Below, one piece after another: positions 1 through 64,000 of a DNA stretch of 64,000 bases. The stretch comes from Gigantopelta aegis. Its lineage: Eukaryota > Mollusca > Gastropoda > Neomphalida > Peltospiridae. The stretch spans positions 38,097,177-38,161,176 of the forward strand of contig NC_054703.1 in NCBI RefSeq assembly GCF_016097555.1. The letters are read 5' to 3'. The notes beneath the pieces were generated by a model, which had not been told where the DNA came from, ran no database searches, and saw only the letters and a program-made list of their open reading frames with translations. The position numbers and the translations under genes were made by a program. Position 1 is the stretch's first letter. The number at the start of each line of letters is the position of its first letter.

Positions 1-501
1 CAGCTTTTATTCACAGATACAGATTCACTGTGTTATGAGGTAGAAACAGAAGATATCTATTCTGATTTTCAGAAACATGCCAACTTGTTTGACACAAGTA
101 ACTATAATCTCTCTCACCCTCTCTTCTCTACTGTAAATGCCAAAGTGTTAGGTAAAATGAATGATGAGCTTGGGGGATCTGTCATGGAAGAGTTTGTAGG
201 TCTTAGACCGAAAATGTATTCGGTTTTGTATGAGGGGAAAGAGAAAAAAATAGCTAAAGGTGTTAGTAAAACTGTGATAAAAAAGGTCCTGAAGCATACT
301 ATGTATAAGAAATGTTTGTTTGAACATTCCCAACTGAGACATAGCATGACTAATATTCAGAGTGTGAATCATCAGCTGTACAGTGTAGCCACCAACAAGA
401 TAAGTTTATCTCCCTATGATGACAAACGCTATGTCCTTGAAGATGGAATCCATACTTTAGCCCATGGACACTACCGTACTCATCCTAGAATCATTGATTA
501 G
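1..501 (+). CDS. Polinton DNA polymerase B, C-terminal part
   Basis: The reading frame is open from the first base of the window to a stop at 499-501. Near its start the translation has FTDTDSL, a variant of the YxDTDS motif C that binds catalytic metal in family B polymerases. About 155 further residues follow, ending in a lysine-rich thumb-like tail. This is the polymerase that would replicate the element from protein-primed ends. The exonuclease domain and the earlier polymerase motifs lie outside the window. The gene is convergent with the minus-strand genes that follow. Confidence 0.85.
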   Translation, partial: QLLFTDTDSLCYEVETEDIYSDFQKHANLFDTSNYNLSHPLFSTVNAKVLGKMNDELGGSVMEEFVGLRPKMYSVLYEGKEKKIAKGVSKTVIKKVLKHTMYKKCLFEHSQLRHSMTNIQSVNHQLYSVATNKISLSPYDDKRYVLEDGIHTLAHGHYRTHPRIID

Positions 502-828
502 GCTATAAACCACATGTGCATAATATTGTCTATTGTAAATGAGAACCACTTTATACCTTATAATGATTTTCATGTATGTATATATGTTAACCTTTTTATA
601 TGGTGCCCTCTTAATAAAATAGATTTAGTTTTTCTTGTAATAAACTTCACTTGTTTAATGCTTTTTTTTTGTTTGTTTTTTTATTTAACTTAATACAATA
701 AATTAATAACAAGAGAAATGCTTGACTACTACAATGTATTTTATTTCTCTCAACATACATATATTATGATACGTGTCAAGGATAAAGGGAAACTCTTGAC
801 TGTATCTTACTTGTACATATACACAAAA
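502..828. promoter_or_regulatory. Convergent 3' region with poly(A) signals
   Basis: A gap between the convergent polymerase gene and the accessory gene. Two AATAAA hexamers (613-618 and 639-644, plus strand) follow the polymerase stop by about 110-140 bases and are plausible polyadenylation signals. A T-rich run lies at 662-690. No other coding sequence is seen. Confidence 0.45.
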
Positions 829-1239
829 CTATTCAGTATCTGTATCATTTTCATTTTCTTCTTCTTGATCATTGACTAAGTCCTCAGCTTCAGAAAAATC
901 TATCTGGGACAGTATATCTTTGACATTGGGTTTCATCCACAATTCAATCTTGGTAGAGATTACATCTGGGTCCGTCTCAGGGTCCATATTCTTCACTTTA
1001 GACAGTATGGTTTTGAACAAGGGTGCTTCACTGAAATAAGTCACAAACTGTAGGGCTCGAACCATTCTGTCAATGAAAGTTTTTTCCCAACATTTTTGTA
1101 ACTTCCTTTCAATCCATCTTTCAGACTTCCCTTGATCTTCATAATTTTCTTTCTTTGCCTGAATGCTTTCTTTACAAGTTTTCAAGGTCAACTTCCACAT
1201 CTCTGTCAGACCAGCAGCTTCCCATTCTTTGTAATCCAA
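829..1239 (-). CDS. Polinton accessory protein, function unknown
   Basis: A 136-residue frame with a charged, helical-looking N-terminal two thirds and a very acidic C-terminus rich in D and E. It reads in the same direction as the neighbouring ATPase. Its position between polymerase and ATPase matches the small uncharacterised genes of Polintons. I recognise no domain. In-frame sequence continues a short way upstream of the first methionine, so the true start is uncertain. Confidence 0.45.
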   Translation of the reverse strand: MDYKEWEAAGLTEMWKLTLKTCKESIQAKKENYEDQGKSERWIERKLQKCWEKTFIDRMVRALQFVTYFSEAPLFKTILSKVKNMDPETDPDVISTKIELWMKPNVKDILSQIDFSEAEDLVNDQEEENENDTDTE

Positions 1240-1323
1240 TTTGGAATCTTTTACATCGGTATTGATGGGTTCTTCATCCAGTTTGGCTCGTTTCCTTAAA
1301 GGTTGACCCCCATTTTCGGGGCA

Positions 1324-2145
1324 TCAGGTTCTTACATGACGTTGAAGATCATGGTTGTTCTCAAACAAAATACCGCATTCGTCACAGGAAGGCATGTTGA
1401 CAACTGTATCAATATCCTCAGTATCACTATAATTAAATTCACTGTCAACTTCAGAAGTTTCTGTCACGTCGTTTAAGTTGTTGTGTTTGATGTTCACAGG
1501 ATGACTGTTACTATTCAACTGAGGTGACTCTCGAATTGATGGTTCTTTTATAGGTTGTTGAGAAACACTGTCACTAGTAGTTATAACATTAGGTTTAAGT
1601 CTCTCATTCTCAGAGGTAGAAGGTCGTAAATCAATAGTCAGATTGCCATAAGGTTGTTGAACAGCTGCTTCATACACAGACACAAAACGATCAGTATTGT
1701 TGAGAAAAATTCTTCTTGCAAACAAGTTCACTTGTAGTCTGTCCACGGGTGAATTGAACAGAGTCACAAAATGTGAATTCAGAGCAATGTCACGTGACTC
1801 TTTGCCTCTCGGAAACAAATTTTGTAACAGTAAAAAATTAATGACATTCTTGTGATGTGAAGTACGAGTAAAAAGTTGAGAAATACGTTTATCATCCTTG
1901 GCCTCGGTCATGTGATCATCCAGAATTAAAACATTATTGTTGTGTGCATCAAAGTAGTTGTTGTCCTGCAGGTTGTAAGGGATACCTTTCACAAACTGAA
2001 TTTGAGGCATGGTCTCACGAATAGTATCATAAAGGGGTTGCCACTCGTTGTAACACCATACAATGTTGTTAGGTGTTGGCTTGATGAGTCCTTTCCGAAG
2101 TATATGATACATAAACATTGTCTTCCCACATCCACTAGGGCCCAC
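1324..2145 (-). CDS. Polinton packaging ATPase (A32/FtsK-HerA type)
   Basis: The frame begins with a Walker A loop (GPSGCGKT) and about 70 residues later has a Walker B strand (VLILDDH). Further conserved sequence, including KNVINFLLLQNLFPRG, is typical of the viral A32-like DNA-packaging ATPases found in every complete Polinton. A serine- and asparagine-rich linker and a C2H2 zinc-finger-like C-terminus (CDECGILF with a paired HVRT) follow. The ATPase would drive genome packaging into particles. The methionine shown lies very close to the P-loop, so the natural protein probably starts further upstream. The gene region is treated as a fossil with about one break. Confidence 0.8.
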   Translation of the reverse strand: MGPSGCGKTMFMYHILRKGLIKPTPNNIVWCYNEWQPLYDTIRETMPQIQFVKGIPYNLQDNNYFDAHNNNVLILDDHMTEAKDDKRISQLFTRTSHHKNVINFLLLQNLFPRGKESRDIALNSHFVTLFNSPVDRLQVNLFARRIFLNNTDRFVSVYEAAVQQPYGNLTIDLRPSTSENERLKPNVITTSDSVSQQPIKEPSIRESPQLNSNSHPVNIKHNNLNDVTETSEVDSEFNYSDTEDIDTVVNMPSCDECGILFENNHDLQRHVRT

Positions 2146-2184
2146 GAAAATGACATTGGAAGGTATAGTAAAATAAAACGGTTC

Positions 2185-2379
2185 TTAATCTGGTACCTGC
2201 TGAGCTTGCATTCCTTGTGGTGGTGGTGGTGGTGGTGGTGGTGGTGGTGGTGGTGATGATGGTGGTGGTGGTGGTGGTGGTGGTGGTGATGGTGGTGAAT
2301 GACTGGTCTGTCTATGTCTGAGCATGGCATCCCTCCTCGAAAACATTTTCTGACAATCTGGACACGATGTTGATCCCAT
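2185..2379 (-). CDS. C2H2 zinc-finger and polyproline segment, Polinton
   Basis: A short frame with one C2H2 finger (CPDCQKMF with HRQTSH) followed by a long proline run, then a glutamine-rich end. It lies just upstream of the ATPase on the same strand and has a finger like the one at the ATPase C-terminus. It is probably part of the same gene region. The proline run is encoded by a GGT-type microsatellite and is likely to vary in length. Confidence 0.5.
   Translation of the reverse strand: MGSTSCPDCQKMFSRRDAMLRHRQTSHSPPSPPPPPPPPPSSPPPPPPPPPPPPQGMQAQQVPD
2217..2293. repeat. GGT/CCA trinucleotide microsatellite
   Basis: About 25 near-perfect copies of a GGT unit (CCA/CAC on the other strand) with a few GAT interruptions. 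It encodes the proline run in the Polinton zinc-finger segment. Confidence 0.95.
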
Positions 2380-2423
2380 GATGTTCAGGTATAAACTAAC
2401 TCAAATACAACACTCGCTATTAT

Positions 2424-3533
2424 TTATACCAACTGGAGATTTGCTTCTGGAATCCAGCTGTTAAACTTCTTAGGATAGCCCATCCACTTAACAAACACCT
2501 GTTTCTCACCTCTCCTCTTTCTTCTCTTAAGCACTTTCTCCACCTTCCAAATGTTATTGTCCGTTTTGAAGACTTGCTGTAACTCATTTTCGTAGAAGCT
2601 ACCTTCAATGGGGTCATCTGCATAATCTTTCAGTTGATATATAGGAAAACCATCTCTGTAGTATCTTCTCTTAATTATAAATATTTCTTCAGTCCATTTT
2701 TCTTGATAATCTCTTTGAAAGGTGTATTTCAAATGAGAAATTCTCACTTGATCCCCAACCTTAAATTTGAAAGGTTTCCTTTTAGTTTTAGACTTTGTTT
2801 TCAAAAGATCGATGTACTGCTCTTTCCACACCATAGCTTCATTTTGCTCGTCGATGTCTGAAGGTGATCGCTGATTTAATGACCTGTGTGGTCTATGATT
2901 GTAACCATCTACTAGATCTTGTAGAATATCCAGGTAGTGATAAGTCTGTTTATATGTAAAATATCTGTACATAGCAACCTTCAGAGTCCGGATCACTCTC
3001 TCAGCATATGATGCTTTGGTCTCATTCTGAGTGACATAGAATGTTATATCTTTGTCTTTCAAATATGATTTCACTTTTTTATTATTGAATTCACGGCCTT
3101 TATCTGATCTAATAATCCCTGGTAAAGGTGCAGTGGCAAATATTTTCTTCAGTGCTTTAATGACAGATTCTGGTTGTTTGTTTTTCATGGGTTCAACCCA
3201 TAGATATCTTGTAAAAACATTGATAGATATCAACAGGAATTTTACACCGTTATTATCCAATTCAATATTAGAAACGTCTGCTAAATCAACATCCCATCGT
3301 GCATTCAGTCCACTCGCCACGAGCCTGTTTCTTTTGAATTTGTAGCGCAACGATCGCTGAAGCGAGTAGGCGTCTTGCGAAGCAAGCCACCGTTTGATAT
3401 GGTGTAAGCTAATATCAAATTTCCCTTCCTTTTTTACAATACGATACAGTTTATTTACTCCCGAAAAGGAAGCTGGGTGTTTTGGATTAAAATAAATATT
3501 CAACAAATATTCTGTCCACCCTTCTCTAGGCAT
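2424..3533 (-). CDS. Polinton integrase with chromodomain-like tail
   Basis: A 369-residue retroviral-type (rve) integrase, open throughout. An N-terminal helical region with a degenerate zinc-binding area comes first. The catalytic core follows with WDVDLADVS (first Asp), IIRSDKGREF (second Asp) and TKASYAERVIRT (Glu), giving a complete DDE triad. Next is an SH3-like region (FKVGDQVRIS), then a chromodomain-like end (WKVEKVLKRR through VFVKWMGYP and NSWIP). It would insert the element and make a short target duplication. The gene reads inward from the terminal repeat, as is usual in Polintons. The stop is at the C-terminal coordinate and the start is the first methionine. Confidence 0.92.
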   Translation of the reverse strand: MPREGWTEYLLNIYFNPKHPASFSGVNKLYRIVKKEGKFDISLHHIKRWLASQDAYSLQRSLRYKFKRNRLVASGLNARWDVDLADVSNIELDNNGVKFLLISINVFTRYLWVEPMKNKQPESVIKALKKIFATAPLPGIIRSDKGREFNNKKVKSYLKDKDITFYVTQNETKASYAERVIRTLKVAMYRYFTYKQTYHYLDILQDLVDGYNHRPHRSLNQRSPSDIDEQNEAMVWKEQYIDLLKTKSKTKRKPFKFKVGDQVRISHLKYTFQRDYQEKWTEEIFIIKRRYYRDGFPIYQLKDYADDPIEGSFYENELQQVFKTDNNIWKVEKVLKRRKRRGEKQVFVKWMGYPKKFNSWIPEANLQLV

Positions 3534-3639
3534 GATTATAGATTAATGAGATAAAAATAAATTGTTGGTAATATTTATATCGAATGTAAACAGTTGCCTA
3601 CAATACAATGTTTTCATAATATTTGCAACACTCTTAAAT

Positions 3640-4068
3640 GAATGTATAGAAAAGCGGACTGCACACGTCTGAATGTGACCTTATTATCTGTGAAGCCATT
3701 GTCAATGTCAATACAATAAGCAGGGTATGAGCACTCGTGACTCGGTTTGGCCCGTAGCGTTAGTTTACTACAGCGTGACCCGAATAGACCCAGCCATGCA
3801 GTTGGGGTGTTGCGTACTTTATTTATAGAATAATTGGACACTGCACCACACCATGCACTGAAATAACACTTGTACTAATTATTCAAGAAGTCATTGCCAA
3901 ACAATATTAATACAATACGCAGGTGCAAGCACCTGTCATCCGATTTAAAAGGGTATCGTGTATTTACTATAGAGTGTTCTGACCTAGTCAGTATGGGTGA
4001 CGCGCGCACTTTATTTACAGAACAATAGGATATTGCACCACAACGTGCACTGCTGTGACCCCGTTTCT
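3640..4068. repeat. Degenerate tandem repeats in the Polinton terminal region
   Basis: Two diverged direct units lie about 180 bp apart (roughly 3700-3870 and 3890-4060). Shared blocks include a CATTG..CAATA(C)AATA(A/C)GCAGG start, a GCACT/GCACC segment, a TACTTTATTTAtAGAA-like block and TTG(C)ACCACA..TGCACTG. They sit between the integrase and the inferred end, where Polintons carry terminal inverted repeats, so they are read as subterminal repeats. The matching left terminus is outside the window. Confidence 0.55.
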
Positions 4069-4124
4069 AAAAATAGATGGCGCCTGGCGCCTTTTGGCGT
4101 TGAACCGGCAAAGTATTATCATCA

Positions 4125-4742
4125 ACCGGTAGATGTCGCTCGAAGCACAACAATGCCTACGTCACGACAAATTTCAGAGACTTGGGGTGCGTTCTTTTCA
4201 CCTCTCCTGGACATGTTCCAACTGTTCTGTCCTGGTTGTATCCCCTCTCCAGATATCGTAGAACTTAGCAAAATTATTGGTTTTAAGGGTTTGTAACGTT
4301 TTGTATTGAGATACTTACTTGTCTGAACTTTATTGTTACTGAAAATGTTCACGAACTGTGAAGAAAAATCTCACAAATGAACAACAACAAATCGGATGTT
4401 GATTGCGCGAACCGTGCACGAGAAAACAAACTGAACCAAAATGATAACGGTCACGTGGTATACCAACGTCTGTGACAAATATCCCGTCTAAAAATAGATT
4501 AGACCTTGTCTGCTCAATGGTTTTTTCTCAAACATGCGTCCGTTTTTCAGAAATACGAAAAATGCATTTTGTGGTATTACAAACACCAGGATTACCAAAA
4601 AACACTTCAGGTGAATGGAAATGTATATTCTAAATAATAAACGGTAAGTAAAGTGCAATTTTATTTGTGAAAAAATGGGTTTAACAGCGAAAAACAACGC
4701 CGTAATGGTTAACAACTAGCCGTAACTAGGGTGTGTCCCTTT
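4125..4742. mobile_element. TTAA-flanked non-autonomous element, copy 1 (left-truncated)
   Basis: About 95% identical by eye to 31245-31884. Both copies share the opening CCGGTAGATGTCGCTCG and the terminal GTGTCCCTTTAA. The full copy has TTAA at both ends and short inverted ends. This copy lacks its left third and begins where Polinton-like sequence stops. No coding potential is seen beyond chance frames. Probably a piggyBac-like MITE, judged from TTAA only. Confidence 0.65.
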
Positions 4743-5025
4743 AATGGAGGTATAATATGATAACGCGGTGACACACAGTCATGCAGTAAAATACTGATAT
4801 TATAAAATTGTTATTGATTAAATCTCACAGTTAAATCAAGTTAACAAAAACATTATTACCTGAGTAAACTGCATAGTACATTAAAGATAAGTTAAAATAC
4901 ATTGACAATTTGCAAATTATTTCACAAGGGACAAGGCACAAGGGATAATAACTGTTGCCGAGTTTGTTATTCTATTTATTACCGGAGCAATGTTTTTCTC
5001 TAAAAGCCTTTATTTTCGACACACA

Positions 5026-5115
5026 TAAGAATAATAATAATAATAAGAATAATTTATTTGCATAACACCCGAATATGGGCAGAGCAAAAATAACAATATA
5101 ATATACATTTATCTG
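5026..5115 (-). mobile_element. LINE 3'-tail fragment
   Basis: Read on the minus strand, a CCCATATTCGGGTGTTATGC block precedes AAATAAATTATT and an ATT-type microsatellite. That is how many mollusc non-LTR retrotransposons end. No reverse transcriptase is attached. Only the extreme 3' end is present. Confidence 0.45.
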
Positions 5116-5440
5116 CAGTAACAGTAACATAAATATACATTAATTACATGAACAAACATCTGAATCAACAAATACATATGTAATTTAAGCCTTATTACTA
5201 GTGATATTAATATTTAGGTAAATATGCACGTACATGTATAGAAACGATATAAACCACTACAGCCACTGTTCTGAGTATTTTTATAACTTTGTAATTTAAT
5301 CTCGTTCATAGATAATTTTCAAAAACAAAATTTCCCTTTATCATGGTACAAAATCTATCATGAATTGCATTAAAATGACATTTTGTTATAAATTTAACAC
5401 CAAAATCAGACAGCCGTAAAGACAAACTCTTTAAACTACA

Positions 5441-5480
5441 TGACGTCATTGTGTGCCTTTGCGAAATCGTGATGACGTCA
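5441..5480. promoter_or_regulatory. Two palindromic CRE-type sites
   Basis: TGACGTCA occurs exactly at 5441-5448 and 5473-5480, 32 bp apart, with CCAAT-type words nearby. These are consensus CREB/ATF sites. No adjacent gene start is visible. They may be a repeat-borne promoter or chance. The rest of 4743-5805 is AT-rich and shows no gene. Confidence 0.35.
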
Positions 5481-5809
5481 TATTTAGTACCGACACGGTC
5501 ATTGGTTTGTAAGCGTCGTATCATCCAATAGTATTATTCGTTAGACCAATGTATTGAGAAATTACGATTTTTATTTTCCCTGTTATGAGTGCCTGCTGGG
5601 GTAATAATAGATAATAATAATAATTTAAAACAAAATTATTTTAAAATTTCCTTTACGTGTGCAAATGAGAAAGTAAAATTAAGACAAATATTTCACCGAA
5701 ATAAATCAGAATATAGAATAAATATAACATGATTATATATATATATATTTTTTATTTTTTTTTACTAAATCGTAAATTAAATAAAAAATAAAAAATAGAT
5801 AATTTTCAC

Positions 5810-6182
5810 CTGGATAAACTTTGCAGTAATTTACACTGCCTGGGGCTGACATCAAATTGTTTATCCATCATCGTCCTCGGTGGTGTCGTGGTTAAGCCAT
5901 CGGACATAAGCCTGGTAGATACAGGGTTCGCAGCCCGGTACCGAATCCAACCCAGAACGAGTTCTAACGACTCGATGGGTAGCTGTAAGACCACTACATC
6001 CTCTTCTCTCGAACTAACCACTAACAAACTAACCCCTAACTCACTGTCCTGGACAGACAGCACAGGTAGTTGGGGGGGGGGGGGGGGGGGGGCTTGTGCC
6101 CAGGACAGCGTGTTTGAGCCTTAATTGGATATAAGCACGAAAATAAGTTAAAAGAAAAGGACAATTTATCCATCGTGTATGC

Positions 6183-6185
<3 letters not shown>
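5810..6185 (-). pseudogene. Broken PAN-like exon (relic), split by a SINE
   Basis: On the minus strand 5869-5810 encodes INNLMSAPGSVNYCKVYP and ends at a GT splice donor (CCAG then GTGAAA). This matches the end of the first exon of the lectin-family genes here (INNLVLDPAGNVNYYVVYP at 6605-6848). The exon resumes at about 6165-6185 beyond a SINE, where CCATCGTGTATGCAGGTG matches the paralogue's CCATCTTGTGTGCAGGTG. It is then cut by a GT microsatellite. No upstream half or signal peptide remains. Confidence 0.7.
5870..6164 (+). mobile_element. SINE, family B, inserted in a PAN exon
   Basis: The tRNA-like head (CGTGGTTAAGCCATCGG, then box B-like GGTTCGCAGCCCGG) starts near 5873. The body carries the family's TGTCCTGGACAGACAG and CCCAGGACAGCGTG words. 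The tail is TTGGATATAAGCACGAAAAT. The 10-bp target duplication TTTATCCATC flanks it at 5860-5869 and 6165-6174. An internal G run lies at 6070-6091. Confidence 0.85.
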
Positions 6186-6232
<47 letters not shown>

Positions 6233-6410
6233 ATGTATGTGTATGTATGCAGGTATGTATGTCTGTATGTAGGTGTGTGTATGTGTGTGTATGTATGTAT
6301 GTATGTATGTATGTATGTCTGTCTGTCTCTCTCTATGTATGTATGTGTGTGTGTGTCTGTCTGTATGTATTGATGTATGAATATCTATATATTGTATGTA
6401 TGTCGAGGTT
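6186..6410. repeat. GT and GTAT microsatellite
   Basis: A pure GT run at about 6186-6231 passes into interrupted GTAT/GTCT tetranucleotides to about 6410. The pattern recurs at 6513-6548. Frames across it are simple-repeat artefacts. Confidence 0.95.
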
Positions 6411-6424
6411 GACTGTTACATACA

Positions 6425-6512
6425 TAGATATTAACGCACTGGCGCAGGGGATAATTAAATCCTTTCTGGCCTCACAAATTGTCCCATGCCGTTGCTGGGA
6501 CTCGAACCTGTG
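6425..6512 (-). mobile_element. tRNA-like SINE head fragment
   Basis: On the minus strand GGTTCGAGTCCCAGCAACGG resembles a tRNA T-arm/box B. It is followed by a short non-coding body ending near 6425 and is flanked by the GTAT microsatellite. The family is uncertain. It does not fold as a full tRNA gene. Confidence 0.35.
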
Positions 6513-6604
6513 TGTATGTATGTCTGTATGTCTGTATGCATGTATGTAACTCGTAATAGTGTTCTTTGAATAAATCACTAAGTAATAAGAATAGATCGTT
6601 TTAC

Positions 6605-6848
6605 CTGGGTACACTACATAGTAGTTCACATTGCCTGCAGGATCTAAGACCAAATTGTTGATCCATCTTGTGTGCAGGTGACAAGATCCGGTGTGGCCGT
6701 TGAAGAAGAATGAGGAACACGACGTCTTATAAACACACAACGTAGCGCATCCGACGCGGCTGTTGGCGTTAGTCGGCGATGATCCATCGGCTACTACAAC
6801 ACCCATCGCGTACACTTTAGAATACAGTTGCAACAGACAGGTCATCAT
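6605..6848 (-). CDS. First exon of a PAN/apple-like secreted protein
   Basis: An 81-codon exon starting at ATG 6848 and ending one base into a codon at a GT donor (CCAG then GTAAAA), so phase 1. A moderately hydrophobic N-terminus (MMTCLLQLYSKVYAMGVVVA) may be a signal peptide, though it is not strongly hydrophobic. Cysteines follow in the pattern C-x3-C-x5-C-x2-FFFN-x5-C, as in compact PAN/apple folds. It is clearly paralogous to 47509-47746, with the same cysteines, the same VYP ending and the same donor phase. No partner exons (C-type lectin halves) are seen downstream on this strand, so it is an orphan exon or a gene whose remainder was lost. Confidence 0.7.
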
Positions 6849-7004
6849 TAGAGTTGATGATCTTCACAAACTGTTACTGAGGGAGGTTATGCTAAAATGT
6901 AATTGTAAAAATCAACAACATAAAAACAACAACCCAGTTGTGTTGACAGCAGATGATTCCCAGTCTGGTTTCCGGAAGATGCTGGTTTCTGTTTTAAAAA
7001 GAAA

Positions 7005-7238
7005 GAAATGTTTTATTTAACGACGCACTCAACACATTTTATTTACGGTTATATGGCGTCAGACATATGGTTATGGACCACACAGATTTTGAGAGGAAAC
7101 CCGCTGTCGCCACTTCATGGGCTACTCTTTCCGATTAGCAGCAAGGGATCTTTTATTTGCGCTTCCCACAGGCAGGATAGTATAAACCATGGCCTTTGTT
7201 GAACCAGTTATGGATCACTGGTCGGTGCAAGTGGTTTA
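7005..7238 (-). mobile_element. SINE, family A (long variant), truncated
   Basis: Reads on the plus strand from TTTTATTTAACGACGCACTC to the GGTGCAAGTGG block. The tRNA-like head is on the minus strand and missing. Its core words (GGAAACCCGCTGTCGCCAC, GCAAGGGATCTTTTAT) are shared by all family A copies. It abuts a second copy at 7249, which probably cut it. Confidence 0.85.
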
Positions 7239-7248
7239 AAGTAAAGTA

Positions 7249-7617
7249 AAGTTTGTTTTTTATTTAACGACGCCGCTAGAGCACATTGATTTTTTATCTT
7301 ATCATCGGCTATTGGACGTCAAACATATGGTCATTCTGACACTGTTTTTAGAGGAAACCCGCTGTCGCCACATAGGCTAATCTTTTTACGACAGGCAGCA
7401 AGGGATCTTTTATTTGCGCTTCCCACAGGCAGGATAGCACAAACCATGGACTTTGTTGAACCAGTTATGGATCACTGGTCGGTGCAAGTGGTTTACACCT
7501 ACCCATTGAGCCTTGCGGAGCACTCACTCAGGGTTTGGAGTCGGTATCTCGATTAAAAATCCCATGCCTCGACTGTTGATGACCGATGGCCTACCACAAC
7601 GCCACCGAGGCGGGTAG
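7249..7617 (-). mobile_element. SINE, family A core with long variant head
   Basis: Contains TTATTTAACGACGCCGCTAG at its tail end, the core CCGCTGTCGCCACATAGGCT, and the long variant body (CTCACTCAGGGTTTGGAGTC). It ends in a remnant of the tRNA-like head with CACCGAGGCGGG at 7605-7616. Confidence 0.85.
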
Positions 7618-7621
7618 GTTT

Positions 7622-7665
7622 CTGCTTTAAAGTCGCACACTCCAGTTTCGACTCGTGAAAATGGA
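7622..7665. mobile_element. Terminal fragment of a TTAA element
   Basis: TTTAAAGTCGCACACTCCAG at 7622-7641 resembles the left end of the element at 31085 (TTAAAGCCGCACACCCTAG). Only about 40 bases can be assigned. Confidence 0.4.
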
Positions 7666-7789
7666 GATTATAAATTTGGTTAATGTAGAAATCTGAAACA
7701 TATCCGAGTAAAATTATAACAAAATAAAATCAGAATCGGTTGCGTAGAAACTGGAAAATACCATTTAAAAACAAACTAAAGCTGGCTCT

Positions 7790-8132
7790 TTAAAGGCATA
7801 TTATCACAGATCACTGACCTATTTAATGGTCTAACAAAGTATTACCTGAACAAATATAATTTGATTTGTCCCTAAATGTACTTTATTCAACCATCTTAAT
7901 AACCACCATACTCCATTTATTAATGAAATTTTGTAAAAATATTTGAATTATGGCAATGGTTCATAATTCAAAAACTAAAATTGCTGAGAGGGATAACATG
8001 GATTTCACTCCATCATGGTTCAGTTAAGGTGATGCGATAACTAGATTTGGTTTCCAAAAATTAATGTAGTTTTTATTTATTATCCATTTTTAGAGAAATA
8101 AGGTCCTTAAATCTGTGACAGTATGCCTTTAA
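7790..8132. mobile_element. TTAA-flanked MITE, 343 bp
   Basis: The ends are inverted: TTAAAGGCATATTATCACAG at the left and, read from the right, TTAAAGGCATACTGTCACAG, two mismatches in 20. TTAA at both ends suggests piggyBac-type TTAA targeting. The interior is AT-rich with no coding potential. Confidence 0.75.
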
Positions 8133-8412
8133 ACCAGAAGCACCTGCGTTTTTAGAATTATGATTTTATTTGTTCGAGGAATTAAAAACACCAAAATGAC
8201 CAGAAAAAATCCAGATTTATAAAAATGAATATTATAAACAATAACATGCAAATACCTTCGAATTTAAATTATTAAAATCGAAAACAACGTTGAAGTGTTT
8301 GACAGTGTAATAACAGTATTGATCGGAAACACTCCAGATGTATGAAAATGGATGTTCTAAACAATAACAGTAATTGAAATTATCAAAATCAGTTCTATTA
8401 GTGAACAAGTGT
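8133..8412. other. Non-coding interval
   Basis: AT-rich unique-looking sequence with two weakly similar CCAGA-(T/A)-TTATAAAAATG-like blocks (about 8210 and 8334), possibly an old tandem duplication. No gene is seen. Confidence 0.4.
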
Positions 8413-11400
8413 TTAAAAACTAGGGGCTGTCATTTTAACTGTAAATACTACTCTCCATATCACCAGTCTTATTAACGGTAGATACTACTATCTATATCAT
8501 CAGTGTTATTAACAGTATATACTACTCTCTAGATCACCAGTATTGTTAACAGTACATACTACTATCTAGATCACCAGTGTTGTTAACAGCATACACTACT
8601 CTCTGTGTCACCAGTGTTGTTAACAGCAAATACTACTCTCTGTGTCACCAGTGTTGTTAACAGCATATACTACTATCTGTGTCACCAGTGTTGTTAACAG
8701 CATATACTACTATCTGTGTCACCAGTGTTGTTAACAGCATATACTACTCTCTGTGTCGCCAGCGTTGTTAACAGCGTATATTACTCTCTATGTCACCAGC
8801 GTTGTTGACAGCACTGACTACTCTCTATGTCACCAGCGTTGTTGACAGCAATGACTACTCTCTATGTCACCAGCGTTATTGACAGCACATACTACTCTCT
8901 GTATCACCAGCGTTATTGATAGCACATACTACTCTCTGTATCACCAGCGTTATTAACAACACATACTACTCTATATCACCAGCGTTATTGACAGCACATA
9001 CTACTCTCTGTATCACCAGCGTTATTAACAGCACATACTACTCTCTGTTTCACCAGCGTTATTGACAGCACATACTACTCTCTGTATCACCAGCGTTATT
9101 AACAACACATACTACTCTATATCACCAGCGTTATTAACAGCACATACTACTCTCTATATCACCAGCGTTATTAACAGCACATAATACTCTCTATCTAGCC
9201 AGTGTTATTAACAGCACATACTACTCTCTATATCACCCGTGTTATTAACAGCACATACTACTCTCTATATCACCCGTATTATTAACAACATAATCTACTC
9301 TCTATATCACCCGTGTTATTAACAGCACATACTACTCTCTATATCACCCGTGTTATTAACAACATAATCTACTCTCTATATCACCAGTGTTATTAACAGC
9401 ATATACTACTCTCTATATCACCAGTGTTATTAACAGCATATACTACTCTCTATGTCACCAGCGTTATTAACAGCACATACTACTCTCTATGTCACCAGTG
9501 TTATTAACAGCATATACTACTCTCTATGTCACCAGCGTTATTAACAGCATATACTACTCTCTATATCACCAGTGTTATTAACAGCATATACTACTCTCTA
9601 TATCACCAGTGTTATTAACAGCATATACTACTCTCTATGTCAACAGCGTTATTAACAGCATATAATACTCTCTATGTCACCAGCATTACTAACAGCATAT
9701 ACTACTCTCTATGTCACCAGTGCTATTAACAGCATATACTACTCTCTAAATCACCAGTGCTATTAACAGCACATACTACTCTCTGTATCACCAGCGTTAT
9801 TGACAGCACATACTACTCTCTGTATCACCAGCGTTATTAACAACACATACTACTCTATATCACCAGCGTTATTAACAGCACATACTACTCTCTATGTCAA
9901 CAGCGTTATTAACAGCATATAATACTCTCTATGTCACCAGCATTACTAACAGCATATACTACTCTCAATGTCACCAGCGTTATTAACAGCATATACTACT
10001 CTCTATGTCACCAGCGTTATTAACAGCATATACTACTCTCTATGTCACCAGTGTTATTAACAGCATATACTACTCTCTATGTCACCAGCATTATTAACAG
10101 CATATACTACTCTCTATATCACCAGCGTTATTAACAGCACATACTACTCTCTGTATCACCAGCGTTATTAACAACACATACTACTCTATATCACCAGCGT
10201 TATTGACAGCACATACTACTCTCTGTATCACCAGCGTTATTAACAGCACATACTACTCTCTGTATCACCAGCGTTATTGACAGCACATACTACTCTCTGT
10301 ATCACCAGCGTTATTAACAACACATACTACTCTATATCACCAGCGTTATTAACAGCACATACTACTCTCTATATCACCAGCGTTATTAACAGCACATAAT
10401 ACTCTCTATCTAGCCAGTGTTATTAACAGCACATACTACTCTCTATATCACCCGTGTTATTAACAGCACATACTACTCTCTATATCACCCGTGTTATTAA
10501 CAACATAATCTACTCTCTATATCACCCGTGTTATTAACAGCACATACTACTCTCTATATCACCCGTGTTATTAACAACATAGTCTACTCTCTATATCACC
10601 AGTGTTATTAACAGCATATACTACTCTCTATATCACCAGTGTTATTAACAGCATATACTACTCTCTATGTCACCAGCGTTATTAACAGCACATACTACTT
10701 TCTATGTCACCAGTGTTATTAACAGCATATACTACTCTCTATGTCACCAGCGTTATTAACAGCATATACTACTCTCTATATCACCAGTGTTATTAACAGC
10801 ATATACTACTCTCTATATCACCAGTGTTATTAACAGCATATACTACTCTCTATGTCAACAGCGTTATTAACAGCATATACTACTCTCTATGTCACCAGCA
10901 TTACTAACAGCATATATACTCTCTATGTCACCAGTGCTATTAACAGCATATACTACTCTCTAAATCACCAGTGTTATTAACAGCATATACTACTCTCAAT
11001 GTCACCAGCGTTATTAACAGCATATACTACTCTCTATGTCACCAGCATTATTAACAGCATATACTACTCTCTATATCACCAGCGTTATTAACAACATGTA
11101 CTACTCTCTTTATTACCAGTGTTATTAACAGCATATACTACTCTCTATATCACCAGTGTTATTAACAGCATATACTATTCTCTATATCAGCAGCGTTACT
11201 AACATTATATACTACTCCCTATATCATCAGTGTTATTAACAGTTAATATTACTCTCTATATCACCAGCCTTATTAACAATATATACTACTCTCTATATCA
11301 CCAGTCTTGTTAACAGTTAATATTGCTCTCTATATCACCAGTGTTATTAACAGCATATACTACTCTCTATATCACCAGTGTTATTAACAGTATATACTAC

Positions 11401-13590
11401 TGTCTATATCACCAGTGTTATTAACAGTTAATATTACTCTCTATATCACCAGTGTTATTAACATTATATATTACTCTATATCACCAGTGTTATTAACAGT
11501 GTATACTACTCTCTATATCACCAGTGTTATTAACAGTATATACTACTGTCTATATCACCAGTGTTATTAACAGTTAATATTACTCTCTATATCACCAGTG
11601 TTATTAACATTATATACTACTCTATATCACCAGTGTTATTAACAGTGTATACTACTCTCTATATCACCAGTGTTATTAACAGTATATACTACTCTCTATA
11701 TCACCAGTGTTATTAACAACATATACTACTTTCTATATCACCAGTGTTAATAACAGCATATACTACTCTCTATATCACCAGTGTTATTAACATTATATAC
11801 TGCTCTCTATATCACCAGTCTTTTTAACATTATATACTATTCTATATCACCAGTGTTATTAACAGCATATACTACTCTATATCGCCAGTGTTATTAACAT
11901 TATATACTACTCTCTATATCACCAGTCTTGTTAACAGTTAATATTGCTCTCTATATCACCAGTGTTATTAACAGCATATACTACTCTCTATATCACCAGT
12001 GCTATTAACAGTATATACTACTGTCTATATCACCAGTGTTATTAACAGTTAATATTACTCTCTATATCACCAGTGTTATTAACATTATATACTACTCTAT
12101 ATCACCAGTGTTATTAACAGTGTATACTACTCTCTATATCACCAGTGTTATTAACAACATATACTACTCTCTATATCACCAGTGTTATTAACAGTATATA
12201 CTACTCTCTATATCACCAGTGTTATTAACAACATATACTACTCTCTATATCACCAGTGTTAATAACAGCATATACTACTCTCTATATTACCAGTGTTATT
12301 AACATTATATACTGCTCTCTATATCACCAGTCTTTTTAACATTATATACTATTCTATATCACCAGTGTTATTAACAGCATATACTACTCTATATCGCCAG
12401 TGTTATTAACATTATATACTACTCTCTATATCACCAGTCTTGTTAACAGTTAATATTGCTCTCTATATCACCAGTGTTATTAACAGCATATACTACTCTC
12501 TATATCACCAGTGCTATTAACAGTATATACTACTGTCTATATCACCAGTGTTATTAACAGTTAATATTACTCTCTATATCACCAGTGTTATTAACATTAT
12601 ATACTACTCTATATCACCAGTGTTATTAACAGTGTATACTACTCTCTATATCACCAGTGTTATTAACAACATATACTACTCTCTATATCACCAGTGTTAA
12701 TAACAGCATATACTACTCTCTATATCACCAGTGTTATTAACATTATATACTACTCTCTATATCACCAGTCTTTTTAACATTATATACTATTCTATATCAC
12801 CAGTGTTATTAACAGCATACACTACTCTATATCACCAGTGTTATTAACATTATATACTACTCTCTATATCACCAGTCTTGTTAACAGTTAATATTGCTCT
12901 CTATATCACCAGTGTTATTAACAGCATATACTACTCTCTATATCACCAGTGTTATTAACAGTATATACTAATGTCTATATCACCAGTGTTATTAACAGTT
13001 AATATTACTCTCTATATCACCAGTGTTATTAACATTATATACTACTCTATATCACCAGTGTTATTAACAGTGTATACTACTCTCTATATCACCAGTGTTA
13101 TTAACAGTATATACTACTCTCTATATCACCAGTGTTATTAACAGCATATACTACTCTCTATGTCACCAGCGTTATTAGCGGCATATACTACTCTCTATGT
13201 CACCAGCGTTATTAACAGCATATACTACTCTCTATGTCACCAGTGATATTAACATTATATACTACTCTCTATATCACCAGTCTTTTTAACATTATATACT
13301 ATTCTATATCACCAGTGTTATTAACAGCATATACTGCTCTATATCACCAGTGTTATTAACATTATATACTACTCTCTATATCACCAGTCTTGTTAACAGT
13401 TAATACTACTATCTATATCTACGTCTTATTAACGTTAGATAATACCAACTCACCAGTCTTATTAACGTTAGATACTACTAACTCACCAGTCTTATTAACG
13501 GTAGATACTACTATCCATCTCACCAGTCTTATTAGCTGAAAAATACTACTCTCTATTTCACCAGTCGTATTAACAGTAGGTAGTATCTGT
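8413..13590. repeat. 37-bp satellite array, about 140 copies
   Basis: The unit of 37 bp reads ACTACTCTCTATATCACCAG followed by a TGTTATTAACAGCATAT-type half. It is imperfectly repeated for about 5.2 kb. Diagnostic variants recur at fixed distances. The TATCTAGCC variant is at about 9193 and 10408 (1215 bp apart). The TCTTTTTAACATT variant is at 11819, 12331, 12769 and 13281 (steps of 512, 438, 512, where 512 minus 438 equals two units). This shows higher-order repeats of several sizes. It has no open frame of interest. Divergence rises at both edges. Confidence 0.95.
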
Positions 13591-13860
13591 TTCCAGTACT
13601 ATTCTCTCCAAGCAGCTGTGAAGAGTAACGAGAGAGTGTCAATTTTTTCCGAGAGAGATCAAATTTCCCTTTGGTATCAAGTTGGGAAATGTTAAATCTA
13701 ACCTGTCAGACACCAATTCGATTGACACAAGCTGCTGCCCTACGTTTCACTGTGCACATGAGTGCCTTGCGTTTTACTAGATTAAATAATGAAGTATGCA
13801 CTATTAATGAACCGAAACAAAGCAAAATCAATCAGAATAATTTAGTAAAAAAAAAAGAAG
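13591..13860. other. Satellite flank without a gene
   Basis: Unique-looking sequence after the 37-bp array, ending in an A-rich stretch beside a SINE. A short frame at 13671 has no recognisable domain. Confidence 0.4.
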
Positions 13861-13861
13861 A

Positions 13862-14241
13862 AACAAATGTTTTATTTAACAACGCATTTTATGTACGGTT
13901 ATATGGCGTCAGACATAATATTATGGTTAAGGACCACACAGATTTTGAGAGGAAACCCGCTGTCACCACTTCATGGGCTACTCTTTCCGATTAGCAGCAA
14001 GGGATATTTTATTTGCGCTTCCCACAGGCAGGATAGCACAAACCATGGCCTTTGTTGAACCAGTTATGGATCACTGGCCGGTGCAAGTGGTTTACACCTA
14101 CCCATTGAGCCTTGCGGAGCACTCACTCAGGGTTTGGAGTCGGTATCTGGATTAAACATATCATGCCTCGACTTGGATCCGAACCCAGTACCTACCAGCT
14201 TGTTGACCGATGGCCTAACTACGATGCCACCGAGGCCGGTA
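13862..14241 (-). mobile_element. SINE, family A long variant, near full length
   Basis: Runs from the TTTTATTTAACAACGCATTT tail end through the core to a tRNA-like head ending CCACCGAGGCCGGT. The head on the minus strand carries GGTAGGTACTGGGTTCGGAT (box B area). Confidence 0.88.
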
Positions 14242-14268
14242 TATGTTATAATAATGCATACCGATGGA

Positions 14269-14592
14269 AGGAAGGAAATGTTTTATTTAACGACGCACTC
14301 AACACATTTTATTTACGGTTATATGGTGTCGGACATATGGTTAAGGACCACACAGATATTGATAGAGGAAACCCGCTGTCGCCACTTCATGGGCTACTCT
14401 CTTCGATTAACAGCAAAGGCTCTTTTATATGCACCACCCCACAGACAGGATAACACATACCACGGCATCTGATACACCAATCGTGGTGCACTGGCTAAAG
14501 CGAGAAATAGCCTAATGGGTCCATCGACGGGGATCGATCCCAGACCGACCGCGCATCAAGCGAACGCTTTGCCACTGGGCTACGTCCCGCCC
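14269..14592 (-). mobile_element. SINE, family A, full length with target duplication
   Basis: Core and tail are as in family A. The head on the minus strand reads GGGCGGGACGTAGCCCAGTG and then GGGATCGATCCCCG (box B). The exact 13-bp target duplication GCATACCGATGGA lies at 14256-14268 and 14593-14605. This proves a retrotransposition event with staggered cleavage and makes the copy fairly recent. Confidence 0.93.
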
Positions 14593-14931
14593 GCATACCG
14601 ATGGATGATCGGACGACGACGACGACCATACAGTGCCAGCAAGATGTTTGTCAGTCATCGAGTAAAAAGCTTTGGCGCTTTACTTCGCTCAACAGCATAT
14701 TCGCTGAAGAACAGAATCGAAACAACCTCAAACGACCTACTTGCCCACCTGCGGTATGTGTACGTCAAACCTGTATGTGTAAATCGCTGGCACAAGCTGC
14801 TGCACATTGTGTAATCAGCTTGATATATGTGATGTTTAAGTACGTTCTATGGATCACTGATCTGAAATAAAAATCTATTATTATTATTATTATTATACTG
14901 AATGAAGAAGTGTTAAAATAGCTTTTAAACT

Positions 14932-15234
14932 GCGTTTTGTTTAACGATACTACTAGTGCACATTGATTTATTAATCATCGGCTGTTGGATGTCATCCATT
15001 TTGGCAATTTTGACAGTCTTAAATAGGAAACCCGCTACATGTTTTTATTACTAGCAAGGGATCGTTTATACGCACCATCCCACATACAGGATAGCACGTA
15101 CCATGGCATTTGATATGCCAGTTGTGTTGCGTTGGTTGGAACGAGAAATAGCTCAAATGGGCCCATCGACAGGGATCGATCCTAAACCAATCGCGCATCA
15201 AGCGAGCACTTTACCAGTGAGCTACGTCCCTCCC
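14932..15234 (-). mobile_element. SINE, family A
   Basis: Near full-length copy with the family tail at 14932 and the tRNA-like head ending in GAGCTACGTCCCTCC. An ATT microsatellite at 14875-14895 precedes it. Confidence 0.88.
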
Positions 15235-15576
15235 TTTGTTGAAAATAGTTGCGAGATAAACTCATTTACATAAAAATAAACTCATTTACATAAAAAATAA
15301 ATCACTCTTCTGCACTTTACAAACATGTGAGGCGGTGAGAAAATGCATTTGTGAGATAGCATTATATTTCGCCCTGGGATAGAGGATCATATATCACTCA
15401 TGGATTCACGGTCGTCTACATTGTGATGAAAAGAACATTACTGAATTAAAATGATGAAATATTAAATATAGTACAAACATAACTGAAACAGTATATTGCT
15501 TAAAAGCTGACAAACAAAATATACTGAGAAAAAAAATAGTAGGGACTGTTCGGTATTATAGACCATATTTTATAAA

Positions 15577-15793
15577 GTCTGTTTTGATTAACGACACCAC
15601 TAGAGTACATTATTTATTAATCATCGACTATTGGATGTCAAACATTTCGTAATTGTGACACGCAGTCATCAGAGGAAACCCAGTAAAAAAAAATCTTAAT
15701 GCAGCAAGGGATCTTTTTTATACACTTTTCCACAGACAGGATAGCAGATACCACGGCCTTTGATATACCAGTCGTGGTGCACTGGCTGGAAAA
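15577..15793 (-). mobile_element. SINE, family A, headless
   Basis: Has the tail and core (ATTGGATGTCAAACATTTCG, GCAAGGGATC, CAGTCGTGGTGCACTGG) but stops before the tRNA-like head. Between this and the previous SINE (15235-15576) no gene is seen. Confidence 0.8.
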
Positions 15794-15882
15794 CCATATT
15801 TTAGTTACTGTTAGCATAATGTGGGACTGAATGCCAGTAAATGAAAATAAAGTGAGATTCTCAGGGGGGCTACTGTCCCCTG

Positions 15883-15907
15883 CCCCCCCCCCCCCCCCCC
15901 CCCCCCC
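15883..15907. repeat. Poly(C) tract
   Basis: About 25 consecutive C after TGCCCCTG-like sequence. One of several long G/C homopolymers in this window. Confidence 0.9.
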
Positions 15908-16012
15908 GTCATACAATTTTTATGAAATGAGTGAACAGTTTTGGTATCTGACAAGCGAAAGCGAGTCAGATACCAACACTGTTCACGAGTTTCATAAAAA
16001 TGGTATGACAGG
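15908..16012. repeat. Large imperfect hairpin
   Basis: Arms of about 45 bp: the left arm includes GAACAGTTTTGGTATCTGAC and the right arm GTCAGATACCAACACTGTTC, around the short loop AAGCGAAAGCGA. The outer arms (GTCATACAATTTTTATGAAA and TTTCATAAAAATGGTATGAC) also pair with few mismatches. Confidence 0.85.
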
Positions 16013-17079
16013 CAAGCTTGTTTAGTATTTTATTTATTACAAACCAACTGCAAACAAGCCGCATTGCAGAAGTAAACAGATGTCGAGACCTGCTACAGGT
16101 TATTTTTCTGCGAATTGGGTCAGCAAGTATAAACGACGTCATAGTGAGCAACGCGACGTCATCAATATACAGTTTAGGTTTTGGCGCGAAGCTAGCATTA
16201 ATAATTGTTAATGTTTTTAAATTCACAATAATGACTAAATTATAGATCAGACCAGTATAGATTGTGCTCAGTGAATGGGATTGACTAGATGTGACGCTAA
16301 TATTTTATAAATAGGGCCGTAAAAAAGTAGCATGTCGACGACATCGTTTTGGCTTTGTACACAGTGGGTCCAAATATAACAACCTATCTTATCGCAATTT
16401 CCATTCATGGCCGTATTTCGTAATGGTACACTTTTAAATTACACTATTTTGTACAAACACGGTTTGATACGTTAATAGTCTCTGAACAAAACATTTTCAA
16501 CAGCAGTTTTGCACTGAAATGTTTTCTAGCGGTCGGGAAAAGGACGCGTCATGCACCCAGTTTATCTTACTGCAGGGAGATACAAAGTGACGTCATTCCA
16601 ATATCGACGTCATTCAAACTAAAAAAAATTCTCGCCAGTTTGCGCGTGCCAGTATTACACTAGTTAGATACTGAGTAATTGTTATGACATGAGTAATCCC
16701 TTACACTGGTGTGTAATAATTTAAGATATTTCACTAAATGTTATATAATAAATATGTTTTCGTACGTATTGCTATGAATTTATTGGCAGATACAATCAGG
16801 CTACATCGAGCACCTTCTTTATAGAGATAATATACATTTCCGCATTAAAAGGGGGATTTATTTTACAGCTTCAAAGCAAGATTTTTGCAGGTTAAACGTT
16901 GTACATATGTGAATAACAAGGATTTATATAGTATATAACAATATGAATAATATAACGTCGATACAAAAAAATAAAGCTTTATGATATTGTGAAGTTGTAT
17001 ATGGAAAACAAACAACTGTTGATTGAAACCATATACGTCTTAAACTATAATGGTCAGGCAGTCAAATGGGATTTTTTAC
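16013..17079. other. Non-coding interval with CRE-like half sites
   Basis: No gene recognised. GACGTCAT occurs near 16134, 16154, 16590 and 16609, some as TGACGTCA. The composition (GGCGCGAAG, GACGTCAT) suggests a repeat-borne promoter or an element end linked to the hairpin at 15908. I cannot name it. Confidence 0.3.
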
Positions 17080-17391
17080 TTAAAGGGACATTCCTGAGTT
17101 TGCTGCATTGTAAGATGTGTCCGACTAATAAAATATATCTACGATTAAATTTACATATTAAATATATTTTCTTGTTTAGAATATCAGTGTCTCTATATTC
17201 AATGTGTTTCTGGTCATCTTAACGTTTGTAAGAAGGCCAAACTGGATTTTTTTTTGGGAAATATAATGAAATTTAACGTAGAGCAAATATTAGAACGATG
17301 AAAAACACGTTTAATATACAGCTACTGATGTTTTACTCCGTTAGTCGATAACATCTTAAAACGTGCAGCAAACTCAGGAATGTCCCTTTAA
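17080..17391. mobile_element. TTAA-flanked MITE, 312 bp, perfect 28-bp inverted ends
   Basis: The left end TTAAAGGGACATTCCTGAGT continuing to GTTTGCTGCA is matched exactly by the inverted right end (TGCAGCAAACTCAGG through CCCTTTAA). TTAA lies at both outer ends. The interior is AT-rich and non-coding. The same family recurs at 32097. The perfect ends imply recent movement or strong homogenisation. Confidence 0.88.
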
Positions 17392-17394
17392 CAT

Positions 17395-17523
17395 GAACAG
17401 AGTTGTTTTTTCTCTGTGGATTTCTCTACGCGAAGGTGTCCTATTGACACAGTTAAAGCGACGGAAGAAAGACAAAGAAGGGACGATAAAACGAAGGCAG
17501 GGAAACGAAAGAAGAAAGATAAT
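17395..17523. repeat. Dispersed repeat, inverted copy at about 51680-51900
   Basis: GTCCTATTGACACAGTTAAA, GCGACG(G/A)AAGAAAGACAAAG and GGACGATAAAACGAAGGCAG occur here and, reverse-complemented, at about 51745-51845. It adjoins the TTAA element that starts at 17524. It is either the flank of a compound element or an independent repeat. Confidence 0.6.
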
Positions 17524-17813
17524 TTAAAGGAAACATGTCACATGACCTATATTTGGCACCAACCATGTACAATTAATTATAAATTGAATCACCTAAAAAA
17601 AAAAAAAATTAAGAAAATTAATTACTTAAAATATCTCCATAAAAAAAACCCCAGATACGAGCTCTTAGCGGAAATTGCCGATCTTTAATGAGCAGGGCAA
17701 TCACGAGATCCGTGACGTCAGAGACGCGTCGCTTGATCTGAAAGCCTTACACTTAAAAGCATTAGCCCGTACCACTCATAAAGAATCTAAGACTTGCACA
17801 ACTTACCAAAACA

Positions 17814-18060
17814 ATGAGTGTTCGTTCGCAAAACGTTTTGCCGTATCAATTTGAGCTGTTAGTAAATGAAGAAAGACAAACATTTACTTAAAACAGTGAT
17901 ACTGAAGAAAAAACGGATAGCGAGTCGGAGGGTGTGGTGCCAGACCAGACCGGTCGACCAATTTACAGCCCGGAGCCCGAAAGTAACCCGGAGACAAAAC
18001 CAAAACTCGGATGCTAATGCCGAGGTGTATACTGTTCATATTTAGCATAAAGATACCCCT
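17814..18060 (+). pseudogene. Degenerate coding arm, MSVRSQNVLPYQFE start
   Basis: From ATG 17814 the frame reads MSVRSQNVLPYQFELLVNEE. It then has an early stop, an acidic serine-rich stretch (SDTEEKTDSESEG), and IYSPEPESNPETK with LGC and CRGVYC, with further stops. The second half matches the inverted arm at 19050-19168. The PYQFE start followed by an acidic region resembles N-termini of some invertebrate proteins annotated as P2X7-like, but this is a weak impression. It is broken by several stops. Confidence 0.4.
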
Positions 18061-19049
18061 CGATATGATGTATTTAAATATGTAAAAAAATATAAATGTA
18101 GGACAATTTTTTTTCGCATTTTTCATGTTCGGGCTGTACTGTACATAATGAAATCTGTATGCACAGTGTAAACAAACGCTCTAATTTACAAGGCGCTTCA
18201 CTTTCATTAAACTAACTTGTAAAACAACATAAATGACTTGAGAGTATAATCAACTTTTTAACTAAATATATTTCAATTTGCATCAATAGAACGAAATGAG
18301 GTTATAGTATTTTTCTCTCTTAAAAAAAAGGAAGCATATTATTAGGCCTATTGGTAGGGTGCGTTAGAGTAAAAACGACCACTCACGATACCCATGTGAT
18401 AATTTTCTTTTCTTTGGTACTACGTAATTGGTCAGTTTTGTAATTTTAGATGGGAAAGTCCACTTAATCAAGGGTTTTACAGCATTATTTACAGTAATGA
18501 AGCAGGGCGGCGACAGGTTACGCCACAATACCCTGTGATCTTAAAAAACTGGCAAGTATTTTGTACGTATGTCTAGACAGTGGTAATCACTTACCTGGTC
18601 GATACCCTGCAACATACACCTGCCAATCAGGAATCACATGTGCCGGCCACGGAAAGAAAGGACCAATTAACTAAAACAACACTCCGAGTCTCAAGTCAGC
18701 CCGTGGATGAAACATAATAGTTATTTCGACACCGACAGTAGTGGTTTATTTTGTATTGAACTTCGTGTTACTTTGGGGCTTCGGGCGATGAGGAACGTTT
18801 CTGTGACGTACTCCACCCGAAGATTAAAATCATTATTTAAAATTGTTATTTTTTTTTTTTAGACATATTTAAATACATCGTACTGAGATGTATCCTCATG
18901 CCAAATCCTATGTTTGTATATGCCATATTTAATTAATTATTGACGTTTCCTTCTTCGGACGGTGAATACAGATTTTGTTATGTAGGCCTAACATGAAAAA
19001 TCTCTTCTTTAAAAAAAAAAAAAATCTACATTTTTGTTTTAACATATAT

Positions 19050-19337
19050 AAATATATCATGCTGAGGTGTATCTTTGTGCCAAATATGTACAATGTACAC
19101 CTCGGCATTCGCAACCGAGTACTGTTTTTGTCTCTGGGTAACGTTCGGGCTCCGGGCTGTAAATACTAAAATAGGCTGACACCAAAGTACTATGCGGTGT
19201 TGGTGTCCAATTGTTTTTGTTTTGCGATAAAATACACGCGTCTTTCTTCGGATACAATCCTTTGGAAAACCGTAAAAAGACAATCCTGATCGTTTAAACT
19301 GTTTATTTTTACACCCAAAGGCCGCGCAGTACGGCAC
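19050..19337 (-). pseudogene. THAP-like zinc-finger start fused to the coding arm, broken
   Basis: From 19337 the minus strand reads MPYCAAFGCKN, then LSFYGFPKD, matching the C-x4-C opening and FPKD block of THAP DNA-binding domains. After a frame change it reads NKNNWTPTPHSTLVSAYF, where a THAP domain has NWxPxxxSxLCSxHF. The last Cys and His are replaced, so zinc binding is lost. IYSPEPE and LGCECRGVHC follow directly, the same as the inverted arm near 17960. It is likely a relic of a transposon-borne or captured host exon. Confidence 0.5.
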
Positions 19338-19929
19338 TGCTGGACTGAAAAGATCGTAAGGCCCTTACTCCATATATAAACAGTTAACAACAATGGAAGA
19401 GTACAGCGGCTCTGACGTCACTTCCCTTTTTTTCCGAACGCTCACGAATAAATATGCATAAATCGTACTTTGATACTGATTGGCGTAATTTCTTCATTTT
19501 AAGTTAACTACGCGTATTTTATTGTTATAAACTTATTTGTATATTATTTTTACATCATTTTGCTTTTAAAATGAGCTATAATATGGTCTCGTGACATGTT
19601 TCCTTTAAAGATCATATTTCGCAATAGAAAATAGTAAAAATAGTAAAAATTAAAAAATTATATTCCTTACGGGATAAGTTATGTGATATAAGTTAGCAGT
19701 AATTTCTTCAGCTTGAGCTGTTTTCAGTCTGTTCATCTGACCTGTTTTTGTTTCATTGTGATGCCATTTTATTCCCCTGAGGAAGATTAAGTCTTTGAAC
19801 GAACCGTTGGGGTTTTAATATAGTTTTAAAGGCAAATGTTTATACGAATCTTAAGGAGAAGACCTATGTAGCCATAGGTGTACTGGTTCACAATGTTTAA
19901 GGGAGGGGGTGGGGGTATGCAGGCTGGTT

Positions 19930-20058
19930 AAACGAAAAGTCCCAAATCAGGATAACAAAATGTATTCATATTAGCATTTTTGCCAAAGAGCCATTTAGGG
20001 CTGCAAATGAATCACTACGCATTTTTACGTGGGTTACAACTAATATTGAGGTTAGAAA
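19930..20058. repeat. Dispersed repeat also present near 41275
   Basis: TTCATATTAGCA, TGCCAAA, CAAATGAATCACTACGCATT and GGTTACAACTAATATTG recur in the same order at about 41305-41400. Family unknown. The rest of 19619-19929 shows no gene. Confidence 0.6.
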
Positions 20059-20065
20059 ACAAAAA

Positions 20066-20338
20066 GTTTGTTTTGTTTAACAACACCACTAGAGCACCTG
20101 TATTGATTAATCATCGGCTATTTGATGTCAAAGATTTGGTAATTTTGACATAGTCTTAGAGAGGAAACCCGGTAAAAAAAAGTTTTCATTAGTAGTAAGA
20201 GATATTTTATATGCACCATCCCAGACAGGATAGCACATACCACAGCCTTTGATATATTAGTCGTGGTTAACTGCTAGGAACGAAAAATAGCCTATTGGGC
20301 CCATCGATGGGGATCGATCCCACAGCGACCGAGCATCA
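20066..20338 (-). mobile_element. SINE, family A
   Basis: Tail GTTTGTTTTGTTTAACAACA, core and most of the head (GATCGATCCCACAGCGACCG). The outermost part of the head is lost at 20338. Confidence 0.85.
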
Positions 20339-20344
20339 GAATGA

Positions 20345-20472
20345 TAGAAATTCATGGTGAAAAGGATTTAGGCCAGCTAATTGTGCCTGAACATCTCTAT
20401 CGTTTTTGCCCATATTTGCGGATTTGCTCCAGCACTTTGGGGGTGGGGTGGGGGGGGGGGGGGGGGGAGTCG
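20345..20472. repeat. Fragment of a dispersed repeat with a poly(G) tract
   Basis: CATCTCTATCGTTTTTGCCC and CTCCAGCACT match the units at 41430-41770. A G-rich run (20442-20468) follows. Confidence 0.55.
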
Positions 20473-20500
20473 CAAATGTGTGTAGCAATACATATAGAAA

Positions 20501-20752
20501 CCGGCCACGGTGGTGTCATGGTTAAGCCATCGGATATAAGGCTGGTAGGTATAGGGTTCGCAACCTGGTACCGGTTCCCACACAAAGCGAGCATTAACGA
20601 CTCAATGGGTAGGTGTAAGATCACTACACCCTTTTCTCTCATTAACCACTAAACAACTATCCCACTGTCTAGGACAAACAGCCCAGATAGCTGAGGCGTG
20701 TGCCCAGCGTGATTGAACCTTAATTGGATATAAGCACGGAAATAAATTGAAA
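20501..20752 (+). mobile_element. SINE, family B
   Basis: The head begins CCGGCCACGGTGGTGTCATG and has box B-like GGGTTCGCAACCTGG. The body and the tail TTGGATATAAGCACGGAAAT are typical of the family. Confidence 0.88.
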
Positions 20753-20763
20753 AGTTAAAGTTA

Positions 20764-21019
20764 AAGTTTGGTTTTGTTTAACGACACCACTACAGCACAT
20801 TGATTTATTAATCATCGGCTATTGGATGTCAAAACTTTGGTAACTCTGACTCGTAGTCATCAGAGGAAACCCGCTACATTTTTTTAATGCTGCAAGGGAG
20901 CTTTTATATGCACCATCCCACAGACAGGATGGCACATACCACGGCCTTTGATAAACCAGTCGTGGTGTACTGGCTGGAACGAGAAATAGCCCAGTGGGCC
21001 CACCGACGGGGATGGATCT
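20764..21019 (-). mobile_element. SINE, family A
   Basis: Tail and core complete. The head stops in the box B region (GGGATGGATC) at about 21019. Its tail end nearly touches the preceding family B copy. Confidence 0.87.
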
Positions 21020-21159
21020 ACACTGAAATAAAATGAAATAAGAGTGAAAAAAAGAAAAAAGTTGATAAATAACCAGCGTACTATGGACCAATTTTCCTTT
21101 TTCCGGTGCATAGGTGAATGTAAAGTACACTGTTGATAAACCTTATCAGTCGACAACAA

Positions 21160-21317
21160 CGCTAGAGATTATTTATTTGCTTATTTATTTTTATTATTAT
21201 TATTATTATTTCTTCTCTTTTTTTTGAAATTATAATAGTTTTTTTATTATTATTATTTATTATTATTAAAAAAAATGTCTATTTGTTTATTTTACTTCCT
21301 TCTATTATTTATTGCTT
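21160..21317. repeat. ATT-rich low-complexity DNA
   Basis: TTATT and ATT repeats lead into the 87-bp satellite. Nothing coding is seen. Confidence 0.8.
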
Positions 21318-24300
21318 CCTTTTTGAGGTAACATGTTTATTACTGTCATAACATATTATTTTTATTCTTGTATAGTGTGTATCCTATAACATTAATGTAA
21401 GGTAGTGGTACCATGGCCCCTGTTTATTACTGCCATAACATATTATTTGTATTCTTGTATAGTGTGTATCCTATAACATTAATGTAAGGTAGTGGTACCA
21501 TGGCCCCTGTTTATTACTGTCATAAGATATTATTTGTATTCTTGTATAGTGTGTATTCTATAACATTAATGTAAGGTAGTGACACCAGGCCCCTGTTTAT
21601 TAGAGTCATAAGATATTATTTGTATTCTTGTATAGTGTGTATTCTATAACATTAATGTAAGGTAGTGGTACCATGGCCCCTGTTTATTACTGCCATAACA
21701 TATTATTTGTATTCTTGTATAGTGTGTATTCTATAACATTAATGTAAGGTAGTGGTACCAGAGCCCCTGTTTATTACTGCCATAACATATTATTTGTATT
21801 CTTGTATAGTGTGTATTCTATAACATTAATGTAAGGTAGTGGTACCATGGCCCCTGTTTATTACTGCCATAACATATTATTTGTATTCTTGTATAGTGTG
21901 TATTCTATAACATTAATGTAAGGTAGTGGTACCAGAGCCCCTGTTTATTACTGCCATAACATATTATTTGTATTCTTGTATAGTGTGTATTCTATAACAT
22001 TAATGTAAGGTAGTGATACCAGAGCCACTGTTTATTACTGCCATAACATATTATTTGTATTCTTGTATAGTGTGTATTCTATAACATTAATGTAAGGTAG
22101 TGATACCAGAGCCACTGTTTATTACTGTCATAACATATTATTTGTATTCCTGTATAGTGTGTATTCTATAACATTAATGTAAGGTAGTGACACCAGGCCC
22201 CTGTTTATTACTGTCATAACATATTATTTGTATTCTTGTATAGTGTGTATTCTATAACATTAATGTAAGGTAGTGATACCAGAGCCCCTGTTTATTACTG
22301 CCATAACATATTATTTTTATTCTTGTATAGTGTGTATTCTATAACATTAATGTAAGGTAGTGGTACCAGAGCCCCTGTTTATTACTGTCATAACATATTA
22401 TTTGTATTCTTGTATAGTGTGTATTCTATAACATTAATGTAAGGTAGTGATACCAGGGCCCCTGTTTATTACTGTCATAACATATTATTTGTATTCTTGT
22501 ATAGTGTGTATTCTATAACATTAATGTAAGGTAGTGGTACCAGAGCCCCTGTTTATTACTGCCATAACATATTATTTTTATTCTTGTATAATGTGTATTC
22601 TATAACATTAATGTAGGGTAGTGGTACCATGGCCCCTGTTTATTACTGTCATAACATATTATTTGTATTCTTGTATAGTGTGTATTCTATAACATTAATG
22701 TAAGGTAGTGATACCATGGCCCCTGTTTATTACTGCCATAACATATTATTTGTATTCTTGTATAGTGTGTATCCTATAACATTAATGTAAGGTAGTGATA
22801 CCATGGCCCCTGTTTATTACTGTCATAACATATTATTTGTATTCTTGTATAGTGTGTATTCTATAACATTAATGTAAGGTAGTGATACCAGGGCCCCTGT
22901 TTATTACTGTCATAACATATTATTTGTATTCTTGTATAGTATGTATTCTATAACATTAATGTAAGGTAGTGATACCAGTGCCCTGTTTATTACTGTCATA
23001 ACATATTATTTGTATTCTTGAATAGTGTGTATTCTATAACATTAATGTAAGGTAGTGGTACCAGAGCCACTGTTTATTACTGTCATAACATATTATATGT
23101 ATTCTTGTATAGTGTGTATTCTATAACATTAATGTAAGGTAGTGGTACCAGAGCCCCTGTTTATTACTGTCATAACATATTATTTGTATTTTTGTATAGT
23201 GTGTATCCTATAACATTAATGTAAGGTAGTGGTACCAGAGCCCCTGTTTATTACTGTCATAACATATTATTTGTATTCTTGTATAGTGTGTATTCTATAA
23301 CATTAATGTAAGGTAGTGGTACCATGGCCCCTGTTTATTACTGTCATAACATATTATTTGTGTTCTTGTATAGTGTGTATCCTATAACATTAATGTAAGG
23401 TAGTGGTACCAGGACCCCTGTTTATTACTGTCATAACATATTATTTGTATTCTTGTATAGTGTGTATCCTATAACATTAATGTAAGGTAGTGATACCATG
23501 GCCCCTGTTTATTACTGTCATAACATATTATTTGTATTATTATATAGTGTGTATTCTACAACATTAATGTAAGGTAGTGATACCAGAGCCCCTGTTTATT
23601 ACTGTCATAACATATTATTTGTATTATTATATAGTGTGTATTCTATAACATTAATGTAAGGTAGTGATACCAGGACCCCTGTTTATTACTGTCATAACAT
23701 ATTATTTGTATTCTTGTATAGTGTGTATTCTATAACATTAATGTAAGGTAGTGGTACCATGGCCCCTGTTTATTACTGTCATAACATATTATTTGTATTC
23801 TTGTATAGTGTGTATCCTATAACATTAATGTAAGGTAATGACACCAGGGCCCCTGTTTATTACTGCCATAACATATTATTTGTATTCTTGTATAGTGTTT
23901 ATTCTATAACATTAATGTAAGGTAGTGACACCAGGACCCCTGTTTATTACTGTCATAACATATTATTTGTATTCTTCTATAGTGTGTATCCTATAACATT
24001 AATGTAAGGTAGTGGTACCAGAGCCCCTGTTTATTACTGTCATAACATATTATTTGTATTCTTGTATAGTGTGTATTCTATAACATTAATGTAAGGTAGT
24101 GATACCAGTGCCCTGTTTATTACTGTCATAACATATTATTTGTATTCTTGTATAGTGTGTATTCTATAACATTAATGTAAGGTAGTGATACCATGGCCCC
24201 TGTTTATTACTGTCATAACATATTATTTGTATTCTTGTATAGTGTGTATTCTATAACATTAATGTAAGGTAGTGGTACCATGGCCCCTGTTTATTACTGT

Positions 24301-27015
24301 CATAACATATTATTTGTATTCTTGTATAGTGTGTATCCTATAACATTAATGTAAGGTAGTGGTACCAGGACCCCTGTTTATTACTGTCATAACATATTAT
24401 TTGTATTCTTGTATAATGTGTATTCTATAACATTAATGTAAGGTAGTGATACCATGGCCCCTGTTTATTACTGTCATAACATATTATTTGTATTATTATA
24501 TAGTGTGTATTCTACAACATTAATGTAAGGTAGTGATACCAGAGCCCCTGTTTATTACTGTCATAACATATTATTTGTATTATTATATAGTGTGTATTCT
24601 ATAACATTAATGTAAGGTAGTGATACCAGGACCCCTGTTTATTACTGTCATAACATATTATTTGTATTCTTGTATAGTGTGTATCCTATAACATTAATGT
24701 AAGGTAGTGACACCAGGGCCCCTGTTTATTACTGCCATAACATATTATTTGTATTCTTGTATAGTGTTTATTCTATAACATTAATGTAAGGTAGTGACAC
24801 CAGGACCCCTGTTTATTACTGCCATAACATATTATTTGTATTCTTGTATAGTGTTTATTCTATAACATTAATGTAAGGTAGTGACACCAGGGCCCCTGTT
24901 TATTACTGTCATAACATATTATTTGTATTCTTGTATAGTGTTTATTCTATAACATTAATGTAAGGTAGTGGTACCATGGCCCCTGTTTATTACTGTCATA
25001 ACATATTATTTGTATTCTTGTATAGTGTGTATTCTATAACATTAATGTAATAACATATTATTTGTATTATTATATAATGTGTATTCTATAACATTAATGT
25101 AAGGTAGTGGTACCAGGGCCCCTGTTTATTACTGCCATAACATATTATTTGTATTCTTGTATAGTATGTATTCTATAACATTAATGTAAGGTAGTGGTAC
25201 CAGGGCCCCTGTTTATTACTGCCATAAATATTATTTGTATTCTTGTATAGTATGTGTTCTATAACATTAATGTAAGGTAGTGATACCATGGCCCCTGTTT
25301 ATTACTGTCATAACATATTATTTGTATTCTTGTATAGTGTGTATTCTATAACATTAATGTAAGGTAGTGGTACCATGGCCCCTGTTTATTACTGTCATAA
25401 CATATTATTTGTATTCTTGTATAGTGTGTATTCTATAACATTAATGTAAGGTAGTGATACCAGGGCCCCTGTTTATTACTGCCATAACATATTATTTGTA
25501 TTCTTGTATAGTGTGTATCCTATAACATTAATGTAAGGTAGTGATACCATGGCCCCTGTTTATTTCTGTCATAACATATTATTTGTATTCTTGTATAGTG
25601 TGTATTCTATAACATTAATGTAAGGTAGTGGTACCATGGCCCCTGTTTATTACTGTCATAACATATTATTTGTATTCTTGTATAGTGTGTATCCTATAAC
25701 ATTAATGTAAGGTAGTGATACCAGGACCCCTGTTTATTACTGTCATAACATTATTTGTATTCTTGTATAGTGTGTATTCTATAACATTAATGTAAGGTAG
25801 TGATACCATGGCCCCTGTTTATTACTGTAATAACATATTATTTGTATTCTTGTATAGTGTGTATTCTATAACATTAATGTAAGGTAGTGATACCATGGCC
25901 CCTGTTTATTACTGTCATAACATATTATTTGTATTCTTGTATAGTGTGTATCCTATAACATTAATGTAAGGTAGTGACACCAGGGCCCCTGTTTATTACT
26001 GCCATAACATATTATTTGTATTCTTGTATAGTGTGTATCCTATAACATTAATGTAAGGTAGTGGTACCAGGGCCCCTGTTTATTACTGCCATAACATATT
26101 ATTTGTATTCTTGTATAGTGTGTATCCTATAACATTAATGTAAGGTAGTGATACCAGGGCCCCTGTTTATTACTGTCATAACATATTATTTGTATTCTTG
26201 TATAGTGTGTATCCTATAACATTAATGTAAGGTAGTGGTACCATGGCCCCTGTTTATTACTGCCATAACATATTATTTGTATTCTTGTATAGTGTGTATC
26301 CTATAACATTAATGTAAGGTAGTGATACCGTGGCCCCTGTTTATTACTGTCATAACATATTATTTGTATTCTTGTATAGTATGTATTCTATAACATTAAT
26401 GTAAGGTAGTGGTACCATGGCCCTGTTTATTACTGTCATAACATATTATTTTTATTCTTGTATAATGTGTATTCTATAACATTAATGTAAGGTAGTGATA
26501 CCAGGGCCCCTGTTTATTACTGTCATAACATATTATTTTTATTCTTGTATAATGTGTATTCTATAACATTAATGTAAGGTAGTGGTACCATGCCCCTGTT
26601 TATTACTGTCATAACATATTATTTTTATTCTTGTATAGTGTGTATTCTATAACATTAATGTAAGGTAGTGGTACCAGAGCCCCTGTTTATTACTGCCATA
26701 ACATATTATTTGTATTCTTGTATAATGTGTATTCTATAACATTAATGTAGGGTAGTGATACCAGAGCCCCTGTTTATTACTGTCATAACATATTATTTGT
26801 ATTCTTGTATAGTGTGTATTCTATAACATTAATGTAAGGTAGTGACACCAGAGCCCCTGTTTATTACTGTCATAACATTATTTGTATTCTTGTATAGTGT
26901 GTATTCTATAACATTAATGTAAGGTAGTGATACCATGGCCCCTGTTTATTACTGTCGTAACATATTATTTGTATTATTATATAGTGTGTATCATATAATA
27001 TTAAGGTAGTGATAC
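21318..27015. repeat. 87-bp satellite array, about 65 copies
   Basis: The unit of 87 bp contains TAACATATTATTTGTATTCT, TGTATAGTGTGTATTCTATA, ACATTAATGTAAGGTAGTG and GGCCCCTGTTTATTACTG. Copies differ mainly at a few positions: ATTCT/ATCCT, CCATGG/CCAGAG/CCAGGG, and GCC/GTC in CTG(C/T)CATAA. Those variants recur in blocks, suggesting homogenisation in segments. A few copies carry short deletions (near 25042 and 25741). No long open frames. Confidence 0.95.
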
Positions 27016-27461
27016 CAGGGGTCCCAACCCTGGCATTACCGTATTTCTTTTCTGGGGACAATAAACTTTGAAAAAAAGTTTTTAAAAAAGAGTTTCTTTA
27101 TTAACATTTAGACGAACCAGTCACTACAGACCGATACGCCAAGAAGGGCGACCAGTCGTCACGTGACTTTACTACTGCCACGAAATCCAGAGCTGCACCA
27201 GGTAAGAGATTCCACATGCTTTTTATTTGTCTTCCAGATTCAGGCACAGATCCAGGCACAGATCCAGGAGTAGGCACCGAGACACGCACACCCCTTTTAT
27301 TTTCACTCATGTCAAAAAAACTATAATAAAAGTCCCCCACCCATTTCACTAAACCGTGGATCCGTCCCTGCTAAGTATTGTTGGACAGACAGAAAACTGG
27401 GTCTTTTTTTATACCAGACTGACACACATACTAATCGGCTACTGGGTGTCAGAAAGGTATA
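27016..27461. other. Satellite flank with poly(A)-like end
   Basis: The array ends in GGGGACAATAAACTTTGAAA plus an A-rich run (27055-27085), like the 3' end of a retroposed transcript. A minus-strand frame at 27101-27349 with a PGSVPGSVPESG repeat has no recognisable domain and is not called as a gene. Confidence 0.35.
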
Positions 27462-27740
27462 ATAACCGGCCTCGATAATGTTGTGGTTAGGCCAACGGGC
27501 ATAAGACTGGTAGGTACAGAGGTCGCAGCCCGGTACCGGCTCCTACACAGAGCGAGTTTTAACGACTCAATGGGAAGGTGTAAGACAACTACACCCTCTT
27601 CTCTCTCACACTACCACTACCGACTAACAGCTAACTCAGTGTCCTGGACAGACAACATAGATAGCCGAGTTGTGCGCCCAGGACAGCGTGCTTGAACCTT
27701 ACTTGGATATAGGCACGAGAATAAGTTGAAATGAAATGAA
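27462..27740 (+). mobile_element. SINE, family B
   Basis: The head CCGGCCTCGATAATGTTGTG has box B-like GAGGTCGCAGCCCGG. The body and the tail ACTTGGATATAGGCACGAGA are followed by short ATGAA repeats. Confidence 0.88.
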
Positions 27741-27879
27741 AATGGTATAATAACATAAATAAAATATACACATCCTTTTCTTTTCAGGCATCAATATAAA
27801 TATCTTACAAGCAAGATGGAATATGGCTGTTTATTTAAATATTTCATATCTATGTTGAACTTGTCCTTGTATTACTTTC

Positions 27880-29318
27880 AGAACCGACGAAGGATCCAGA
27901 AGAGCAGGTGACTAAAAAAGGACGCACTGGTTACTGCGACCGACGAAGGATCAGATCACTAATAAAGGACGCACTGGTTACTGCGACCGACGAAGGATCA
28001 GATCACTAATAAAGGACGCACTGGTTACTGCGACCGACGAAGGATCAGATCACTAATAAAGGACGCACTGGTTACTGCGACCGACGAAGGATCAGATCAC
28101 TAATAAAGGACGCACTGGTTACTGCGACCGACGAAGGATCAGATCACTAATAAAGGACGCACCGGTTACTGCGACCGATTAAGGATCCAGAAGAGCAGGT
28201 GACTAAAAAATGACTCGCCGGTTACTGCGACCGACTAAGGATCCAGAAGAGCAGGTGACTAAAAAAGGACGCACCGTTTACTGCGACCGACGAAGGATCA
28301 AGAAGAGCAGGTGACTAAAAAAGGACTCGCCGGTTACTGCGACCGACTAAGGATCCAGAAGAGCAGGTGACTAAAAAAGGACTCGCCGGTTACTGCGACC
28401 GACTAAGGATCCAGAAGAGCAGGTGACTCCAGAAAAAATAAAGGACGCACCGGTTACTGCGACCGACGAAGGATCCAGAAGAGCAGGTCACTAAAAATCA
28501 GATCACTAATAAAGGACGCACGGTTACTGCGACCGACTAAGGATCCAGAAGAGCAGGTGACTAAAAAAAGGACTCGCCGGTTACTGCGACCGACTAAGGA
28601 TCCAGAAGAGCAGCAGGTTACTGCGACTGACTCCAGAAGAGCAGGTGACTAAAAAAGGACGCACCGTTTACTGCGACCGACGAAGCATCCAGAAGAGCAG
28701 GTGACTAAAAAAGGAGGTTACGCGACCGACTAAGGATCCAGAAGAGCAGGTGACTAAAAAAGGACTCGCCGGTTACTGCGACCGACTAAGGATCCAGAAG
28801 AGCAGGTGACTAAAAAAGAACGCACCGGTTACTGCGACCGACGAAGGATCCAGAAGAGCAGGTCACTAAAAAAGAACGCACCGGTTACTGCGACCGACTA
28901 AGGATCCAGAAGAGCAGGTGACTAAAAAAGGACGCACCGGTTACTGCGACCGACTAAGGATCCAGAAGAGCAGGTGACTAAAAAAGAACGCACCGGTTAC
29001 TGCGACCGACGAAGGATCCAGAAGAGCAGGTGACTAAAAAAGAACGCACCGGTTACTGCGACCGACTAAGGATTGCAGGTGACGACGCACCGTTACTGCG
29101 ACCTAAGGATCCAGAAGAGCAGGTGTCAGGACCGCCTGCGACCGACTAAGGATCCAGAAGAGCAGGTCACTAAAAAAGAACGCACCGGTTACTGCGACCG
29201 ACTAAGGATCAAAAAGAGCAGGTGACTAAAAATGATGGCACCGGTTACTGCGACCGACTAAGGATCAAAAAGAGCAGGTGACTAAAAATGAACGCACCGG
29301 TTACTGCGACCGACGCGA
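27880..29318. repeat. 47/56-bp minisatellite, about 28 copies
   Basis: There are two interleaved unit types. A 47-bp form (CGACGAAGGATCAGATCACT, AATAAAGGACGCACTGG) is tandem at about 27940-28160. A 56-bp form (GGATCCAGAAGAGCAGGTGA, CTAAAAAAGGACGCACCGG) fills the rest. Mixed units occur near 28430-28510 and 29070-29150. All share TTACTGCGACCGAC. Stops in every frame rule out a coding array. Confidence 0.95.
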
Positions 29319-29382
29319 TATACGTTTGATGATTGCTTCCAAAGAAGAGAACCCTGAGAATATTTCATGTAAGATATAGGAG

Positions 29383-29465
29383 GCTGGGTGTAGCTCAGTC
29401 AGTTGAGTTCTCGCTTGAGGTGCGTGCGTCGCAGGATCGAACCACCTAGGTGGATCCATTCAGCT
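29383..29465 (+). mobile_element. tRNA-like SINE head, family C
   Basis: GGGTGTAGCTCAGTCAGTTG (box A) and GCAGGATCGAACCACC (box B area) form a tRNA-like head. The acceptor stem does not pair and there is no complete body, so it is a SINE head and not a tRNA gene. A longer family C copy is at 57555. Confidence 0.6.
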
Positions 29466-29696
29466 GACTGTTGCTTTGCTTAATGCTGGCTCTGGTCTTT
29501 GTGCAAAGGAAACGGATCCAATCATTTGAAGTCGTTGTCTCATCCATCCAATCACACTCTGACTGACATTAAAGTGCCTCGCGACTTCTCGTTGACTGTG
29601 TTCAACCTGTATCCGACCTACCCCATTGCCCTTCTCAACAGTAGTCAAGGCACGACGCATTTTTAACTGAAATGTGCGTGAATATGTGGATGGCAA
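29460..29696 (-). pseudogene. Tc1/mariner transposase, N-terminal fragment
   Basis: About 78 codons read RRALTTVEKGNGVGRIQ, then SQREVARHFNVSQSVIGWM and a GSVS..QRPEP tail. This is the helix-turn-helix DNA-binding start of Tc1/mariner transposases. The catalytic DDE/DDD domain is missing, since the frame runs into a SINE head at its end. Dead fragment. Confidence 0.75.
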
Positions 29697-29759
29697 TCAT
29701 GCACACTTTTATACCCATGTTGAGAACGCATTGCACGGGTAGAACATACATAATTTCAG

Positions 29760-29888
29760 ACATCATCCCACAGACTAGATAACACATACCATGACCTTTG
29801 ATAAACCAGTCGTGGTGCACCGACGGGGATCGATCCCAGACCGACCGCGCATCAAGCGAGCGATTTACCACATGAGCTACGCCCCGCC
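29760..29888 (-). mobile_element. SINE, family A, head-side fragment
   Basis: From CATCCCACAGACTAGATAAC to the tRNA-like head ending GAGCTACGCCCCGCCCC. An internal deletion removes the CTGGCTGGAACGAG block. Confidence 0.8.
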
Positions 29889-29889
29889 C

Positions 29890-29966
29890 CAGACAGTGAT
29901 AGCTATGATGTGTGCCCAAGACAGCGGGCTAGAAAATTAATTGCACGTAAGCTCAAAAATAAATAT
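29890..29966 (+). mobile_element. SINE, family B, tail fragment
   Basis: GTGCCCAAGACAGCGGGCTA and a degenerate TTAATTGCACGTAAGCTCAA tail match the last 80 bases of family B. Confidence 0.6.
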
Positions 29967-29971
29967 AAATG

Positions 29972-30262
29972 TAAAGTTTGTTTTATTTAACGACACCACT
30001 AGAGCACATTGGTATATTAATCATCGGCTATTGGGTGTCATACATTTTGTCATTTCGACATATAGTCTTAGAGAGGAAACTCGCTACATTTTGTTTCCAT
30101 TAGTTGTAAGAGATATTTTATATGCACCACCATCCCAAAGACAGGATAACACATTCCACGGCCTTTGGTATACCAGTCGTGGTGCATTAGCGGCCCGACG
30201 GGGATCGATCCCAAACCGACCGTGCATCAAGCGAGCGCTTTGCCACTAGGCTACATCCAGCC
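29972..30262 (-). mobile_element. SINE, family A
   Basis: Near full length, from TTTGTTTTATTTAACGACAC to a head ending ACTAGGCTACATCCAGCC. The GGCTGGAACGAG block is deleted. Confidence 0.87.
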
Positions 30263-31084
30263 TCTGGAACTTTAGTTAGTTAAGGTCATGCAAATTGCAT
30301 GCACGAGCTTATGAAACATTAATAACTGACGACGCATGCATTTGATATAGCGTTGTCGTGGCGTTAACGTATCAATATGTTCTAATGAAATTATCTTCAT
30401 GTTCTGTACAAGTTAAAACTATCCCTGTGGAGGGCCGTTAAACAAATAAGTAATCCAACTTTGCCATTTGTACAGTTGCTACCATTAACTGAACTATGAT
30501 TGAATATACCTGGGATAGCAAATGTGTTTCAAAAATCGAAAAATTAAATAATAATAAAACCATTGACGTCGTTAAATCCCACGGCAGGTCGCTTTTGAAA
30601 ATACGATCTGAAACTGATATGTTTCCGGTAACCTACACGATTCCGATTGCTTTGTATTTAAAGATTTTCTACAGCTGCTGTGTCTTTTTTAACAATGTAG
30701 TACATTTATATTTAATGAGATGCCTGTAAACGAATACCAGCTGAAACTAAAAGTTATTCTTTGCTACAGACATACAGGAATGACTTTAATCCTATGTGGG
30801 TTATTATGTTTCTAATATTTATAGTGGTTTTCAGCGCATCACTTGACTTTCCTACGAACCATAGAGCTATTTTCACTTTATAACAATATAATGTATGTTT
30901 CTCATTTCTTTATTTCTTTGTTAGGGCTGTTCAACCCGTAACAAGGATGGTGGGACAGCCATGCACATATACATACAGTTTTAATATATTTAATATCATT
31001 AACCATTTCAAAACACTTCCTAACCTCCAAGTGTTTCACAAATAAATTTACTTTAATTTTAATAAAGTACGTGAATTTTTGTAT
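30263..31084. other. Non-coding interval
   Basis: A short frame at 30496-30729 has no recognisable domain. The sequence is otherwise AT-rich. I see no gene or named repeat. Confidence 0.4.
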
Positions 31085-31884
31085 TTAAAGCCGCACACCC
31101 TAGTTCCATCCAGCGAAAATAAATTAACAAACTTAGATCACTTTTTTTATCAAATGGAGTGAAAAAGCAGGTTTTATATCGATAAATACCATGGGAATCC
31201 CCATGTCCCAATTGCTTGAAATAATTTTGAAAGTTTGTATTCTGATGTCACCGGTAGATGTCGCTCGAAGCACAACAATGCCTATGTCACGACAAATTTC
31301 AGACTTGGGGTGCGTTCTTTTCACCTCTCCTGGACATGTTCCAACTGTTCTGTCCTGGTTGTATCCCCTCTCCAGATATCGTAGAACTTAGCAAAATTAT
31401 TGCTTTTAAGGGTTTGTAACGTTTTGTATTGAGACATACTTGTCTGAACTTTATTGTTACTGAAAATGTTCACGGACTGTGAAGAAAAATCTCACAAATG
31501 AACAACAACAAATCGGATGTTGATTGCGCGAACCGTGCACGAGAAAACAAACCGAAACAAAATGATAACGGTCATGTGGTATACCAACGTCTGTGCCATT
31601 GAAATGGAAATATCCCGTCTAAAAATAGATTAGACCTTGTCTGCTCAACGGTTTTTTCTCAAACGTGTGTCCGTTTTTCAGAAATACGAAAAATGCATTT
31701 TGTGGTATTACAAACACCAGGATTACCAGGATTAACAAAAAACACTTCAGGTGAATGGAAATGTATATTATAAATAATAAACGGTCAGTAAAGTGCCATT
31801 TTATTTGTGAAAAAATGGGTTTAATAGCGAAAAACAACGCTGTAATGGTTAACAACTAGCCGTAACTAGGATGTGTCCCTTTAA
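31085..31884. mobile_element. TTAA-flanked non-autonomous element, copy 2 (complete)
   Basis: Bounded by TTAA at 31085-31088 and 31881-31884. The inverted ends are TTAAAGCCGCACACCCTAG (left) and TTAAAGGGACACATCCTAG (right, reversed), about 16 of 19 matching. The last 640 bp are nearly identical to 4125-4742. No transposase. The high identity between copies about 27 kb apart suggests recent spread. Confidence 0.75.
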
Positions 31885-32390
31885 GAAAATTATCATTTTA
31901 CATTTACGAGGATCACATCCGTAATACAATTTATATACAAAAAAACAGACATATTTAAACATACTCGTTTTGGTGTTGGGTGGAATTTGAAACGTTGCTC
32001 TTGTATTTCTTTTAAGTCATTCACGGTAGGAAGTAAAGTAATACAACGTTGTATGATGCAAGAGTAGCTGCATTGATATAATCATTAACAAATTCCTTAA
32101 AGGGACATTCCTGAGTTTGCTGAATTGTAAAATGTGTCTGTCTAATAAACTATTTCTACGATTAAACTTATATATTCAATATATTTTCTTGTTTAGAATA
32201 TCAGTGTCTGTATATTCAATGTGTTTCTGATCGTCTTAATGTTTGTAAGAAGCTCAAACGGGATTTTGTCTTCAAATAATATATTTGAGGAAATAAAATG
32301 AAATATAACCTAGTACCAATATTAGAACGATCAGGAACATTTTTAATATACAGCCACTAATATTTTATGCACAAAATATATGTATAGGAT

Positions 32391-32495
32391 AATGTCCTCA
32401 AACTCACGATTAGTTGCGCGGGTGAATCTCGTTTGAGGCCGTTAGGCCGAAAACGAGATTCCCGAGCGCAACTAATCGTGAGTTTGAGGACATTA
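32391..32495. repeat. Hairpin at the left end of the Crypton-like element
   Basis: The left arm TCCTCAAACTCACGATTAGT continues to TGCGC. The right arm GCGCAACTAATCGTGAGTTT continues to GAGGA. The inner AATCTCGTTT and AAACGAGATT also pair around GAGGCCGTTAGGCC. Near-perfect arms of about 40 bp. Confidence 0.88.
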
Positions 32496-32621
32496 TGCTA
32501 TTTAAAACAAAGTACCCTCACAAAATTCTCCAACCAACTAATGTGCATCCAAAAATTACATAACCCACAGGTAACTGAAACGGACGAGACACGTGACTTA
32601 ATACCGCATGTTGTCCGTGCA

Positions 32622-32677
32622 TAACTATTTGAGGTTTGACCACGTGACGTTCAAGCACGTGCAAAACTATTTGAGGC
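32622..32677. repeat. Subterminal AACTATTTGAGG motifs, left side
   Basis: ATAACTATTTGAGGTTTG at about 32621 and AAACTATTTGAGGCGTTC at about 32663 match, in opposite orientation, the CCTCAAATAGTT words at about 34666-34770. They could be recombinase-binding sites or promoter elements of the gene that begins downstream. Confidence 0.5.
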
Positions 32678-32713
32678 GTTCATTACCAAACACGTTGAAA
32701 AGAGCAATTCGAT

Positions 32714-33036
32714 ATGAACGAACAAACCGACGACGATTTATTTGTAACACAGAACAGTTTTAACAATTCAACTGTCGAACTAGATTTGAATTCCGAATTT
32801 GATTTTGTGCCTTTTTGTTTTGTCCTTTAGAAGACAATTTTATAACTAATTTTGATTTAGGCAGTTTAAACAGTGAGTTAGCAAGTAACGCTTGTGACGG
32901 TGAAAGCAATGACATTAACTTGTCAAACTTAAATCCAACTAATTCCGATGAGGAAGTTTTGCAGGCTACTAATGCCATAGAAAGCTAACTGAAAGATGAA
33001 ACATTACGCTTCGGCACACCACTCTCAAAAAGTGAA
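32714..33036 (+). pseudogene. Decayed N-terminal region of the Crypton gene
   Basis: ATG 32714 reads MNEQTDDDLFVTQNSFNNST and stays open to a stop at 32828-32830. An asparagine- and acid-rich continuation (NFDLGSLNSELASNACDGES) in the next segment reaches another stop just before LKDETLRFGTPLSKSE, which runs into the intact part at 33037. Composition is uniform across the pieces, so this is probably the original N-terminus with a few breaks, or the gene starts at 33037. Confidence 0.45.
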
Positions 33037-33779
33037 ATGAAATGTTTACGTGACTCGGCCTTTTCTACAAATACTGAAAATAAGAGCACATGGGCCGTCA
33101 AACTGTTTAATAGTTGGATAAATGAAAGAAACAACCGCAATTTAAGACATGTACCCATCATTAAAAAGGATCTTATTTCTTTGGCGGAAGATGAAAATGA
33201 ATTGAATACGGTTTTGATGTGTTTTGTGACGGAAGTACGCAACATGAAAGGTGCGGAGTATCGCGGTAATACACTCTATGAAATTGTTTCATCGCTACAG
33301 TACTATCAGCGTAGAAATGACAAGCCAGTTAATTTTTTGGATGAAGCATGTTACGCGGGACTAAGGTCTGTACTCGACGCACGCATGAAAGAAATTGCAA
33401 GGAAAGGCATTGGTATCAGTAAACGTCAGGCTCAAATTATATCGGAAGAACAAGAAGATATCTTATGGAGGAAACAGTTTCTTGGCGAAGACACTCCACG
33501 ACAAATTCTAGATACACTCGTGTACTTGATCGGACTGAATTTTACGCTAAGGACGGGAGATGAACATAGGTTTCTACGTGTTGGTTCAGCATCCCAGTCT
33601 GATCTCTTGGTATGTTCCAATGGTGAAAAATCCTTGAAATACACAGAAGACATTTCGAAAACTAATCAAGGAGGCTTGAAACATCGGAAATTGGAGAGGA
33701 AAAGTGTTACCGTTAGTGAAAACCATGACTTCCCTGAGAGATGTCTTGTCAGGCTATTTGAAAAATACATTTCATTGAG
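33037..33779 (+). CDS. Crypton/ZMYM-QRICH1-like DUF3504 protein, exon 1
   Basis: Open for about 248 codons. Early residues (STWAVKLFNSWINERNNRN) match the conserved helix region at the start of DUF3504-type proteins. DTLVYLIGLNFTLRTGDEHR follows the pattern LDT.VY..GL.F.LR.G.EHR, and LKYTEDISKTNQGGLKHRK then RCLVRLFEKYISL match the downstream core. In vertebrates this Crypton-derived domain is in ZMYM2-4 and QRICH1. The exon ends at TTGAG with donor GTAAGT (33780), phase 2. The catalytic tyrosine region expected further downstream is not seen. Confidence 0.75.
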
Positions 33780-34312
33780 GTAAGTAAATTTCTTGATTAT
33801 ATTTATCTCTTCTGTTGTCTTCACGAACAAATTCCCATAGTGGGAGGCCTATTAGTGCACAGTTCAATTAGGCCCAAACATAGGGCGGTAACTTTTATGG
33901 ACGGCAATATTTTGGAAAACAAATTATTTTTGTATGCTGCACACAATTCCACTTTCCCCCACTAAGTAATATAATTACTCTTTATGCCAGATAACATTCA
34001 CCTCCACCCCCTCCCATTCTTCTAATATTCACCCCCTTATTCCTAAAACTGATTAGCTTCTATTTAGAGGCGTGGCAGGGATCGAAATATCAAAATGCCT
34101 AGGACCGCCAAATACTGTGAATGTCAGTGTCTGCCAGTGGTAAATTATACAATACTAATGGGGGGGGGGGTGGGGGGGGGGGCAGACAATTTAGAAATGA
34201 GCGCTTCTGTGGCGATATAATTATTTTGTTGGAGTCCCATTATAATGGGTAAGGATATGTTTACCGTATCCACTGATCTAAGACAGTATTAAATTATTAT
34301 TCTATATTGCAG

Positions 34313-34496
34313 GCCTAAGAATGGAAAATGTGATTCGTTTTATTTACGACCACTTACATTTTTAGCAAGTTTTGTTTTGTTTATTTGTCCTAATAGAGAA
34401 CATCAGCAAACATGGCGTCAACTGTTGACAACATCTTTCAGAGAAAATCCCCAAGGATACTGGACACTAAGGGCAAGGCCTCGGCAACACCTCTGA
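34313..34496 (+). CDS. Crypton-like gene, putative exon 2
   Basis: Acceptor TATATTGCAG ends at 34312. Joined to exon 1 it restores a codon and reads RPKNGKCDSFYLRPLTF, matching the family's SLxPxxxxxxFYLxPL block. After that the frame stays open about 45 more codons to TGA 34494-34496 but no longer resembles the family (no GHNTL or NHSLR motif). The C-terminal half of the recombinase is lost or lies in a further exon I cannot see. Confidence 0.6.
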
Positions 34497-34582
34497 TTTC
34501 CCATGAATTCGAAGAGAAAGCTAAACAACGTGACCTTTGTCTAAAACTCGGCGACGGCACTACTTTTTCTATGAAACTCTAA
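34412..34582 (+). CDS. Small frame, 56 codons, function unknown
   Basis: Overlaps exon 2 in another frame (MASTVDNIFQRKSPRILDTK to a TAA). It is hydrophilic with no recognised domain. It may be chance or a remnant of another exon of the same element. Confidence 0.2.
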   Translation: MASTVDNIFQRKSPRILDTKGKASATPLISHEFEEKAKQRDLCLKLGDGTTFSMKL

Positions 34583-34659
34583 TGCTCAATTAAAGAAAAA
34601 TACTTTGTGCACATTTGTCTTGTTATTATTGAACTATTTTACTGTCCCACGTGGTATTT

Positions 34660-34775
34660 AAGCCTCAAATAGTTACCCTCAAATAGTTGTAAACTGTTTG
34701 AGGGTTGCTGTACATTATGCAACTATTCGAGGTTTGTGGTACTATTTGATACCTCAAATAGTTACTAATGTTTAC
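34660..34775. repeat. Subterminal CTCAAATAGTT motif cluster, right side
   Basis: Three CCTCAAATAGTT words or close variants, and inverted forms (AACTGTTTGAGG, AACTATTCGAGG), lie within about 110 bp near the right end of the Crypton-like insertion. They can pair into small hairpins. Confidence 0.6.
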
Positions 34776-34872
34776 CTAACTTTGTTTTAATTGATATGTA
34801 ATTACAATCGTTAAAAAGTCTGTTAGTCCATAACATCTTAAAAAGTGTAACAAACTGAGGAATGTCCTTTAA

Positions 34873-35664
34873 TTAACCCATTTTGACTTTGTGAGTTTAA
34901 AATACTTCTGATGTCGGACGTTGATAGAAATCAAGTATGCCAACTTATACAGAATCGATGCAACATTATATAAAAAGTATATGAGGGAACTTTGATTAAC
35001 CATATTTTTGTCGTCACCAAACAAACGTGTGAAATCTAGATTAGCTAACTTACTTGTCTGATGAAACCTCTGTGTTCTATAGCCACTTTAATTTTGGAGT
35101 CGGATGGAAATTATAGTTTGGAGTCGAATGGAAATAAAATTGCATACATTTCAACAGTATAATGTTAATGAACACGTTATACAACACCTAAATATATATT
35201 TTAAAGTGTTTTCTTCATCATTATACGTCATTAAGGAAAGACAGTCATGACTTTTAAAGGGGAATTCCGTATTCCTAGACATTTAAACATGCCCCCTGCT
35301 AATAATTGATTACATTTATTTTTTTATTTTATTTTTTTGCTTTAAATAATAATTCTTGTACATTATGTGTTTCTAGTATTCTTAATATTTATGGTAGGTT
35401 AAACAGATTTAAAAAAAATTTTTTACCTCTACAAAATTACTGAAGTTAAAATCTTGTTTAAGCTACTAATTCGAATCATGAAATATGCCCATACGCGAAT
35501 ATAATTAATTATTTTTTCGTCAATTTATTGTAACATATTCAGTTGGCATATGTTTATTTTATCTATTAAAGTTATCAAATAAGAATTGGCCGGAATTATT
35601 TGTTTGGTTGAAACGTTGTGTGACACTGCTTTCTGTTTATTTTTACCATATGTTCTTGGAGAAG
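34873..35664. other. Non-coding AT-rich interval
   Basis: No gene or named repeat is seen. A duplicated phrase (TTGGAGTCG(G/A)ATGGAAAT) occurs at about 35095 and 35119. Confidence 0.4.
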
Positions 35665-35667
35665 CCA

Positions 35668-35852
35668 GTTTGTTTTGTTTAACGACAACACTAGAGCACA
35701 TTGATTGACTAATCATCGGCTATTGGATGTCAAACATTTGGTAATGGTGACATACAGCATTACAGAGGACACCAGCTACATTTTCCCATTAGTAGCAAGG
35801 GATGTTTTATATGCACCATCCCACAGACAGGATAGCACATACTACGTTGTTT
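35668..35852 (-). mobile_element. SINE, family A, headless, in a head-to-head pair
   Basis: Tail (GTTTGTTTTGTTTAACGACA) and core up to GATAGCACATACTACG. It is joined directly to an oppositely oriented copy, so one insertion or an inversion removed both heads. Confidence 0.85.
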
Positions 35853-35854
35853 TA

Positions 35855-36093
35855 CCTTTGGGCTATTTCTCGTTTCAGCCAGTGCACCACGACTGGTATA
35901 TCAAAGGACGTGATATGTACTACCCTGTCTGTGGAGTGATGCATATAAAAGATCCCTTGCTGCTAATCGAAAATAGTAACCCATGAAGTGGCGACAGCGG
36001 GTTTCCTCTCAATGTCTATGCGGTCCTTAACCTTATGTCCGACGCTATATGTCCGTAAATAAAATGTGTTGAGTGCGTCGTTAAATAAAACAT
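35855..36093 (+). mobile_element. SINE, family A long-core variant, headless
   Basis: Starts in the GGGCTATTTCTCGTTTCAGC block and runs through the core to GTCGTTAAATAAAACATTTA. Opposite to the previous copy. Confidence 0.85.
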
Positions 36094-36481
36094 TTATTTC
36101 TTTATTTCTATCTACTGTCTCGTCTATAGGATAGCCACTCTCGAGGAAATCCTTTGCTGGAGACTTCGTCCCTCTTGCACCACAAACATGAGGACTGCCA
36201 CTCATTCAATTTTACGTTGAGAACATCGGTGTCTGCACATACATTCTATATTCGTCTTGTCATCCTAGCGTTTGTAGTAGTCCAACTTCATTTTATTTCC
36301 TAACTCGTGCATATTGTATTATTTTCGTAGGTATAAAACCACTGAAAGATTAAACCAGTTTGTACTACTACAAAGAGTAGAACAACTAGAAACACTTTAT
36401 TTATCAAAAACAAAACAAAAACAACTAATAATCTAAGCAACAACATACGATAAACAATATTTTAGTCAAGCTAAAAGTTTG
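36094..36481. other. Interval with one exon-like open stretch
   Basis: On the minus strand 36205-36120 reads SGSPHVCGARGTKSPAKDF then LESGYPIDETV, which looks like ordered protein sequence but has no recognised family. No splice sites are convincing. The rest is AT-rich. Confidence 0.25.
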
Positions 36482-36765
36482 TAAAGTTTGTTTTGTTTAA
36501 CGACACCACTACCACATATTGATTTATTAATCATCGGCTACTGGATGTCAAACATTTGGTAATTTCGACATGTAGTCTTAGAGAGGAAATCCGCTGCTTT
36601 TTTCCAATAGTAGCAAGGGATCTTTTATATGCACCATCCCACAGGCAGGATAGCACATACAACGACCTTTGATATACGAGTTGTGGTGCACTGGCTGGAA
36701 CGAGAAATAGCTCAATGGGTCCACCGACGGGGATCGATCTCAGACCGACCGCTTTACCGCTACTT
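36482..36765 (-). mobile_element. SINE, family A
   Basis: Near full length. The head is shortened at GACCGACCGCTTTACCGC. Confidence 0.87.
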
Positions 36766-36894
36766 AGGACAGTGTCCTTAAAAAATGACGAGCACATTGT
36801 GTAACGTAAATACCCATTTTAGTGTCTCCGTCCCGAGTCACCGGTACAACTCAATTTGAGACTGTAAAACTAGTATGAACGTCCGCAAATGGTC

Positions 36895-37080
36895 AAGCAC
36901 GCTGTTCTGAGCACACACTTCAGCTATCTGGGCTGTCTGTTCAGGACAGTGGATTAGTTGTTAGTGGTTAGTGAGAGAGAAGAGGGTGTTATGGTCTTAC
37001 ACCTACCCATCGAGTCGGGCTGCGAATCTTGTAGCTATCATCCTCTGGCTGATGGCTTAACCACGACACCATCGAGGAGT
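36895..37080 (-). mobile_element. SINE, family B, tail missing
   Basis: Reverse-oriented body (GTGAGAGAGAAGAGGGTG) and head (GCTTAACCACGACACCATCG). A poly(G) tract at 37101-37121 follows. Confidence 0.8.
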
Positions 37081-37144
37081 TCCTTTTTTTCTGTTATTCG
37101 GGGGGGGGGGGGGGGGGGGGGTTAAATTATGTAGCTTTTTTACA

Positions 37145-37342
37145 TTCGCTCTGGGTGGGAGCCGCTACCGGGTTACGAACCCTGTACCTATTAACAAAAT
37201 GTCCGATAGCTTAGCCACGACACCACCGAGGCTGGCATATGTTTGGTTTTTTAAAACTCATTCTAGGTGGGAGCCGGTACTGGGCCGCGAACCCCGTGCC
37301 TTATGTCCGATGACTTAACCACGACACCACCGAGGCCGGTAT
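37145..37342 (-). mobile_element. Two tandem family B SINE heads
   Basis: Two separate heads in the same orientation (37145-37235 and 37257-37342). Each has GGGAGCCG(C/G)TAC, CGAACCC and CACGACACCACCGAGGC. Neither has a body. They suggest nested or tandem truncated insertions. Confidence 0.7.
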
Positions 37343-37414
37343 ACCGTACCGCTTCCGCGTTAATCACCGCAAAATACCTATACCAATATTGGATCTAAAA
37401 GTTCAATATCAACC

Positions 37415-37700
37415 AGCACTATTTTTAGTAGTCAGGATATGAAATTCTTTAAGAGATAATTCTACAAATATTATGTCTTGTGTTTTGTGTTGTAAAAAAA
37501 ATAACAACAACAAAAAAAACAAAAACAAAAAACAACCCAAAAACCCCCCGCATTTAGTAGTCAGACTATATACAATTCTAAAAGTGTTAATTCATGAAAC
37601 ATTATATATTGTCTTTTCCGTTGTCGTTAGAACAAAAAAACAAAACAAAAAACCAAAAAAAACAACAACGAAAAAAGAACATTTGGTAGTCAGGTAAAAT
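37415..37700. repeat. A-rich tandem duplication, about 130-bp unit
   Basis: The phrases TTTAGTAGTCAG, AATTCTxxAA, CATTATATATTGTCTTxxxTGT and CAAAAAAAC-rich stretches recur two to three times. An A/C-rich simple repeat forms the core. Confidence 0.6.
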
Positions 37701-37726
37701 TTATTTCTGATAGTCACACTTTACAG

Positions 37727-37990
37727 TATCAAGGGATCTTTTATATGCACCATCCCACATACATGATAGCACATACCACATTCTTTGATACACCAGTCGT
37801 GGTACACTGACTAGAACGAGAAATAGCCCAATGGTTCCACCAAACTTGGTGAACAGACCGCGACAAATTGGTGAATTTGATAAAAACGTTGGTGACATAT
37901 CAATGTTTATTTGTTTGTTTGTCGATGTTTTTGTTTTGTTTAACGACACACTGATTAATTAATCATCGCCTATTGGATGTCAAACATTTG
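37727..37990 (-). mobile_element. Broken family A SINE pieces
   Basis: Core to pre-head (37727-37845: GATCTTTTATATGCACCATC to GCCCAATGGTTCCACC), and separately a tail piece (37928-37990: TTTGTTTTGTTTAACGACAC). The pieces are in an order that implies rearrangement. Confidence 0.7.
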
Positions 37991-38312
37991 ATATACCCTG
38001 CATGATGTTCATCAGTACCAACGCTACACGAAGAAAAATACTTTGTTCTACGTCACCAGAAGAAAATACAGCGCAGGTTCGTTTTGCATAGGGGCGTCGG
38101 TTTTCTTCGCGTTGCGTTGGTATTGGTTAACAACATGTAAGTTTAATACCATAACTGAACTCGAGAATAATCACACTAAAGCTCTGTGGCGTCAGAGTTA
38201 GGAAACAATTTGTAAAAGACACAGTAGCTTGCGACGATTTGGTTGTCGACGATTGCCGAAGGATTACATAGAGTTTCCTGTAGGATTCCCCTACATATAA
38301 ATATCAGTAAGG
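37991..38312. other. Non-coding interval
   Basis: Unassigned sequence with no gene or repeat recognised. Confidence 0.35.
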
Positions 38313-38555
38313 GGAAGGAAGGACATGGTTTATTTAACGACGCACTCAACACATTTTATTTACGGTTATGTGGCGTCGGACATATGGTTACGGACCACAC
38401 AGATATTGAGGAAGGAAACCCGCTGTTGCCACTTCATGGGCTACTCTTTTCGATTAGCAGCAAGGGCTCTTTTATATACACCATCCCATAGACAGGATAG
38501 CACATACCACGGCCTTTGATGTACCAGTCGTGGTACACAGGCTGGAGCGAGAAAT
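38313..38555 (-). mobile_element. SINE, family A long-core variant, headless
   Basis: Runs from TTATTTAACGACGCACTCAA to GGCTGGAGCGAGAAATA. The tRNA-like head is missing. Confidence 0.85.
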
Positions 38556-38698
38556 ATCAGTAACGGGAAAACTGGAAGTGACTCGAGCTAAGTAACCGCC
38601 AACGTTATGAAAGGGGGTATATTTTAGCTTCTGGTAAGGGCTTTCATGGCCACACCGACAACGTAGAATGGTTTCATAACATTCCGAAATGACATGGT

Positions 38699-38917
38699 AT
38701 CCGGCCTCAGTGGCGTCGTGGTTAAGCCATAGAACATCAGACTGGTAGGTACCAGGTTCGCAGCCCGGTACCGGCTCCATCCTCTTCTCTCTCAATAACA
38801 ACTAACCATTAAAAACCAACCCACTATCGTGGACAGACAGTTCAAATAGCTGAGGTGTGCCCAGGACAGTGTGCTTTAACCTTAACTGGACATAAACACA
38901 AAAGTAAGTTGAATTGA
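38699..38917 (+). mobile_element. SINE, family B
   Basis: Head ATCCGGCCTCAGTGGCGTCG with box B-like GGTTCGCAGCCCGGTACC. The body lacks the middle third. The tail is CTGGACATAAACACAAAAGT. Confidence 0.85.
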
Positions 38918-38925
38918 AATGTTAG

Positions 38926-39632
38926 CCATTCTAATACAACATTCACTGAATCCCAGTTTGGTCAGAGGGTAATAAATATAGAGATATACTAATATCAGAC
39001 TACAGCTACCAGCAGACACTTGGCCAACGTTCTGCTGTCTCGACTTCTACGACTGGTAATAGTATACCCATTCTAATACAACATTCACTGAATCCCAGTT
39101 TGGTCAGAGGGGTAATAAATATAGAGTTATACTAATATCAGACTACAGCTACCAGCAGACACTTGGCCAACGTTCTGCTGTCACGACTTCTACGACTGGT
39201 AATAGTATACCCATTCTAATACAACATTCACTGAATCCCAGTTTGGTCAGAGGGGTAATAAATATAGAGTTATAAGACTACCAGCTACCAGGAGACACTT
39301 GGCCAACGTTCTGCTGTCTCGACTTCTACGACTGGTAATAGTATACCCATTCTAATACAACATTCACTGAATCCCAGTTTGTTCAGTGGGGTAATAAATA
39401 TAGAGTTAGGCTAATCTCAGACTACCAGCTACCAGCAGACACTTGGCCAACGTTCTGCTGTCACGACTTCTACGACTGGTAATAGTATACCCATTCTAAT
39501 ACAACACTCACTGAATCCCAGTTTGGTCAGAGGGGTAATAAATATAGAGATATACTAATATCAGACTACAGCTACCAGCAGACACTTGGCCAGCGTTCTG
39601 CTGTCTCGACTTCTACGACTGGTAATAGTATA
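38926..39632. repeat. 143-bp minisatellite, five copies
   Basis: Unit starts (CCATTCTAATACAACATTCA) lie at 38926, 39068, 39211, 39347 and 39491, so periods are 142, 143, 136 and 144. Copies differ by few substitutions and one short deletion. The array lies between two SINEs. Confidence 0.95.
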
Positions 39633-39799
39633 TAAAAGGACGCGGTGTGTGCTCTCCTGTATGTGGTGGATGGTGCATATAAAATATCCCTTGCTATTAA
39701 TGGACACATGTAGGGGGTTTCCTTTCTAAGACTATATATCAGAATTACCAAATGTTTGACAACCAATAGCCGATGATTAATAAATCAATGTGCTGAAAC
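39633..39799 (+). mobile_element. SINE, family A, headless
   Basis: GTGTGTGCTCTCCTGTATGT through the core to TTAATAAATCAATGTGCT. It runs into an oppositely oriented copy. Confidence 0.8.
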
Positions 39800-40008
39800 A
39801 TTTGGTAATTCTGATATAGATTTAGAGAGGAAACCCGGTAAAAAATCCAGTAGTAGCAAGCCAAGTTTTACATGCACCATCCCACAGCACGTACCATGGT
39901 CTTTGGTATACCAGTGAACGACAAGTAGCCCAATGGGACCACCGACCGGGACCGATCCTAGAACGACCGCGCACTTGACCACTGAGCTACATCCCGGCTC
40001 TCTCACCC
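39800..40008 (-). mobile_element. SINE, family A, tailless
   Basis: ACATTTGGTAATTCTGATAT through the core to the head (GACCGGGACCGATCC and GAGCTACATCCCGGC). Tail-to-tail with the previous piece. Confidence 0.8.
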
Positions 40009-40287
40009 TCGGGTTCAATTTGTCTAGCCAATGAAGTCTATATCGATGTTTTCATTGTCGTTATTGTATTTGTGTATCAGATGAGTATATCCCTATTAAA
40101 AACTGAATATCCCCCCCCCCCTCCCCACACAACAACCACCACCACCTACAAGTGACACCAGCTGGCTACGACCCTGATGACGTCATATCATAGACGCTTT
40201 GCCACTGGGCTACAGTTCGCTACCAGATTAACTATGTCGTCTACGATTACTTATACACCATATGGTATTAATGTTTTGTATATCTAC

Positions 40288-40620
40288 AGGGGGCGGGGCA
40301 TAGCCCAGTGGTAAAACACTCGCATGCACGGTCGGTCTAGGATCGATTCCCCTCGGCAGGGATCTTCGTATTCCGTACTGGCCCATTGAGATATTTCTCG
40401 TTCAAGCTAGTGCACCATGACTGGTATATCAAATGCCGTGGTATGTGATATCCTGTCTGCGGGATGGTGTATATAAAATATCCCTTGCTACTAATGGAAA
40501 AATGTAGCAGGTTTCTTCTCAAAGACTATATGTCAAAATTACCAAATGACTGACATCCAATAGCCGATGATGAATAAATCAATGTGCTTTAGTGATGTCG
40601 TTAAACAAAAGAAACGTCAA
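40288..40620 (+). mobile_element. SINE, family A, full length
   Basis: Head GGGGCGGGGCATAGCCCAGT with box B GGATCGATTCCCC. The core and the complete tail GATGTCGTTAAACAAAAGAA are present. Confidence 0.9.
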
Positions 40621-40644
40621 CTTTATTTCAGTTCACTAGAAGAA

Positions 40645-40722
40645 GTTTGTTTTGTTTAACGACACCACTAGAGCACATTGATTTGTTAATCATCGGCTGT
40701 TGGATGTCAAACATTTGACTGT
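40645..40722 (-). mobile_element. SINE, family A, tail fragment
   Basis: GTTTGTTTTGTTTAACGACA to GGATGTCAAACATTTGA only. Confidence 0.8.
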
Positions 40723-41270
40723 GATTGTTTCATGGCAGACAGCTATGAAGTGGCAACTATTTGACTAAAGTTGACAGGGAGGGGAGAGCATGTAGTTTGT
40801 AAATATGCGTAACGTGTTGACATTAAAGGCCTGTTTGAGGTAATTCCGGCCCATGCAAAAGTAGTGCTTTTTGTGTAAAATAGGTGTACTCCGGCCAGGT
40901 TTAGTGGATGTGTTTGTTTAAACCAATATGCTGGGAGAAAGAGCTGGACAACAAGGGTTGTCCTTTTCAGGGTATGTGTCCCTCAAGCATTCAAAGGTAC
41001 ATAAAAAATCCACGGGCCTGCTGATATTAATAAAAAAATGTTATAGCCACTAAGGCTATATAGAAACATATAGCGAAATTAATTGTGGTCAGTGGCCAGA
41101 TTGTTGTAATATTTAATAACGTAATTTATTATATACATAGCAGTGAAATATATAGGCCCATTGAAACCATAAAAGTCATGTGTTCACTGTATTTTAGCTC
41201 AAGAGAGTGCCTTACCTCTGACTTAGACGTACTGGCTCTGTTTTGTAGTTGCACGAATTGCACGAATTAA
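40723..41270. other. Non-coding interval
   Basis: No domain or named repeat recognised. Short frames near 41085 have no features. It may be part of the dispersed repeat that continues to 41800. Confidence 0.35.
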
Positions 41271-41806
41271 ACGAAAATGCCCGAATCTGGTTGACAACAT
41301 TTATTCATATTAGCAGTACTGCCAAACAGCTATATAGGGTTACAAACGAATCACTACGCATTACTATATGGATTACAACTAATATTGCGGGTAGAATGTT
41401 GAAAACATGGTACAGTTGGTTTCAGGTTAGCTCAGTTTGCTTAGATATCTCTATCGGGGTTTTGTTTTTCTTCATATTTTGAGAATTGTTTTCCAGCACT
41501 AGGAAATACATAGTAAAAAAGTCACATTTTGTCCGAATATCTCTATCGTTTTTACCCGACTTTGAGAATTGTTTTCCAGCACTAGGAAATACATACCGTA
41601 GTATAAAGGTCACATTTTGCCCGAATATCTCTATCGTTTTCACCCAACTTTGAGAACTTGTTCCAGCACTAGGAAATACATGGTGAAAAGGTCACATTTT
41701 GCCCGAATATCTCTATCGTTTTTACCCAACTTTGAGAATTGTTTTCCAGCACTAGGTTTAATGGAAATATATGGTAAAAATATCCCAGGTTTGCACATCT
41801 TACCAA
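41271..41806. repeat. Dispersed repeat with internal 86-bp tandem units
   Basis: 41305-41400 matches 19965-20055. It is followed by four to five tandem units carrying CGAATATCTCTATCGTTTTT, ACTTTGAGAATTGTTTTCC and AGCACTAGGAAATACAT. A further end piece lies beyond the SINE at 42095-42165 (TTGTTTTCCAGCATTAGGGG, then C-rich DNA). The order (leader, units, C-rich end) is the same as at 19930-20470. Confidence 0.7.
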
Positions 41807-42085
41807 CCGGCCTCGGTGGCTTCGTGATTAAGCCATCGGACATACGGCTGGTAAGTACAGGGTTCGTAACCCGGTACCGTCTCCCACAGAGCGAGTTTTA
41901 ACGACTCAGTGGGTAGGTGTAAGGCCACTACACCCCCTTCTCTCTCTCACTGACCAATAACAACTAACAACTAACCCACTGTCCTGGACAAACGGCCCAG
42001 ATAGACGAGTTATGTGCCCAGGACAGCGTGTTTGTACCTTAATTGGATATAAGCACGAAAATAATTTGAAATGAATTAATGAATG
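41807..42085 (+). mobile_element. SINE, family B, inserted in the dispersed repeat
   Basis: Head AACCGGCCTCGGTGGCTTCG with box B-like GGGTTCGTAACCCGG. Complete body and TTGGATATAAGCACGAAAAT tail with short TGAA repeats. Confidence 0.9.
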
Positions 42086-42299
42086 AACATCTCTCCCGAA
42101 TATCAGAATTTGTTTTCCAGCATTAGGGGACTCTTGGTTCACCCACCCCCACCCCACCCCACCCCGTCTCGTACGGTTACGCTTCTGACAACAGAAGTGA
42201 AGGAAGATGAAACAGTGAGATATCCGTGGAAGTAAAAAAAAAAGCCGTCGTGGCTTTAAACCCCCTTAACCCCATACACTTTTATGAGCAGTGCCCTAT

Positions 42300-43330
42300 G
42301 TCCCTCCCCCATGCGTTGTCAATGTTCACAGTTATAGCGATGTTGCTGGACGCAATTTACGTCCTTCCCCCATGCGTTGTCAATGTTCACAGTTATAGCG
42401 AAGTTGCTGGACGCAATTTACGTCCTTCACCCTATACGTTGTCAATGTTCACAGATATAGCGATGTTGCTGGACGCAATTTACGTCCTTCCCTATATACG
42501 TTGTCAATGTTCACAGATATAGCGATGTTGCTGGACGCAATTTACGTCCTTCTGTCTATACGTTGTCAATGTTCACAGATATAGCGATGTTGCTGGACGC
42601 AATTTACGTCCTTTCCCCTATACGTTGTCAATGTTCACAGATATAGCGATGTTGCTGGACGCAATTTACGTCCTTCCCCCTATACGTTGTCAATGTTCAC
42701 AGTTAAAGCGGTGTTGCTGGTCACACGCTACGTCTCTCACCCTATAGGTTGTCAATGTTCACAGATATAGCGGTGCTACTAGTCGCACGTTACATCCCTC
42801 CCCCTATACGTTGGTAACGGTCACAGATATAGCGATGTTGCTGATCGCATGTTACATCTATTCCCCTATACGTTGTCAATGTTCACAGATTCAGCGGTGT
42901 TGCTGGTCGCACGTTACGTCTCTCCCCCTTTACGTCACACATTACATCTTTCACTCTATACGTCGTCAATGTTCAGGGATATAGCGATATTTCTGGTCAC
43001 ACGTTACGTCTCTCGCCTTATACCTTGTCAATTTTCACAGATATAGCGTTGTTGCTGGTCACACGTTACGTTCCTCCCCCTATATGTTGTCAATGTTCAC
43101 AGATATAGCAATGTTGCTGGTCGCACTTTACGTCCCTCCCCATATATGTTGTCAATGTTCAAAGATATAGCGGTGTTGCTGGTTACACGTTACGTTCCTC
43201 CCCCTATACGTTGTCAATGTTCACAGATATAGCAGTGTTGCTGGTCACACTTTACGTCTCTCCCTCTATACGTTGTCAATGTTCACAGATATAGCGGTGT
43301 TGCTCGTTGCATTTTACGTCCTTCCAGTCG
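42300..43330 (-). repeat. 61-bp minisatellite derived from the lectin exon's 3' end
   Basis: About 16-17 units of roughly 61 bp. On the minus strand each reads GACGTAA(A/T)(T/G)TGC, then CAGCAACA(T/C)CGCTATATC and TGTGAACATTGACAACG. That spells DVxCxxQHRYICEH followed by TGA, the exact end of the C-type lectin exon that begins at 43487. The first unit is the exon end itself and the rest continue into its 3' flank. Units near the exon keep TGGTCACACG-type variants. Distal ones share GGACGCAATTTACG and look recently homogenised. Confidence 0.93.
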
Positions 43331-43487
43331 TTGAGTTTCGAACCCGTTATCACGCACGGTTCGTTCGCTCCTTCGTCCTGACCCGGACCCCACCACATCC
43401 GCTCCACACGCTGTCCGTCAGTCCACTCCCATGCCAGGGTATTGCTGGGGTCATTGGCCCCTATATAAAACCACAGCTGAGGATAAT
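43273..43487 (-). CDS. C-type lectin gene, exon 3 (second half of the CTLD)
   Basis: Acceptor TTTTGCAG precedes 43487 and the exon starts at the second base of a codon (phase 1). It encodes YPQLWFYIGANDPSNTLAWE, WTDGQRVERMWWGPGQDEG, NEPCVITGSKLNDWKDVKC and HRYICEH, then TGA at 43273-43275. These are the WIGxxD, WxWxDG, C-x-W-x-D-x-C and YICE landmarks of the C-type lectin fold. The usual EPN/QPD sugar-binding triplet is absent and WND is WKD. Calcium-dependent sugar binding is therefore doubtful. It joins exon 2 through a GAT codon. Confidence 0.88.
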
Positions 43488-43563
43488 CTGCAAAACATAA
43501 GTCTGGAAGGTAATGGGTATTGCTCAGGTCATTGGCGTCTATAGAAATCGACAACCGAGGATA
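43485..43563 (-). repeat. Tandem duplication at the 5' edge of lectin exon 3
   Basis: 43563-43512 (minus strand TATCCTCGGTTGTCGATTTC, then CCAATGACCTGAGCAAT) is a diverged copy of the exon start at 43485 (TATCCTCAGCTGTGGTTTTA, then CCAATGACCCCAGCAAT), offset about 78 bp. It lies in the intron just upstream of the acceptor. Confidence 0.75.
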
Positions 43564-43692
43564 CTTGGATTTTGATATGTCTGAAATGTCCCTAACGGTT
43601 ATAGCCCAGGAAGTAGATAAAGTTGTACAGATGGCCCTAAAATTAATTCTACGTAGTGGGACAACTTGGTACTTACCAATTACGAATATCTA

Positions 43693-43768
43693 TTTCCCGG
43701 ACACCCAATAGCCGATGTGTATTTTTGTGCTGGGATGTCGTTAAACATCCATCCATTCATTAATTAAT
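43693..43768 (+). mobile_element. LINE 3'-tail fragment of the SINE-partner type
   Basis: CCCAATAGCCGATGTGTATT, then GTGCTGGGATGTCGTTAAAC and CATCCATTCATT repeats match the 3' end of the LINE at 58074-58483. No reverse transcriptase is attached. Confidence 0.7.
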
Positions 43769-44616
43769 TACCCCATTACATATTTGTTGGTGTGTGCAGT
43801 CAAAAGGTAATGACGAGCTGCTAGCGTATCACAGGACATATATTAGTACTACGAATTCATATGTCTGGTTAATTCGTGAATATTAATAATAAATATAATA
43901 ATACAAAATAATAACAAAATTAAAATAATTAGTCCATGAGCTGAGACCCCCGATTTGACCAATAGGTACCATCCGAGGGCACCAAACTGAACAATACGTT
44001 TTTTATATAAATGTATGTATGCGTCTCAAAACAACATGATAGACGTTTCTCCGTATTGATCTCTATGTCATAATATAGCTAATTTTAATTATCATACAAA
44101 CTGAAATGCCCTTGTCAACATTCACCAGGAATTCATTTTGAACCATTCCCAGCTAATTAAGACATGGCAACATCATTTTAGTCTACAACGGCCGAAACTG
44201 TAGCAGATAGAACAAGAAAATCAGAGTTTATCGCATGTTACTCCTACCAGGAAGGTTTTTTTTTTTTGTGTTTGATATTTAATTTTATTGGTCATGGAAT
44301 TAATTTATTGCTAACTGAAATAGTGTATTATTATTTAAATCCAAGATGTCCATAAAACTGGCCGCCAAGAGTAAGAAGTGGCAATAGCTTACATTCTTCC
44401 CACAGACAATAATTTATACTTCAAATGCAAAGTTGTCTGTAGGATAGGATTTCAGTTCTCGCATTCATTTTCTGATATTCGAAAATGGTTTCAACAACAA
44501 ATAATGACAACTGTATATGTTTAGCCGATCTTGCTTTGATAAATGGGAATATGCGCGCAAATCACAAGTGACTGATATTTCTATTTTTATTATTTCCATT
44601 CACTATCTATGTAATT

Positions 44617-44677
<61 letters not shown>

Positions 44678-44889
44678 TTTATTATTGCATTTTTTCGACC
44701 AATACAATTTATGTCAGAAGTGTGTAATAGAGCGACGCAACATTTCTCACCATAACATGGTAAGCATTATTATACTAGTATGCTTCGACTATACCTGCAA
44801 ATAATCGACCATCACCAAATTAACTTAGTAGCCATATAGTCACAGGATTTCAATAACGACAAAAGGATTGCTGTTAAAATAAAAAGTAT
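43769..44889. other. Lectin intron 2, non-coding part
   Basis: AT-rich DNA inside the intron between lectin exons 2 and 3. It contains a TA microsatellite at 44623-44676 and a T run at 44257-44267. No other exon is seen. Confidence 0.5.
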
Positions 44890-45035
44890 TTTATTTTGAA
44901 AATACAGCACCCAATGATCCATAACACAGTAGTCTTTTCATAATATACATGCCATGTATTTGACCTCTTCACTTTAATCCTCCTCGTAACATTGAGTAAG
45001 GCTGCATTTGTTCGAACATTTGTCCCGTGACAGAT
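44890..45035 (-). CDS. Alternative terminal exon of the lectin gene (putative)
   Basis: Acceptor CATTTTCCAG precedes 45035. In phase 1 the exon reads DLSRDKCSNKCSLTQCYEED and then TAA at 44974-44976. AATAAA follows on the same strand at 44890-44895, about 80 bases past the stop. It lies between lectin exons 2 and 3 and has the same acceptor phase. It could replace exon 3 to give a PAN protein with half a CTLD, or follow exon 1 directly to give a PAN protein with a short cysteine tail. It could also belong to a separate gene. Coding span 44974-45035. Confidence 0.5.
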
Positions 45036-45094
45036 CTGGAAAATGCTATGGTAAATTAGCTGTTAAACACCCACATTTTGCAACCAACAGGTGC

Positions 45095-45235
45095 AAGACG
45101 GGCTGCAGTCCAATGGTAAAGCGCACGCTTGATGCACGGTTGGTCTAGGATCGAATCACGTCGGTGGGCCCATTGAGCTATTTCTTGTTCCAGCCAGTGC
45201 ACCACGACCGGTATATCAAAACCGTGGTAATGGAG
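45095..45235 (+). mobile_element. SINE, family A, head only
   Basis: Head AAGACGGGCTGCAGTCCAATG with box B-like TAGGATCGAATCACG, body to GGTATATCAAAACCGTGG, then truncated beside the exon 2 duplication. Confidence 0.85.
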
Positions 45236-45238
45236 TGG

Positions 45239-45396
45239 CGGTACTAAGATTGAAGTACCTGATTCTAATATGTCTAAGATGTCCCTGACTTTGTCTTCTG
45301 TGTCAATCTTTACTTGGGGGTAGTACTAAGATTGAAGTACCTGATTCTAATATGTCTAAGATGTCCCTGACTTTGTCTTCTGTGTCAAGCTTTATG
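45239..45396 (-). repeat. 82-bp tandem duplication at the 3' edge of lectin exon 2
   Basis: The last 57 bases of exon 2, its GTACTT donor and about 15 intron bases occur twice (45324-45396 and 45239-45308), offset 82 bp and nearly identical. The downstream copy therefore offers a second exon end with the same donor. It is recent, with only two to three differences. Confidence 0.9.
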
Positions 45397-45517
45397 AGAC
45401 TTCCTCCATCAGACTCGCACGCGGCTTTGGCTTGGAACCAGGTTTTTTCATCTGATGAAAGATTAACGCACATTCCAGTTCTTTTAATAAACTGATAGCC
45501 ATCAAGCTGGCAGATCC
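45341..45517 (-). CDS. C-type lectin gene, exon 2 (first half of the CTLD)
   Basis: Acceptor TTTTCTCTACAG precedes 45517 and donor GTACTT follows 45341. The length is 177 bases with both ends in phase 1 (symmetric). It encodes ICQLDGYQFIKRTGMCVNLS, SDEKTWFQAKAACESDGGSL and an IKLDTEDKVRDILDILES end. This is the opening of a long-form CTLD with the C-terminal partner cysteines in exon 3. The extra first cysteine pair fits the long form. The downstream donor is duplicated 82 bp away. Confidence 0.88.
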
Positions 45518-45599
45518 CTGTAGAGAAAAGAAAAAATAATAATGTCACTGCTTCAGCTGAGTACGTACGAAAGCATAATACAAACAACACAGTTTTCGC

Positions 45600-46195
45600 T
45601 GAAGAAAATCACAAAATAAAAGAAGATAAAGATATAGCTGTGAAAATCTCAAAGTAAAATAAACATAACACAGATTTAGAAGACAAAATCACACAATAAA
45701 ATAAAGATTTATCTGAGATATACACACAGTAAAATAAAGATAACACAGATTTATCTGAGATATACACACAGTAAAATAAAGATAACACAGATTTAGATGA
45801 GATAATCGAAAAGTTAAATAAAGATAACATAAACTGGGTAACAAATTTAGCTGATAAAATCACCAAATAAAACAAAGACAACAGATTTATCTGAGATAAT
45901 CACAAAATAAAATAAAAATAACATAGCTTTAGTTGAAAAAGAAAAAAACAAAACAATTAAAGGTAACGGATGTAGCTGAGAAAATCACAAAATAAAATAA
46001 ATATAACACACATTTATCTGAGAAAGATAACACATATTTATCTGAGAAAGATAACACATATTTATCTGAGAAAGATAACACACATTTATCTGAGAAAGAT
46101 AACACATATTTATCTGAGAAAGATAACACACATTTATCTGAGAAAGATAACACACATTTATCTGAGAAAGTTGCAGAATAAAATAAAGAAACCAA
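45600..46195. repeat. Intronic minisatellites in lectin intron 1
   Basis: A degenerate 40-45-bp family (AAATAAAGATAACACAGATT, TATCTGAGATA) spans about 45620-45910. A clean 24-bp array (ACACATTTATCTGAGAAAGATA) of seven units spans about 46005-46172. Both share ATCTGAGA and AGATAACAC, so the 24-bp array probably arose from the longer one. Frames across them are artefacts. Confidence 0.85.
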
Positions 46196-47045
46196 ACGAA
46201 TATCCTTTCTTTAATACATGTAGATATTTTTTCCCTAGGAAATCACGACTGGAAACCCGTACAAACTTCGCTCGCCAGTCTAGACCCACCCCTTGCACAA
46301 CTCCTTGCATACGCTCCTAAATTCCGAAACAACAGGAACACGCTTTAACGGCAACACCGAATACATATATAGAACTTCATATACGTTATTTTCGCTTCCT
46401 ATTTATTGCACAAGTTTATTTTGCTCAGGAATATATACCACGAGACCGCGTATGCGCAAAATAAACGATATGAGTAATACTCCTTTAATGGATTTACTTG
46501 ATGTTAAGAATCTTACTCTGCGGCAGCCTTGTGTAATATTCCAAATACGACGTGACGTCAGTAACTAAAAGGCGCCAACTGTAGTAAAACTAAAAAGGGA
46601 ATTCCCCATTTAAAAGTTCCGGTCCATATTGCATATATGTGCGTTACAAAATAAATTTATCACACGGTTTCAAAATGTCTTTATCATTATAGTAAGGATG
46701 AATAGGTATGTAATAAAAAATACAACACAATTGTGAAAAATTAGACAAATAAGAAATTGTACCTATTATCTAAAGATAAACTAAACGAAAAACAGATTTT
46801 TGTTTACCTAAGATGGATTAGGTTCCATAGTAAAATATAGATAACACATTTTTAGCTGAATATATCCGAGAATAAAATAAATATAATACTGTTTTACTGT
46901 TAAAATACAAACAATTGCAACTTATATTGTACATTAGTAAACAAGAACGTAACATAAAAATAACACAAAACAGTTTGTGTTCAGTAAATCGCAAAGGAAA
47001 AAGAGAGAGAGAGAAAAAAAAACAAAAAACAACCCCAGATAACAC
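46196..47045. other. Lectin intron 1, unassigned part
   Basis: 46240-46600 differs in base composition from the AT-rich flanks and includes a CRE-like GACGTGACGTCAG near 46549, so it may be an inserted element. The rest is AT-rich with ATAACAC-type repeat words. No exon is seen. Confidence 0.35.
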
Positions 47046-47430
47046 AGGGTGCCTGCGTAAATCACAAAACAAATTAAGATGACCTTATATACGAGTAAAT
47101 CACAAAATAAAATAAGATGACCTTATATATGAGTAAATCACAAAATAAAATAAGATGACCTTATATATGAGTAAATCACAAAATAAAATAAGATGACCGT
47201 ATATATGAGTAAATCACAAAACAAAATAAGATGACCGTATATATGAGTAAATCACATAATCGAATAATGTAAATCACAAAATAAATTAAGATGACCTTAT
47301 ATATGAGTAAATCACAAAATAAATTAAGATGACCTTATATATGAGTAAATCACAAAATAAAATAAGATGACCTTATATATGAGTAAATCATAAAATAAAT
47401 TAAGATGACCTTATACACGAGTAAATCAGA
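47046..47430. repeat. 38-bp minisatellite in lectin intron 1, about ten copies
   Basis: The unit GAGTAAATCACAAAATAAAA plus TAAGATGACCTTATATAT is repeated with small changes (CTT/CGT, AAATT/AAAAT). It lies within 80 bp of the exon 1 donor. Confidence 0.93.
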
Positions 47431-47508
47431 ATGTATAATTTATAACAATTTTGTTTTAATAAATAATTAAGTAAAACTAAAGATAAAATATGCCTAAATT
47501 ACGTTTAC

Positions 47509-47746
47509 CTGGATAAACAACAAAATAATTCACATCACTTGAAGCTGAAGTCAGATTTCTGATCCATCGTCTGTTCAGGTGGCAAAACCCCGTTTTGCTG
47601 TTGAAAAAAAACGAGGAACAAAATCTACTACGGTAACAAGAAATTGTACATCCGACCTGGTTGTTTGCGGTCGTCAACGTTGAACCATTAGCTACAGTAA
47701 CGCTGATAGCGTACAGTTCGGAAATCAGTACAGGAAAACAGACCAT
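47509..47746 (-). CDS. PAN/apple-C-type lectin protein, exon 1
   Basis: ATG at 47746, donor CCAG then GTAAAC after 47509, phase 1. It encodes MVCFPVLISELYAISVTVAN, a weak candidate signal or anchor segment. A cysteine-rich block follows, C-x3-C-x5-C-x2-FFFN-x5-C, as in PAN/apple folds, with a WIRNL..VNYFVVYP end. Joined to exons 2 and 3 by matching phases it gives a 209-residue protein (238+177+215 bases). PAN domains bind proteins or sugars and CTLDs recognise ligands outside the cell, so a secreted recognition or matrix role is likely. A paralogous exon lies at 6605-6848. Confidence 0.8.
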
Positions 47747-47910
47747 CTTCAGAGCTAATCGTTAAGCCAGTCTCTATCAAGCGATGCAAAGTGAACATGT
47801 AACAAACTATGCGTTACAGTTTGTTCTATTTAACAAGAGAACATTGATTAATCTCCTACTGTATTTTTAAAACTCAGTGTTCACTTGAGGCTTGGTGTTC
47901 AGGGGCGTAG

Positions 47911-47970
47911 GCTGGGGGGGGGGGGGGGGGGGGGGGGGGTCAGGAGATTCGGACGAAACCCCCCCTCTCT

Positions 47971-48015
<45 letters not shown>

Positions 48016-48017
48016 TT
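47911..48017. repeat. Poly(G) then poly(C) pair
   Basis: About 24 G (47915-47939), then about 35 bases later a C-rich stretch with about 45 consecutive C (47972-48015). The two tracts can pair as a hairpin or form four-stranded structures. They are likely hard to assemble. Confidence 0.9.
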
Positions 48018-48362
48018 CCCCGCTGAAGCAAATGGTCCGCTTTCAGAACTAAAACATACAGGTTTATATATATGGAGTTTCTGGTGGTGCAAAAACAAAA
48101 TAGAAAAGGTCCACTTGGTTCATATTCGAACCCACCCACCACCCAGGTCCAACTCACGCTACGCCCCTGGAGTTTTTACTTGATTAACAACTGTCTGCTA
48201 TATACAATATTAATTACCCAAGTGTCAACATGTCCAATAGGAATAATAAGTTGATTAAATGCTAAAACCAAAGCGGCACCTTCAATTCATAGATAGCCTA
48301 ATGTGTATTTCAAATTCTTAACTCTTTTGTCAAACTGACAATTCGATGCACTGTACAGTTCC

Positions 48363-48655
48363 GTTTCATTTAAAGGCACTACTAGAACATTAATTTATTA
48401 ATAATCGGTTATTGGATCTCAAACATTAGGTAATTCGGACATATATTGTTAGAGAGGAAACCCGCTACATTTTTCTATTAGTAATAAGCTCTTTTTTAAT
48501 GCACCATCCCACAAATAGGACAGCATATACCTAGGGCTTTGATTTACCAGTCGTGGAGCACTGGTTGGAACGAGAAATACTCGTATGGGCTCACCGACGG
48601 GGATCGATCCCAGATCAAGCGAGCTTTTTACCACGGGGTTATGTCCCGCCCATTG
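48363..48655 (-). mobile_element. SINE, family A, diverged
   Basis: Degenerate tail (TTTCATTTAAAGGCACTACT) and core, with the head ending GGGGTTATGTCCCGCCC. Older than most copies here, judged from its many substitutions. Confidence 0.85.
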
Positions 48656-48671
48656 CACTGAAATTAATATG

Positions 48672-48755
48672 CCCAGACAGCTGAGGTTTGTGCCCAGGAC
48701 AACGTGCTTGAACTTTAATTGGATATAAGCACGAAATTAAGCTGAAATTAGATGA
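48672..48755 (+). mobile_element. SINE, family B, tail fragment
   Basis: GCTGAGGTTTGTGCCCAGGA, then TTGGATATAAGCACGAAATT. Confidence 0.75.
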
Positions 48756-49391
48756 AATATGCTCTGTATTTATTATGTACTTTCCATAGCTGGCCTGTAT
48801 TCAGCCAGCCGTTTTTCGCTAAAGTTTTTCAAAGTATTTTAGTCTGGTTTTCAAAGGGGCATACTGTTTAATGTGTAATGTAAATCCCAGTGTAATAGGG
48901 TGTGTAACAACCACATCAAATCGCATAGACACAATAGTAACACATGTGGCTAAAACTCCTACCTACAGCGTATCCATCGACATATACACCATGGATATAA
49001 ATACTACCAACACGTAACCTTACAGTGAACCAGAAAAAAATAAAAATCGGGGTTAAATTATTCATGTCAGAGATAACGGTTAGCGTCTATGACTAACCTA
49101 GTTACGCACAAAATTTTAGTATTTTTTGTACAAGAACCCCATACATATTTCAAGCACAAGACTACTTGACACAATGGTACTAGATGAAATAAAATTCATG
49201 TTTTGCCCAGATGAAACTAATGCTATTTTTACAACAATCATACCCACATATTTAACCAATGACATTACTTGTGGGTATAACTACTCTATCAAACGTTGGG
49301 TGCACCTCGATCTTTGACCAAGCCGGAAGTTATTTGGTTTAGCACAGTATATTTAACGATTTACTTATATTAGGAACAACAATATATTTAT

Positions 49392-49396
<5 letters not shown>
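48756..49396. other. Non-coding interval
   Basis: No gene recognised. The frame at 49126 has no domain features. It ends at a GA microsatellite. Confidence 0.4.

Positions 49397-49479
<83 letters not shown>
49397..49479. repeat. GA microsatellite, about 41 repeats
   Basis: Uninterrupted GA dinucleotides. Confidence 0.97.
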
Positions 49480-49483
<4 letters not shown>

Positions 49484-49530
49484 TATTACCAGAGTGCTTT
49501 TCGGTATTTGTCAATATCATATATTGAGAA

Positions 49531-49828
49531 TAAAAATTGTACGCTTGACCCGACCTCAAAGTTCTTTAATACAAAACTGTACGCTAGACCCGTCCTTAAA
49601 ATTCTTTAATACAAAAATGTACGCTGGACCCGTCCTTAAAGTTCTTTAATACAAAAGTGTACGCTAGACCCGTCCTTAAAGTTCTTTAATACAAAAATGT
49701 ACGCTTGACCCGTCCTTAAAGTTCTTTAATACAAAAATGTACGCTTGATCCGTCCTTAAAGTTCTTTAATACAAAAATGTACGCTTGACCCGACCTCAAA
49801 GTTCTTCAATACAAAAATAAGGACGGGT
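49531..49828. repeat. 40-bp minisatellite, seven copies
   Basis: The unit AGTTCTTTAATACAAAAATG plus TACGCTTGACCCGTCCTTAA is repeated with little change. A short inverted piece (AAGGACGGGTCG) ends it at about 49820-49831. It lies just downstream of the exon at 49902 on the minus strand. Confidence 0.94.
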
Positions 49829-49901
49829 CGAAAGTTGGTTGCAAACAGACTGTAATCGAAGATTGATGATCAAATTCCATTTTGATTCACAACACTAGCC
49901 T

Positions 49902-50113
49902 TTACACAATCGCTTTTGACAACTTCCGGTGTCTACATTGATAACACTTGATGTTCCAGTTACTCACAAACAATCCGGGACAGCGATCGTTTGTTTTGCA
50001 AAGAGATCTGCAAGCCTCGGATGACGGAGTGATCTTGTGTTTCGTGAATCTAATATCCACTGTCTTCTTATTATTAATATGACGTGCGTAGAACGTGACA
50101 TACTCTTCACAAC
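49902..50113 (-). CDS. Cysteine-rich PAN-like protein, terminal exon
   Basis: Acceptor TACATTACAG precedes 50113. In phase 1 the exon reads CEEYVTFYARHINNKKTVDI, RFTKHKITPSSEACRSLCK and TNDRCPGLFVSNWNIKCYQC, with stop TAA at 49902-49904. The pattern C-x3-C-x5-C-x9-C resembles the PAN-like exons at 47.6 and 6.7 kb (C-x3-C-x5-C-x10-C). A GTGAGT word after GLF could be an internal donor. The acceptor and first 16 exon bases are multiplied in the adjacent 54-bp array. The upstream partner is probably the exon at 52294 (phase 1). Confidence 0.6.
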
Positions 50114-51050
50114 CTGTAATGTAACCGAACTATTAGGCGAATCGGTATATCACATACTCTTCACAACCTGTAATGTAACCGAACTATTAGGCGAATCGGC
50201 ATATCACATACTCTTCACAACCTGTAATGTAACCGAACTATTAGGCGAATCGGCATATCACATACTCTTCACAACCTGTAATGTAACCGAACTATTAGGC
50301 GAATCGGCATATCACATACTCTTCACAACCTGTAATGTAAACTGACTATTAGGCGAATCGGCATATCACATACTCTTCACAATCTGTAATGTAACCAAAC
50401 TATTGGACAAATCGGCATATCACATACTCTTCACAATCTGTAATGTAACCAAACTATTGGACGAATCGGCATATCACATACTCTTCACAATCTGTAATGT
50501 AACCAAACTATTAGACGAATCGGCATATCACATACTCTTAACCTGTAATGTAACCAAACTATTAGACGAATCGGCATATCACATACTCTTTACAATCTGT
50601 AATGTCACCAAACTATTAGACGAATCGGCATATCACATACTCTCCATAACCTGTAATATAAACGAACCATTATACGAAAAAAAAGTGTTTTGTTTAACGA
50701 CACCACTAGAGCACATTGATTATTAATCTCCGACTATTGGATGTCAAACATTTCGTATTTTTGACATGTAGTCTTAGACAGGAAACCCGCTACATTTTTT
50801 GTTCCATTAATAGCAAGACATCTTTTATATGCACCACCCCACAGACACAATAGCACATACCACGGCCTTTGATATACCAGTCGTGGTGCACATAGTCCAA
50901 TGGGCCCACCAACAGGGATCGATCCTAGACCGACCGAGCATCAAGGGAGCACTTTACCACTGGACTACGCCCAACTCCCATTAGACGAATCAGTATATTA
51001 CATACTCTTCACAAACTGTAATGTAACCGAACTATTAGACGAATCAGTAT
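50104..51050 (-). repeat. 54-bp minisatellite carrying a splice acceptor in every unit
   Basis: About 11 units at 50104-50676 and one to two more at 50978-51050, separated by a SINE. On the minus strand each contains TACATTACAG, then GTTGTGAAGAGTATGT (or ATTGTGAAGAG). This is the acceptor and first bases of the exon at 50113-49902. The unit then reads GATATGCCGATTCGCCTAAT. Units fall into a GGCGAAT group near the exon and an AGACGAAT group farther away. Confidence 0.92.
50678..50977 (-). mobile_element. SINE, family A, inserted in the 54-bp array
   Basis: Full length with head CTACGCCCAACTC. The flanking duplication CCATTATACGA / CCATTAGACGA (50667-50677 and 50978-50988) has one difference, so the SINE is younger than the array. 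Confidence 0.92.
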
Positions 51051-51160
51051 CACTTTTTATATTTCACATCATACCTTTTAAATTTTAAATTTAAGGGAGT
51101 TAGGCTTTTGTCGTTTTGTGTAACGTAACATAATTTATTGGAAAATCATTTAATAAAGTT

Positions 51161-51592
51161 TGTTTTATTTGACGCCGCCACTAGAGCACATTGATTTTTT
51201 ATCTTACGTTTGTTTTATTTAACGCCGCCACTAGAGCACATTGATTTTTTATCTTATCATCGGCTATTCGACGTCAAACATATGGTTATTCTGACACTGT
51301 TTTGTTTTTTAAAGAGGAAACCCGCTGTCGCCACATAGGCTACTCTTTTACGATAGGCAGCAAGGGATCTTTTATTTGCGCCTCCCACAGGCAGGATAAC
51401 ACAAACCATGGCCTTTGTTGAACCAGTTATGGATCACTGGTCGGTGCAAGTGGTTTACACCTATCCATTGAGCAGGGTTTGGAATCGGTATCTGGATTAA
51501 AAATCCTATGCCTCGACTGGGATCCGAACCCAGTACCTACCAGCCTATAGTCCGATGGCTTAACCACTGCGCCACCGAGGCCGATACCCATA
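51161..51592 (-). mobile_element. SINE, family A long variant with duplicated tail
   Basis: Tail, core CCGCTGTCGCCACATAGGCT, and tRNA-like head ending CCACTGCGCCACCGAGGCC. The outer 52 bases of the tail (GTTTGTTTTATTT through TTTTTTATCTTA) occur twice in tandem at 51161-51265. The second half of the head region is complete. Confidence 0.9.
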
Positions 51593-51619
51593 AAGCAAAA
51601 AAACTGGCCAGATGTACAG

Positions 51620-51900
51620 ACTGAAAACAACACAAGCTGAGGAAACTATTGCTAGCTCATATCACATAACTTATCCCGTTTGGAATAGAAGTTTTTCAAC
51701 CAAAAAAAAGTTAATTTTAATTTTTACTATTTTCTTTTGCGAAATACGATCTTTAAATTATCTTTCTTCTGTCTTATCCCTGCCTTCGTTTTATCGTCCC
51801 TTCTTTGTCTTTCTTTCGTCGCTTTAACTGTGTCAATAGGACACCGTCACGTACAGAAATCCATAGAGACGTAAACTACATAGAAAATGTTCACGTTAAA
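51620..51900. repeat. Dispersed repeat, inverted match to 17395-17560
   Basis: TATCTTTCTTCTGTCTTATC, CCTTCGTTTTATCGTCCC and GTCGCTTTAACTGTGTCAAT are the reverse complement of sequence beside the TTAA element at 17524. The match covers the flank and first bases of that element, so the true element border may differ. Confidence 0.6.
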
Positions 51901-52293
51901 TGAAAAAAAAAATCCCATTTGGCTGCCTAACTATTTTAGTCTAAGAGGTAGATGGCTGTAATCAGAGTTTGTTTGTGTTTTCGATATACAACTTCACATT
52001 TAACCTGATATATAATAAAGCTTGGTTTCTGTGTATCCATGTTATGTTATTTATAGTGTTGTATACTATATGCATCCTTATTATTCACATATGTACAACC
52101 TGTAACCTACAAAAGTCTTGCTTTGAAGCTTTAAAATAAATCACCCATTTTACCACTGGGCTACGTACCGCCTCCATTACTAATGAGGGTATTTACGGGC
52201 AGCACAATGTAGCTATTCCTTTCAAGATATCAATTAGAATAGGAATATGTATGTAAAAACACCTTCTCAAAATTCTTTAACACAAATATTTAC
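51901..52293. other. Non-coding interval with a SINE-head scrap
   Basis: TTTTACCACTGGGCTACGTA at 52147-52166 is a remnant of a family A head. Otherwise no gene is seen. Confidence 0.45.
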
Positions 52294-52369
52294 CTGGAGG
52301 AACGCATCTTGGTTGTTTACTACGAGTCAGCAAGAAAATAAACCCTTCTGGGCAGATTATCTCCCCTTC
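52294..52369 (-). CDS. Cysteine-rich gene, internal exon
   Basis: Acceptor TTTTGCAG precedes 52369 and donor CCAG then GTAAAT follows 52294, 76 bases. Only one phase is open: EGEIICPEGFIFLLTRSKQP, then RCVPP with one base left over (phase 0 in, phase 1 out). The outgoing phase matches the exon at 50113 (joined codon GGT). The incoming phase matches the exon ending at 60074. The C-P-x-GF...CV pattern recalls the start of the lectin exon 2 (C-x3-GY...CV) but is too short to assign. Confidence 0.55.
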
Positions 52370-52427
52370 CTGCAAAACAAAAAAAACAATAATAATAATA
52401 ATTGAAAAAAACAATATATATTATACA

Positions 52428-52429
<2 letters not shown>

Positions 52430-52471
<42 letters not shown>
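52430..52471. repeat. CA microsatellite
   Basis: About 20 CA dinucleotides in an intron-like region. Confidence 0.96.
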
Positions 52472-52472
<1 letters not shown>

Positions 52473-52519
52473 CGGGTGATTAAAACAATCCCACTTTTTG
52501 AAGTTGAATAGCGGGAACT

Positions 52520-53780
52520 GTATGCAATGTAAAACATAGAAATGCAAATAAAAATTAGTCTAATATTATTACGTTGTCTGCTGCGTGTTTTGTTTTTTTA
52601 AACATATGATTTACTTGTAAAATTCAATCTAATTAAAATTAGCTCCACTATTACATGTTGGAGCTCATGTCCAGTTAACCTTTCATTCGACCAATCAAAA
52701 CCCTACTTGCAAAATCATGCCAGTGATTTGAAAAGAATTTGAAAACATTCGGGATTATGCCGAGGGTATACAAAATGATTCGGGTGAATTACGAAGTATG
52801 CCGGAAACTAATTTCAATATAAAATTTTATATAAAATTCGTTTCAAGACGAAAAAAAAAATCCGTGATAGGATAGCCATGAAATATTTATCTGTTTATAC
52901 TAGTATACAATCCAGTGTTTATTACTGCACTTTTCCCCTGTTTTTTCAATGTTGAAATAGACCAACAAGTTCGCGTATTGCATAAATAGTCTCGCCCGAT
53001 AATTTTAGAATTGGTATGCTTCCGAATAACGCTATAAAAGGCGAAGTGTAGTTGGCCGATATTTAAATTGTTATTTATAGATGAAAGGTCACCTGGACAT
53101 GGGAGTCCACGCAATGCTGTTAGATCTACTGGTAGACCCAATAGAGCTAATTTTAATCAGATTGTTGTAAACTTGTACGTAATATAAAATGTAATGTCAT
53201 AATATGCTATTTGCCTACTATTGATTACCTAGGCCTACTCAAGATGTTTTGTATGTACTAAAACATTGGTCAATTGGCCCATTGTTTTATTTTCTTACAA
53301 ACAATGGTCTTTTTTTCTTTTTTCTTTCTTTTTTTTTTTTTTTGGGGGGGGGGGGTAGAATATTTGTTTGAGTTGGGGGTAGAATATTATAAAAAAATTT
53401 TTTATTTCTTCGAGTGTTCATTTTTCTCCCAACATTTTCAGATTTCTCGACTTTTTCGGAAAAACAGTCCTATACGTATGGAGAAAGCCATACGGTTGCA
53501 GTCGTGGGTCATAAAAAGGAAATTTAAAATGTTGGAGGCAAAATACATTCCTGATGAGTATTTGAATATATAATATACATTATTGTTTCAATACTTACAG
53601 TAAATATTGCTATAGCTTTTTTCATACCACGTTTTGAATCACGCGTAATTTTAAACATAAGCTGCGCATCAAAATCAACATTTGCTCATCAGTGCAAAAC
53701 ATACTGGTTTTGTGCGAAAAAATCAGTGATCTGCAATGTATACTTTTATCGATATTCAACTCCAAAGTAAGAAGGTTTAA

Positions 53781-53817
<37 letters not shown>

Positions 53818-54570
53818 TTTAAAAATCACTCGTCCGATATATAAATACGGGGATGAGTTGCTTTTGGTGGACTGTTTGAAATTTAGTTGTCTAGAAAATA
53901 ATTACAACACCGTAGCTGATTACATCTGTGCAGTCGGTGCACATTTTCTCCGCTTTTTACACTAAAAGGGAACAAATTCTAAGCAGGAAGTCAATGATGT
54001 ACAGGCCTACTTGATTTCCGCTATCAAAAGTAGGCAACATTGACCCGTGACATCTCCCAGAATTCATTGCGGTACACCGGAAATGGAACTCCGATGTGGT
54101 ATATTGCAATGAGAGAGAAAAACAAAAAAACAAACAACATTATGACGTAACTCAGAAAACACTGTTTTTTGTGTAAGAATTATCAACGTAGAACTTATAT
54201 CGCAAACATTACCCACCTATTTTCATAATTATTTATAAAATATATTATTTTGACCCCAAATTATATTTTGTTACGTTATGGATTTAATGTAAAATGAATA
54301 CTGGTACCATTTTGCTAAATATACGAAAAAAAAATAACAACCTCCCCCCCCCCCCCCCCCCCCAAACAAACAAAACAAAACAAAACAAACAAACAAAACA
54401 CAAAAAAACACAAAGTAAAACAAAACACAAAACACAAAACAAAACAAAACAAACAACAAAACTTTCTGTTGGGTCTTTTTTTTTTTTTTTTTTATTTATG
54501 AATTATTTTCAAATATTTCACAACTGACATTAAAAACATTTGTTGTTTGTTTGGTTGGTTTATTTTAAAA
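52520..54570. other. Non-coding interval with low-complexity tracts
   Basis: No gene recognised. It contains a T-rich run and G11 at 53310-53354, an ATA microsatellite at 53778-53814, a C21 tract at about 54345-54363 followed by a CAAAA-rich stretch, and a T18 run at about 54476-54493. It would be intronic if the 60217-49902 gene model is right. Confidence 0.45.
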
Positions 54571-54827
54571 TAATTTATTAAAACAAAACTATGGTAGCTG
54601 TCGAGTTTCTTGGAAATTATCGTTATGCTCGACTTATCTCATAAGCTGTCATTACTGAGTTAGCCAACTTGACGGTTGCGTTGTAATCTCCTCATACGAG
54701 CGCTGAGACTAGCAGCTGGACAGTCATAGAAGTCGAGAGATCGGCGAGTTGGCCAACTCCGTCGTGACAGCATTATAAGACGAACAGTAGACCGCGCCAC
54801 GCATAGTCAGGGAATGGTTGGAAATAT

Positions 54828-55150
54828 GTGGGAGTGCAGGCAGCAAGACCAGATCTGATGATTGAAGATGTTGTGGAGTCGGATGAGAAATGTATGTTTT
54901 ATACTGGACTACCAAATGCCGCCACATTCAACGTCTTGTTTAGTGAAATGACTGATGCTGAAAAATATACCCATAGGAAAGGGAACGGGAACAATCAAGG
55001 TCGACCTAGGATCCTTAGGCTGGTTGACGAGTTTTTTTCTTGTACTTATCCGGCTTAGACTGGGGCTTCTATTGGGAGATATTGCACAGAGGTTCACATT
55101 TCAACATCTACTTGCAGTAGCATTACCAGTCATTGGATTTCATATTTAAG
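54828..55150 (+). pseudogene. DDE_Tnp_4 transposase, N-terminal part (frameshifted)
   Basis: One frame reads DVVESDEKCMFYTGLPNAAT then FNVLFSEM and GNNQGRPRILRLVDEFF. It then continues in the next frame as LVLIRLRLGLLLGDIAQRF, the helix-turn-helix that precedes DDE_Tnp_4 domains, and then NISTST-like sequence in a third frame. At least two frameshifts separate it from the catalytic part. The true start is not visible. Confidence 0.6.
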
Positions 55151-55151
55151 T

Positions 55152-55733
55152 GTGAAGTGGTCAACTCTAACACCATGGCCATCACAATCTATAATTCGAC
55201 AAACAATACCCAATAAATTCCGAAGAAAATACCCCAATTGTCGTGTAATAATCGATTGCACAGAAATTTTCACCCAAAACCCCCAGTCATTGAAAAACAA
55301 AAGTCTGATGTTTTCGCATTATAAGTCACATATGACTTACAAAGCCTTGTTGGGAATAAGCCCGTCAGGTGTAATAACATTTGTCTCAGACCTTTGGGCA
55401 GGACGTATCAGTGACAAACTGTTGACCTTGAAATATGGTATACTGGACATTTGTCAAAGAGGTGATTCCATAATGGCTGACAAGGGTTTTCTTATCTCGG
55501 ACTTGACAACACCAAGAGGCATTCGGTTAATCATACCACCACTGAAATATCAACGTTTCACAAGAAGGCAGGTTGAAGAAACTAGACGTATTGCAAATCT
55601 TCGAATAGATGTTGAACGAGCCATGGAACGTGTGATACCAATTACTCTTGCACATCAAGCAACCAAAATATGGAAGATATGTGTTAGTTTATCAAATGTG
55701 TTACCACCTCTTGTTCGCGATGAAGATGAATGA
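55152..55733 (+). pseudogene. DDE_Tnp_4 transposase, catalytic part
   Basis: Open for 193 codons. IIDCTEIF carries the first Asp, FVSDLWAGRISD the second acidic block with ADKGF after it, and IDVERAMERV the final Glu. These match PF13359-type transposases of the IS5/Harbinger group. The typical YKSHMTYKALLGISPSG strand and NVLPPLV ending are present. The domain looks intact, but its N-terminus is shifted out of frame, so the gene is called broken. Confidence 0.75.
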
Positions 55734-55739
55734 TAATTT

Positions 55740-56256
55740 ATATGCATTTAGTATCTTTAATTTTTGTTAGTGATCATACAAACATGTACAGAGTATATTA
55801 TATATTTAAACGTCTGAGGACGAACCGTCTGGAAAGCCCCTGACTGACTCATGATCCGTCCAAATCGTGGAAAGACAACAATCCAAGAAAAGAAAAAAAC
55901 ACACACATACACGCGCGCACACTTTAACATGCCTATAAACAATCAATACAAGTTATTTAAAAGTAACAAGTAATTGGGAGTTGGGGGAGAACTGACTAAA
56001 ATTTGGGGGCGAACTGCTTTGGGAGCGAAATGTCATGGAATCGATACAAATGTTCACTCAGTTTCCTAAAGATGCCCTTCCCTTTTAAGTGCTGAACCTC
56101 AATATGGTGCAGGGGTGTAACAGCTATGGTACGAAATGACCAAGGTACGAAATGACTTTTTGCAATGGTACAAAGTGACTGGGATACGAAATTACCAGGG
56201 TACGAATTGACTAGCAATCCTTACTACTGTAATACTAGATATTAAATTGACAGATC
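55740..56256. other. Gap between the convergent transposon genes
   Basis: Contains CA-rich DNA and a (GGTACGAAATGAC)-like short repeat at about 56130-56210. No YqaJ-type exon is seen here, though the partner gene on the minus strand would need one. Confidence 0.5.
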
Positions 56257-56850
56257 TTACCCAGCACTGCATGTGCATCCAGCAGCATGTACATTTCCAG
56301 AAACCTTCGCCAAACACACCCACACGTCGTAATCAGGCTTCTCTGTGCCAGTTGGTAGCGATGGGATAACTTTACATTTTACATAACCATGCGAACACGT
56401 CTCACTGATGTTGTGGAATTTAATTTCATGTACATGTTTATCTTCGTAAAATACTTTTGCCTTCAACTGGCGTTTAGCCTTCACGGAGTTAGAATCAAAA
56501 GTCCTATTTCTGTTCAGCACCAAATAATTGTACAAATCAGCACTACGCATAATGGGAATTTTATTTACATCTGTCTCCCATTTATCATGTAACGTCCATG
56601 GTTCTGGTAAATGTTCGTTGAAAGTTGTTCGAAAATTTTCTACATTCCGCTTCTGTGCATTTTCCAAATCTTTGGCATTAATTTCACGCAACGGCTGAAG
56701 TTTCATCTCGTGTACGCCCTTCGCCCGTTTTACAAGTTCTAATCGAGTCCCCGAGACATGGGCTCCTCTTTGTCGTAAATATTCCTTCAGATCGGGCACT
56801 TTCAACTTGTCAAGATCGCATGCTTCAAAAATTCCATTGTTAGACGCCAT
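56257..56850 (-). CDS. SAP/SWIM-domain protein of the transposon, exon 1
   Basis: ATG at 56850. Residues about 13-45 (LDKLKVPDLKEYLRQRGAHV, then GTRLELVKRA) form a SAP DNA-binding motif. The C-terminal end (DYDVWVCLAKVSG, then AGCTCSAG) is the start of a SWIM zinc finger. The frame ends at a donor-like GTAAGA just after 56257, so the CxH half of the finger and any exonuclease domain must be in a later exon, which is not found. It is open for 197 codons, unlike the transposase. It could also be a host copy of such a gene. Confidence 0.65.
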   Translation of the reverse strand: MASNNGIFEACDLDKLKVPDLKEYLRQRGAHVSGTRLELVKRAKGVHEMKLQPLREINAKDLENAQKRNVENFRTTFNEHLPEPWTLHDKWETDVNKIPIMRSADLYNYLVLNRNRTFDSNSVKAKRQLKAKVFYEDKHVHEIKFHNISETCSHGYVKCKVIPSLPTGTEKPDYDVWVCLAKVSGNVHAAGCTCSAG

Positions 56851-57396
56851 TGTTATCGATTGTTTTCCTCTCCGGAAGTGCGTTCACAGACTAATCAATC
56901 AAGGGAGACAACAATTTTTCAGGGGAGGTAAGACCCTTATCGCAAAGGATTATTTCTCTACATAAATTATGTTTGTTTTGTTCAATGACGCCGCTGAAAC
57001 ATATTGATTGAGAGCTTCGGTACTCGGACATTCGAGAGCTAGACGGACATTCTGGAGATAACTCTACAGCAAAAACACGCTAGGGCTACGTACCATCGGG
57101 TAGGCAAACATTCCTGCTCTAAGACAACAATAATCCTTTGTTTGACGCTAAATACAAATATTTCACATATTAATCACTAATACGCACACTACAGAAAGAA
57201 ATCAGCCAGGAACTACGAGGAACTGGAACATTATCCTCCAAACCATTCAAAGATTTTTTTAATTAATATTATTTTATTACTATTATTATTACTATTATTA
57301 TTATTATTATTATGTTTTTTAATCTATAAATTAAAAAAATATATTGAAAAACAAACAAATAAAATACACTTCCCCTGCAAAAAACAACAAAAAAAC

Positions 57397-57428
<32 letters not shown>

Positions 57429-57433
57429 TTAAT

Positions 57434-57467
<34 letters not shown>

Positions 57468-57554
57468 TAAACAAAAGAAAGAAAGAAAAAAATGTGTTGT
57501 TGTGGTTTGATTTGGTGGGGTTTTTTGGTGGGTTTTTTAAATTGAAGTTCAAAA
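56851..57554. repeat. Non-coding interval with ATT microsatellites
   Basis: A SINE tail scrap (TTTGTTTTGTTCAATGACGC) lies at about 56970. ATT/AAT runs at about 57260-57315 and 57397-57465 account for the poly-I and poly-N frames. No gene is seen. Confidence 0.6.
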
Positions 57555-57557
57555 GTA

Positions 57558-57875
57558 TCTGTAGTGCTTGAGATGCTTGTGTGGCAGGATCGAAGCACCT
57601 CTATGGACCCATTTAACCGATTAGTTTTTTCTCGTTCCAACCAGTGCACTACAACTGGTCAATGGCCGCGATATGTACTTTCATATCTGTGAGAAAGTGT
57701 ATATATATATATATATCTAAAAACTTGCTGCATGAAGTAAAATGTAGCGGGTTTCCTTTGATGACTGCGGGTCAGAAATTGCCAAATGTTTGACATCCAA
57801 TAGCCGATTGTTAATTAATCAGTGTGGTCTAGTGGTGTCATTAAACAAAACAAACAAAACAAAAAAAAAAATTAA
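57558..57875 (+). mobile_element. SINE, family C (alternative head, family A core)
   Basis: A head remnant (GAGATGCTTGTGTGGCAGGA, TCGAAGCACC) is followed by TTTTTTCTCGTTCCAACCAG, the shared core (CAATAGCCGATTGTTAATTA) and the tail GTGTCATTAAACAAAACAAA. A TA microsatellite (57700-57715) interrupts the GTGCATATAAAAG block. Confidence 0.8.
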
Positions 57876-57896
57876 CAAAATCATTACAATCCTAGG

Positions 57897-58630
57897 AGCT
57901 TGACGTAACAAACAGCCAGTGGTAATACGCTCCACTGATGCGCTATCTGTCTTGGATCGATCCCCGTCAGTGGCCCGTTCGACTAGCTATTTCTCGTTCT
58001 AGCCAGTGCACCACGACTGGTATATCAAAGGCCGTGGTATGTGCAATCCTGTCTGTGGGATGTTGCATAAAAAGAATGAATGAATGAATGAATGAATGAA
58101 TGTATGTTTAACGACACCCCAGCACGAAAAATGCATCGGCTATTGGGTGTCAAACTATGGTTAATGCAAAACTAAAGTGATGATCAACATCAATATAAAA
58201 ATTCAACAATTAAATAAAAACACAGTGTAAAGGACTGTGCAAAAATACAAATATCACAGATAGATAAAATTAAAATTTAGAATAAAAGCCAGTATCACGT
58301 AAAAATTGTAAAACTAATTCTGGATGGAATCGAAATGATTCTATCATATTTCTCTGACCAAAAATATCTTTTCTAGTTTCTTTGAGATGAGAACACTCCA
58401 CCAAAATGTGGCGCACCGTCAGAGTACAATGACAGTGCTGACACTGAGGTGGAGGATCCTTCTTCAAGATAAATGAATGGGTCTGCATAAAAACATCCCT
58501 TGCTACTAATGGGAAAATGTAGCGGGTTTCATCTCTAAGACTGTGTCAAAATGACCATATGTTTGACACCCAGTAGCCGTTGATTAATAAATCAATGTGC
58601 TGTTGGTGGTGTTGTTAAAGAATACGAACT
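57897..58630 (+). mobile_element. SINE, family A, split by a LINE insertion
   Basis: The head and first half (57897-58073: box B GGATCGATCCCCG) and the second half from 58484 (CATCCCTTGCTACTAATGGG to GTTGTTAAAGAATACG) are separated by a 410-bp LINE fragment. The 10-bp duplication TGCATAAAAA lies at 58064-58073 and 58484-58493. Confidence 0.9.
58074..58483 (-). mobile_element. LINE 3' end inserted in a SINE
   Basis: Reads on the minus strand from 58483. It encodes the C-terminal end of a non-LTR retrotransposon polyprotein: PPPQCQHCHCTLTVRHILVE, then CSHLKETRKDIFG and a stop near 58276. The CxxC-x8-H-x4-C pattern is usual at LINE C-termini. A 3' UTR follows with CCCAATAGCCGATGCATTTT, GTGCTGGGGTGTCGTTAAAC and CATTCATTC repeats. 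It is a 5'-truncated insertion with a clear target duplication. Confidence 0.88.
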
Positions 58631-58639
58631 TTTTACTTT

Positions 58640-58850
58640 CCAGCCATTGCACCGACTGGTATACTAAAGTGTGCTATCCCATCTGTGGGATGGTGCATAT
58701 AAAAGATCATCTGCTACTAATAAACCAATGTAGTGGGCTTCCTCTCTAAGACTATATGTCAGAATTACCAACTGTTTCACATCCAATAGCAGAGTATTCA
58801 TAAATCAACATGCTTTAGTGGTATCGTTAAACAAAAGAAACCTGAACTTT
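58640..58850 (+). mobile_element. SINE, family A, headless
   Basis: CCAGCCATTGCACCGACTGG through the core to GGTATCGTTAAACAAAAGAA. Confidence 0.85.
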
Positions 58851-58956
58851 CATTACAATCGTGTTTCTGGATATTACCAAGAAATGTTATTTATTTGACT
58901 TAAACGTTGATTTGTTCATTGTATGAACACAGTCTACCACCAAGCTACATCCTGCT

Positions 58957-59085
58957 CCTATTAATTTTTATCTTACGAAATATCAAACCTATGGACCTTT
59001 AATTAACAAATAATATCTGTTGATTAAAGGTCCACGGTCCATAAGTTTGATATTTCGTAAGATAACAAATTAATTAGAGGCACCC
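58957..59085. repeat. Hairpin MITE-like palindrome
   Basis: Inverted arms of about 50 bp. The left arm has TATCTTACGAAATATCAAAC and ATGGACCTTTAAT. The right arm has ATTAAAGGTCCACGGTCCAT and GTTTGATATTTCGTAAGATA. A loop AACAAATAATATCTGTTG lies between. The right arm has a small CGGTCCA insertion. No coding sequence. Confidence 0.85.
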
Positions 59086-59416
59086 ATCCGTTACTTGGAC
59101 ATTGCTACATGATCAATGTGTTCTAGTGGTGTCGTTTAACAAAACAGACTTAACGGTAACGGTTCTGTCGTTGGGATAAGGATAGTACTGTTTTGATGAC
59201 AAATAAATTATTTATAAGGCAATTACTCGTAACACCTCGAGAATAACAAAGGTGTGTGCTGAACAAACATTATTCAATATTAAGTCAGGGCGGAACGTAG
59301 CTCAGTGGTACAGCGCTCGCGTGATGCGCAATGGATCTAGGATCGATTCCCATAAATGGGCCCATTGGGCTATTTCTCGTTCCAGCCAGTGCTTCACAAC
59401 TGGTGTAACAAAGACC
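59086..59416 (+). mobile_element. Rearranged family A SINE pieces with a shared 31-bp word
   Basis: A SINE tail (59118-59150) is preceded by CCATCCGTTACTTGGACATT. A SINE head and body (59286-59415: GGGCGGAACGTAGCTCAGTG, box B GGATCGATTCCC) is followed by the same CCATCCGTTACTTGGACATT at 59416. The arrangement suggests a local duplication that split one SINE. Confidence 0.65.
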
Positions 59417-59614
59417 ATCCGTTACTTGGACATTGCTACATGATCGACGTAAGTGATAACTCGCAGGAATTATAAATTATTTACAAAATGATATGTTGCT
59501 TTTAAAGATAGGGTTGAGATACCTGTACTAATATTATTTCTCATTACCCTGTGAGTGTTAAATATCCAAGCCCAAAGTTGCAACACTCAACAGACTCTCG
59601 CACTATCGCGAAGC

Positions 59615-59932
59615 AAGACGTAGCCCAGTGGTAAAGCGCTCGCTTCATGCGCGGTCGGTTTGAGATCGATCCCCGTAGGTGGGCCCATTGGGCTCTTTCT
59701 CCTTCCAGCCCTTGCACGAAGACTGGTATATCAAAGTTCGTGGTATGTGCTATCATGTCTGTGGGATGGTGCATATAAAAGATCCCTTGCTGCTAATTGA
59801 AAACAGTAGCCCATGAAGTGGCGACAGCGGGTTTCCTCTCTCAATATCTGTGTGGTCCTTAACCATATGTCTGACGCCTTATAACCGTAAATCAAATGCG
59901 TTGAGTGCGTCGTTAAATAAAACATTTCCTTC
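59615..59932 (+). mobile_element. SINE, family A long-core variant, full length
   Basis: Head GCAAGACGTAGCCCAGTGGT with box B GAGATCGATCCCCG. The core and the tail GCGTCGTTAAATAAAACATT are complete. Confidence 0.92.
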
Positions 59933-60073
59933 CTGCAATATTAGTTCGTGTAAGTGATTCAAGGTCATGTTAGTCCCAACTGACACGACAGAAAAACAAC
60001 ATAGAGTATGATACAAATGATACATGTACAATAAACCTTGGAAAACGTCATCACTAAAATATGAGATACTTAC

Positions 60074-60217
60074 TTCCCTGCGCCAAACTGTTCCTCGCAT
60101 GACAGAGATTGTATTAACTACTTGAAAGTCATTCCTACAATTGGTTTGCCATGGTTCTATATAATGCATGACTCGTGAAACCATTTCGTCTGTTCTAAGC
60201 TTACTTGTAACATTAAA
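60074..60217 (-). CDS. Cysteine-rich gene, upstream exon (putative)
   Basis: Acceptor GTGTTTATAG precedes 60217 and donor GTAAGT follows 60074, 144 bases, phase 0 at both ends. It encodes FNVTSKLRTDEMVSRVMHYI, EPWQTNCRNDFQVVNTISVM and RGTVWRRE. There is no recognised domain. A methionine at 60184 could be internal. The outgoing phase fits the exon at 52369. The acceptor has a weak pyrimidine tract, which is the main doubt. Confidence 0.45.
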
Positions 60218-60239
60218 CTATAAACACAAATAACTCCCT

Positions 60240-60523
<284 letters not shown>

Positions 60524-60616
60524 CATATGACTTCTAAACATTCTTTCAGTAAAATTTTATCCGTGATAATCTTGAACACAATTGGTTTTTCACATATTTA
60601 TGAACAAAACATTGAA

Positions 60617-60740
<124 letters not shown>

Positions 60741-61041
60741 ACATATGTATCCGTATTTTAAAACGTCCAATACTGTTGCTTAAATATATAATTATAAGCG
60801 ACAGAACAGAACAGAACTTTATTTCACTTAGGCGGCATATGAGGTACATTAACAATAATTATATGACAGTGACAAGATGGGGTTTACAGGAGAAAATTTA
60901 TATGTACAATATCAAAACAAAAAAGGTCTAATAATAATAATACAAAATGAAATATATTTCTAATAGTAATATATATATATGCAAACATAGATAGTAGTAG
61001 TAGTCGGAATAAGACAGCACAAGCTTGGGAGACATTTCTTT

Positions 61042-61533
61042 TTAAGGTTTACCGAATTTATCCGTAATTTGTTTTATTAATTTGTACAACTTTTTTTGAA
61101 GACTTATTTTGTCATTTGTCATTAATTGTTTAAATTTTAGCATATTGGGTTTGTTATAATAATATGGCTTTAACAATTTTTTTCGGGAGTTATTAAAGTA
61201 AGAGCATGTAAGTAGATAGTGAAATTCGTCTCCGATGTCATTTTTTTTACATAGTGTACATAGTCTGCTTTCTACTGGGGTGTTGTTCCATCGTCCTGTT
61301 TCGATTGGTAAGTAATAGTTTGATGTTCTAAATGTTAGTAACGTAGTCCAGAATATTTGTGGTAATTTTATAATATATTTTTCTAATGTTAGATGTTCTT
61401 TAAATGTGGTGTACATTTTACCCCTTGATGATGAAGCTATGTCGCTATTCCATTGTTGTAGGTAATGACCGTTTTGTCTTAATTTAACGTAATGGATAAG
61501 TAGTGGTATAGATGAAACGTTTTTGACATCCAA
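61042..61533 (-). pseudogene. LINE polyprotein, C-terminal segment
   Basis: Residues read MYTTFKEHLTLEKYIIKLPQ, FWTTLLTFRTSNYYLPIETG and RLCTLCKKNDIGDEFHYLLTCSYF. The CxxC-x7-H-x4-C pattern at a LINE C-terminus is clear. The stop is at 61042. It overlaps the upstream frame 61479-61943, which marks a frameshift. Confidence 0.75.
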
Positions 61534-61943
61534 ATACTGGTCATACCTAGTTGGTTAAATATATTTTCCACGTGTTTTATCCACTTATAATTATATCCAG
61601 ATATGTTAGAGTCGTGTAAGATTAATTTATACAATAAGAGGGATGTTTTTGTTTGTTTTCCAGAAACAATTCGGGCCCAGATACTTATCATCCTTTGTTG
61701 GATAATTAATTTAAGGGGTTTTCTTCCAAGTTCACCGTATATCATGAATAGTAGGGTTCCTTTCCTTACTGGTAGGATGTGTTTTAAAAATTTAATATGA
61801 ATAGCTTCAATACTATTAATATTTTCATGGCCCCATACATCACATCCATATAAAAGAATCGGGACAACCATGGAATCAAATAATTTTAATTTACATTCAA
61901 CTGAAAAGTTATTGTCTTTAGATTTTGATAGGATAAAGTACAT
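61479..61943 (-). pseudogene. LINE reverse transcriptase, thumb segment
   Basis: CKLKLFDSMVVPILLYGCDV, then WGHENINSIEAIHIKFLKHI and LGRKPLKLIIQQRMISIWAR match the region downstream of the catalytic domain. It is displaced in frame relative to both neighbours. Confidence 0.75.
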
Positions 61944-61989
61944 TGCTTTTGTCGCCTTTTGTGTTAGCAGTTTTTTGGTTATTTTAAAC

Positions 61990-62580
61990 CTATTTAATTT
62001 GGTAAAAGTTAACCCTAAATATTTGTACTCTTTTACGTTTTCGAGTGTTTTGGTTTCCTAATGTAAATAACGTCTTGTAGTCATTAGCAGTACCATTCAA
62101 AATTATTATTTTAGTTTTGTTTACGTTAACTTTAAGTTTCCATTTATTGCAATATTGTGAAAAGGCATTACGGGATTGTTGTAAATCGGAGGCGTTTGTT
62201 GCGAGAAGCGCAGTATCGTCAGCATCTAATAAGCTTAGAAAATAAAGAGCGGTTTCCGAAATTGTTGCTATGTCATCTGTGGCTATAGATACCCCAGTAC
62301 AATTGTAGCTTTTTAAGAAATTATCTAGATAATTTAAATAAATAAAAAACAAAACAGGTGACAAATTTTCTCTTTGACGGACACCGATATTGCAAGGGAA
62401 TAGATCTGATGTTTCATTGTTTGTACAAATGCAAGATTTTATTCCTTGATACATTTGGTAGATAATTTTGAAGAATTTTCCATTTCTGTTATTTTTAAGC
62501 AATTTTTGCCAAAGACATGTCCTAGAGATTAGATCAAATGCTTTTTAAAAATCTACGAAAGCGCAAAATAATTTCTTTTT
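61990..62580 (-). pseudogene. LINE reverse transcriptase, catalytic segment
   Basis: CAFVDF and KAFDLISR (62569-62530, with one stop between) carry the first catalytic Asp region. GVRQRENLSPVLFFIYLNYL follows and then LLDADDTALLATNASDLQ, where the usual F/YADD is DADD. WKLKVNVNKTKIIILNG continues. Several stops and shifts make it a dead copy. Confidence 0.8.
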
Positions 62581-62626
62581 TCTTTTCTTCAGAATTTCGA
62601 TTAATGAATGTATTATTAAATAGGTG

Positions 62627-63892
62627 TGTCACGGGGATCCTATAATACCCGTAATTGAGTGAAACACGATTATCAAAATATCTCTCCTAACTGTATATCT
62701 ATTAGATCTCTCTGTAACAGGCTGTTATACCCGCTTTGGCTCGTCTAGGTATGATAAGAGATAAGATCTTATATAAGTATATATTATTATAGCACGTTTA
62801 GTTCACTAGAAAACACAACAAAAACACAATACACTTTGGAATTTGTATTAACCTACGCTGACAAATGTACTGCCGCAGTAGTTAATGAACAACAACAAAT
62901 AATAACAACCCAGAACTGATCACTTAATTAGTTAATCTCTAGGTGTCTAGTTTACACAATATGCTAATCACTTCACCGTGACACAACACCCACACGTGTG
63001 ATAATTGAGAAACGCGTCCAGGAGAACTTAATTAATAAAGGAATTACAACTCTATTCCTAACTGGTTAATTTTTAATTAACCCTTAACTACTCGTTCAGT
63101 AACGTGTGATAATTGAGAAACGCTGCCAGGGGAACTTAATTAATAAAGGAATTACTACTCTATTCCTAACTGGTTAATTTTTAATTAACCCTTAACTACT
63201 CATTCAGTAACCTTGTAACACAGAATTAATACTGGTACCTATCACAATAAAGACAATAACCTACAGTTTACCTAGGTCCTCTAGGATGACTGGCTAAGCT
63301 TTATATTACCAAATACTCGTATAAATGTTAGAGCTGTAAGTCTACGATTTACTTCGTCAGATGACCGAAGACACTGTCTAAAGAATATTGGTATAATACT
63401 GTATTAAAATATTAAAAGTCACATCAATCACATCAAGGTTATACAACAGAGCAGAAATAATATATAATTACCAGTCCGGACGGACAACGTTCCCCCTGGA
63501 TGCCTTCCTATGTCTCTCCCCGATATCTCTAAAACCCTAGCTATTTGTTATAAAATCAGAATATCGCCTGGGAGCACATCGCGGCACCGAATCTTATCAT
63601 GTGAGTTTCCACCACGACCACGCCGGCATATTTTTCTTAGATCGCCAGACTTAATGACGCCGATCGTCGCCAATCACGGTCGTCGAAACCGCACTCGCAG
63701 AGGTATTACGTAACTACTGGCCACATGGCCTCCACATCTGCACTAAGTGCATATTGGAATGCACGGTCGCGCGAAGTTATTACGTAACAAGTTGCCCACC
63801 TCGGCTAAGTGCAATTTGGAACTGCACACGGCCCTCTAACACAATTAATATCGCCACAGGCGAAAACAAACTTAAGAGCATGTTCCGTCACA
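62627..63892. mobile_element. Solo LTR (1266 bp) of an LTR retrotransposon
   Basis: Begins TGTCACGG and ends CCGTCACA, the TG...CA form of LTRs. The exact 5-bp duplication AGGTG flanks it (62622-62626 and 63893-63897). The flanks are two parts of one LINE, so this is an insertion into that LINE. There is no internal region, so it is the remnant left after recombination between two LTRs. The family is unassigned. An internal tandem duplication of about 111 bp lies at roughly 62990-63215. Confidence 0.75.
62990..63215. repeat. 111-bp tandem duplication inside the solo LTR
   Basis: CGTGTGATAATTGAGAAACG, GGAACTTAATTAATAAAGGA and ATTAACCCTTAACTACTC occur twice, about 110 bp apart, with few differences. 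Confidence 0.85.
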
Positions 63893-63897
63893 AGGTG

Positions 63898-64000
63898 ATC
63901 AATGGTAGAGTAACCTTTTCTGAAAGCTGTTTGAGCTTCGTTTAATATATTATTTTCTTCAATAAAGGTATTTAATCGGTTGTTTAAAATAGTCGTAAAT
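63898..64000 (-). pseudogene. LINE reverse transcriptase, upstream segment (partial)
   Basis: On the minus strand this reads FTTILNNRLNTFIEENNILN and EAQTAFRKGYSTIDHL, the conserved fingers region of LINE reverse transcriptases (NRL, QxxFRxGxSTxDH). It continues past the window edge. Confidence 0.8.

Follow-up and report, generated by a model that had tools for sequence, protein, structure and literature searches.

The window analysed here, a stretch of 64,000 nucleotides, carries on its minus strand a gene that reads as an intact open reading frame of three exons, PAN-like domain first and C-type lectin domain second, followed directly by a tandem array that resembles the end of its last exon. 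The first coding exon (47509..47746, minus strand) holds the ATG and the PAN-like domain and closes on the donor CCAG/GTAAACG; the middle exon (45341..45517, minus strand), placed by its splice sites, encodes the first part of the lectin domain; and the last coding exon (43276..43487, minus strand), placed by its Pfam Lectin_C match, splice site and coding sequence, encodes the second part, being preceded by the acceptor TTTTGCAG and ending in a TGA at 43278-43276. Joined at their GT/AG sites, the three exons give a single open frame of 208 aa, whose stop is the TGA of the array's unit 0.

The Pfam matches of this gene differ in firmness between the two domains. Lectin_C is found in the joined protein with E=1.8e-15 (residues 103-207 of 208, profile positions 2-106 of 107), in the middle and last exons together with E=5.3e-16, and in the last exon alone with E=1.4e-9 (residues 7-69 of its 70), and the match reaches the conserved end of the domain. 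PAN_1 passes the cut-off for the reading frame of the first exon (E=7.8e-5, with one extra leading residue in the query) and falls below it in the joined protein (0.0011, 19.2 bits against a cut-off of 21.4), so that the PAN label of this exon is only probable. By eye, the host lectin contains neither EPN nor QPD, the motifs looked for in connection with sugar binding by C-type lectin domains. Elsewhere on the minus strand of the window, a relative of the PAN-like exon lies at 6788-6606, with 54% over 61 residues; further on, at 5882-5811, the 3' part of such an exon is found as a partial and decayed copy (58% over 24 residues, with a stop).

The stop-edge array and its reading frame

The array consists of head-to-tail repeats of 62 bp, 16 units if the exon's own is counted. 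Unit 0, the seed (43257..43318, minus strand), is formed by the last 43 nt of the exon, TGA included, and 19 nt of flank; 15 further full units, U01-U15, follow it at 42300..43256 on the same strand, in what is presumably 3' UTR or flanking DNA, and the whole is covered by the TRF rows 42300-42935 and 42934-43325. The array thus lies in the lectin gene's own downstream flank, as a preliminary description of the locus had placed it; that description also gave a period of 61 bp, about 16 more units and an exon stop at 43273, and these figures need correction, since the spacing is 62 bp in 11 of the 15 steps (the others being 90, 61, 63 and 61), the units after unit 0 number 15, and the TGA lies near the position given but at 43278-43276. 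One unit, U05 (42919..43008, minus strand), carries 28 extra bases, a partial unit that TRF reports at 42906-42964 with a period of 28. The unit as a whole spans the stop codon and 3' flank and contains no splice site. Identity of U01-U15 to unit 0 ranges from 77.4 to 87.1%, or from 75.4 to 90.2% when the units are cut in the other phase.

For translation, the first two bases of the D codon were prefixed to every unit. Twelve of the 15 units are then open to a TGA at the expected place, while U06 and U08 stop earlier and U07 has no TGA. The claim that every unit reads DVxCxxQHRYICEH and TGA therefore holds for the stop codon in those 12 units, but the exact motif with its TGA is confined to four (U10-U13); the D position reads N in U02 and U04 by tblastn, which leaves the motif counts unchanged, and several units have cysteine losses or stops. 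The array consensus, translated by eye, is DVKCDQQHRYICEH.

Whatever the units could encode, the protein is unchanged by the array because the TGA of unit 0 ends translation. Neither AATAAA nor ATTAAA occurs on either strand of 42201-43700, in agreement with the earlier remark that the array is free of AATAAA, and on the gene's strand a scan with 12 signal variants gives a single hit within the array, AATAGA at 42862. The next such hexamers on that strand lie past the array (CATAAA at 42286, ATTAAA at 41762, AAGAAA at 41472 and AATAAA at 41305), in line with the expectation that the poly(A) site would be displaced beyond the array, with AATAGA as the one candidate inside. This scarcity of signals would fit an array that regulates the gene, either because its repeats offer binding sites within a long 3' UTR or because it sets the poly(A) site back; we consider such a role unlikely, however, given that two units together show no special fold (z -1.09, for two units only) and that the units diverge to 77% from unit 0.

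Derivation and probable drift of the units

That the array is the multiplied 3' edge of the lectin exon, the central proposal of the preliminary description, is borne out by alignment: the coding end of the exon scores 36-61 against the 15 units. The controls stay well below this, with maxima of 25 for 300 single-base shuffles of the array and of 23 for tiles of the remaining window on both strands, where no copy of the exon end rises above the control. The direction of this relationship follows from what is repeated. The peptide in question belongs to the lectin domain, of which it makes up the conserved end, both by Pfam and by comparison with solved structures: of 131 matched chains 60 were listed, and 57 of these align as far as residue 123 or 124 of the 125 in the query. 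The sequence of the exon end is therefore older than the array and seeded it. The converse, namely that a satellite already present beside the gene had its unit co-opted as the exon end, is very improbable, as it would have to account for an exon end that is a conserved domain motif and for a repeat with no other copy above control in the window. Because the assembly of tandem arrays is difficult, an artefact might be suspected; the units differ from one another, however, many by private changes that the mis-joining of one unit would not make, and there is only the slightest chance that the array arose in this manner. On these comparisons we regard the array as confirmed to be real and the exon end as its confirmed seed.

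The relationships among the units bear on how the array has evolved since. Similarity to the exon is no lower in the more distant units (rho 0.27, p 0.33, n=15), and homogenisation of the lectin array with the exon is accordingly not seen. In one cutting phase U12 is as close to the exon as the nearest unit, U01 (both 87.1%, the highest value), and in the other U10 and U13 lead (90.2%), so that the unit nearest the exon is not consistently the most exon-like. The most alike neighbours are instead found at the far end of the array, where those within U10-U15 (42300..42670, minus strand) are 91.7-98.4% identical and form the most homogeneous block. The unit tree is weak, with 10 of its 13 supports below 60, and the only groups that reach at least 80 are U10-U15 (87), U14+U15 (98) and U02+U04 (81).

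The possibility of continuing gene conversion with the functional exon, raised in the preliminary description, finds no support in these data: to the missing distance gradient are added the exon string AACGAG, which by eye is absent from all 15 aligned units, and the distribution of changes by codon position, which shows no third-position excess. Counted as minority cells over the 15 units, changes number 10 in 14 sites at first positions, 23 in 14 at second and 25 in 15 at third, first positions varying least, and 58 in 43 sites in the coding-derived part as against 44 in 19 in the non-coding tail; the lower variation at first positions and in the coding-derived part relative to the tail could be read as constraint. 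The same observations weigh on a more specific proposal, that the array is a donor reservoir whose units convert the functional exon end and thereby diversify the C-terminus of the lectin. It is in keeping with the 12 units that stay open to TGA and with a consensus that makes a plausible end of a lectin domain, but each of the three lines of evidence just given speaks against it, as do the cysteine losses or stops of several units, and we hold it to be highly improbable. To us the lectin array looks rather like a minisatellite that drifts and that last grew at the end facing away from the gene.

Other duplicated edges and tandem repeats in the window

The stop edge of the lectin gene is not the only exon edge in this region to have been duplicated. 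On the minus strand at 49904..50113 lies an exon-like open reading frame that ends in TAA, PAN-like by eye only and with no Pfam match, which we infer to be the last exon of a separate neighbouring gene, and its acceptor edge carries an array of 54-bp units (50098..50678, minus strand; TRF 10.8 copies), each of which repeats the acceptor and the first 16 nt of the exon. The array presents 11 acceptors, from 50651 to 50114 with the exon's own included, and one isolated acceptor copy lies outside it at 51016 (51052-51000, minus strand). Read in the exon's phase from the other 11 acceptors, the sequence meets a stop in every case. By eye, CTAAT stands about 20 nt ahead of the AG in 9 of the 12 acceptor copies, for which reason each copy may be a full acceptor. 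Similarity to the exon falls with distance in this array (rho -0.73, p 0.011, n=11), which indicates that homogenisation near an exon does occur in the region.

Within the lectin gene itself, an 82-bp duplication spans the donor edge of the middle exon (45241..45394, minus strand; TRF 1.9 copies), giving two identical donors 82 bp apart in 72-nt copies that agree at 71 of 72 positions (99%); by translation, splicing from the second donor would put the reading out of frame and run into a stop. A decayed 82-bp copy of the junction between the middle and last exons (43515..43596, minus strand; 65 of 82 positions identical in the alignment) is without the intron and sits inside the very intron that it lacks, a situation suggestive of an insertion derived from RNA or of a relative that has no intron; a 49-nt part of it is also found as a repeat at 82%, and its peptide has a weak match to DUF7228 that is below the cut-off (0.0015). 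Two further arrays, of 40 bp (49529-49818) and 38 bp (47057-47428), were tried as copies of neighbouring exon edges and were unconvincing, with local scores of 7 and 17, respectively. The 40-bp array, on the minus strand shortly past the TAA of the adjacent reading frame, contains ATTAAA six times and is a possible tandem set of poly(A) signals.

Tandem growth is common in this DNA, as 19 arrays with a period of at least 20, merged by hand from the TRF output, cover 26.0% of the window. Very large minisatellites are found at 8445-13576 (37 bp, 139.9 copies) and at 21334-27020 (87 bp, 42.8 plus 22.9 copies). Mobile-element genes are also seen, namely a DDE_Tnp_4 transposase at 55059-55730 (plus strand) and a reverse transcriptase at 61993-62544 (minus strand), and at 1327-3542 (minus strand) an integrase with a chromodomain lies beside a reading frame whose weak ATPase-type matches are all below cut-off. 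Three of the 19 arrays span one of eight exon edges where 0.18 would be expected with random seeds (P 0.0007), in a test that is post hoc, having been framed after the cases had been seen, and that used stand-in positions for the edges. Without the lectin array, which was given from the outset, two of the rest do so (P 0.012). The eight edges belong to four exons, which were recognised by homology or by eye and of which one lacks a Pfam match; the 87-bp repeat enters the 19 as two rows; and the low-complexity rows 37496-37543, 37631-37668 and 60346-60472 were left out despite periods of at least 20. Given its post hoc framing, these omissions and the small list of exons, the preference for exon edges is a lead only.

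Relation to mirages and a proposed origin

Minisatellite-like duplications of intron/exon boundaries are known in amphioxus as mirages and are described for the globins BflGb6 and BflGb9 and for Adh3, with unit lengths of 10-72 bp (Adh3) and 150-160 bp (globins), with BflGb6 units 81-100% identical to each other and with both 5' and 3' boundaries affected (PMC3087553). The 54-bp acceptor array and the 82-bp donor duplication fit this description directly. The lectin array shares with mirages the minisatellite-size, head-to-tail units laid over an exon boundary and the retention of the authentic exon, here intact in the 208-aa frame; mirages span intron/exon splice boundaries, whereas the 62-bp lectin unit extends across the stop codon into the 3' flank and is without a splice site, and we therefore call the array a variant and not a mirage. 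We see in it an event of the mirage type that took place at a different sort of boundary.

Two other systems offer partial parallels. Mirages have been compared with the tandem repeats of lancelet PGBD5 (PMC3902484), where the 108-bp repeat is a triplication and the passage concerned describes none at a stop codon. The prawn C-type lectins Rlecs (PMC7536079) likewise have tandem repeats in a C-type lectin gene, but those repeats are of 33 or 30 bp and lie inside the coding region, whereas the unit here has 62 bp, is not a multiple of three and lies past the stop. A search of paper titles, which was narrow and hence gives weak evidence of absence, found neither a minisatellite at a stop-codon edge nor a mirage in a mollusc. 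The view that coding sequence is an unusual seed for a satellite has to be set against the published mirages and the second edge array only 7 kb away.

Taking these observations together, we consider it likely that the intact lectin gene underwent a tandem duplication of a short piece that included its stop codon, and that slippage or unequal exchange then amplified the copies into the 15-unit non-coding minisatellite of the 3' flank. The first duplication would have been aided by the similarity between two short stretches, GGAAGGACGTA in the exon and GGGAGGGACATA at the far end of the array, which may mark the original slip site or may merely be a partial last unit; the far block U10-U15 would represent the latest growth. 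The array would be transcribed at most as 3' UTR and would do little; it has the look of a harmless side effect of a tandem duplication that spared the gene. It would persist because, when a tandem duplication runs across an exon boundary, one exon remains complete, stop or splice site included. Such buffering by the retained exon would likewise explain the duplicated acceptor and donor edges nearby.

Boundary-spanning duplications bring ready-made splice or stop signals with them, and the amphioxus authors proposed them as a route to new introns (PMC3087553). Here acceptor, donor and stop edges are all duplicated within about 7.5 kb, in an animal that probably belongs to another phylum than amphioxus, which makes a general preference of minisatellites for exon edges as seeds testable. 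It is a tentative and still rather doubtful proposition that exon edges of every kind, acceptor, donor and stop alike, are preferred birthplaces of minisatellites in the genome, on the grounds that a duplication spanning the boundary retains a working copy and so goes unnoticed by selection; mirages, rather than being special to amphioxus, would then be what tandem duplication generally yields in animal genomes prone to repeats.
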